From positions 1 through 43,914 of the forward strand of contig CANHCS010000011.1 of the NCBI GenBank assembly GCA_947459195.1: DNA of 43,914 nt, read 5' to 3'. The stretch's first letter is position 1. Each line of letters opens with the position of its first letter. The stretch comes from Sphingobacteriaceae bacterium. Its GTDB lineage: Bacteria > Bacteroidota > Bacteroidia > Sphingobacteriales > Sphingobacteriaceae. Below are positions 1 through 43,914 of the stretch, piece after piece. The notes under the pieces are model-generated. The model had not been told where the DNA came from and made no database searches. It saw only the letters and a list, made by a program, of their open reading frames with translations. A program made the translations under genes and the position numbers.

Positions 1-293
1 ATCTGAATTTTGGTGAATTGCTGACGGTGACCATTTTTCTTTTTGTAACCCTTACGGCGTTTCTTTTTGAAAACAATCACTTTATCTCCTTTTAAATGAG
101 ACACGATCTTAGCCGAAACCACAGCACCTTTTAAAGCAGGCGTACCAACTTTAATTTTACCACCGTCTTCAGCCAATAATACATTGTCAAATTCAATACT
201 AGCGCCCTCATCTCCTTGCAAACGATGCACAAAGAGGTGCTGGTCTTTAGCAACTTTAAATTGCTGTCCGGCTATATTTACTATTGCGTACAT
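1..293 (-). CDS. rplU: 50S ribosomal protein L21 (3' end truncated by window edge)
   Basis: Reverse-strand translation [96 protein letters not shown] matches L21; start ATG at 291-293. Confidence 0.95.
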
Positions 294-327
294 GGTGAAT
301 TAATTAGTTTTTTAGTTTAATGAGGCG

Positions 328-355
328 CAAATATAAGCTTTCTTTTCGAAACAAA
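328..355 (-). promoter_or_regulatory. Putative Bacteroidota-type promoter for rplU (TTTG ... TATATTTG)
   Basis: Minus strand reads TTTG (352-355), 16 nt, TATATTTG (328-335), 34 nt upstream of the rplU ATG; matches the TTTG/TAnnTTTG consensus. Confidence 0.55.
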
Positions 356-439
356 CCATAGGAGAACAAATAATTTGAAAAGCAAAAGATTACCACATTG
401 AGGAATCAAAAATACAGAGTCTGAACTCCACACTCCCAA

Positions 440-937
440 CTACTGCTGCCTATCTTCCGCGTCGTTGATGGTTTTAGAGACTGTTTCAATCAAGATTTTT
501 GCGGCTTCCTTCAACTTGTCATTTCCCTGGTAATCAAGGTCGAAATAGACTGTTTTGCTTTTTCGCTGGTATTTGAATTCGAGGTAATATCGGGGGGCAT
601 TCGGAATTTTGCTTTCCTTTGCTCTCATGTCTTCAGGAAAATTCCAGAAACCCATATCTACTGCTTTACGGTGCAAATACAATAAGTCATCTTTACTCAG
701 CTTCACCTTTGTTTGCACTAAAGAGTCTTGCTCATTTATATATTGACAAAGTCCGGTTTTGCTATCGTATTGATTCACCAAACTATCACCCAAGCCATAT
801 TTCAAAGTAATGGACTCCATCTCTGAGAACTTATAAGGGGCATTTTTAATCATGATGCCATAGTAATACACACAGTACAAGATGAATGGTACGGTGATAC
901 AAATGGCTAAAAAAATCTTTTTTTGTCTGTCTGTCAT
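440..937 (-). CDS. Hypothetical protein with N-terminal membrane anchor
   Basis: 165-aa ORF with hydrophobic N-terminus (IFLAICITVPFILYCVYYYGI); no family recognised. Confidence 0.7.
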   Translation of the reverse strand: MTDRQKKIFLAICITVPFILYCVYYYGIMIKNAPYKFSEMESITLKYGLGDSLVNQYDSKTGLCQYINEQDSLVQTKVKLSKDDLLYLHRKAVDMGFWNFPEDMRAKESKIPNAPRYYLEFKYQRKSKTVYFDLDYQGNDKLKEAAKILIETVSKTINDAEDRQQ

Positions 938-943
938 GTTCTA

Positions 944-2326
944 TTACTCCTGATGATCACCCAATTCACCTTCCCATTTACTAATTACGGCGGTAGCCAC
1001 ACTATTTCCTACCACATTAGTTGCCGAGCGACCCATGTCTAAAAGCGGATCTATGCCAATCAATAAGGCCAATCCTGCTTCGGGGATATTGAAAGTGGCA
1101 ATGGTACCGGCAATTACTACCAGCGAAGCTCTTGGCACCCCAGCGATCCCTTTACTGGTTAACATCAAAATCAAAAGCATGGTGAGCTGTTGATCGAAGC
1201 CTAACTGAATGCCATAAGCTTGCGCAATGAAAAGTGATGCAAAGGTCATGTACATCATAGAGCCATCCAGATTGAATGAATAACCTAATGGCAAAACGAA
1301 ACTCACAATCTTATCTTTACATCCAAAACGCTCCAGCTGCAACATGGTTTTAGGATAAGCTGCTTCGCTGCTGGCTGTACTGAAAGCCAACAAAACGGGT
1401 TCTTTTAAATTATTGATGAGACGGAAGATTCTGGTTTTCAGAATGGTAAATCCGATGAAAATTAACAAAAGCCATAGAATGAGTAAACCAAAATAGAACT
1501 CACCGATGAAAATGGCGTAGGTTGAAAGGATACTCAGTCCCTGCTTGGCGATGATGGCGGTCATGGCACCAAAAACGGCGAAAGGTGCAAAATTCATCAC
1601 ATAACCGGTCACTTTCAAAATCACATGTGCAAAAGCATCCATTGCTTTGATCACCATCTCCCCTTTTTCGCCAATGGCAGCTGTAGCCACTCCGAAGAAA
1701 AGTGAAAAGACTACAATTTGCAAGATCTCATTGTGAGCCATGGCTTCGGCGAAGCTTTTTGGGAAGACGTGAGATATAAACTCTTTCAATGAGAGCGCTG
1801 CTTTTTGAATTCCGGTATCAATATTTGCATCAGGTAAAGGTAGGTTCATGGTTTCTCCCGGACGGAAAATGTTCACCAAAACCATCCCCAAAGCCAAAGA
1901 AAGTAAGGTAGCACTCAAAAACCAAAGCATGGTTTTACCACCAATTCGACCAACAGCCTTGATATCTCCCACTTTGGCAACTCCCACTACCAGGGTGGTG
2001 AAAACCAATGGGGCCACGATCATCTTAATCAATCGGAGAAAAATATCACTCAAAATGGTGAAAGGCTCTAATTTTTTCTCACGGATGCTTTCATTCTCTT
2101 TTCGAACAGATAGCTGCTCTTTACGTTCAGCTGCTAATTCCTGATAAACTACAGAACTGGTATCAGGAATTTTGGCTAATTGTGCCTCAATTTTCTTTGC
2201 CTGTGTGTCGGCCTTGATGATTTGTTCGTTATATTGGCCTAACCAATTTATGTTGAGCAGATAACCAGCCATGATACCCGTGATGAGGGCAATAAAGATG
2301 AATAAGGTGAGTCGGTTTTTTTGCAT
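944..2326 (-). CDS. Dicarboxylate/amino acid:cation symporter (DAACS family)
   Basis: 460 aa with DAACS signatures LRLIKMIVAPLVFTTLVVGVA, FSTASSEAAYPKTM, PLGYSFNLDGSMMYMT, GIAGVPRASLVVIAGT, DPLLDMGRSATNVVGNSVAT. Confidence 0.92.
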   Translation of the reverse strand: MQKNRLTLFIFIALITGIMAGYLLNINWLGQYNEQIIKADTQAKKIEAQLAKIPDTSSVVYQELAAERKEQLSVRKENESIREKKLEPFTILSDIFLRLIKMIVAPLVFTTLVVGVAKVGDIKAVGRIGGKTMLWFLSATLLSLALGMVLVNIFRPGETMNLPLPDANIDTGIQKAALSLKEFISHVFPKSFAEAMAHNEILQIVVFSLFFGVATAAIGEKGEMVIKAMDAFAHVILKVTGYVMNFAPFAVFGAMTAIIAKQGLSILSTYAIFIGEFYFGLLILWLLLIFIGFTILKTRIFRLINNLKEPVLLAFSTASSEAAYPKTMLQLERFGCKDKIVSFVLPLGYSFNLDGSMMYMTFASLFIAQAYGIQLGFDQQLTMLLILMLTSKGIAGVPRASLVVIAGTIATFNIPEAGLALLIGIDPLLDMGRSATNVVGNSVATAVISKWEGELGDHQE

Positions 2327-2377
2327 AATCGTAGTGATATACGGTCAGTAAAACTACAATAAATATTTATTTCAACC

Positions 2378-2884
2378 ATGATATCAAGCAGCCTACAGGA
2401 GCAAAAAAAAGAATTGAAACATTTAGACCAGTCTGAACTGGTTGAATTATGTCTCCGGATGGCCCGCTACAAGAAGGAAAATAAGGAATTATTGAATTTT
2501 TTACTCTTCCACCAGCACGATGTGGATGCCTATGTGGAAGCGATCAAATCTGCCATCCAACCAGATTTTTTAGACCTGAAATCGCAGAGCTATTACTGCT
2601 TGAAATCACTCAGGAAAATTCTGAGAAAAATCAGCCGGCAGGCTAAATACATGCAGTCAACTGAAAAAGAAATGGACTTATTGCTTTGGTTTTGTCATCA
2701 ATACCTAGAGCAGGTGGATTTGGAAAGCAAGCATAAAGCATTACAGCAAATTTTCATTAGGCAGGTTGAAAAACTACATAAGCTTAATTCTAAACTGCAT
2801 GAAGAGCTTCAATTTGACTATCAGCAAGAAATAGATAATTTGCATAAATTAGCCAGCAGAAGTGCATCCTGGTACCATTTATAA
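2378..2884 (+). CDS. Hypothetical, mostly alpha-helical protein
   Basis: 168-aa ORF just upstream of the sigma factor gene; family not recognised. Confidence 0.7.
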   Translation: MISSSLQEQKKELKHLDQSELVELCLRMARYKKENKELLNFLLFHQHDVDAYVEAIKSAIQPDFLDLKSQSYYCLKSLRKILRKISRQAKYMQSTEKEMDLLLWFCHQYLEQVDLESKHKALQQIFIRQVEKLHKLNSKLHEELQFDYQQEIDNLHKLASRSASWYHL

Positions 2885-2922
2885 ATGTGACCTGAAGCAA
2901 CTCCCAATTAAAATGCAGTTGA

Positions 2923-3420
2923 ATGGTAAATAAAGAGCAAGTCTTTAAGGAGATTTTTCAGGCTAATTCCCGAAAGATTTACCATTTATGCTACGGTTAC
3001 ACAGGCGATAACGACCTGGCCAATGATCTGATGCAGGAAACCTTTTTGAAGGTTTGGCAAAATCTCGATAAGTTCCGTAATCAAGCCATGATCTCCACCT
3101 GGATTTACCGGATTGCGGTGAATACCTGTTTATCTCACCTGCGAGTAGAAAAACGCCAGGCAAAAGACGAACTGACCGAGCAAATTATAGAAACAAAGGC
3201 CGAAGATTTTTCTGAAAAGAATGAACAGGTAGCCCTGCTCTATCAATGTATTGCCAAACTCGAAGAAAATGAGCGCATCATCATTACCATGGTGCTCGAT
3301 GAGCTTCCTTACGCCGAAATAGCGGAAATATCGGGCATTTCGGAGGGTAATTTGAGGGTTAAAATTCACCGAATTAAACAGAAACTGACTGAACTTTATA
3401 ATAAGTATGAAAGATTTTGA
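2923..3420 (+). CDS. RNA polymerase sigma factor, sigma-70/ECF type
   Basis: Region 2 (ANDLMQETFLKVWQNLDKFRNQAMISTWIYRIAVNTCLSHLR) and region 4 (LDELPYAEIAEISGISEGNLRVKIHRIKQKL). Confidence 0.93.
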   Translation: MVNKEQVFKEIFQANSRKIYHLCYGYTGDNDLANDLMQETFLKVWQNLDKFRNQAMISTWIYRIAVNTCLSHLRVEKRQAKDELTEQIIETKAEDFSEKNEQVALLYQCIAKLEENERIIITMVLDELPYAEIAEISGISEGNLRVKIHRIKQKLTELYNKYERF

Positions 3421-4003
3421 TGTGATAAAAAATATTTGGCAGGAGCAGCAAGAGCCCGAGCTGAGCCAGGTAGAGATCTTGAAGCGGATGAAACGCTCCA
3501 GGAATCGACTGGCAAACAGGTTATTGCTTGAAGTACTGCTGATGAGCTTGAGTATTGCGGTACTCAGCTATGCCTGGTACATGATCCCCTTCCGGATGTG
3601 GACCACGCATTTATCTTTACTGATTTTTATGGCCTGCTGCCTGTTCGTTTTGTTTGCCCAATTATCAGCTTATCGAAGCATCCATAATCGCGACGAAATG
3701 CTATCTAAGCCACAGGAATACATCCTGCAATTGAAAAAATTTCAGAAGGAACGCTATCAACTCAACACCCAAAAATACCTGGTCTATACCCTTTTATTGG
3801 GTTTGGGATTGTTGCTTTTCTTTGTCGAGATCTTTTTTGTAAGCACCATTTGGCTCACCCTCATCGGATTAGGTATATCCGTAGCTTGGATCCTGATCTG
3901 TTATTTTTGGCTGATGAAGAAATATGTTCGTAAAGAGCAAGGCTATCTGAACGAAATGATCCATCACCTGGAACGTTTATCTCAACAATTTACCGAAGAA
4001 TAA
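3407..4003 (+). CDS. Multi-pass (about 4 TM) membrane protein, candidate regulator of the upstream sigma factor
   Basis: 198-aa ORF overlapping the end of the sigma factor gene by 14 nt; two predicted TM hairpins by hydrophobicity. Confidence 0.75.
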   Translation: MKDFDVIKNIWQEQQEPELSQVEILKRMKRSRNRLANRLLLEVLLMSLSIAVLSYAWYMIPFRMWTTHLSLLIFMACCLFVLFAQLSAYRSIHNRDEMLSKPQEYILQLKKFQKERYQLNTQKYLVYTLLLGLGLLLFFVEIFFVSTIWLTLIGLGISVAWILICYFWLMKKYVRKEQGYLNEMIHHLERLSQQFTEE

Positions 4004-4006
4004 GGC

Positions 4007-4621
4007 TTATTTTTGCTGCTCTTTCTCCAGTTCATTGATGCTGAATGCGTTATTTCTCAAACGATACTCTAGAGTCCTAATTACCGGCTTGGCTTTAGGA
4101 TCTTCCGGATCCTGATATAAAAAGTCTCTCCTCAGGTTGCCATCTTTGATGTAAATTTTATCTTTCCCCTTAAAACCTTTCATGGCCCGGTCTGATAGCG
4201 ATGGGAAACGAATAATGGCCGAATTTCCATTGCGGTCGAACTCATGGATGTACAAATCGGTGAGCTCTTTAGACAGCCTTACCTGCAAGACCAATTCGGG
4301 ATTACCATCCGTATCTAAATCCATATCCCATGCATCGAGTGGTTTACCGCTCAATTCACCGGCAGGTACGGCCTTAAATTGCTGATCTGTTGAATCGGAA
4401 CGCAAAATGAGATAGGCCGAAGTGGAGTCTTTACCCCTGCCCCAAGTAAGCAAATCATAAGTTAAACCAGGTTTCACTTCAATTTTTCGCTGAAAACGGA
4501 AGGGTGCAGCCAGTGGCCTTGCCTTTGGCGTCTGTTGATTTTCGCTAGACTCCTCCCCTCCGCAAGCGCTAAAGATTAAACCGATGATTCCTAATAATGC
4601 GTACTTATTCATCTTCATCAT
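4007..4621 (-). CDS. Hypothetical lipoprotein
   Basis: N-terminus MMKMNKYALLGIIGLIFSACGGEES is a type II signal peptide/lipobox. Confidence 0.75.
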   Translation of the reverse strand: MMKMNKYALLGIIGLIFSACGGEESSENQQTPKARPLAAPFRFQRKIEVKPGLTYDLLTWGRGKDSTSAYLILRSDSTDQQFKAVPAGELSGKPLDAWDMDLDTDGNPELVLQVRLSKELTDLYIHEFDRNGNSAIIRFPSLSDRAMKGFKGKDKIYIKDGNLRRDFLYQDPEDPKAKPVIRTLEYRLRNNAFSINELEKEQQK

Positions 4622-4629
4622 GATTTATT

Positions 4630-6936
4630 TTAATGTGATAATAAATTGGCAGGGATTTCTGTTTTGATACCATTAGGGCCCATCATCCAGACACGAAGCT
4701 CTGAACCGCCTCCTGCTTGAAAATATTTAAGCTGAATTTTATGGAAACCTTTTTGTAAACGAATGGCCCCGGTTACACTGTTTGAAGCGTGTTTTTCATC
4801 ATTATCAACCACCAACCGGTCTCCAATCCATAAAGTGGAACCATCATCTGAAGCGCAGGTAAAACGATAGATACCATCATCCATTACTTGTAAATAACCT
4901 TCATAAATCAGTCCGAAAGTGCGTGCCTTTGTTCTGAATTTAGCCATGCTGAATGTACCAATGAACCCTTCCTCGGTTGCTTTCAGCGTATCTATTTCTT
5001 TGGTAAGGTTGAAATTACCGGGAACAAAATGGTATTTGAGACCTGGTGAACTGCTTAAAACGTTCATTGGGGCTAATGGCAAAGCATTACTTAAAATGGT
5101 GGTACTGATTGCACTTTGTTTACCAGATGGAGTGATTACCTTCGTTTTTAAGGTCCGCTGCACATCGGGCGCCATACTTACACGAATAGGCTGCTCGTAC
5201 AAACGAGTTGTTTCGTCGGGCTGATAGCCATCTAAAGTATAGTAGATCTTGGCACCTTTTACCGGGGATTTTAGCTCAATTTGAAACTGCTCTCCCAATA
5301 AGGTAGTATCCGTTACACCTATTGCAGTAGGCACCCGGTACATTGCTTGAGTTTTGTCCAGCTGGGCTAATTTTGCAGGCACGCTGATGGTAGAAAATTC
5401 AGTCCAATTTTTTCTTTCAGGCCGGGTCCAAGCAATCTCTGCCAAGGCATACAAACGGGGCAAAAGCATGTACTCCACCTTGGCCGTAGTTGGCATGTAC
5501 TCGGTCCACATATTGGCTTGCACCCCGATGATTCGGCTTTGTACCTCAGGGCTCAAATTAACCGGGGTTGGATTGTAGCTGTATACTTGTTCCAGCGGCG
5601 TATTTCCTCCAATACTCAAAGGCTCCTGATTACTTTTTCCCTGGGCATGATCGAAGTAAACAAAATCACCGGGAGTCATAATGGCATCATGGTTTTGCTT
5701 GGCTGCAGCAATTCCGCCTTCGGTTCCTCTCCAGCTCATCACCGTGGCATTGGGCGCCAAGCCACCTTCCAAAATTTCATCCCAGCCAATGATCTGGCGA
5801 CCTTTGCCATTTAAAAATTTCTCCATGCGTTGAATGAAATAACTCTGCAAGTGGTGTTCATCCTTCAGTTTCAGATCTCTGATGCGCTTTTGACAGTATT
5901 TACAAACTTTCCAGCGGGCTTTGGGAGATTCATCTCCTCCAATGTGAATGTATTTGCTGGGGAAGAGCGTCATTACTTCGGTCAGTACATCTTCTAAAAA
6001 TCCGAAGGTTTGCTCCTTACCGGCACAATAAACATCCTCAAAAACGCCCCATTTCTCAGCTACTTTAAAAGGACCGGGCTGGTCGCCACATGCCAAATCA
6101 GGATAAGCGGCAAGTGCAGCCAAAGAATGACCGGGCATCTCAATTTCAGGGATCACATTAATGTACCTTTCCTGTGCATAAGCCACCACTTCCTTAATCT
6201 CATCCTGGGTATAAAATCCGCCGTAAGGCGTTTCGTCAAACAATTGAGGGAAGCGATCGTGGTAATTACCAACCAGCGTTTGGGCTCGGTAAGCACCAAT
6301 TTCAGTCAATTTCGGATATTTTTTGATTTCAATTCTCCAACCCTGATCTTCAGTTAAGTGCCAGTGAAAATTGTTGAGTTTGTATTGAGCTAATAAATCA
6401 ATGTATTTCTTAATGAATGAAACCGGGAAGAAATGACGACCAACGTCGAGGTGCATTCCTCGATAACGGTATCGGGGCCAGTCTTGAATGCTTACTCTCT
6501 GAATTTTGACGAATGTTGAATTGCTTACGGGAAGTAACTGTATCAGCGTTTGAAAGCCATAAAATAAACCTGCTTCTTTCCCTTTGATTTCGATTACATT
6601 ACTATTAATTGTTAATTGATAAGATTCCGACTTATAGTTTTTAGCGGGATCCGTCAATAAATGAATGGCTCCGGAAGTTGCAGGGGCTAAACCTTGTTGG
6701 AGGCTGAGATTCCAGCCGTATTGCGCTGAAATAAATTGCTGAAGCAATTTGGCCAGTAAGCCGTTCTGAGCATCTTCATATTGAATAACTGTTTGGGGAC
6801 TTAATGTAAATTGATCCTGATGCAGTTGAATACTTTGAGGTGCAGGAATGATCCCAAGATTAGGACTATTCTCTTGCGCCATAATTCCAGTGCTGATAGA
6901 TAAGAAAATCAGCAGGATGCCGGTGTTTTTGGTCAT
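4630..6936 (-). CDS. Beta-N-acetylhexosaminidase (GH20) with chitobiase C-terminal-like and PA14 domains
   Basis: Signal peptide; GH20 motifs RYRGMHLDVGRHFFPVSFIKKYIDLLAQYKLNNFHWHLTEDQGWRIEIKKYP and HIGGDESPK; PA14-like C-terminus (GYLQVMDDGIYRFTCASDDGSTLWIGDRLVVDN). Confidence 0.95.
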   Translation of the reverse strand: MTKNTGILLIFLSISTGIMAQENSPNLGIIPAPQSIQLHQDQFTLSPQTVIQYEDAQNGLLAKLLQQFISAQYGWNLSLQQGLAPATSGAIHLLTDPAKNYKSESYQLTINSNVIEIKGKEAGLFYGFQTLIQLLPVSNSTFVKIQRVSIQDWPRYRYRGMHLDVGRHFFPVSFIKKYIDLLAQYKLNNFHWHLTEDQGWRIEIKKYPKLTEIGAYRAQTLVGNYHDRFPQLFDETPYGGFYTQDEIKEVVAYAQERYINVIPEIEMPGHSLAALAAYPDLACGDQPGPFKVAEKWGVFEDVYCAGKEQTFGFLEDVLTEVMTLFPSKYIHIGGDESPKARWKVCKYCQKRIRDLKLKDEHHLQSYFIQRMEKFLNGKGRQIIGWDEILEGGLAPNATVMSWRGTEGGIAAAKQNHDAIMTPGDFVYFDHAQGKSNQEPLSIGGNTPLEQVYSYNPTPVNLSPEVQSRIIGVQANMWTEYMPTTAKVEYMLLPRLYALAEIAWTRPERKNWTEFSTISVPAKLAQLDKTQAMYRVPTAIGVTDTTLLGEQFQIELKSPVKGAKIYYTLDGYQPDETTRLYEQPIRVSMAPDVQRTLKTKVITPSGKQSAISTTILSNALPLAPMNVLSSSPGLKYHFVPGNFNLTKEIDTLKATEEGFIGTFSMAKFRTKARTFGLIYEGYLQVMDDGIYRFTCASDDGSTLWIGDRLVVDNDEKHASNSVTGAIRLQKGFHKIQLKYFQAGGGSELRVWMMGPNGIKTEIPANLLSH

Positions 6937-6994
6937 GTTAAAGGTTTAATATAACCAAAGCTAATAAAACCGAACTATTATAGCAATGAATCTA

Positions 6995-7942
6995 TCAGGC
7001 GTGCTCTTTGGCAGCAAGGTACCGCTCGGCCTCTAATGCAGCCATACAACCGGTACCGGCTGCAGTGATGGCCTGGCGCCACAATTTATCTTGGGCATCG
7101 CCGCAAGCAAAAACACCTTCTATATTGGTTTGGGTGCTATCCGGCTTGGTGATCAGGTAACCTGTTTCATCCATGTCTAACCAGCCTTTGAAAATATCAG
7201 TATTCGGATGGTGTCCAATCGCCACAAAAAATCCGGTTACATCAAGATTTTTTTCTTCACCAGTCTGGTTGTTTTTTACCCGAACACCGGTAACTGTTTG
7301 GCCATTCCCCAATATTTCCTGGGTTTCTGTATGGTAGTGAACCTCAATATTCGGCGTATTTTTTACCCGATTGACCATGGCCTTAGAAGCACGGAATTCG
7401 CCTTTACGGACAATCATGTGCACTTTATTGCACAATTTTGCAAGGTAAGTGGCTTCTTCAGCAGCGGTATCGCCAGCGCCCACAATGGCTACATCCTGGC
7501 CTTTGAAAAAGAAACCATCGCAAACGGCACAGGCCGAAACACCAAATCCATTGTATTTCTGCTCGCTCTCCAGTCCCAGCCATTTGGCCGAAGCGCCAGT
7601 AGCAATGATTACGGTATCGGCGGTGATGGTTTTGATCTCATCGATTACCACTTGATGTGGTGTTTTAGAAAAATCAACCTTGGTTGCATAACCAAATCGA
7701 ATGTCGGTTCCGAAACGTTCTGCCTGCTGACGGAAATCTTCCATCATTTCAGGGCCCATTACTCCTTTTGGATAACCGGGGAAATTCTCTACATCGGTGG
7801 TTTGGGTAAGTTGTCCGCCTGGAACAATCCCGGTGTATAAAACGGGTTTTAAATCGGCACGAGCAGCATAAATGGCAGCGGTGTATCCGGCAGGACCTGA
7901 TCCGATGATCAGACAGTGTACGTGTTCTGTTTCTTGTGACAT
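6995..7942 (-). CDS. trxB: Thioredoxin-disulfide reductase
   Basis: GSGPAGYTAAIYAARA, CAVCDGFFF redox motif, VGAGDTAAEEA, GVFACGDAQD. ATG at 7940-7942 preferred over ORF-track start 7963, which lies inside a TAAATTTG box. Confidence 0.95.
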   Translation of the reverse strand: MSQETEHVHCLIIGSGPAGYTAAIYAARADLKPVLYTGIVPGGQLTQTTDVENFPGYPKGVMGPEMMEDFRQQAERFGTDIRFGYATKVDFSKTPHQVVIDEIKTITADTVIIATGASAKWLGLESEQKYNGFGVSACAVCDGFFFKGQDVAIVGAGDTAAEEATYLAKLCNKVHMIVRKGEFRASKAMVNRVKNTPNIEVHYHTETQEILGNGQTVTGVRVKNNQTGEEKNLDVTGFFVAIGHHPNTDIFKGWLDMDETGYLITKPDSTQTNIEGVFACGDAQDKLWRQAITAAGTGCMAALEAERYLAAKEHA

Positions 7943-7960
7943 TGATTTTTTGTTGGTCTG

Positions 7961-7968
7961 CAAATTTA
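7961..7968 (-). promoter_or_regulatory. Putative -7 promoter element TAAATTTG for trxB
   Basis: Minus strand TAAATTTG, 18 nt upstream of the preferred trxB ATG. Confidence 0.5.
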
Positions 7969-8028
7969 AAAAATCGAGCTTAGAGCTAAACGATTAGTTC
8001 TCCACAAATGATTTGAATACTCACATGT

Positions 8029-9657
8029 TTAAGTTTGAATCACTCCCACATTAAACGGGCGGGTAATGGGCGATTGATTAGCCGCTTCAATGCCCATAGA
8101 GATTACTTTCCGGGTTTCCAGCGGATCGATGATGCCATCTACCCATAAACGTGAAGCTGCATAATAAGGCGTCGTTTGGAGATCATATTTATTGCTGATC
8201 TCTTTGAGCATTTTCTGCTTTTCTTCTTCAGTAATCAATTCACCTTTTGCTTTCAAGGCTGATTCTTGAATTTGAAGCAATGTTTTAGCTGCCTGTGCTC
8301 CTCCCATTACGGCAATTTTTGCACTTGGCCATGCGTAAATCAAACGCGGATCGTAGGCCTTACCACACATTGCATAATTTCCTGCTCCGTAAGAATTACC
8401 AATCACAATGGTAAATTTAGGCACTACCGAATTGGAAACGGCATTTACCATTTTAGCGCCATCTTTAATGATACCGCCGTGTTCAGAACGGCTGCCCACC
8501 ATAAAACCGGTAACATCGTGAAGGAAAACCAGTGGGATTTTCTTTTGGTTGCAATTCATGATGAAACGGGTGGCTTTATCGGCCGAATCGGAGTAAATGA
8601 CCCCTCCAAATTGCATCTCCCCTTTTTTATTCTTGATCACTTTACGCTGATTGGCCACTATACCTACCGCCCATCCATCCACCCGTCCGAGGCCGCAAAT
8701 GATACTTTGACCGTAAGATTGCTTGTATTCTTCAAAATCAGAATCATCTACCAAACGATGAATGATTTCGAGCATATCGTATGGTTTTTCTCTGTTTTCG
8801 GGCAATAAACCAAAAATTTCCTCCGGTTTCTTTTTAGGAGCCTGTGGTTTAACCCTATCGAAACCAGCTTGCTGAGGCGCCCCTATCTTGCTAATGATGT
8901 TTCTGATGGAATCCAGGCAAGCCTTGTCATTGGGATGTTTATAATCGGTTACACCCGAAATCTCGCAATGGGTACTTGCTCCGCCCAAGGTTTCATTGTC
9001 TACTTCCTCTCCAATAGCCGATTTGACCAGATAGCTGCCGGCCAGGAATACAGAGCCTGTTCCTTCTACAATCATCGCTTCATCACTCATGATGGGCAAA
9101 TAAGCACCACCTGCCACGCAAGAACCCATAATGGCAGCAATTTGGACAATGCCCATGCTACTCATCAATGCATTATTTCTGAAAATTCGTCCAAAATGTT
9201 CTTTATCCGGAAAAATTTCATCTTGCATAGGCAGATAAACACCCGCCGAGTCAACCAAATAAATAATAGGCAAGCGATTCTCCATGGCGATTTCCTGCGC
9301 CCGTAGATTTTTCTTGGCAGTCATCGGGAACCAAGCCCCGGCTTTTACGGTTGCATCATTAGCCAACACTACGCATTGCCTTCCTGCAATATAACCGATC
9401 ACACAAATAACTCCGGCCGACGGGCAACCACCTTGCTCGGCGTACATGTCATCTGCAGCTAAAGCACCAATTTCTATTTGGTTGGTATCTGGATCTAATA
9501 AATAGCTGATGCGCTCACGAGCCAACATTTTACCTTTTTCCCGCTGTTTGGCTGCAGCCTTCTCTCCACCTCCTAAATACACTTTTTTCAGGCGATTTTT
9601 CAAATCTGAAAGCAGTTGCTTGTTCAGGTCTTCGTTTTTATTAAATTCTAAATCCAT
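8029..9657 (-). CDS. Acyl-CoA carboxylase beta (carboxyltransferase) subunit, propionyl-/methylcrotonyl-CoA carboxylase type
   Basis: GGEKAAAKQREKGKMLARERISYLLDPDT, YLVDSAGVYLPMQDEIFPDKEHFGRIFRN, GGVIYSDSADKATRFIMNCNQKKIPLVFLHDVTGFMVG, NSYGAGNYAMCGKAYDPR. ATG chosen at 9655-9657 (MDLEFNK). Confidence 0.93.
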   Translation of the reverse strand: MDLEFNKNEDLNKQLLSDLKNRLKKVYLGGGEKAAAKQREKGKMLARERISYLLDPDTNQIEIGALAADDMYAEQGGCPSAGVICVIGYIAGRQCVVLANDATVKAGAWFPMTAKKNLRAQEIAMENRLPIIYLVDSAGVYLPMQDEIFPDKEHFGRIFRNNALMSSMGIVQIAAIMGSCVAGGAYLPIMSDEAMIVEGTGSVFLAGSYLVKSAIGEEVDNETLGGASTHCEISGVTDYKHPNDKACLDSIRNIISKIGAPQQAGFDRVKPQAPKKKPEEIFGLLPENREKPYDMLEIIHRLVDDSDFEEYKQSYGQSIICGLGRVDGWAVGIVANQRKVIKNKKGEMQFGGVIYSDSADKATRFIMNCNQKKIPLVFLHDVTGFMVGSRSEHGGIIKDGAKMVNAVSNSVVPKFTIVIGNSYGAGNYAMCGKAYDPRLIYAWPSAKIAVMGGAQAAKTLLQIQESALKAKGELITEEEKQKMLKEISNKYDLQTTPYYAASRLWVDGIIDPLETRKVISMGIEAANQSPITRPFNVGVIQT

Positions 9658-9674
9658 ATTTTTCAAGGCTTTGC

Positions 9675-9682
9675 CAAATTTA
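9675..9682 (-). promoter_or_regulatory. Putative -7 promoter element TAAATTTG for the carboxylase gene
   Basis: Minus strand TAAATTTG 17 nt upstream of ATG 9657. Confidence 0.5.
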
Positions 9683-9683
9683 T

Positions 9684-9701
9684 AATTGTTTTAAAACAAT
9701 T
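9684..9701. repeat. Perfect 18-bp palindrome AATTGTTTTAAAACAATT in a divergent intergenic region
   Basis: Read directly: AATTGTTTT|AAAACAATT, each half the exact reverse complement of the other. Confidence 0.9.
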
Positions 9702-9753
9702 GGAGCTTTTATTGCTGTTATATTTATGTAAATTATCAACCTTAATACCTATC

Positions 9754-10548
9754 ATGAAATACAGCAAATTACTCCTCATCATTTTTTCAATCGCCAGCTT
9801 GGGTAGTTCGGCACAGACGCCCGTGGAAGAAAATCAAACAGCTCAAAAAATAGGGATACAATATTCTTTTATTCATTTTGACAAAAGGTTTAATGATCCC
9901 TGGCATTTAGCAACAGCGTCCTACAGTAGAAATTTAAAATCGGCATATCTAGGCCTAAACCTCAATTATGCCAACAGATTTCAGCAAAATGCAAGTGAAA
10001 TCGAATTAGAGACCTACCCGAAATTTAAAAAAGGGCTCTATGCCTATGTGGGTGGCGCTATGAAGTTAAACAGCAATCAATTATTTCCTGATTACCGCCT
10101 TGGAATCTCTATTTATAAATCATTACCAAATAAATTTGAGTTAGAAACAGGACTCAGACACCTGCAATTTAATGACATCACCAATGTTTGGGTATTGGGC
10201 TTCGGTAAATACGTGGGAAATTCATACCTCAATTTGAGGTCGTACTGGACCAATAATGAATCGAGGTTGAATGAGTCATTTATTTTTACAGCGAAATTTT
10301 ACCTAAGTGATGATCGCCACGACTATTGGTCGTTCAATGCCGGAACAGGTATCGCTTTCGACGACCGGACTCAAATAAACAATACTATTTATCAATTAAA
10401 TAGCTTTAGGGCTGGACTTGATTATTCGAAAAACATCAATCCAAAAACGATTGTGAAGGCCGGTTTCCAATGGATCAATGAAGAGTATCTGAATGATACT
10501 TTTGGCAATCAGTTTGGGTTTAATGCCGGTATTCAGCTCAAATTATAA
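9754..10548 (+). CDS. YaiO-like outer-membrane beta-barrel protein
   Basis: Signal peptide MKYSKLLLIIFSIASLGSSAQ followed by repeated amphipathic strands (IQYSFIHFDKRFNDPWHLATASYSRN..., AGLDYSKNINPKTIVKAGFQWINEEYLND); resembles the YaiO barrel family. ATG at 9754. Confidence 0.75.
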   Translation: MKYSKLLLIIFSIASLGSSAQTPVEENQTAQKIGIQYSFIHFDKRFNDPWHLATASYSRNLKSAYLGLNLNYANRFQQNASEIELETYPKFKKGLYAYVGGAMKLNSNQLFPDYRLGISIYKSLPNKFELETGLRHLQFNDITNVWVLGFGKYVGNSYLNLRSYWTNNESRLNESFIFTAKFYLSDDRHDYWSFNAGTGIAFDDRTQINNTIYQLNSFRAGLDYSKNINPKTIVKAGFQWINEEYLNDTFGNQFGFNAGIQLKL

Positions 10549-10555
10549 TCAAATT

Positions 10556-11968
10556 CTACCTGAAACCGTTCCTGTTCATTTTGCCCCAAGCCTTCTTCCC
10601 TATCAGGAAGTCAAAATTTCCTCTCATTTCCCAATAAAGGATTAATGGGTGATAAATAAAAGGCTCTAAGAAGGAGAGTAATGATAATTTGACCAGGTCT
10701 TTTCCGGAGGTATACTGCCTGAATGAGAGTTCCTCATAAAGAATGGTGAGGGTTGAGATGGCCAGCACAAAGCAGTAAACCATGACAAGCAGTATGATTG
10801 TGTAGGTCCAATTCACCAATCCAAAATAGATGAGTATACCTAATACAATAAGACCGATGAACTCAATTATTGGCCCCATCCATTCAACCAATAACCAATA
10901 GGGATAGCTGATTAAACCCAGTGTACCATATTTAGGATTGAAAAATAAGTCGCGGTGCATGATTAGAGATTCGAGGCAACCACGGCTCCATCTATTTCTT
11001 TGTCTACCTAAAATATTTAAATCGGATGGCGCTTCTGTCCAGCATAAAGGATCGGGCGTATAAACTACTTTGTAAGGAATTTTGTGTTTGTGCATGTATT
11101 TACGCATCCTCAACACCAATTCCATATCTTCTCCAACCGTTTTGGTGCTGTATCCACCACATTTAATCACGATATCTTTATCGAAAAGCCCCATAGCTCC
11201 CGAAACGATCAATAGACCATTAATGCGGCTCCAAGCCATACGACCCAGCAAAAAACCACGCAAATATTCCAAAACCTGAAAGCGTGATAACAAACTATTA
11301 GGCATGTGTACTTTAACCAAACGGCCGTGATTGATTTCACATGAATTGGCAATCCTGACCACCCCACCGGCGGCAATTACTTTAACTGGCTCATCCATAA
11401 ACGGTTTTACCAGTTTCAAAATAGCATCGGGATCAATGATACAGTCGGCATCAATGCAGAACAAGAGAGCGTTATGTGCAATATTTATTCCGGCATTCAA
11501 GGCATCGGCTTTCCCTCCATTTTCTTTATCTAACACAATTAAACGTTCTAATCCAGGGTTATTGGAGCGAAAAACACCTCTCACATCCTGGGTATCAATA
11601 CGTTTATTGATTGCATAGTTTTGCTTTTTAAGATCAAAAGCACGAATCAGTTCATCCAATGTACTATCAGAGCTTCCATCGTTTACCACAATCACCTCAT
11701 ATTTGTTGTAATGCAAAGAGAGTATTGAGCGTACATTGTCAACAATATTAGGGGCTTCATTATAGGCCGGTGCAATGATCGATACGCTGGGTGCAAATTC
11801 AGAAACGAGGATGCTACGGTAGTCGGTATTGCTATTTTTTCGGAGGTAAGTCCTCATCTCAAAAGCAGACAAAATAATGATCAATAAATAGGAAAGCATT
11901 ACCACCATTGCATAAACAAAGATGTAATGATTAAAAAATATCGCAATTGTATTAAGCATGGACTCCAT
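10556..11968 (-). CDS. Glycosyltransferase family 2, processive polysaccharide synthase-like membrane enzyme
   Basis: N-terminal TM, SVIAPAYNEAPNIVDNVRSIL, CIDADCIIDPDAI, KTVGEDMELVLRMR, QRNRWSRG (QxxRW), then C-terminal TM segments. Confidence 0.9.
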   Translation of the reverse strand: MESMLNTIAIFFNHYIFVYAMVVMLSYLLIIILSAFEMRTYLRKNSNTDYRSILVSEFAPSVSIIAPAYNEAPNIVDNVRSILSLHYNKYEVIVVNDGSSDSTLDELIRAFDLKKQNYAINKRIDTQDVRGVFRSNNPGLERLIVLDKENGGKADALNAGINIAHNALLFCIDADCIIDPDAILKLVKPFMDEPVKVIAAGGVVRIANSCEINHGRLVKVHMPNSLLSRFQVLEYLRGFLLGRMAWSRINGLLIVSGAMGLFDKDIVIKCGGYSTKTVGEDMELVLRMRKYMHKHKIPYKVVYTPDPLCWTEAPSDLNILGRQRNRWSRGCLESLIMHRDLFFNPKYGTLGLISYPYWLLVEWMGPIIEFIGLIVLGILIYFGLVNWTYTIILLVMVYCFVLAISTLTILYEELSFRQYTSGKDLVKLSLLSFLEPFIYHPLILYWEMRGNFDFLIGKKAWGKMNRNGFR

Positions 11969-13103
11969 GGTTCTTATTGTTTGTTTCGCCGAGTAATTGA
12001 TCTATGATTTGTAGATTCATTGGTTCGGCTTGTTGGTGATAATGTTTTAATAAATCGATGCCTTTTGCGCCATGTGCCAGCAAGGCTGCTGAGGCTTCGT
12101 AGGCGATTTCAAATTGAGGAGCGGCTGCGGCTTTCAACAAAAATTGTAATTGATTTCCAGAATTGATGCGGCCAAGGACTTTAAGAATAGGGGCCTGCAA
12201 TTCAACAGTTTGAGAATTGTAGCAATCCAGCAAAGCTGGTTCAGCACTGGATACCTCAAATTCACCTAAAATTTGGATACAATGTAATTTGATTTCGTTA
12301 TCTGGATGCTTAAGCAAATGAATGACCTTTTCTATCGCATCAAACTGTTGGAAATGGCGAATGAGTTTCAAGCACAACTCAATCACGGATTTGTTCTTAG
12401 AATTTAGCCAGGTAGAAAAATGTGGCAGCTCTTTAGGATGTATTTTACAAATAAGATCCATCAAAACCAGTTGATGCCAATCTTGTATGGGCTCCTTTAC
12501 ATCGGCTAAAAAATCGAATGAATGGGCTTTATTCAAAATAATATAGGCCGCCTGTGCCTCAATCCTAATATCAGATGAAGGGTTATTGAGGAATGTTTTA
12601 ACTAATGGCAAGAAATGTGTCAACTCCAATTGGGCAGTATCCACAATTCCTCTTATTTTGATCGGAGTTCTACTGCTCTTTAATTTATTTCGAACGATCT
12701 CATCTAAATGCAACTGCAAAAATAATTCTTTCAGTTTTTCGGATGCATGACCTGTGAAGTGATTTTGATAGTTTAAAATCTGCTGATACAGCATTCGTTT
12801 GATAAACCACCTATGAAGAGGTAATTTCCTGAAATTAGGTAGAGCTTTGCTCACAGGATCATATTCAAGATTATCATCTACTTCACTCACAAAAACATTG
12901 AGCAAGTCCATAATCTGCTCATTCCAATACCGATCTCTGGATCTAAAAAAAATAAAGACCAGACGTTTGGTGAGCAAGTAAATGTAAAAAAAGATCAATA
13001 GACCTAAACTAACCAGAGAGACTACAAGAGCAATCCGGATGTTCGTGGGCAAATCAATTATACCTAAATAGAATAAACTTGCATAATTAGAAATTATTTC
13101 CAT
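11952..13103 (-). CDS. HEAT-repeat protein with N-terminal TM helix
   Basis: TM segment (ALVVSLVSLGLLIFFYIYLL) and helical repeats (VIHLLKHPDNEIKLHCIQILGEFEVSSAEPALLDCYNSQTVELQAPILKVLGRI). Confidence 0.8.
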   Translation of the reverse strand: MEIISNYASLFYLGIIDLPTNIRIALVVSLVSLGLLIFFYIYLLTKRLVFIFFRSRDRYWNEQIMDLLNVFVSEVDDNLEYDPVSKALPNFRKLPLHRWFIKRMLYQQILNYQNHFTGHASEKLKELFLQLHLDEIVRNKLKSSRTPIKIRGIVDTAQLELTHFLPLVKTFLNNPSSDIRIEAQAAYIILNKAHSFDFLADVKEPIQDWHQLVLMDLICKIHPKELPHFSTWLNSKNKSVIELCLKLIRHFQQFDAIEKVIHLLKHPDNEIKLHCIQILGEFEVSSAEPALLDCYNSQTVELQAPILKVLGRINSGNQLQFLLKAAAAPQFEIAYEASAALLAHGAKGIDLLKHYHQQAEPMNLQIIDQLLGETNNKNHGVHA

Positions 13104-13486
13104 CAGACAGTTTTTTGTTTAATGTGTTTTTTAATTCTAACGATCAATTCAGGCAAATTGAAAGGTTTTGCGATGAAATCATCGGCTCCAAGGGCAAAGG
13201 CCTCCAATATCACGTTTTCCAGACCATTGGCCGACAAAACAATCACCGAAGTATCTTTGGTGAGCGGATCTGATTTAATTTTGTGCGTAATCTCAAGGCC
13301 ACCTACATAGGGCAGCATTACATCGACCAAGATAAGTTCAAAACGATGTTGGGGAATTAATTCCAAGGCTTCGCCACCATCTTTGGCTAAGTATACTTCG
13401 TAGCCTTCTTTCTTTAACCTAAATTCAAGTACTTTTCTAATTAGTTCTTCATCTTCGATTACTAAGATTTTGCAGGGTGATTCCAT
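13103..13486 (-). CDS. Response regulator, receiver domain only
   Basis: VIEDEE acidic pocket, ILVDVMLP phosphoacceptor, VIVLSAN, AKPFNLPEL; 127 aa with no output domain. Confidence 0.93.
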   Translation of the reverse strand: MESPCKILVIEDEELIRKVLEFRLKKEGYEVYLAKDGGEALELIPQHRFELILVDVMLPYVGGLEITHKIKSDPLTKDTSVIVLSANGLENVILEAFALGADDFIAKPFNLPELIVRIKKHIKQKTV

Positions 13487-13724
13487 AGATGTGTCATTTT
13501 TCGTAGGGTGTAGTGATGTAGTAAGTTTAAAAAACCTATTGCTTAAACCTATTAAAACAATATATATTTTAACAGTACAAGAAGTATTCCAAATTTAATT
13601 AGTAGGCAAAATACAACAAAAAATTAATGAATTTAAGATAAATCGTTTCGACTATACTTCAATAAATTATTGATCTTAGGAGATTGTTTTTTCACAAAAA
13701 GGCAGAATTATCCAAGGGCATCTT

Positions 13725-13732
13725 TATATTTG
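13725..13732 (+). promoter_or_regulatory. Putative -7 promoter element TATATTTG for the tRNA-Leu pair
   Basis: TATATTTG ending 12 nt upstream of the first tRNA. Confidence 0.6.
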
Positions 13733-13744
13733 CACTCCCTAGTG

Positions 13745-13828
13745 GCCCAGGTGGCGAAATTGGTAAACGTTGCGGTCTCAGAAGCCGTTGCCGTAATAGG
13801 CTTGAGAGTTCGAGTCTCTCCCTGGGCA
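13745..13828 (+). tRNA. tRNA-Leu, anticodon CAG
   Basis: GCCCAGG/CCTGGGC acceptor pairing, D-loop AAATTGGTAAAC, anticodon stem-loop GCGGT-CTCAGAA-GCCGT, long variable arm, AGAG-TTCGAGT-CTCT T-arm. CCA not encoded. Confidence 0.95.
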
Positions 13829-13850
13829 CAAGTTCTTTATAAATTAGATT

Positions 13851-13934
13851 GCCCGGGTGGCGAAATTGGTAGACGCACCATCTTGAGGGGGTGGCGTTCG
13901 TAAGGACGTACGAGTTCGAATCTCGTTCCGGGCA
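13851..13934 (+). tRNA. tRNA-Leu, anticodon GAG
   Basis: GCCCGGG/TCCGGGC acceptor pairing, AAATTGGTAGACGC D-arm, anticodon stem-loop CCATC-TTGAGGG-GGTGG, long variable arm, GTTCGAATC T-loop. CCA not encoded. Confidence 0.95.
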
Positions 13935-13938
13935 CTTT

Positions 13939-14700
13939 TCAGATCTCCAGGATCAGACCATCATGAGCCAAGTAAATTCCTTCAGGCAGGCTTGAAGCAA
14001 TTTCCTCATGTTTCCCCAATTTGTGGCTGATATGGGTAAAGTAAGTTTTTTTAGCTCCTATTTCAGCTGCAAAAGCCAAGGCTTCTTCTAAAGTAAAATG
14101 AGAAATATGCGCTCCTTTCTGCAAAGCATTGATCACCAGAATCTCTGTTCCTTTTATCTTTTGTTTTTCGTCTTCTGTCACAGTTTTAGCATCGGTAATG
14201 TAGGTAAAATCGCCAATTCTAAACCCTAACACAGGCATCTTGTAGTGCATTACTTCAATAGGAGTAAAAGGTACACCTGCCACTTCAAAAGGATGTTTAT
14301 CGATATCAAAAAGATTAATTTGAGGAATCCCGGGATATTGATCACCCGAAAAAATATAAGCGAACTCCCGTTTTAAAGCCTGCTGTACCCTGGTGTGTGC
14401 ATAAATGTCGATCGCTGCACCTTGTTTGTAATTAAAAGCCCTGATATCATCCATACCAGCAATATGATCCTTATGCTCGTGGGTCAGCACCAAAGCATCC
14501 AGCTGCATTACCCCCGCTCTCAACATCTGATAGCGAAAATCCGGACCTGAATCAATCACAATGGATTTACTATCCACCTCGATCCATACCGAACTGCGCA
14601 ATCTGCGGTCACGAGGATCTGCTGAAATACAAACATCGCATTCACAAGCAATTACAGGGATACCCTGAGAAGTTCCGGAACCTAAGAAAGTGACTTTCAC
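13939..14700 (-). CDS. MBL-fold metallo-hydrolase (PhnP-like)
   Basis: VTFLGSGTSQGIPVIACECDVC, LTHEHKDHIAGMDD, ITDAKTV, YFTHISHKLG. Confidence 0.9.
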   Translation of the reverse strand: MKVTFLGSGTSQGIPVIACECDVCISADPRDRRLRSSVWIEVDSKSIVIDSGPDFRYQMLRAGVMQLDALVLTHEHKDHIAGMDDIRAFNYKQGAAIDIYAHTRVQQALKREFAYIFSGDQYPGIPQINLFDIDKHPFEVAGVPFTPIEVMHYKMPVLGFRIGDFTYITDAKTVTEDEKQKIKGTEILVINALQKGAHISHFTLEEALAFAAEIGAKKTYFTHISHKLGKHEEIASSLPEGIYLAHDGLILEI

Positions 14701-14972
14701 AGTTTTAAATTGGTTTGTTTCAGCGTAAGTAGCAATTGCTTTTGTTTATCATCTAATAATTCAGATGAAATATCTAAAATAGCAAGTAGCTCGGTCAAAC
14801 CCTGAATTTTGTTCTCCAGGTTCGAAAATTTATTGACTACCACCACCCTGCTGTTTTCCAGTACGCAGGCCCCGGTTTTGAAATTCCCTTTTTCATACCT
14901 CAGCTTATAACCAGCCGATTTAAGAATCGACTCGAGCTTTTCGAGGGTATGATTGGTATTGCTAAGGCTCAT
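14697..14972 (-). CDS. Conserved-looking hypothetical protein (91 aa)
   Basis: ORF overlapping the MBL gene start by 4 nt (ATGA-type coupling); no family assigned. Confidence 0.75.
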   Translation of the reverse strand: MSLSNTNHTLEKLESILKSAGYKLRYEKGNFKTGACVLENSRVVVVNKFSNLENKIQGLTELLAILDISSELLDDKQKQLLLTLKQTNLKL

Positions 14973-15030
14973 TGCCTCAAAAATAATTAAATCAACAAAA
15001 TAAAATCCTTGTTTAATAGTTTTAATACCG

Positions 15031-15432
15031 ATGGATATAGCGACACCTGATTTCGACTGGCAGGAAGAATGGGAAAAAGCGGCTGGGGCTGAGTATCAAT
15101 ATTTCAGCTTGTATACCGACCTGCAATTGCAATTAACGCTACAAGATCAGGTTTTTGGCAGCCATTACCGAATTTGGGATGTGATCATGGATCGCGGTAG
15201 CAAGCAATTGATTTGGCCACTGTTTGTGGCTTTAAAAAACTTGACTGGTACAGCTTATTTCCACGACCGGCATCATTGTATTGACGCCATCTTTCATTTA
15301 GCTGGGATAAAGAATCAGGCTTTGAGAAAAAGATTGTTGGGACCTAGTAATGAATTCGACCCACTGCTTTTTAAGATGGCGATGGCAGAACTGGAACAGA
15401 AAATCAAGAATAAATTAGCGAAGATCCACTAA
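15031..15432 (+). CDS. Hypothetical protein (133 aa)
   Basis: ORF with ATG start and coding-like composition; tail overlaps lolA antiparallel by 18 nt. Confidence 0.65.
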   Translation: MDIATPDFDWQEEWEKAAGAEYQYFSLYTDLQLQLTLQDQVFGSHYRIWDVIMDRGSKQLIWPLFVALKNLTGTAYFHDRHHCIDAIFHLAGIKNQALRKRLLGPSNEFDPLLFKMAMAELEQKIKNKLAKIH

Positions 15433-16068
15433 TTCAACACCAGGATATTTCTTCAGATCAAAAGCAAAAAAGGTTTCAGGAACCTTCACGTTGGGCGTAA
15501 ATATCTTTACGTTGTAAGTGTAGCGATTCCCGTTTTTATCAAAAATAACCGCCTGCGTGATTTGCTTATTCAACTTATCTACCTGGAGCTTTACCTTAAA
15601 ATATGATTTTTTTCCGTCTATTGGTGTGAGTTCAATATTGTGTAGCAAGCGACCGGTCTTGGAGCGGGTATCGCCAGCAAAAAGATATTTAAACCCTTTC
15701 TCGTAGATGGTAAAAATACGGCTTGGATTCATAGCATCAGAAGAATTGTCCACCTCACTTAGTTGCACTTCTTTGTCTGCTTTTAAAAAGGTCCACTGAT
15801 TTTTTCCATCACTGATCAACTCTTGGGCTTTTAAAATTACCTTAAATTTATTGAGCTTGGTTTTGGTATAAAGCGTACCGGTTTGAGTTTCCTTAATTTT
15901 TGCCTGCGGATTATCGAGCGTAAAACTAAACTCCGTTTTAATTACATCGTAAGAACGATATTTTTTACTCACTTCTGCCAATATCAATTTAGCTTTTTCT
16001 TCTGTTTGTGCCATCAAAGCGACAGCATTCAACATCAGCACACTCAATATGAAACGTAATTTTTTCAT
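15415..16068 (-). CDS. lolA: Outer-membrane lipoprotein carrier protein LolA
   Basis: Signal peptide; ILAEVSKKYRSYDVIKTEFSFTLDNPQAKIKETQTGTLYTKTKLNKFKV resembles Bacteroidota LolA; adjacent to ftsK. Confidence 0.85.
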   Translation of the reverse strand: MKKLRFILSVLMLNAVALMAQTEEKAKLILAEVSKKYRSYDVIKTEFSFTLDNPQAKIKETQTGTLYTKTKLNKFKVILKAQELISDGKNQWTFLKADKEVQLSEVDNSSDAMNPSRIFTIYEKGFKYLFAGDTRSKTGRLLHNIELTPIDGKKSYFKVKLQVDKLNKQITQAVIFDKNGNRYTYNVKIFTPNVKVPETFFAFDLKKYPGVELVDLR

Positions 16069-16080
16069 GTTTACAATTTA

Positions 16081-18585
16081 CTAATTTTTACCGTTAAAGG
16101 ATTCTAAAAACTGCTCTAGGGCGTATTCATCCGGGAATAAGACTTCACGTGCCTTACTGCCCTCAAAAGGTCCCACAATCCCCGCTCCTTCTAATTGATC
16201 AATGATTCTTCCGGCTCTGTTATAACCTAATTTCAGCTTACGCTGGATGAGTGAGGTAGAACCTTGCTGGTGCATCACCACCAGACGTGCCGCATCTTCA
16301 AAAAGCGGATCACGATCATCCGGATCAAAATCCTTCGAGCCTTCGCCGTGCTCATCAACATATTCAGGCAACATCCAGGCCGAATCGTATCCTTTCTGTG
16401 AGCCAATGAAGTCAGAAACACGTTCTACTTCTGGCGTATCCACAAAAGCACACTGTATCCGGATCAAGTCGCTACTGGTTGATAAAAGCATATCACCACG
16501 ACCAATCAGCTGATCGGCACCACCTGAATCTAAAATGGTACGTGAATCGATCTTAGACAACACCCTGAAAGCCAAACGAGCCGGGAAATTCGCTTTAATG
16601 GTTCCGGTAATGATGTTTACAGAAGGCCGCTGCGTAGCAATGACCAAGTGAATACCTACTGCCCGAGCCAATTGAGCCAATCGAGCAATTGGCGCCTCTA
16701 CTTCTTTTCCGGCAGTCATCATTAAATCGGCAAATTCATCCACAATCAACACAATGAAAGGTAAGAAACGGTGACCTTCTTCGGGATTGAGTTTACGATT
16801 GATGAATTTTTGGTTGTATTCTTTCAGATTCCTTACCTGTGCATTTTTCAATAAATCGTATCGCTGATCCATTTCTATACACAAGGAATTCAAGGTATTA
16901 ATTACTTTTTTGGTATCGGTGATGATGGCATCTTCTTCTCCTGGTAGTTTGGCAAGGAAATGACGCTCAATCTTCCTGAACAAGGTCAATTCTACTTTTT
17001 TAGGATCGACCAAGACAAATTTAAGCTGCGAAGGATGCATTTTATACAACAAAGAAGCCAGGATACAATTGATCCCGACCGATTTGCCCTGACCGGTAGC
17101 ACCTGCCACCAATAAGTGTGGCATTTTGGCTAAATCGGCGATATAAACTTCATTTGAGATGGTTTTACCCAAAGCAATGGGCAATTCCATGGTGGTGTTT
17201 TGGAACTTTTCGGTACCCAAAACAGAACGCATGGAAACCATCTCCGGATTTTGGTTGGGCACCTCAATACCAATGGTTCCCTTGCCCGGCATAGGCGCAA
17301 TGATACGGATACCCAAAGCAGCCAAACTAAGCGCAATGTCATCCTCCAAATTTTTGATCTTTGAAATACGCACTCCCGGAGCCGGAATGATCTCGTACAA
17401 GGTTACAGTTGGTCCAATAGTTGCCTTAATTTTGTCGATCTCAATGTTATAGTGATTAAGCGTTTCAACAATTTTATTTTTATTGGCTTCTAATTCTTCG
17501 GCATTTACCGAAATTTTATTGGAACCATAATTTTCCAATAGGTCTAAAGGCGGATGCTTGTATTGAGATAGATCTAATTTCGGATCGTAGGTGCCAAATT
17601 GTTGCACCAATTCATCTGCCTTTGCTTCTTCTTCCCCTTTCTCAATACTCATCTCCGGCCCCGAGGCAGACTCGTTCGCCATGATCAGTTCCGGTTCGGG
17701 TAAATCATCCATTGCTGGCTCGTCATCGGCAGTTTCCATGCGTTTGTCTTCTGCTTCTAATTCTTCCTGGAAACGATTATTGAGTGGAAATTCAACCGGC
17801 TCAGAAATAACTTCCTCTACGATTTCATCGGGACCAGTTTCGGGTACCACATATTTTGGAGAGCGTTCAGGCAGTTTAAAATCAAAATTATAAGCGATGG
17901 TGAGGGCAGTTAACCCGGTGAAGGCCAATAATCCAAAGGTACCGGCATTACCAATCTGAGCCATGAGCATTCGGTTTGCCCAAAATCCAAATTCACCTTC
18001 TAAAAAATGAGGGAAATCACTAAAAAACCCATGAAAAAAGGCTAAAGACAGAGAGGAGAACAGGAGTAGAAAGAAGGAATATCCGAGGCTTTTGCCTAAA
18101 TGAAAGAGTTGTACTTTAAATAGTAATCGATAACCTAAAATGAAGAATACCGCTATGAAGATAAAGGATGCAATGCCAAACCACTCATAAATAAACTGAT
18201 GAGAGAGTAAAGCCCCAAACTTACCTAACCAATTTTGCACTACCCCCGATGAACCTGGGTTGAGCTGTCCTAATTCTTTTTGAGTTTTGAGCAAATTCGA
18301 CCAACCGCCGTTAGCGTCGATCACATAGCTTTGATCATCTTGCCAAGTAAATAAATAAGCCGTAAAGGCCACCAGGAAGTAAAGTGAAAGCAACAGCATG
18401 AACAAGCCAAGTATTTTCACCAATCTGCCACCGGCCAAATCGAACTTTGGCATTTGCTCTGTGGAAGCAGAAGTTGATCTGCTGCGTGTTTTTGGCCTTG
18501 TTACAATGGGATCTTGCTCCTCAGTGTCGAGGGGCATATTGCGTAAAGTATTACTTCTTCTAAATTGGTTTCCTTTGAGGGGCAT
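16081..18585 (-). CDS. ftsK: DNA translocase FtsK/SpoIIIE
   Basis: N-terminal TM helices, acidic linker, Walker A LLVAGATGQGKSVGIN, LIVDEFADLMM, ARLAQLARAVGIHLVIATQRPSVNIITG, C-terminal gamma winged helix. Confidence 0.96.
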   Translation of the reverse strand: MPLKGNQFRRSNTLRNMPLDTEEQDPIVTRPKTRSRSTSASTEQMPKFDLAGGRLVKILGLFMLLLSLYFLVAFTAYLFTWQDDQSYVIDANGGWSNLLKTQKELGQLNPGSSGVVQNWLGKFGALLSHQFIYEWFGIASFIFIAVFFILGYRLLFKVQLFHLGKSLGYSFFLLLFSSLSLAFFHGFFSDFPHFLEGEFGFWANRMLMAQIGNAGTFGLLAFTGLTALTIAYNFDFKLPERSPKYVVPETGPDEIVEEVISEPVEFPLNNRFQEELEAEDKRMETADDEPAMDDLPEPELIMANESASGPEMSIEKGEEEAKADELVQQFGTYDPKLDLSQYKHPPLDLLENYGSNKISVNAEELEANKNKIVETLNHYNIEIDKIKATIGPTVTLYEIIPAPGVRISKIKNLEDDIALSLAALGIRIIAPMPGKGTIGIEVPNQNPEMVSMRSVLGTEKFQNTTMELPIALGKTISNEVYIADLAKMPHLLVAGATGQGKSVGINCILASLLYKMHPSQLKFVLVDPKKVELTLFRKIERHFLAKLPGEEDAIITDTKKVINTLNSLCIEMDQRYDLLKNAQVRNLKEYNQKFINRKLNPEEGHRFLPFIVLIVDEFADLMMTAGKEVEAPIARLAQLARAVGIHLVIATQRPSVNIITGTIKANFPARLAFRVLSKIDSRTILDSGGADQLIGRGDMLLSTSSDLIRIQCAFVDTPEVERVSDFIGSQKGYDSAWMLPEYVDEHGEGSKDFDPDDRDPLFEDAARLVVMHQQGSTSLIQRKLKLGYNRAGRIIDQLEGAGIVGPFEGSKAREVLFPDEYALEQFLESFNGKN

Positions 18586-18603
18586 TATTCAGCTTCTTCG
18601 TTA

Positions 18604-18611
18604 CAAATATA
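18604..18611 (-). promoter_or_regulatory. Putative -7 promoter element TATATTTG for ftsK
   Basis: Minus strand TATATTTG 18 nt upstream of the ftsK ATG. Confidence 0.5.
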
Positions 18612-18692
18612 TAAAATAAGACCTTTGTGATGATATCTTAAATTGGGTTTAAAAAATTATACTGTATCTTTAATTGACAATGCAAATTTAGC

Positions 18693-19340
18693 ATGATCAA
18701 ACTCCTGGAAGAACTCATTGAAAGTGGGAATGCACAAGCATTGAACCAGTTATTGGCCACAGAATCCAACTTACTGCAGTTAAAAACTAGTCGTAACCTG
18801 AGTCCACTTCTTCATGCTTGCGAGACCCGGAATCAGGAAATCATAGCCATCCTTGTTGAACACCAAACAGAATTTGACTTGTTTGAGGCTTGCGCCTGCG
18901 GAAAGTTCGACTGGGTGACCCATCAAATTTTTAAAAATCCAGATCAATTGTCACAATATGCCGATCACGGATACACCGCCCTGGGTCTGGCTGTACAGTT
19001 TGGTCAAGAAGAAATCGTACGCTATTTGCTGATAAAAGATGTGGAGGTAAACACGGCCATGAATAATAATTCATTGAACTTTCCACTCCATCTGGCCATC
19101 TTAAACCACCAAGATATGATTGCCAAGATGCTGTTGGAGGCCGGAGCCTTGGTAAATGTGACACAAGCCGAAGGTTTGAGTCCGCTTCATTTGGCTGCCA
19201 GCCAAGGCAATATCGAGCTGATCATTCAACTTTTGGAAGCTGGTGCAGAGGTGAAACAGCAATGTCTGGAAGGAAAAACCGCCGGCGACTTGGCAGAGGA
19301 AAATGGCTGGAGAGAAATTGCCCGAATTTTGAACGATTAA
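18693..19340 (+). CDS. Ankyrin-repeat protein
   Basis: Ankyrin consensus units: GYTALGLAVQFGQEEIVRYLLIKDVEVN, NFPLHLAILNHQDMIAKMLLEAGALVN, GLSPLHLAASQGNIELIIQLLEAGAEV. Confidence 0.9.
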   Translation: MIKLLEELIESGNAQALNQLLATESNLLQLKTSRNLSPLLHACETRNQEIIAILVEHQTEFDLFEACACGKFDWVTHQIFKNPDQLSQYADHGYTALGLAVQFGQEEIVRYLLIKDVEVNTAMNNNSLNFPLHLAILNHQDMIAKMLLEAGALVNVTQAEGLSPLHLAASQGNIELIIQLLEAGAEVKQQCLEGKTAGDLAEENGWREIARILND

Positions 19341-19558
19341 AAATCGCGAACTACGCTTTTTACTTTCTGGATGTAGTTTCTGATGTCGAGTACCACCGCG
19401 GCAAGTAAATAAATGGTTAAAGGAAAGCCAACGGCCAAGAAACTCGAATAAATAAAAAAGAGTCTGATTTTAAATATGGAAATACCCATTCGTTCTCCCA
19501 AATAGGTACAAACACCGAAGGAATATTTTTCCAAAAAAGTCAGCAGCTGATTCATCAT
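19337..19558 (-). CDS. PspC-domain small membrane protein
   Basis: VCTYLGERMGISIFKIRLFFIYSSFLAVGFPLTIYLLAAVVL is PspC-like; start set at 19556-19558, giving ATGA overlap with the upstream gene. Confidence 0.8.
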   Translation of the reverse strand: MMNQLLTFLEKYSFGVCTYLGERMGISIFKIRLFFIYSSFLAVGFPLTIYLLAAVVLDIRNYIQKVKSVVRDF

Positions 19559-20841
19559 GTTTTTCTTTGTAAGATTTGTGATCCAATACCACAAAATAAG
19601 CATTTTTTCTGATCACAATAATTTTTCTTCAAACTGAGTAAAGCTTGTGAACCCAAAGCCGATTGAACTTTCAGACCCAGTTGATGGTAATTCCTAGTGA
19701 TCAGATTGTTTTCTGCTGGCAAATGCTCCAGCAAATGGATCGCCCTTGAGCAATACATCTCCTGATCATGGTGTTTTCCATAACTAAACAGGAAATTAAC
19801 CACCACATTGATCAACAAATTTTGGATACTACCGCTGCCAATTTGCACGGCATGTTTCTCCGTTGGCACATCAAATCGATAGTGATTTTCCCAATAAGGA
19901 TGAACAGGCAAATCGCTAAACAGGGTTCTAATGCTGCTAAAATCGTCCATTACTAAAATCTTAGAGAATAAATGCATGGATTTGATCACCAAAGCCGAAA
20001 ACTGCGCCAACCTGATGGTGGGAAAATTAGCCGGTCTCAAGCGCATGTATTTCCAAATACCTGGTTCAATTGGCTTTAAACCATACTTTTTTCTCAAGAA
20101 ATCATATTCTATTTTAAGTTTGGCGGGATATTCATCTGCAAAATCAGTTCCTATTAAGCCCGTCTGTCCAAAAATAAGCGCCTCAATTTGCAGCGACTTG
20201 TTTTTATGCTTCGCCAGTATTTGTTGAGGAAGTGATTTTGCAAGACACTCAAAAGGCATCGCATTGGTTTTAAAGCCAAAATGCTTGGCCAAATAGATGT
20301 AAAAAGCATCATCCCAACTTCCCTTTTGCTGAATAAACAGTTCCGTTATTTCTTGTTGCTTTTCCGCCAAGCGTTCCATCATCACCCGATTTAAAAATGC
20401 CTGTTGATAGCATTCGTCAACCCTGGCTAATGCCTTGGCACAGGGAATCCAGGACTGTTCCACCATTAATTGTTTGTAAGTTTTGAGGAGTGCTGATGGG
20501 ATGATCGATTTGAGCTCCAGAACGGGAATTTCTGTGCCATCTTTTCTGAAAACAGCTCGATCGTGTTCATAAACCACATGGAGGATGACATTTTGATAGG
20601 CATCATCCAATTCATGCCGATGTTTGAACCAATCGGATGAACACAAATGCATCTCCACATTCCCGGCCCATTTAGTGGTTCCTATTTGAATGAGTGCATT
20701 TTCAAAATCGGGGCCTGCATGTGCATTATGAAAACCAGCATGAATAATATGTAAGGGTTCGCCGGAAACAGTACCAATATGCTTGGTTTTAAGTAAACCT
20801 GTTTTCCAGAAATAATGGAGTAAATCTTCTGTAAAATCCAC
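19555..20841 (-). CDS. DUF2851 family protein
   Basis: MDFTEDLLHYFWKTGLLKTKHIGTVSGEPLHIIHAGFHNAHAGPDFENALIQIGTTKWAGNVEMHLCSSDW matches the family; C-terminal CDQKKCLFCGIG. Confidence 0.88.
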   Translation of the reverse strand: MDFTEDLLHYFWKTGLLKTKHIGTVSGEPLHIIHAGFHNAHAGPDFENALIQIGTTKWAGNVEMHLCSSDWFKHRHELDDAYQNVILHVVYEHDRAVFRKDGTEIPVLELKSIIPSALLKTYKQLMVEQSWIPCAKALARVDECYQQAFLNRVMMERLAEKQQEITELFIQQKGSWDDAFYIYLAKHFGFKTNAMPFECLAKSLPQQILAKHKNKSLQIEALIFGQTGLIGTDFADEYPAKLKIEYDFLRKKYGLKPIEPGIWKYMRLRPANFPTIRLAQFSALVIKSMHLFSKILVMDDFSSIRTLFSDLPVHPYWENHYRFDVPTEKHAVQIGSGSIQNLLINVVVNFLFSYGKHHDQEMYCSRAIHLLEHLPAENNLITRNYHQLGLKVQSALGSQALLSLKKNYCDQKKCLFCGIGSQILQRKT

Positions 20842-20868
20842 TACTGAATTTACAGAATTAACTTCAGA

Positions 20869-21696
20869 TTAAAAATTTATCTTATTTAGCTGAACATCCA
20901 TCTCCATCTGTATTTTTTGAGCTTCTTCTCGGGCTTTTTGGGCAAAATCGGGGCCATTGGAGGCGTAAATGATGGATCTGGAAGCGTTGACTAATAATCC
21001 GCAATCGCGATTCATCCCATATTCACAAACTTCTTGCAAACTCCCGCCTTGAGCTCCTACGCCCGGAACGAGTAGAAAATGATCAGGGGCCCATTTTCTG
21101 ATTGTTTTAAAGGCCTCTCCTTGCGTAGCCCCAACCACAAACATCAACTGCTCTGGGCTAGCCCAACTTGTGGCTTTTCGAATCACCTGTTCAAAGATCT
21201 GTAGACCATCAGCTTGGAGAAATTGGAAATCATGACTTCCCTCATTTGAAGTTAAGGCCAATAAAATGACCCATTTATCTTTGAACTTCAAAAATGGCTT
21301 CACCGAGTCGCTGCCCATGTAAGGTGCAACCGTAATGGCATCGAAACTCATACCGGAGCTGTTGGCATCAAAAAATGCCTGTGCATACCGGATGGAGGTG
21401 TTCCCGATGTCACCTCGCTTGGCATCGGCAATGCTCAGGCAGGTTTTGGGAATCAATTCCCATGTTTTTTGAAGTTCTTCCCAGCCTTTTATACCCCTGC
21501 TTTCATAAAAGGCAGTATTCGGTTTATAGGCCACACATAAATCATGCGTTGCTTCAATGATCCTCTTATTAAATTCAAGAACCGGATTGGGGAAGTGCTT
21601 CAATGATTCCGGTATCAATTCCGGATCGGTATCAAGGCCAACACACAAAAAAGATCGTTTACTGCGTATTTGATCAATTAGCTGTGCTCTGGTCAT
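20869..21696 (-). CDS. pyrF: Orotidine 5'-phosphate decarboxylase (type 2)
   Basis: [49 protein letters not shown]. Confidence 0.95.
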
Positions 21697-21928
21697 GGAG
21701 AGTTGAAATTTTAACGAAAATAATTAAATTAAGAATGCCAGAAGAATATTTATTTTTTTTGATAGTATTGAAATATTTAGCTAAAATTGTATCGTTATCT
21801 CAATTTATCCCTGTTTTCAGGAAATCATCGTAATTTCTCATACAAAATTTAGGTGTACTCAAACCCTGTTCATTTCGGATAAATTCATAGCACGTAATCA
21901 TCCTTTTTATATCATATATTAATTTTTG

Positions 21929-23485
21929 ATGTTGGACTTAGAAAAATTGAACGATATGCTCGTGCCAGAGCTTCGTGAATTAGCAATGAGCTTAGGCGTA
22001 ACCGATGCTGATACGCTGCGTAAACAAGAACTTATTAATCAGATTATTGGCTTAAACAATCCATCAGCGCCTAATAGTGATGAAAACTCATTGGCTGCAA
22101 ATGATGGCAAAGTGCGGAAACGAATCAGGACCAATAAATCTGAACCTACACCAGCTAGAATTCCTTTGGATGATGCCAACCTTTTTGAGAATGGCGATGC
22201 AGAGGTAGCGGTTACCGAAGAAGCTCCAGTTGCAGAAAACTTGAATCCGAGTCCAGAGGTTGAATTTCGTGAAGTACCCCCTCCTACAGAGCAACCACAA
22301 CGTTTCGAACGCCGACCGCACGATTCAGCCAAGTCGGCCGCTGTAAAAAAAGAAGAATTAAATCTTGATTTCGATAATGCCATCATCAACGAGGGTATTT
22401 TAGAAATCATGCCTGATGGTTACGGCTTTTTACGTTCATCAGACTATAATTATTTATCATCTCCAGATGACATCTATGTTTCACAGTCTCAAATCAAGTT
22501 ATTTGGATTAAAAACCGGAGATACCGTTCGCGGTAGCATTAGACCGCCCAAAGAAGGTGAAAAATATTTCCCTTTGGTTCGGGTGGAAGCCATCAATGGG
22601 CGTATTCCTGCAGAAGTTAGAGACCGTGTGCCTTTCGACTTTTTGACCCCACTCTTCCCAACCGAACGTTTGAACTTATTTACTGAAGTAGGTAATTTAT
22701 CTACCCGGATCATGGATTTGTTCACGCCAATTGGTAAAGGCCAACGTGGTTTGATTGTTGCCCAGCCTAAAACTGGTAAAACCATGTTACTGAAGGATGT
22801 GGCCAATGCCATTGCCAAAAATCATCCGGAAGTTTACCTAATCATTTTATTGATCGATGAACGTCCGGAAGAGGTAACCGACATGGCACGCAGTGTAAGG
22901 GCCGAAGTGATCTCTTCAACTTTTGACGAACCAGCAGAGCGACACGTGAAAATTGCCAATATCGTTTTGGAAAAAGCGAAAAGAATGGTAGAATGTGGTC
23001 ACGATGTAGTGATCTTGCTTGACTCTATTACACGTTTGGCCCGTGCTTACAATACGGTAGCCCCTGCTTCCGGTAAAATCTTATCAGGTGGTGTGGATGC
23101 CAACGCATTACACAAGCCTAAACGTTTCTTTGGTGCTGCCCGAAACATTGAGGATGGTGGCTCATTAACCATTTTAGCCACCGCATTGACAGAAACCGGT
23201 TCTAAAATGGATGAAGTGATCTTTGAGGAATTTAAAGGAACCGGAAACATGGAATTACAGTTAGATCGTAAATTGTCTAATAAGCGTATCTTCCCTGCAA
23301 TCGATCTTACCGCATCCAGCACTCGTAGAGATGATCTATTGTTGGATCGCGAAAGCTTACAACGCATCTGGATTTTACGCAACCACCTGGCCGATATGAA
23401 TTCACAAGAATCGATGGAGTTCTTGCTGGCACAGATGAAAGGCACTAAAACCAATGAAGAGTTCTTGGTATCAATGAATGGATAA
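21929..23485 (+). CDS. rho: Transcription termination factor Rho
   Basis: [101 protein letters not shown] at 21929 preferred over TTG at 21926. Confidence 0.97.
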
Positions 23486-23557
23486 GATATGGCAGTTTTC
23501 AGCCAACAGTTCATGATATTTAACTCGAAATAAATAAATCGAAACTCGCAATAGTTA

Positions 23558-24247
23558 ATGAAAAAACACCTTCCAAACACCCTCACCTGTTTAAACTTAT
23601 TCAGCGGTTGTGTAGGCTTGGTTTTTGCTGCAGAAAATCAGCTCATTTTCGCCGCTTATGCCATTGGAATTTCTGCGATTCTCGATTTCTGTGACGGAAT
23701 GGCTGCCCGACTCCTCAAATCATATAGCGAAATTGGAAAAGAGTTAGATTCATTGGCTGATGTGGTGAGTTTCGGTGTGTTACCATCTTTCATCGTTTTC
23801 CAATTGTTTAGAAATGTAAACCAGGTTCATCCTTACTTACCTTATCTGGCATTTTTAATTGCGATTTTTTCGGCTTTGCGCTTGGCAAAATTCAATATCG
23901 ATACCCGTCAGACTGAAAATTTCATCGGTTTACCAACCCCGGCCAATGCACTACTCATTGGCTCTTTGCCTTTCATTTTAAATGGCGACTCCCTGATTCT
24001 TTTTGAGCTCATCCTGAATCCAATATTTTTAACGGCACTGAGCGTCATTATGAGTTTATTATTAGTAGCTGAGCTGCCACTATTTTCTCTCAAATTCAAA
24101 AAATTAGATTGGAAAGAGAACATTTTCCGTTATCTCCTGCTCGGTTCGGCTATAGTTTTGCTACTAATTTTTAAATTTGCAGCAATACCCTTCATTATTT
24201 TTCTTTATTTGATTTTATCCATCATTCAAACTAAAACAAGCAAATGA
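23558..24247 (+). CDS. pssA: CDP-diacylglycerol--serine O-phosphatidyltransferase
   Basis: LNLFSGCVGLVFA and the CDP-alcohol phosphotransferase motif DFCDGMAARLLKSYSEIGKELDSLADVVSFG. Confidence 0.93.
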   Translation: MKKHLPNTLTCLNLFSGCVGLVFAAENQLIFAAYAIGISAILDFCDGMAARLLKSYSEIGKELDSLADVVSFGVLPSFIVFQLFRNVNQVHPYLPYLAFLIAIFSALRLAKFNIDTRQTENFIGLPTPANALLIGSLPFILNGDSLILFELILNPIFLTALSVIMSLLLVAELPLFSLKFKKLDWKENIFRYLLLGSAIVLLLIFKFAAIPFIIFLYLILSIIQTKTSK

Positions 24248-24498
24248 AATTCAGCGCAGAAATCAATGTAATGCCTTTAAAAGAAATCCTCGATCCTCAA
24301 GGAAAGGCGGTAACCGGCAGTATGAAGAACATGGGATTGGCTGAAATTCAAAATGTGCGTATCGGAAAGCACATCAGTTTAGAAATTGAAGCTGCAAACG
24401 AAGCCGAAGCTCGCGAAAAAGTAGATGAAGCTTGTAAAAAATTGCTGGCTAACCTGATTATGGAAAGCTACGAATTCACACTCAAACCCATTGCTTAA
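24244..24498 (+). CDS. purS: Phosphoribosylformylglycinamidine synthase subunit PurS
   Basis: 84 aa; VMPLKEILDPQGKAVTGSMKNMGLAEIQNVRIGKHISLEIEA; ATGA overlap with pssA. Confidence 0.92.
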   Translation: MKFSAEINVMPLKEILDPQGKAVTGSMKNMGLAEIQNVRIGKHISLEIEAANEAEAREKVDEACKKLLANLIMESYEFTLKPIA

Positions 24499-24504
24499 TC
24501 TGGC

Positions 24505-24888
24505 TTATTGAGCTAATTCTTTCCTCATTTCTGCCAATTTCTCAAAAACACGTGTTAAGAGTGGCTTCACTCCATTAAATTCTTTGGAGATGGTAGACAA
24601 ATCTCCCCCCGAGCGGGCTTTCTTTTCTATAGAAGCCATATTTTCAGTCAATTGATCAACCCCTATGAAGGTAAAGGTGGGTCTCACCTTATGTGCAATC
24701 TCTGCAACAGTCGACCAATCTTTGTTTTCGATGGATTTTTCTAGCTCAGCCAGGTAAGCCGGAGTTTGATGGAGAAAAATATCGATCATCTCTACCATAA
24801 ATTCCTGACTACCATCGGCAATATCTTTTAAATAAGCCAAACTAATTTCTGGCTCTGCAGGTTGAACAGATTTTAGCTTATTCATCAT
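24505..24888 (-). CDS. Histidine phosphotransfer (HPt) domain protein
   Basis: 127 aa helical; HPt motif EIAHKVRPTFTFIG. Confidence 0.82.
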   Translation of the reverse strand: MMNKLKSVQPAEPEISLAYLKDIADGSQEFMVEMIDIFLHQTPAYLAELEKSIENKDWSTVAEIAHKVRPTFTFIGVDQLTENMASIEKKARSGGDLSTISKEFNGVKPLLTRVFEKLAEMRKELAQ

Positions 24889-25370
24889 TACTGGAGTTTA
24901 TGTACACTTAAAACATCATCTATCGCCATGAGCAATTGATGATTTGTTTGATGGAGTACCGGATGCAACCAAAGAGGCTCCATTTCACACAAAGGTACTA
25001 AGGTAAATGCCCTTTGGTGCAAATTCGGGTGTGGTATTTTAAGCTCAGGTAAATTGATCACCTCTTGTTCGTAATACAAAATATCAATATCTATGGTTCT
25101 TGGGCCCCATTTTACCACACGTAAACGCCCCATCTCTTTTTCAATTGCCAAAATCGTACCAAGTAATTTTTGCGGATCTAGCCTGGTTTCCATTTTGATC
25201 ACCTGATTGATAAAATCGGACTGCTCGGTATTGCCCCAGGCAGCAGTTTGGTACAAAGCAGAAGACCGAAGCAATTTCCCAACTTGAAATTCCAGTTGCT
25301 TTCGAGCTTCAGCTAATAACTGAACACTATCACCCATGTTGCTGCCCAGCAATAAAAAAATCGTGGCCAT
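24888..25370 (-). CDS. folK: 2-amino-4-hydroxy-6-hydroxymethyldihydropteridine diphosphokinase
   Basis: FLLLGSNMGDSVQLL, FINQVIKMETRLDPQKLL, RTIDIDILYYE, IPHPNLHQRAFTLVPL. Confidence 0.94.
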   Translation of the reverse strand: MATIFLLLGSNMGDSVQLLAEARKQLEFQVGKLLRSSALYQTAAWGNTEQSDFINQVIKMETRLDPQKLLGTILAIEKEMGRLRVVKWGPRTIDIDILYYEQEVINLPELKIPHPNLHQRAFTLVPLCEMEPLWLHPVLHQTNHQLLMAIDDVLSVHKLQ

Positions 25371-25457
25371 TTAATAATTATCAATTATTTGTGTAACAAA
25401 AGAGGCAAATTTTCATCTTTATAATAACATTGCATAGATATAAAAATTGATCGCCAA

Positions 25458-27224
25458 ATGAAAGAGTTCTTCAAGTTTGTTTTTGCCTCCATGCTGGGCG
25501 TCATCCTTTCTTTTTTTGTATTGATACTGATTTCTGTTTTCACTATCATAGGTATAGCCAGCACTGTTGGCGAAGAATCGAAAGTGGAAGTGGAAGACCA
25601 ATCGGTTATGCACCTTCGTTTGGATTACCCGATTACCGAACGGACCTCTAAAAACCCACTTGAAAGTTTGGGTGTTTTTGGTTTCGAAAACGAACGCAAC
25701 ATCGGCCTGAATGATATACTCATCAGCATTGAGAAAGCTAAAAGTGATAAAAAGATAAAAGGGATTTACATCGATGTTTCCTATATACAAGCCGGTTATG
25801 CTGGCATCGAGGAAATCAGAAATAAACTGATTGATTTTAGAAAGTCGGGCAAATTCGTCCTGGCTTACAGTGAAGTTTATACCAAAAGTGCTTATTACTT
25901 AGCTTCTGTAGCCAATAAAGTGTACCTCAATCCGGAAGGAATGATTGATTTTAGAGGTTTCAGCACCGAAATCACTTTCTTTAAAGGAGCGCTGGATAAA
26001 TTGGGAATTGAACCTCAAATTATTAAAGTTGGGACTTATAAAAGTGCCGTTGAACCTTTCATTTTAGATAAAATGAGTAAGGCGAACAAGGAACAGGTGA
26101 CCTCATTTATCGGTTCTTTGTACGATCATTACATCAGCAGAATTGCTGAAAGCAGAAAAATTTCTAAAGAAAGCTTACTCAATATCTCCAATTTGGCTTT
26201 GGTCAGATCTGCTCAAGATGGACTCAAATACCGCTTGGTAGATGGCCTGAAATACAAAGATGAAGTGCTGAGTGAATTGAAAAATCTAACAGGTATTCAA
26301 CAAAGTAAAGATTTGAATTCGGTTGCCATTGCAGATTATGCGATTGTTGCCAATGATGAAAAATCAAGTTCCTCTAACAGAATTGCCGTTATTTACGCAG
26401 TTGGAGAAATCATGAGCGGAGAAGGAAACGATGAGACTATCGGATCGGAACGTATTTCCAGAGCAATTAGAAAAGCTAGAACCGACAAAAAAATAAAGGC
26501 TGTGGTTTTGCGTGTCAATTCTCCCGGTGGCAGTGCCTTAGCTTCCGACGTGATCTGGCGTGAAGTAGAATTAACGAAAAAAGTTAAACCGATCATGGTT
26601 TCTATGGGCGATGTGGCCGCATCAGGCGGATATTACATCGCTTGCAATGCCGATTCAATTTTTGCTCAACCGAATACCATCACAGGATCTATTGGTGTGT
26701 TCGGCATCATCCCCAACATGAAAAAATTCTTCAATAACAAATTGGGGATCACTTTTGATGGGGTTCAAACCGGGAAATATGCCGACATCAGCATCACTCG
26801 TCCACTTCAAGAAGATGAGAAGGTGATTTTGCAGCAAGAAATCAACGAGATTTACAAAACCTTTACCCAAAAAGTAGCTAACGGCCGTCGTAAAAGTGTT
26901 GCTTACGTAGATAGCATTGGCCAGGGAAGAGTTTGGACGGGCGAACAAGCACTTAAGAACGGTTTGGTAGACAGATTGGGAAATATTGACGACGCCATCC
27001 GCTCTGCGGCAAAAATGGCTAAACTAAAGGATTACAAAGTGGTAGCGTATCCGAGCCAGAAAGATCCTTTCCAAGAGATATTTGAGACTTCCAGTGATAA
27101 AATCCGTACTTATTTTACTAAACAAGAACTGGGCGATCAGTACACTTATTATCAGCAAATTAAATCGGTATTAACCCGTAGCGGAATGCAGGCCCGTATG
27201 CCATATGAAGTGATGATCAAATAA
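25458..27224 (+). CDS. sppA: Signal peptide peptidase SppA, 67K type
   Basis: N-terminal TM; tandem protease folds; VNSPGGSALASDVIWREV, GDVAASGGYYIACNADSIFAQPNTITGSIGVFG. Confidence 0.94.
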   Translation: MKEFFKFVFASMLGVILSFFVLILISVFTIIGIASTVGEESKVEVEDQSVMHLRLDYPITERTSKNPLESLGVFGFENERNIGLNDILISIEKAKSDKKIKGIYIDVSYIQAGYAGIEEIRNKLIDFRKSGKFVLAYSEVYTKSAYYLASVANKVYLNPEGMIDFRGFSTEITFFKGALDKLGIEPQIIKVGTYKSAVEPFILDKMSKANKEQVTSFIGSLYDHYISRIAESRKISKESLLNISNLALVRSAQDGLKYRLVDGLKYKDEVLSELKNLTGIQQSKDLNSVAIADYAIVANDEKSSSSNRIAVIYAVGEIMSGEGNDETIGSERISRAIRKARTDKKIKAVVLRVNSPGGSALASDVIWREVELTKKVKPIMVSMGDVAASGGYYIACNADSIFAQPNTITGSIGVFGIIPNMKKFFNNKLGITFDGVQTGKYADISITRPLQEDEKVILQQEINEIYKTFTQKVANGRRKSVAYVDSIGQGRVWTGEQALKNGLVDRLGNIDDAIRSAAKMAKLKDYKVVAYPSQKDPFQEIFETSSDKIRTYFTKQELGDQYTYYQQIKSVLTRSGMQARMPYEVMIK

Positions 27225-27243
27225 ATTATTCATTTTTATTTCT

Positions 27244-27281
27244 AAAGCCTTCCATAATCACGGAGGGCTTTTTTTATTTTT
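27244..27281 (+). terminator. Rho-independent terminator downstream of sppA
   Basis: AAAGCCTTCC-ATAATCAC-GGAGGGCTTT (10-bp stem with one G-T), followed by TTTTATTTTT. Confidence 0.85.
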
Positions 27282-27288
27282 GATCTCC

Positions 27289-28953
27289 ATGGAAAACAAA
27301 ACCATCTCTCGTACACTCAGGCTATTTAGTCAATTGTTGGATTTATACGATGAAAATCCCTTCAAAGTGCGATCAATTGCCAATGCGGCATTTAAGGTAG
27401 ATAAGCTCCCCTTCCCGATCGCATCCAAAACTTTAGAAGAAATGAGTACGATGGAAGGTATTGGTAAAAGCACTGCGGCAAAAATTGATGAATTAATTCA
27501 AAATGGAAACATTGCAGAGCTCGATAATTTGATTCAAGCCACACCCCCGGGCGTTTTGGAAATCTTACAAATCAAAGGAATTGGGCCCAAAAAAGTAGCT
27601 GTCATTTGGAAAGAGCTGGGAATTGAAAGTGTAGGAGAATTACTGTATGCCTGCAATGAAAACAGATTGATAGAAGCCAAGGGTTTCGGACTCAAAACCC
27701 AGGAAGAAATATTGAAGGTGATTGAATTCAAAATGGCCAGTAATGGCCGTATGCTGTATGCAAAAACCGAATCAATAGCCGAAAAATTAATTTTAGACCT
27801 AAAAAATGCATTTCCGAACTTACCAATCAGTTTAAGCGGTGATTACCGAAGAAGGATGGAAATTATTGATCAGGTAGATGTGTTGATCGGGCAATTGGCA
27901 ATAGATTTTAAAGCTGCTCATTTCCCGGTAGACTTAAAAATTGTGCTCGACGAAAAGAATTGCATGCAGTCTGAGGAAGGTGTTAATTTCCAATTCCATT
28001 TTTGCCATAGTGCCGATTTTGGCTGGGAGTTGATACGCACCACCGGAAATGCAGCTCACGTCAATAAGCTGGAAAAATTATTGATTGGCAAACCGGTTTC
28101 GGGAAAATCAGAATTGGAGATCTACCAAATGGCCGGACTTGATTTTGTTGAACCTGAGCTTCGGGAAGGGAATTTAGAAATAGAACAAGCCTCAAAACAG
28201 CAATTACCTGTTTTAATTGAACTAAGCGACCTTAAAGGTAGTTTACACAACCACAGCACCTGGAGTGATGGCGTAAATACGCTCGAGGAGATGGCTTTAT
28301 ACTGTCGCGATAACTTAAAACTGGAATACCTGGGCATTTGCGACCATTCTAAATCAGCATTTTACGCCAATGGCTTAAATGAAATCCGGGTGACTGCACA
28401 ACATCGCGAAATTGATGAATTGAATCAAAAGTTAGCTCCATTTCGCATCTTTAAAGGAATTGAATCAGATATTTTATACGATGGTAGCCTTGACTACAGC
28501 AATGAGGTACTGGCCAGTTTTGATTTTGTAGTGGCTTCGGTACACTCCGTATTAAAAATGACGGAAGAAAAAGCAACTGAACGCCTCATCAAAGCCATCG
28601 AAAACCCCTATACCACCATTTTAGGCCATCCTACCGGAAGATTATTGCTCAGCAGGAGTGCATACCCGATCGATCATCAAAAAGTGATTGATGCCTGTGC
28701 AGCAAATGGAGTGGTCATCGAAATCAATGCCAACCCATTAAGACTGGACTTAGACTGGCGCTGGCACCAATATGCGCTTGAAAAGGGTGTAATGCTGGCC
28801 ATTAACCCCGATGCACACCGTACGGAGGGTTTTTACGATATGTATTATGGTGTTTTGGTGGGCCGTAAGGGGGGATTAACAAAAGAAAGGTGTCTAAATT
28901 CTTTCAGTACTGGAGAAATTTCCGACTTTTTTGAGCATAAGAGGAGAAGTTGA
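27289..28953 (+). CDS. PolX-like protein: Pol beta-type N-terminal region with PHP domain
   Basis: HhH motifs (MEGIGKSTAAKIDELI, IKGIGPKKVAVIWKELGI), PolX-like GDYRRRMEIIDQVDVLIG, PHP motifs (SLHNHSTWSDGVNTLEEMA, LGICDHSKSA, GHPTGRLLLSR, NPDAHRTEGF). ATG at 27289 preferred. Confidence 0.9.
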   Translation: MENKTISRTLRLFSQLLDLYDENPFKVRSIANAAFKVDKLPFPIASKTLEEMSTMEGIGKSTAAKIDELIQNGNIAELDNLIQATPPGVLEILQIKGIGPKKVAVIWKELGIESVGELLYACNENRLIEAKGFGLKTQEEILKVIEFKMASNGRMLYAKTESIAEKLILDLKNAFPNLPISLSGDYRRRMEIIDQVDVLIGQLAIDFKAAHFPVDLKIVLDEKNCMQSEEGVNFQFHFCHSADFGWELIRTTGNAAHVNKLEKLLIGKPVSGKSELEIYQMAGLDFVEPELREGNLEIEQASKQQLPVLIELSDLKGSLHNHSTWSDGVNTLEEMALYCRDNLKLEYLGICDHSKSAFYANGLNEIRVTAQHREIDELNQKLAPFRIFKGIESDILYDGSLDYSNEVLASFDFVVASVHSVLKMTEEKATERLIKAIENPYTTILGHPTGRLLLSRSAYPIDHQKVIDACAANGVVIEINANPLRLDLDWRWHQYALEKGVMLAINPDAHRTEGFYDMYYGVLVGRKGGLTKERCLNSFSTGEISDFFEHKRRS

Positions 28954-29009
28954 ATTCGACCATCTGAAAACGCCGTTAAATCTCATAACTTAGCATTTAA
29001 ATTCTGTTC

Positions 29010-29720
29010 ATGATTCAAGCAATTGTAATTACTCCTGTTAAAAATTCTATTGAAACCACTTTAGAAACCATTAGGGCAATTGCCAATAGTAGCATTAAGG
29101 TAAAACACATCGTTTATAATGATTTTAGCACAGAAGAAACTAAAAAAGCGCTAGAATCAGCTAAAAATAAAGATGCATTTGAACTAGTTCATCTCGAAGA
29201 AATCACAAACCATCCTTCTCCAAATTATCGTTTGGTGTTACAGGATGCGCAGCAGAAAGCTATCCAAGAAAACTTGCCATTAATTATTGTTGAATCTGAC
29301 GTAAGGGTGCAGTCTGATACCCTCGAAAAGATGGTCGAATTGTCAAAAAATCAACCTGAAGTAGGTATGATTGGTGCAGTTACGGTTGATGAATATGGAC
29401 TGGTTAATTTCCCTTATCTGAAATTCAAAAAAGAGAAAAATCAAATTATCAATACCAAAAGAAGTTTGAGTTTCTGCTGTACACTATTGAACACTCCATT
29501 TTTGAATGCTTATTCTTTTCAACACCTCGATGATACCAAAGATTGGTACGATGTATCTATTTCATTAAAATCTGTAGAATTAGGATTTTTAAATTTTGTG
29601 TTGATGAATACTCCAGTATTACACAAACCACACGGAAGCCGCCCATGGAAATTGATGAAATACAAAAACCCGATTAAATATTATTTCCAGAAATTCTTAA
29701 ATAGAAGAGATAAGATATAA
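29010..29720 (+). CDS. Glycosyltransferase family 2-like protein
   Basis: ITPVKNSIETTLETIRAIANS... VYNDFSTEET... IIVESDVRVQSDTLEKMVEL; GT-A like. Confidence 0.75.
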   Translation: MIQAIVITPVKNSIETTLETIRAIANSSIKVKHIVYNDFSTEETKKALESAKNKDAFELVHLEEITNHPSPNYRLVLQDAQQKAIQENLPLIIVESDVRVQSDTLEKMVELSKNQPEVGMIGAVTVDEYGLVNFPYLKFKKEKNQIINTKRSLSFCCTLLNTPFLNAYSFQHLDDTKDWYDVSISLKSVELGFLNFVLMNTPVLHKPHGSRPWKLMKYKNPIKYYFQKFLNRRDKI

Positions 29721-29780
29721 TTCATCTTGAGTGTTATACCTAACTGATTTGCCTATTTATACAGTTATTAAGCATAAAAA

Positions 29781-30566
29781 ATGCTAAAGAAATTTACAAT
29801 GAATCCACTTGTATCGGTTATCATTCCTTGCTACAATTCACAAGAATATGTAGCCCAAACCATAGATTGGGTATTGGCATCTTCCTACAAAAACATTGAG
29901 ATTATCATCATTGACGATGGATCAACCGATCAATCTGTCCAAATTGTGGATAAATATGTGGAATCTCACAAGAATATAGCTGTATACATACAGAAAAACC
30001 AGGGTGTATCGGTGGCTAGAAATCTGGGCATTTCAAAGGCAAAGGGAGTTTACATCATGCCTGTCGATTCTGATGACATGATCTGTGAAACCTATATTGA
30101 AGAGGCCGTAAAAGTCCTCGAATCAAACCCAGAAGTGAAGGTAGTGACCGCTGAAGGTGAATTTTTTGGAAACAAATCTGGTCGAATAATTTTGCCAGAT
30201 TTTGATTTAAACTTATTAGCACGAAAAAATCTCTTAAGTGTATGTGCACTTTACAGGAAAAGTGACTGGGAAAGAATTGGTGGTTACTGTCCGAAATTAT
30301 TCGGACGAGAAGACTGGGACTTTTGGATTTCGATGTTAAAAGATGGCGGAGAGGTAGTCAAACTTCCCATTTTGGGATACAAATACCGTATCAGAACCAA
30401 TTCTAAAAGAATTCGGACGAGAAGGCTTAAGCAAGAAATCAACGACATCTTAAATTCCAGACATGCGGACTTTTATAAAAAAGTCTTAGGTGGACCACTC
30501 CGTTATCAACGTACTTGGTCAAAACCTTATAACCAGTTGCTTTCTTTTTTTGGGTTACTAAAATAA
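29781..30566 (+). CDS. Glycosyltransferase family 2
   Basis: VSVIIPCYNSQEYVAQTIDWVLASSYKNIEIIIIDDGSTDQSV, GVSVARNLGISKAKGVYIMPVDSDD, REDWDFW. Confidence 0.93.
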   Translation: MLKKFTMNPLVSVIIPCYNSQEYVAQTIDWVLASSYKNIEIIIIDDGSTDQSVQIVDKYVESHKNIAVYIQKNQGVSVARNLGISKAKGVYIMPVDSDDMICETYIEEAVKVLESNPEVKVVTAEGEFFGNKSGRIILPDFDLNLLARKNLLSVCALYRKSDWERIGGYCPKLFGREDWDFWISMLKDGGEVVKLPILGYKYRIRTNSKRIRTRRLKQEINDILNSRHADFYKKVLGGPLRYQRTWSKPYNQLLSFFGLLK

Positions 30567-30668
30567 AATTCTACAAAGTTCATTATCTGAATAATTGTCT
30601 AAAACCATAAAATAGACACTACATACTATTCATAATTTATCAGCGTTTTTATTATAAAACGATACGTT

Positions 30669-31292
30669 ATGAAAAGATTACTTTTAATTACCTTTCTTTC
30701 AATTGGCGCTATTTCTGTAAACGCTCAGAGTAGATTTGGAGCCAGAGCAGGTGTAAATTTGTCGAAGATCAATTTAGACTATGCCGATCCAAATATTCAA
30801 ATTGAAAACAAATTTGCCACTTCTTTTCAAGTGGGAGCTTATGCTGAGTTCAAATTATTGCCTAAAATTTTCGTGCAACCCGGTTTAGAATTAAGCGGCC
30901 ATGGGAGCAAAATTGTGGATGGCCAGGCTGAAAGCAAACTAAATTTAATGTATCTAAAAGTTCCACTTCATTTTGGTACCAGAGTTGGATTGGGCTTAGG
31001 AAGCATTTCATTTGGCGCAGGCCCCTACTTTTCTTATGCCCTTTCAGGCAGATCGTCTTCTGGAGGTCAAGACACAGATATTAAGTTTGGGAATGGTATT
31101 GATGATGATTTGAAACGAACAGACTTTGGAATCAATTTATTCAGTTCTTATCAATTACCGCTTGGTTTAAACTTTACTTTAGGTTATCAGATGGGACTGA
31201 GTAATAATTTACCTTCAGACCTACCTGACCAAATGAAAGCAAAAAATAGCAGCATCAGCTTCTCGGTCGGCTACGCCATCAAGCTACCTTAA
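30669..31292 (+). CDS. Outer-membrane beta-barrel protein (porin family/PorT-like)
   Basis: Signal peptide MKRLLLITFLSIGAISVNAQ; RFGARAGVNLSKI, amphipathic strands to C-terminus. Confidence 0.85.
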   Translation: MKRLLLITFLSIGAISVNAQSRFGARAGVNLSKINLDYADPNIQIENKFATSFQVGAYAEFKLLPKIFVQPGLELSGHGSKIVDGQAESKLNLMYLKVPLHFGTRVGLGLGSISFGAGPYFSYALSGRSSSGGQDTDIKFGNGIDDDLKRTDFGINLFSSYQLPLGLNFTLGYQMGLSNNLPSDLPDQMKAKNSSISFSVGYAIKLP

Positions 31293-31307
31293 TAATTATA
31301 ATTTAAT

Positions 31308-31343
31308 AAAAAAGCCGGTTTGCAATTGTAAACTGGCTTTTTT
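31308..31343. terminator. Bidirectional Rho-independent terminator between convergent genes
   Basis: AAAAAAGCCGGTTT-GCAATTGT-AAACTGGCTTTTTT: 14-bp stem with one G-T, A-tract/T-tract on both sides. Confidence 0.88.
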
Positions 31344-32436
31344 ATGCCAATTGAAATTGTTTACCAGGCAAGGTGACCAGGTAGCCCATCATCTCCAATT
31401 CCAAAATGATCATGGCCAGTCTACCCTGTTCCAATCCGGTTTTGAGTAGCATCGCATCTATTCCAAGTGGTGATTCATCGCGGATCATCTCAAAAATCAT
31501 TCTTTGATCTGTGTTAAGCTCTTTGGGAATCAGTTTGGGTGTAGGAGTTTTGTCTTTCGCCGCATCCCAGCCTAATAAATACTCCAAATCTGAAGGCTGT
31601 GAAATTAATTGCGCCCGGTGTGTTTTGATCAGATAATTACAACCCAAGCTCTGCTCATCATTCACCCTACCCGGAAAGGCAAATACATCTCGATTGTAAA
31701 CATTTGCCAATTCGGCAGTGATTAAAGCCCCACCTTTCGCATGAGCCTCCACCACAATGGTTGCATCAGCCAAACCCGCAATAATGCGATTTCTTTTAGG
31801 AAAATTCTCCCGATCGGGCTGTGTTTGAGATGGAAATTCAGTCAGCAAACCTCCATATTGCAACATTTGTCGTGCAATTGAGTAATGAGCCCTTGGGTAG
31901 ATACGATCCAGACCATGGGCCAATACGCCAATCGTTTCCAATTGATAATTCAAACTGGACTGATGAGCTACCACATCAATGCCGTAGGCTAAACCGCTCA
32001 CCACTAAAGGTTGATGATTTTTTAAGGACGCTACCAATTCTTCACACAATCGCTTGCCATAAGCGGTGGCCGACCTAGTGCCAACAATACTGATGATTTT
32101 CTGCTGATTGAGATCCGCATTCCCGCGATAAAAGAGTAAAAATGGGGCATCATCACATTGCGCCAAACGTTTAGGGTAGTCTGGATCGCCAAATTTAATG
32201 CACTTGATTTGATACTTCTCTATAAAATCAAGCTCTTCTGACACCCGGTCAAAATCACGAAAATGAAGAATATTGGATGCCAACTTCGGACCTAGCCCCT
32301 GGACTTCGCATAATTGATGATGGGACGCCCGAAAAACTTGCTCTGCGGAGCCGCAGAAATGAGCTAATAAAGCCCTTGCGGTGATTGCTCCAATACCAGG
32401 AACCTGCGATAAAGCCAATGTATGGTAGACAGACAC
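31342..32436 (-). CDS. dprA: DNA processing protein DprA
   Basis: VGTRSATAYGKRLCEELV, VVSGLAYGIDVVAHQSSL, GGLLTEFP, FPKRNRIIAGLADATIVVEAHAKGGALITAELA; GTG start. Confidence 0.95.
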   Translation of the reverse strand: MSVYHTLALSQVPGIGAITARALLAHFCGSAEQVFRASHHQLCEVQGLGPKLASNILHFRDFDRVSEELDFIEKYQIKCIKFGDPDYPKRLAQCDDAPFLLFYRGNADLNQQKIISIVGTRSATAYGKRLCEELVASLKNHQPLVVSGLAYGIDVVAHQSSLNYQLETIGVLAHGLDRIYPRAHYSIARQMLQYGGLLTEFPSQTQPDRENFPKRNRIIAGLADATIVVEAHAKGGALITAELANVYNRDVFAFPGRVNDEQSLGCNYLIKTHRAQLISQPSDLEYLLGWDAAKDKTPTPKLIPKELNTDQRMIFEMIRDESPLGIDAMLLKTGLEQGRLAMIILELEMMGYLVTLPGKQFQLA

Positions 32437-32442
32437 AAAAGA

Positions 32443-33081
32443 TTATTGTGCCTGAAAATAAAGAACGAATTTGGTAAGAAAGAATTCTTGTGAAAAAAAT
32501 TTACTTATACGATATTTTTTTATATCTCTAATGCCGGAATTGGTAATTTCTTCTTCTAAATCGCCACCTTTTAAGTAAAGAACACCGTTGGCCAGGGTAT
32601 TTTTACCTCCTCTTTTTATTTTATTCCTGATCCAAGGATAGAAATCTTTGAGCTGAGTTACCGCCCTCGAAACCACAAAATCGAACTGATCATTTACTTG
32701 CTCTGCCCTCATATGGCTTGCTTTCACATTTTTCAGACCCAAAGCTTTGGCAACTTCATTTACTACTTTGATTTTTTTTCCGATGGAATCTACCAGATGA
32801 AATTGGGTCTCGGGAAACAAGATGGCCAGGGGAATTCCAGGGAAACCACCACCGGTACCCACATCGAGTACTTTTTCTCCAGGCAAAAATGTGATCACCT
32901 TGGCGATGGCAAGCGAATGTAGGATGTGATGTAGATAAAGCATATCAATATCTTTTCTGGAAATCACATTAATTTGTGCGTTCCAAAAAGGATATAGTTC
33001 GCCTAGTTGCTCAAATTGCTGGATCTGTTCCGGGCTAAGACCTTTAAAATGTTCGTAAATGAGCGATGATGCCGTCTTCAA
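32443..33081 (-). CDS. rsmG: 16S rRNA (guanine527-N7)-methyltransferase RsmG
   Basis: QFEQLGELYPFWNAQINVISRKDIDMLYLHHILHSLAI, VLDVGTGGGFPGIPLAILFPETQFHLVDSIGKKI. Confidence 0.95.
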   Translation of the reverse strand: MKTASSLIYEHFKGLSPEQIQQFEQLGELYPFWNAQINVISRKDIDMLYLHHILHSLAIAKVITFLPGEKVLDVGTGGGFPGIPLAILFPETQFHLVDSIGKKIKVVNEVAKALGLKNVKASHMRAEQVNDQFDFVVSRAVTQLKDFYPWIRNKIKRGGKNTLANGVLYLKGGDLEEEITNSGIRDIKKYRISKFFSQEFFLTKFVLYFQAQ

Positions 33082-33683
33082 AATCCTGAATTTTTCTTTC
33101 TTTTAATGATGGTGTGCAATAAAATTCTTGCTCTGGAAAGCTGCCCTTTAACCGTATTTCTGGGCAAATCCAGTTGCAAAGCTATTTCTTCTATTGATAA
33201 TTCTTCAAAATAAAACAAATTAATCAGGATCCGGTAGCGATTAGGCATGGTGGCCACAATTGCTTTCAACTGTATTTCATTTTGTTTCTGTATAGACTTT
33301 TCTTCCGGATTGAGACTATCTGAACGTATAAACGGACTTTGGTCTGCCCCTTCATGATCCAACATTTGATCTAAAGAAACATGAGAAATACGTTTTCGCC
33401 TGAGGTGATCGATGGCAGCATTTGAAGCCAGCTTAAATAACCAGGTGCTAAACGCAAAATCTGGCTTGTAGGCCTCTAACTTTTCAAAAGCCTTTACAAA
33501 AGTGTCCACCGTCAGGTCCATGGCATCCTCACGGTTATTAACCATTTTTAGCAGCATGAAATAGATCGGGTCTTTGTATCGCTCCATGATGAGCGCAAAG
33601 GCCCTCTGATCGCCCGCTAATGCCTTTAAAACTAAAGCATAATCCTTTTTAGCATTTTCTGAAAAATGCTCATTTATTTCCAT
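33078..33683 (-). CDS. RNA polymerase sigma factor, sigma-70/ECF type
   Basis: Region 2 REDAMDLTVDTFVKAFEKLEAYKPDFAFSTWLFKLASNAAIDHLRRKR; region 4 FYFEELSIEEIALQLDLPRNTVKGQLSRARILL. Confidence 0.93.
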   Translation of the reverse strand: MEINEHFSENAKKDYALVLKALAGDQRAFALIMERYKDPIYFMLLKMVNNREDAMDLTVDTFVKAFEKLEAYKPDFAFSTWLFKLASNAAIDHLRRKRISHVSLDQMLDHEGADQSPFIRSDSLNPEEKSIQKQNEIQLKAIVATMPNRYRILINLFYFEELSIEEIALQLDLPRNTVKGQLSRARILLHTIIKRKKNSGF

Positions 33684-34795
33684 TGCGGTTTAGTTTTAAA
33701 CAAAAGCATAAAACTGAGCAGGAGCAGATAAAATTGATAAAAGAAGTCTAAAACAGGAAAAAACCAACGTAATTGATTGTATTTGAGTTGATGAAATAAT
33801 TTAGCGTATACAAAAGCGTAGATGATGGTTCTAAATAAATAGATCGATAGTAAAACTCTCCAATCAAACCCTAAAACCAGAAGGCTGATCAAAACCGTAT
33901 AAAAAAGAATTCCTGAGCTCTTCTGTAATCTTAATTTGAATTGATCCATGAACTTAAACGATCGACTGATGATCATTTTATCTGTTTTTTCCTGAAGATA
34001 TTTCATCACATCATAATGTTTGAAAGAAATGACCTGAGCGCCAGACCCGATTTCAATTTTTGTGTTTTTTGCATTAGCATGCTGATTTACAAATAATTGA
34101 TCTTCACCCAAAGGGATGTGCATGTGTGAAGCAAAACCCTTGGCTTTGAAAAAAACGGATTTTAGGTAGGCCATATTGCGTCCGTCGCCGGCATAAGCTT
34201 TTCCGGCAGCAGCATAAGCCAGGCGATCACCGGCTTCCATCAAACTATCGTATTTAAAAAACAAGTTTAGAAATCTTGGAAGCCGTGCATATTGTACATG
34301 AGCGATAACGAATTCGGTTTGTTCGTCAAAATTGCTCATGATCTCTTTCAACCAATACTCGGAGCAGGGCTGCGAATCGACCTCCGTGAATACCAAGTGT
34401 TCATTTTTAGCTGCTTTGATTCCCATACTCAAGGCAAATTTCTTGTTTCTCCGATACCGATCTTGCTCCGGCACCTGTACCACTTTTAAATGCGTATTTG
34501 ATACGCAAAAACTCCTGAGCACTGCTGCAGTTTCCTCACAGGCCGTATCTTTCACCACAATAACTTCAAAGTCAAGATAATCCTGATCTAAAATTGATGG
34601 AAGATAATTTTGAAGATATTCGATCTCATTTTTGGTATAAACAATAACCGAAGCTGAAAGATTGGGCTTTTCAGTCTTATTTTTTGAAGAATAACGGGCT
34701 AAACGCAGCTGTACAAAGAGTAAAAAATACAATTGCAGGGCACTTACAAATAAGAGAAGATAAAACAGGATTTGAAGCAAGGGATCTTGAAACAT
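33674..34795 (-). CDS. Glycosyltransferase family 2, membrane-bound
   Basis: N-terminal TM, ASVIVYTKNEIEYLQNYLPSILDQDYLDFEVIVVKD, VFTEVDSQP, C-terminal TM helices. Confidence 0.85.
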   Translation of the reverse strand: MFQDPLLQILFYLLLFVSALQLYFLLFVQLRLARYSSKNKTEKPNLSASVIVYTKNEIEYLQNYLPSILDQDYLDFEVIVVKDTACEETAAVLRSFCVSNTHLKVVQVPEQDRYRRNKKFALSMGIKAAKNEHLVFTEVDSQPCSEYWLKEIMSNFDEQTEFVIAHVQYARLPRFLNLFFKYDSLMEAGDRLAYAAAGKAYAGDGRNMAYLKSVFFKAKGFASHMHIPLGEDQLFVNQHANAKNTKIEIGSGAQVISFKHYDVMKYLQEKTDKMIISRSFKFMDQFKLRLQKSSGILFYTVLISLLVLGFDWRVLLSIYLFRTIIYAFVYAKLFHQLKYNQLRWFFPVLDFFYQFYLLLLSFMLLFKTKPQWK

Positions 34796-34917
34796 GTATA
34801 TTTTAATTGAGGCAGCAAATTTGACATTTTTTAATGATTTTATTCGAAAATGTGAAAATTTAGGCCGCCCAAAACGCTGATTTTTTTGCTATTTTGCGAG
34901 CGATTCCAAACATCCTG

Positions 34918-36048
34918 ATGAAGTTTAAACTACTTGCCAAAGATAAACTCTCTAAAGCCAGAGCTGCTGAAATTACCACCGACCACGGTTTGATACAAAC
35001 TCCCATTTTTATGCCGGTTGGTACAGCAGGCACCGTAAAAGCTATTCATCAGCGGGAATTGAAAGAAGATATTGGTGCTCAGATCATTTTAGGAAATACC
35101 TATCACCTCTATTTACGCCCCGGATTGGATGTTTTAGAGAAAGCCGGCGGTCTTCATAGGTTCAATGGATGGGATGGGCCCATCTTGACCGACAGCGGAG
35201 GATATCAAGTGTATTCGCTTTCGGAGGTGCGTAAAATTAAGGAAGAAGGCGTTACTTTTCGTTCACACATCGACGGTTCTAAACATTTGTTCACTCCTGA
35301 AAATGTGATGGACATTCAAAGAACCATCGGTGCAGATATCATCATGGCTTTTGATGAGTGTACGCCCTACCCTTGTGACTATACTTATGCCCGTAAATCG
35401 ATGGAAATGACCCATCGTTGGTTAAAACGTTGTTGCGACCGTTTCGACAGCACCCTGCCGAAATACGGTTATAATCAAACGCTTTTCCCAATTGTACAAG
35501 GTTCCACATACAAAGATTTACGTTTAAAATCAGCCGAAACCATTGCCTCCTTTAACCGGGAAGGAAATGCCATTGGTGGTCTTTCTGTGGGCGAACCTGC
35601 CGAGGAAATGTATGAAATGACTGAGGTGGTTTGCAACGTTTTACCTGAAGACAAACCTCGCTACTTGATGGGTGTAGGTACACCAGTGAATCTTTTGGAA
35701 AATATAGCTTTAGGAATCGATATGTTCGATTGTGTGATGCCAACTCGAAATGCACGCAACGGCATGCTGTTTACGAGCAAGGGGATCATCAATATTCAAA
35801 ATGAAAAATGGAAGAACGATTTTTCAGCTTTAGAAGAAGATAGTGAGCTTTTTGCGGATAAAACCTATACCAAGGCCTATTTACGCCACTTGATTCAATC
35901 TAAAGAGATATTGGGGGCGCAAATTGCTTCTTTACATAATTTACACTTCTATTTGTGGTTAATGAAAGAAGCCAGAATCAAAATCTTGGCCGGTGAATTC
36001 TACGAATGGAAAAATAAAATGGTGAAACAACTGGCTCATCGATTATGA
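34918..36048 (+). CDS. tgt: tRNA-guanine transglycosylase (queuine tRNA-ribosyltransferase)
   Basis: TPIFMPVGTAGTVKAI, GNTYHLYLRPG, LTDSGGYQVYSL, IIMAFDECTPYP, GGLSVGEP, MGVGTPVNLLE, DCVMPTRNARNG. ATG at 34918 preferred over TTG 34894. Confidence 0.96.
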   Translation: MKFKLLAKDKLSKARAAEITTDHGLIQTPIFMPVGTAGTVKAIHQRELKEDIGAQIILGNTYHLYLRPGLDVLEKAGGLHRFNGWDGPILTDSGGYQVYSLSEVRKIKEEGVTFRSHIDGSKHLFTPENVMDIQRTIGADIIMAFDECTPYPCDYTYARKSMEMTHRWLKRCCDRFDSTLPKYGYNQTLFPIVQGSTYKDLRLKSAETIASFNREGNAIGGLSVGEPAEEMYEMTEVVCNVLPEDKPRYLMGVGTPVNLLENIALGIDMFDCVMPTRNARNGMLFTSKGIINIQNEKWKNDFSALEEDSELFADKTYTKAYLRHLIQSKEILGAQIASLHNLHFYLWLMKEARIKILAGEFYEWKNKMVKQLAHRL

Positions 36049-37133
36049 GAGATCGGATCAAAATTATTGACGCCTACATCATCCGTAAATACCTGGGTAC
36101 TTTTGTCTTTACCCTGGCAATTTTCACGGTGGTCATCGTCATTTTTGATATTTCGGAGAAGCTGGATAATTTCTTGGAAAACCATGCCCCGCTAAGCAAA
36201 ATTATCACCCAATATTACGCTGGTCTGGTTCCCTTTTACCTCAATATGCTCTCACCGCTCATCAACTTTATTGCGGTAATTTTCTTTACGGCAAAGATGG
36301 CCGATCAAACAGAGATTGTGCCCATTTTAAGTGGTGGCGCTAGCTTTAAAAGGTTTTTGAGACCTTATTTCATCGCATCGAGCATTATTTTTGTAGTTTC
36401 CCTAGTTTTCAATTTGTTCATTATACCCGAAACAAATCAGTTGAAAATTGATTTTGAGAATACTTATATCGACCCTGTGAGTACCAATACCAAAATGCAT
36501 ACACACATGCGTTTGGACAAAAAAACATATGTATACATTGAATCATTCGACAATACCAATAGAATAGGTTATCGATTCAATCTAGAAAAATTTGAAGGTC
36601 AGGCACTGAAAGAAAAATTAGTGGCCGACCGGATCAGCTGGGATTCGGTGAAAAGAAAATGGCAGATCGAAAATTACTCCATTAGAACCATTAACGGACT
36701 CAAAGAGCAAATGAGTACCGGTTACCGAAAAGATATGGTTTTAGATATGAATCCGGATGATTTTAAGGTATACGACAACATTTACCAAGCCATGAACATG
36801 CAGGAAATCAACGAACTGATTTGCAAAGAGAAAATCAGGGGAACTGGAGTAATGGACAACTTGCTGATTGAAAAATACAAACGCTTCATTTATCCATTAT
36901 CTGCATTTGTACTCACCTTAATGGGGGTATCACTCTCCTCACGCAAAGTAAGAGGTGGAGTAGGCTTATCGCTCGGAATCGGTATTTTCCTCAGTTTTGC
37001 ATACATCCTGTTCATGCAATTCTCCACGATGTTTGCGCTTAAAGGTGGTCTTTCACCACTTATTGCCGTCTGCATTCCAAATGTAATTTTCGGGTTATTG
37101 GGTTACTACCTCATGCTTAAAGCCCCCAAATAA
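36045..37133 (+). CDS. LptF/LptG family permease
   Basis: IIDAYIIRKYLGTFVFTLAIFTVVIVIFDISEKLDNF; C-terminal TM block; ATGA overlap with tgt. Confidence 0.92.
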   Translation: MRDRIKIIDAYIIRKYLGTFVFTLAIFTVVIVIFDISEKLDNFLENHAPLSKIITQYYAGLVPFYLNMLSPLINFIAVIFFTAKMADQTEIVPILSGGASFKRFLRPYFIASSIIFVVSLVFNLFIIPETNQLKIDFENTYIDPVSTNTKMHTHMRLDKKTYVYIESFDNTNRIGYRFNLEKFEGQALKEKLVADRISWDSVKRKWQIENYSIRTINGLKEQMSTGYRKDMVLDMNPDDFKVYDNIYQAMNMQEINELICKEKIRGTGVMDNLLIEKYKRFIYPLSAFVLTLMGVSLSSRKVRGGVGLSLGIGIFLSFAYILFMQFSTMFALKGGLSPLIAVCIPNVIFGLLGYYLMLKAPK

Positions 37134-37134
37134 C

Positions 37135-38055
37135 ATGAATAATTTATTCAAATTAACCGGATCTAAGCGAAACCTGCTCATTTTGCACCTCACCGTTGTA
37201 GTTTGGGGTTTTACGGGTATTTTGGGAGCGCTCATCAGCATTCCTAGTTTCCATTTAGTTTGGTACCGCGTACTCATTGCTTTCATTACATTGGGGATTT
37301 ACTTCAAGCTCAGCAAAACGAATATTAAAGTGAGCAGAAATACTTTTTTAAAGCTGTTTTTTACGGGTGCCATCGTCGGTGCGCACTGGATTCTATTTTT
37401 TCAATCCATTAAATCAGCTACTGTTTCTGTAGCGCTGGTCTGTTTATCGGCCTTAACCTTATTTACAGCTATTCTGGAGCCCATATTAGAGAAAAAGAAG
37501 ATTTCTAAATTGGAGATTTTGACTGGCTTATTCATCATTTTAGGCATTTTCATCATTTTTAAATTCGAGTATCAATACTTCTGGGGTATTATTTTTGGCT
37601 TATCAAGCGCCTTATTTGCCAGTTTATTTTCCATCATCAATGCCAAACAGGTAAAAAACCGACCTGCTCCCATTATTGGATTTTATGAACTGATCGGTGC
37701 CTGGTTCTGGATTTCCCTTTATTTGTTCTACACGAATGGATTTGACAGCCAGATGAGTTTAAATATGTCGGATTTAACTTATTTACTCATCTTGGGAACC
37801 ATTTGTACCGCAGGAGCCTATGTTGCAGGGGTTTCGGTAATGAAGGAACTGACCGCCTTCCGTGTGGCATTGATCACCAATTTGGAACCGGTTTATGGCA
37901 TCCTACTGGCATTCCTATTTTTTGGCAAGAAAGAACAGATGACAGCTGGGTTTTACCTGGGTGCATCCATCGTGATAATCACCATCTTTTTATTCCCGCT
38001 GATCAAGAATAAAATTGAACACAGAAGGTTGAAGAAGCAGGCTCCATTGGTTTAG
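37135..38055 (+). CDS. EamA/DMT family transporter
   Basis: Ten hydrophobic segments; WGFTGILGALISIPSFHLVWYRVLIAF, LEPILEKKKISKLEILTGLFIILGIFIIF, TNLEPVYGILLAFLFFGKKE. Confidence 0.92.
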   Translation: MNNLFKLTGSKRNLLILHLTVVVWGFTGILGALISIPSFHLVWYRVLIAFITLGIYFKLSKTNIKVSRNTFLKLFFTGAIVGAHWILFFQSIKSATVSVALVCLSALTLFTAILEPILEKKKISKLEILTGLFIILGIFIIFKFEYQYFWGIIFGLSSALFASLFSIINAKQVKNRPAPIIGFYELIGAWFWISLYLFYTNGFDSQMSLNMSDLTYLLILGTICTAGAYVAGVSVMKELTAFRVALITNLEPVYGILLAFLFFGKKEQMTAGFYLGASIVIITIFLFPLIKNKIEHRRLKKQAPLV

Positions 38056-38086
38056 TTTTCTTAAGGAGTTTCCATAAAAAATGATT

Positions 38087-38117
38087 GGCTTCCTCCACCC
38101 CGGGGTAGGGGATAGCC
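38087..38117. repeat. GC-rich imperfect inverted repeat (hairpin) in intergenic region
   Basis: GGCTTCCTCCACCCCGGGGTAGGGGATAGCC; core perfect palindrome ACCCCGGGGT (38097-38106), outer GGCT/AGCC pairing. Confidence 0.75.
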
Positions 38118-38246
38118 CGTTCAACTTTCAAAAAATTTTGAGCATCGTTTTATATAATTATTAAGTACGATTCGGTCGGTTATTACGTTTATAAATTGAT
38201 GATCAATAGGAGAAAAGATTCCTCTACTAAAACCAGATAAAATCGC

Positions 38247-38254
38247 TATTTTTG
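38247..38254 (+). promoter_or_regulatory. Putative -7 promoter element TATTTTTG for the downstream 953-aa gene
   Basis: TATTTTTG matches TAnnTTTG; about 127 nt upstream of the ATG at 38381. Confidence 0.45.
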
Positions 38255-38380
38255 ACATAAATTTAAACGATTTACGGTTTTATATTATAAAATATAAAAA
38301 ACTATAAATCAATTATTTATGAATTAAAATCAAAGTAATATTATAAATAGAATTCAAGTTCTTACTAAATTTAATAGCAA

Positions 38381-41242
38381 ATGTTAAAAATGGTCAAAAA
38401 TATTAAACTTAAGTATCTGTTAATCAGTTGTTTATGTATTAATATTTTTAGTATCAATTTACATTATACTCAAGCACAAATTTTAGAGGGTGGACAGAAC
38501 CCGCCAGGTATCAAATGGCGGCAAATCAATACTGAAAATTTTCAGATCCTCTACCCCGACTCGATCGAAACCGAAGCACAAAGAATGGCAAACAGCTTAG
38601 ACTTCATGATCCAAAAGATCAGTCACAGTCTGAACAAGAAACCCAGAAGGATCAGTATCATTTTACAGAACCAAACTGTGGAGTCGAACGGCTTTGTTCA
38701 GCTGGCTCCCCGACGCTCCGAATTCTATGCCATCCCTGGCCAGGAGTTCGACTACCAGGACTGGTTGAACAGCTTAGCTGTTCACGAATTGCGACATGTT
38801 GTACAAGTTGATAAGATCTCGGGTAATTTGCGGGCTCCCCTTTTTGAAACACTTGCCTTCACCATATTTGGAGTTACGCTACCAGCTTGGTTCTTTGAAG
38901 GCGATGCTGTGGTCATAGAAACTACCCTAACCGCCGCCGGTCGGGGTCGTCAGCCAAGCTGGGAAATGCCTTTCAGGGCGAATTTGCTATCCGGCCGTGA
39001 GTTTAATTACTCTAAAAACTTTATGGGTTCATTCAAAGACCGCACACCGGGCTATTACCAATTGGGCTACACGATGATGACCAAACTGAGAAGAGATCAT
39101 GGACCAATGATTTTAGACACTTTACTGCGTGATATGAGCAAAAACCTGATCAGGCCCATGAATTTAAGCAGATCGAGCAAGAAATTTACAGGCTTGAGCA
39201 CTTTAGAGTGGCACAATGCCACCATCAATGAACTCCAAAAACTATGGCAGGAGCAGCTTAACAAAACAACTACACAGCTCTATCCGGGGATTAATTTCAG
39301 AAAAAATACCATCCCCGAAGATTATCTACTGCCGCATCGAATCAATGAAAAGGAAATTCTTGCCCTGAAAAGAAGTAAAATCCACACACCAGAAATTGTT
39401 TTGGTAGATATGGATGGGAATGAAAAGAAAATCATCCGTATCGGAATTCAGCAGGAAGCGCATTTGAGCTATGCCGCAGGAAAAATAGTTTGGGATGAGC
39501 TCAGGGTAGACCTACGCTATTCCAAACGCACATTCAACGTAATATGTACTTATGATTTGAACTCGAACTCCTATCGGCAAATCACACATCATTCCCGGCT
39601 GTTTTCGCCTGCCCTATCGCCCGATGGCAAAAAAATAGCTGCCATACAGGTTGATTACAGCAATCGGATGATGCTCGTTGAATTAGACGCCTCCAGTGGC
39701 AAAATCATTGCTAAATATCCGAACGCTGACCTGAGCATCCTTCAAACGCCCAAATACAACTCAACTGGTGATAAGGTTGTTTATCTGAGGGTAAATCAAC
39801 AAGGTAAAGCGATCGAAGAAATAGACCTGATTAGCCAAAAAATCTCCATCCGTCTTCCCTATCAGGCTCAATTATTGGCCCGACCTGGCTATGTCGGTGA
39901 AAACATCATTTTTAAAGCACATTATAATGGCATTGATAATATTTACCAAATCAATCAATTTGGACAGATCAGCCAGATTACAGCTGCTAATTTCGGTGCA
40001 TTCTATCCTCAGTTCGACCCGGAGCGCAAGGAGCTTTTGTTCAGTAATTATCAAGTAAATGGCTATGATTTGTCCATTCTCAAGGAAAGCGATCTAAATA
40101 ACATTCCATTCTCCGAGATCAAAAATCATTTTATCGATTATTCTAAGCCGCTTATCGAAAAAGAAGAGTCGCCGATCGATTTCTCTAAGGTGCCCCAAAA
40201 ACAATTGCCCTACAAGCCTTATAATGCTTTCAAAAGCCTTTTAAATTTTCACAGTCTGGTACCCACATTAGAAACTAATAATTTCTCCGACGACTGGAAT
40301 GTAGGCCTTCAAGCCGTTTCGAGCAATTTATTGAATACAATGAGCTTCAATTCTGGCTACATTTATTACTCCGGATTGGGTCGATCTGGTTACAAGGCAG
40401 GTTTGGCCTACCGTGCTCTCTACCCCATTATCAGCCTGCGATATTCGAATATTCCGAGGAGGCTGAGTGTAGAAGACAATGGCGTTCCGGTTTTATTTAA
40501 CTGGCGAGAGCAGGAAACAGAAGTTAATATAGACGTACCCTTCAGGTTCAATTACCGAAATCAGTTTGGCCGTATGGGGATGGAATTCTCCACCAGCTAT
40601 ACTTCTAGATATGATATCGTTGCCCAGCCTAGCAATTACAACATCAATCAAAATATTGCATTTCCAATGCATTATGGATTTTACTATGCACAAAATAACT
40701 TGATCAGTGCAAGAGATTTAGCACCAAGATGGGGGCATAATTACCGAATTGACTACCGTCATTTCCCATTTGAAAATCAGATTTCTGGTCAGCTTCTCAG
40801 CATCAAAACTCTGTTTTTTGCTCCCGGATTATTCCGAAATCACAGCCTGTCGGCCAGTGTCAATTATCAGCTTGCCAACGGTAATTATCAATACACCAAT
40901 GATATCCCCACCATTAGTGGTTACAATCAATTGAACAGCAATCCTGAAATCCTGAAAAACACAATTTTGCTCGATTATAAATTTCCATTTGCTTACCCGG
41001 ACTGGGAACTGGGCGCCTTGGCTTATGTAAAACGCTTGAAGGCTGGCTTTTTTGCAGATTACGAGAATATTACCGATCTAAAAACTGCCATGCCCCGAAC
41101 TTATGGCTTTGAGCTGAGTGCAGACCTGAACTTGCTGAGGTTCTACCTCCCCAGCTTCCAGGCAGGTGGAAAAATCATTTTTACGAATGATAATTTAAAT
41201 CGAAAGCCGATATTCGAATTCGGATTAACCTATTCCTATTAA
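38381..41242 (+). CDS. Large exported protein: gluzincin-like metallopeptidase region, TolB-like beta-propeller, C-terminal barrel-like region
   Basis: Signal-like N-terminus; LAVHELRHVVQVD (HExxH) and WFFEGDAVVIET; propeller-like LFSPALSPDGKKIAAIQVDYSNRMMLVELD; C-terminal alternating strands ending FEFGLTYSY. Confidence 0.82.
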   Translation: MLKMVKNIKLKYLLISCLCINIFSINLHYTQAQILEGGQNPPGIKWRQINTENFQILYPDSIETEAQRMANSLDFMIQKISHSLNKKPRRISIILQNQTVESNGFVQLAPRRSEFYAIPGQEFDYQDWLNSLAVHELRHVVQVDKISGNLRAPLFETLAFTIFGVTLPAWFFEGDAVVIETTLTAAGRGRQPSWEMPFRANLLSGREFNYSKNFMGSFKDRTPGYYQLGYTMMTKLRRDHGPMILDTLLRDMSKNLIRPMNLSRSSKKFTGLSTLEWHNATINELQKLWQEQLNKTTTQLYPGINFRKNTIPEDYLLPHRINEKEILALKRSKIHTPEIVLVDMDGNEKKIIRIGIQQEAHLSYAAGKIVWDELRVDLRYSKRTFNVICTYDLNSNSYRQITHHSRLFSPALSPDGKKIAAIQVDYSNRMMLVELDASSGKIIAKYPNADLSILQTPKYNSTGDKVVYLRVNQQGKAIEEIDLISQKISIRLPYQAQLLARPGYVGENIIFKAHYNGIDNIYQINQFGQISQITAANFGAFYPQFDPERKELLFSNYQVNGYDLSILKESDLNNIPFSEIKNHFIDYSKPLIEKEESPIDFSKVPQKQLPYKPYNAFKSLLNFHSLVPTLETNNFSDDWNVGLQAVSSNLLNTMSFNSGYIYYSGLGRSGYKAGLAYRALYPIISLRYSNIPRRLSVEDNGVPVLFNWREQETEVNIDVPFRFNYRNQFGRMGMEFSTSYTSRYDIVAQPSNYNINQNIAFPMHYGFYYAQNNLISARDLAPRWGHNYRIDYRHFPFENQISGQLLSIKTLFFAPGLFRNHSLSASVNYQLANGNYQYTNDIPTISGYNQLNSNPEILKNTILLDYKFPFAYPDWELGALAYVKRLKAGFFADYENITDLKTAMPRTYGFELSADLNLLRFYLPSFQAGGKIIFTNDNLNRKPIFEFGLTYSY

Positions 41243-41244
41243 TC

Positions 41245-41523
41245 ATGAGTGCAAAAAGCATTTTTATCATCTGTATCACCATTTTGCTGACAGTTATCTT
41301 GATGAACAACAACGATGAAATGGTATTTTGGATTTTCGGTGAGGCTAAAGTTCCAAAACTCGGCGTTTTGGCCGGAGTTTTCTTTATCGGATGGCTCATT
41401 GGTTTTTTGATGGGTAGACCCAAATCAAAGACTGAAACAAAAGAAAATTTTACAGAGGAAGAAGTTGATCAGAGACCGAGAAACTCTTTTTTAAGTGAAG
41501 AAGACCAGGATTATATCTCTTAA
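41245..41523 (+). CDS. Small membrane protein (LapA-like, two TM)
   Basis: SIFIICITILLTVILMNNNDEMVFWIFGEAKVPKLGVLAGVFFIGWLIGFLMGRP, then polar tail. Confidence 0.75.
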   Translation: MSAKSIFIICITILLTVILMNNNDEMVFWIFGEAKVPKLGVLAGVFFIGWLIGFLMGRPKSKTETKENFTEEEVDQRPRNSFLSEEDQDYIS

Positions 41524-42323
41524 ATCCCGTAAAATACCTGGAATTTTTCCTCCAAATCTGGAAGCGTCACCCTATCCTTAAAAATACCGAAAACCGAAGA
41601 ACCACTGCCACTCATGGAAGCATAAATTGCTCCAGATTCATACAAAGTGGCCTTCACCCCTCTAATGACAGGAAATTTATCAAAAACAGATGCTTCAAAA
41701 TCATTTTTTACGACATTTTTCCAAGTAAGCGGATCATTTTCCACCACCTCCACCAGTTGATAATTTGGTAAAGCGGGTTTCACACCACGATAGGCCTCTG
41801 AAGTAGAAACTTGCACATCAGGCATCACCAAAACCATAAAATAAGCGGATAAATCAAGCTTTACTGGAATAAACTGATCACCTTTACCGTAAGCAAATAC
41901 CGGCTTATTCTCGATAAAAAAAGCACAATCTGCACCCAATTGTCTGCAATAAGCCTCCATCTGCTCATTTCTCAAACCCAATTCAAATTTTTCATTCATT
42001 AGTTTGATGAAAAAAGCCGCATCAGAAGAGCCTCCACCCAAACCTGCTCCAATTGGTATGTGTTTGTGCAAATGAATGTGCACCGGTGGCAAGTCATGAT
42101 CTTTTCTCAATAAATAATAAGCTTTAACACAGAGGTTATCTTCCATTTTACCAAGAATTTCGATTCCCGAAGCGCTGAAATCTAATTTTGAGGCACTCAC
42201 CACTTCCAAAGCATCCTGAATCTGTATCGGATAGAAAACGCTTTCCAAATTATGATAGCCATCCGAACGACGTTCGGTAATGTGGAGGCCTATGTTAATT
42301 TTAGCATTGGGGAAGCTAATCAT
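41520..42323 (-). CDS. ispE: 4-(cytidine 5'-diphospho)-2-C-methyl-D-erythritol kinase
   Basis: FPNAKINIGLHITERRSDGYHNLESVFYPI, HIPIGAGLGGGSSDAAF, SGAIYASMSGSGSSVFGIF. ATG at 42321-42323 preferred over TTG at 42353. Confidence 0.95.
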   Translation of the reverse strand: MISFPNAKINIGLHITERRSDGYHNLESVFYPIQIQDALEVVSASKLDFSASGIEILGKMEDNLCVKAYYLLRKDHDLPPVHIHLHKHIPIGAGLGGGSSDAAFFIKLMNEKFELGLRNEQMEAYCRQLGADCAFFIENKPVFAYGKGDQFIPVKLDLSAYFMVLVMPDVQVSTSEAYRGVKPALPNYQLVEVVENDPLTWKNVVKNDFEASVFDKFPVIRGVKATLYESGAIYASMSGSGSSVFGIFKDRVTLPDLEEKFQVFYGI

Positions 42324-42364
42324 TTTGTGAACATCCTGTTTATTTTTGAACAATTGTAGGAAGC

Positions 42365-42372
42365 CAAAAATA
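42365..42372 (-). promoter_or_regulatory. Putative -7 promoter element TATTTTTG for ispE
   Basis: Minus-strand TATTTTTG 41 nt upstream of preferred ispE ATG. Confidence 0.45.
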
Positions 42373-42406
42373 CATTTATTTTATTTGCATAGGGAGACCT
42401 TGATTC

Positions 42407-43201
42407 ATGAAACAATACTTAGAACTGATGCAACATGTGCTGGACAATGGCACACAAAAACACGACAGAACCGGAACCGGAACCATCAGCGTTTTTGGCT
42501 ATCAGATGCGTTTTAACCTGCAGGATGGATTTCCGCTGGTAACTACAAAAAAATTACACCTGCGCTCCATTATTCATGAATTGATCTGGTTTTTAAAAGG
42601 TGAAACCAATATCGCTTACCTCAAAGAAAACGGCGTAAGTATTTGGGACGAATGGGCCGATGAAAATGGTAACCTGGGACCGGTTTATGGCTCACAATGG
42701 CGTTCCTGGCCTACAGCCGATGGCCGTCACATCGATCAGATCAAGCAAGTGATTGATCAGATCAAAAACAACCCCGATTCTCGCCGGCTGATTGTTTCGG
42801 CATGGAATGTGGGCGAAATTGAGCACATGGCTTTGCCACCCTGCCACGCTTTCTTTCAGTTTTACGTAGCCGATGGCAAATTGAGCTGTCAACTATACCA
42901 GCGAAGTGCCGACATCTTTTTAGGTGTTCCATTTAATATTGCCTCTTATGCTTTATTAACCATGATGATTGCACAGGTTTGCGGGCTAGAAGCCGGAGAT
43001 TTTGTTCACACTTTGGGCGATGCGCATTTGTACAATAATCACTTGGAGCAAACACGCTTGCAGCTGAGTCGTGAGCCACGTCCATTGCCTACAATGAAGC
43101 TTAATCCTCAAATCAAAGATATTTTCGATTTCAAGTTCGAAGACTTTACGCTCGAGAACTACGATCCTCATCCGCACATTAAAGCCCCGGTTGCCGTTTA
43201 A
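42407..43201 (+). CDS. thyA: Thymidylate synthase
   Basis: [96 protein letters not shown]. Confidence 0.98.
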
Positions 43202-43202
43202 C

Positions 43203-43688
43203 ATGAAGCTCGAAATCGTTGTAGCCGTTGATGAAGAAAATGGAATTGGTAAAAATAATCAATTACTTTGGCATCTTCCTGCCGATTTAAAACACTTTAA
43301 GAGCATTACTACCGGTCACCCGGTGGTGATGGGGCGAAAAACTTTCGAATCGATAGGCAGGCCTTTACCCAACAGGAGAAATGTGGTCATCAGCCGTCAG
43401 CAAGGGCTCCGAATTGATGGTGTAGAAGTGCTTAATAGTCTAAATGAGGCCTATGAACTTTTAGCTGATGAAAATTTAGTTTTCATCATTGGCGGCGCCC
43501 AAATTTATCGCGAAGCAATTCAAGATGTAGAAAAGATCTACCTTACCAAGGTACACCATCGCTTTGAGGCTGATGCCTTTTTTCCGGAACTGGACCCTGA
43601 GGTTTGGCAGGAGACTGAACGAGAAACACATCAGGCTGATGAAAAAAATGCCTATTCATACAGCTTTTTAACTTATATGAAGCGATGA
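43203..43688 (+). CDS. Dihydrofolate reductase
   Basis: IVVAVDEENGIGKNNQLLWHLPADLKHFKSITTGHPVVMGRKTFESIGRPLPNRRNVVIS. ATG at 43203 preferred over TTG 43191. Confidence 0.96.
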   Translation: MKLEIVVAVDEENGIGKNNQLLWHLPADLKHFKSITTGHPVVMGRKTFESIGRPLPNRRNVVISRQQGLRIDGVEVLNSLNEAYELLADENLVFIIGGAQIYREAIQDVEKIYLTKVHHRFEADAFFPELDPEVWQETERETHQADEKNAYSYSFLTYMKR

Positions 43689-43754
43689 GCCATCGCTCAG
43701 ACTCGATTAAATCAAGCTTTTCAAAAACTAATATTCAACAAAAGAAAAAATAGT

Positions 43755-43762
43755 TAGATTTG
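43755..43762 (+). promoter_or_regulatory. Putative -7 promoter element TAGATTTG for secDF
   Basis: TAGATTTG 52 nt upstream of the ATG at 43815. Confidence 0.45.
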
Positions 43763-43814
43763 CCATCTTATAAAAAAACAAGGTAGCGCAAGATTAAGTA
43801 CAATTTAAAATAAA

Positions 43815-43914
43815 ATGCAAGGTAAAGGACTAGTAAAATTTGTAGCAATTGCTTTAACAATTGCTTGTTTGTATTCGCTTTCTTTCACATGGATAGCCCA
43901 AAAAGTTGAAAAAG
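43815..43914 (+). CDS. secDF: Protein translocase subunit SecDF (5' end only, truncated by window edge)
   Basis: MQGKGLVKFVAIALTIACLYSLSFTWIAQKVEK resembles the N-terminus of Bacteroidota SecDF fusions. Confidence 0.8.
   Translation, partial: MQGKGLVKFVAIALTIACLYSLSFTWIAQKVEK

Follow-up and report, generated by a model that had tools for sequence, protein, structure and literature searches.

The known synthase-dependent exopolysaccharide (EPS) secretion systems of Gram-negative bacteria are mostly gated by c-di-GMP. Their outer-membrane exporters are 16-18-stranded β-barrels, and the QxxRW motif is a hallmark of processive enzymes. The combination of TPR repeats with a β-barrel represents the architecture of synthase-dependent exporters (PMC9601211). 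Furthermore, control of an EPS enzyme by a phosphorylated single-domain receiver has been described, as phospho-EpsW activates EpsZ, apparently by direct contact (PMC12802240).

Here we describe a four-gene cassette from a Sphingobacteriaceae bacterium, found on a stretch of 43,914 nucleotides (contig 11; hereafter the window) of a 1.80 Mb genome with a completeness of 93.5%. The cassette shares an inner-membrane processive family 2 glycosyltransferase (GT2) with the Bcs, Pga, Alg and Pel systems and, in its relatives, a TPR-plus-β-barrel exporter. In contrast to these systems, it is devoid of c-di-GMP/PilZ control and of a deacetylase and contains a receiver and a HEAT-repeat protein instead; its YaiO barrel belongs to another family, is smaller and in the window is not accompanied by TPR repeats. 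We consider it fairly probable that the locus is a reduced synthase-type EPS secretion cassette, in which the HEAT protein acts as scaffold or regulator and the receiver as a switch operating through HEAT, with no involvement of c-di-GMP. Synthesis of a sugar polymer and its passage through the barrel are very probable. The gene set, its conservation, the predicted folds, co-occurrence and the absence of GGDEF proteins are computational results, to which polymer export and identity, topology, contact between receiver, HEAT and GT2 and the sign of regulation are added by inference.

Organisation of the locus

The features of the locus are listed in Table 1. The first-pass annotation of this DNA had described three tightly coupled minus-strand genes and a YaiO gene converging on the GT2 gene, and the coordinates agree with this description. 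The TGA of the receiver gene and the ATG of the HEAT gene have one base in common (...CTGATGG...), the HEAT and GT2 genes overlap by 17 nt (11952-11968) and the convergent GT2 and YaiO genes are separated by a gap of 7 nt (10549-10555). The start of YaiO was assigned to the ATG at 9754, which opens a signal peptide, while the TTG at 9700 merely yields the longest open reading frame. Likewise in agreement with that annotation, no PilZ, GGDEF or deacetylase gene, and no kinase gene, was detected by a Pfam scan of 34 window proteins; recognition by eye only applies to a few short open reading frames and to the genes resembling lolA and ftsK. Scanning the locus for promoters and terminators revealed no signal above shuffled sequences. 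Tandem tRNA-Leu genes (CAG, GAG; 13745-13935, plus strand) are located just upstream of the receiver gene, and a 953-aa open reading frame at 38381-41242 showed no Pfam match at E ≤ 1e-5.

Table 1. Genes of the cassette and a candidate motif, with positions in the window
Feature	Positions	Strand	Basis
Single-domain response regulator, 127 aa, D55, without output domain	13103-13486	-	PF00072, E = 2.8e-28
HEAT-repeat membrane protein, 383 aa	11952-13103	-	PF13646 (HEAT_2), E = 2.2e-12; AF2 model all-helical
Membrane GT2, processive-synthase type, 470 aa	10556-11968	-	PF13641 (Glyco_tranf_2_3), E = 5.2e-24
YaiO-family outer-membrane β-barrel, signal peptide, 264 aa, without TPR domain	9754-10548	+	PF19413, E = 1.4e-48
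Codons of candidate receiver-docking motif W209-x-Q211 in HEAT (hypothesis)	12471-12479	-	Residue association with receiver

Distribution of the cassette

Conservation was assessed by profile searches in a family sample of 201 Sphingobacteriaceae genomes and a phylum sample of 346 Bacteroidota genomes; a locus search with one protein gave just 2 loci. The HEAT protein is encoded in 65 genomes of the family sample, YaiO in 64 and both in 63 (Fisher p = 1.1e-48), and YaiO lies within 15 kb of 73 of the 85 HEAT genes. The GT2 subfamily (E ≤ 1e-90) occurs in 65 genomes as well, namely the HEAT set minus a degraded copy (G162) plus G002. Among the Bacteroidia of the phylum sample, the genomes with HEAT are identical to those with YaiO (40/40), while outside this class the correspondence is looser. 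GT2 adjoins HEAT in 30 of 30 family loci, with the receiver adjacent in the order receiver-HEAT-GT2 in 29 of them; the phylum search gave 27 loci, 19 of which have a receiver upstream. The grouping of the four genes is far beyond chance, and the cassette is widespread in Bacteroidota; the conserved neighbourhood that the first-pass annotation had made a test of its interpretation was thus borne out. Open-access PMC articles included none on HEAT repeats together with YaiO, on YaiO-linked exopolysaccharide in Bacteroidota or on this cassette, which is apparently new to the literature.

Proposed control by receiver and HEAT protein

No GGDEF protein is encoded in the window genome, and just 3 of the 201 family genomes, none of them a cassette carrier, encode one; control searches of E. 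coli and others gave matches. The activation by c-di-GMP which is usual, not universal, in synthase-dependent EPS systems finds neither a GGDEF counterpart in the genome nor a PilZ counterpart on GT2 or among the window proteins scanned, and control of the cassette by c-di-GMP is very unlikely, as had been proposed at first. Most Sphingobacteriaceae have no GGDEF proteins.

The receiver carries E11/D12, D55, S85 and K107. It thus possesses the Asp, Ser/Thr and Lys residues of a single-domain response regulator and no output domain, as initially described. Receivers adjoining HEAT retained D55 in 48/48, S/T85 in 48/48 and K107 in 47/48 cases. Myxococcus EpsW-EpsZ offers a parallel, as a single-domain receiver controls an EPS enzyme post-translationally, but the enzyme targeted there is a phosphoglycosyl transferase that initiates a Wzx/Wzy pathway, and neither a HEAT adaptor nor a synthase is involved (PMC12802240). 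HATPase_c domains were located at 14 places in the window genome, none of them inside the window. In relatives (L020, L123, L125, L127-L129, L132, L134), a receiver-bearing open reading frame of the hybrid-kinase type directly precedes the receiver gene, with kinase domains verified for L020, and hybrid kinases with Hpt domains are found near the cassette. Two lineages carry HEAT-GT2-YaiO without a receiver. The receiver is hence not essential to the machine; HEAT belongs to its core and the receiver is a dispensable input.

The AF2 model of the HEAT protein (pLDDT 94.8) revealed an all-helical α-solenoid behind one N-terminal membrane helix, and its fold matches in the PDB are generic α-solenoids. 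Positively charged residues following the membrane helix suggest that the solenoid is cytoplasmic. In L079 and L087, an apparently periplasmic N-terminal extension precedes this helix. Trp or Phe at the WxQ motif of HEAT was found in 65 of 69 receiver-bearing versus 4 of 19 receiver-less cassettes (raw p = 4e-10). When the loci of the discovery alignment were set aside, W209 was present in 21/22 with versus 4/17 without a receiver (p = 4e-6). On the GT2 tree, the receiver was lost only 2 times, and an independent-pairs test of the association gave p = 1, the corrected test having no power because of the small number of losses. As the association is not significant after tree correction, WxQ is treated here as a hypothetical dock only.

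The same export machine could also work with a receiver that serves as phosphorelay intermediate or phosphate sink (Spo0F/CheY-like) and a HEAT protein that is a structural or assembly factor, with no contact between the two. The retention of HEAT and GT2 in receiver-less cassettes, the Hpt-containing hybrid kinases near the cassettes of relatives and the failure of the WxQ link on the tree would be compatible with such a relay. We nevertheless regard it as unlikely, because the receiver gene overlaps HEAT or sits within tens of bases of it in nearly all receiver-bearing loci, and the gene-order comparison of 51 loci revealed neither a further relay gene nor an output regulator conserved beside the receiver.

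The GT2 synthase and the YaiO barrel

The first-pass annotation had assigned the GT2, with its terminal transmembrane segments and its DADC, GED and QRNRW motifs, to the processive synthases. All these elements were present: D97, D173-A-D175-C, G279-E-D and Q323-R-N-R-W, a single membrane helix at the N-terminus and membrane helices at the C-terminus. An alignment of 32 members showed the motif residues to be invariant, except for the nearly invariant glycine of GED and the middle asparagine of QRNRW. The best fold match of the AF2 model (pLDDT 88.6) is hyaluronan synthase (E 1.8e-17, TM 0.66, 468 columns, that is full length), followed by chitin synthases and cellulose synthases, and a check for grouping with non-processive enzymes did not refute the assignment. 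Fold and QxxRW, DxD and GED motifs together provide the inner-membrane synthase of a synthase-dependent EPS system, as a predicted activity.

Chlorella virus hyaluronan synthase (PDB codes 8sne and 7sp8) resembles the GT2 over its full-length fold and in its catalytic motifs, but the two share 19% identity and the viral enzyme works alone, without HEAT, receiver or outer-membrane barrel. PgaC/IcaA (TIGR03937) has a similar layout and is the best NCBIfam match, although the score lies below the equivalog cut-off (146 vs 422 bits) and no PgaA, PgaB or PgaD was found at the window locus. The score for BcsA (TIGR03030) is likewise below the cut-off (42 vs 699 bits), and the GT2 has no PilZ domain.

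YaiO exceeded the curated cut-offs of PF19413 (165.6 vs 23.9 bits) and TIGR04390 (132.3 vs 32 bits), while a PDB sequence search gave no match for it. Its barrel comprises about 230 aa with about 14 strands as counted by eye, and its alignment with the TPR-YaiO protein of L109 is confined to residues 170-419 of the latter. The periplasmic TPR domain of synthase-dependent EPS systems is thus missing at the window locus; the window copy can therefore only be said to work like such a system. In E. coli, a YaiO barrel is also clustered with a GT2 (yaiO-yaiX-yaiP-yaiS), but YaiP shares 28% identity with our GT2 over 239 aa, and an acyltransferase and a deacetylase take the place of receiver and HEAT.

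Catalytic motifs of GT2 were read in 103 loci and appeared wrecked in G015:C3, G053:C4 and G016, all without a YaiO gene nearby; G016 is the sole family genome with an intact HEAT gene and no YaiO anywhere. This association, which comprises three loci of related lineages, ties the exporter to an active synthase. In L017:8122-9483, L018:7517-9031 and L041:131-1492, a GT2 within the receiver-HEAT operon has lost DxD, GED and/or QxxRW residues and YaiO is not nearby; judged by these losses, the proteins are likely pseudo-glycosyltransferases. Two consecutive GT2 genes per cassette occur in L118 and L119 (G089, G094), and one GT2 aligns in two pieces, as if by an insertion between the DxD and ED motifs.

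The full-size cassette and its reduction

The gene order over 51 loci is (hybrid kinase)-receiver-HEAT-GT2-(sulfatase/LtaS-fold membrane transferase)-(~390-aa protein)-TPR-YaiO; in some relatives the order is reshuffled with the same gene set. A second subtype encodes a YaiO protein of ~950 or ~520 aa followed by a DUF4838 protein. TPR repeats precede YaiO in nearly all relatives, including G002 of the same genus. In many genomes, the transferase is fused to the C-terminus of GT2, typically in proteins of ~1150 aa; the fusions of L019, L020, L021, L121, L127, L129, L130, L139 and L140 measure ~1130-1270 aa. Its best models are LtaS and OpgB, both far below cut-off, and its LtaS/alkaline-phosphatase fold weakly recalls BcsG of the cellulose system (PF11658, E = 0.0086); BcsG offers an analogy by which the transferase may attach a phospho-substituent to the polymer. 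The membrane-anchored ~390-aa protein (L109:11255-12433; also L016, L107, L111, L113-L115, L117, L121, L130, L131, L141, L142) is highly conserved and present in 17 of the 51 cassettes, with the motifs DKTVL, DTYGIY and GDFxDNP; it has no match in Pfam, NCBIfam or PDB sequences.

L109 (G093) occupies the same chromosomal site as the window locus, with FtsK, LolA and a metallo-hydrolase upstream and a carboxylase and thioredoxin reductase downstream, and holds the full set of receiver, HEAT, GT2, transferase, 390-aa protein and a 420-aa TPR-YaiO. Compared to it, the window has lost the genes for the transferase and for the 390-aa protein, and of YaiO the half with the TPR repeats; two sulfatase-fold genes scoring over the family cut-off are encoded elsewhere in the window genome. 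Within the genus, thioredoxin reductase and GT2 of G002 still flank genes for the transferase (701 aa) and for a TPR-YaiO of 434 aa, and G004 (99% complete) has no HEAT, YaiO or GT2. Thus, within these small genomes, the machine is an accessory that has undergone erosion. The site in G004 gave no demonstration of a clean loss, the carboxylase match being a non-syntenic paralogue (70% identity). The minimal machine of the first-pass annotation represents a secondary reduction rather than a primordial state, as relatives carry the transferase, the ~390-aa protein, TPR repeats and the hybrid kinase.

The partner transferase bears on a further explanation, by which GT2 is non-processive and modifies a glycan that is lipid-linked or part of the envelope (DPM- or teichoic-acid-like), with YaiO as an envelope partner and not an exporter. 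A product resembling teichoic acid or osmoregulated glucan would agree with the LtaS-fold partner of relatives, which scores on the models of LtaS and OpgB, and E. coli yaiO stands beside a deacetylase and a GT2 without an assigned product. The archaeal mannosyltransferase PcManGT also matches the GT2 model, but it superposes poorly (rmsd ~10), while hyaluronan synthase matches over the full length. The invariant QxxRW and the exporter architecture of TPR repeats plus barrel, shared by nearly all relatives, also speak against this explanation, which we consider improbable. A merely inherited neighbourhood of the four genes, without any common function, could be read from the opposite strand of YaiO but is effectively refuted by their co-occurrence across genomes (p = 1e-48) and by the reshuffled order of the same gene set in relatives.

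Proposed mechanism

In the favoured reading as a secretion cassette, GT2 would build the chain from a nucleotide sugar at the cytoplasmic face of the inner membrane and thread it through this membrane, and YaiO would release the polymer across the outer membrane. HEAT, anchored beside GT2 by its N-terminal membrane helix, would be indispensable to the synthase as its scaffold or regulator. A kinase encoded elsewhere in the genome would phosphorylate the stand-alone receiver, a task which in relatives would fall to the hybrid kinase encoded next door, and the phospho-receiver would bind the HEAT solenoid and switch synthesis on or off after translation. The short YaiO barrel, the missing TPR repeats and linked kinase in the window and the receiver-less lineages are points against this reading. 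Whether there is a phylum-wide class of such EPS machines in bacteria without c-di-GMP, in which a phospho-receiver docked on HEAT gates a hyaluronan synthase-like polymerase post-translationally in place of c-di-GMP/PilZ, with decoration by the LtaS-fold transferase and export by YaiO, appears evenly balanced.

The cassette supplies synthase, exporter and a likely switch for secretion without c-di-GMP, and YaiO, which has no assigned function in E. coli, gains a testable role. With just four genes, the window copy offers experiments a version of the machine that is minimal by nature. The polymer may perhaps be a HexNAc-containing β-glycan, a tentative suggestion. Two genes from the cassette, the window encodes a GH20 β-hexosaminidase with a PA14 domain (4630-6936), which could act on a HexNAc polymer; its gene is retained in the syntenic loci L014, L015 and L149 of the same genus.
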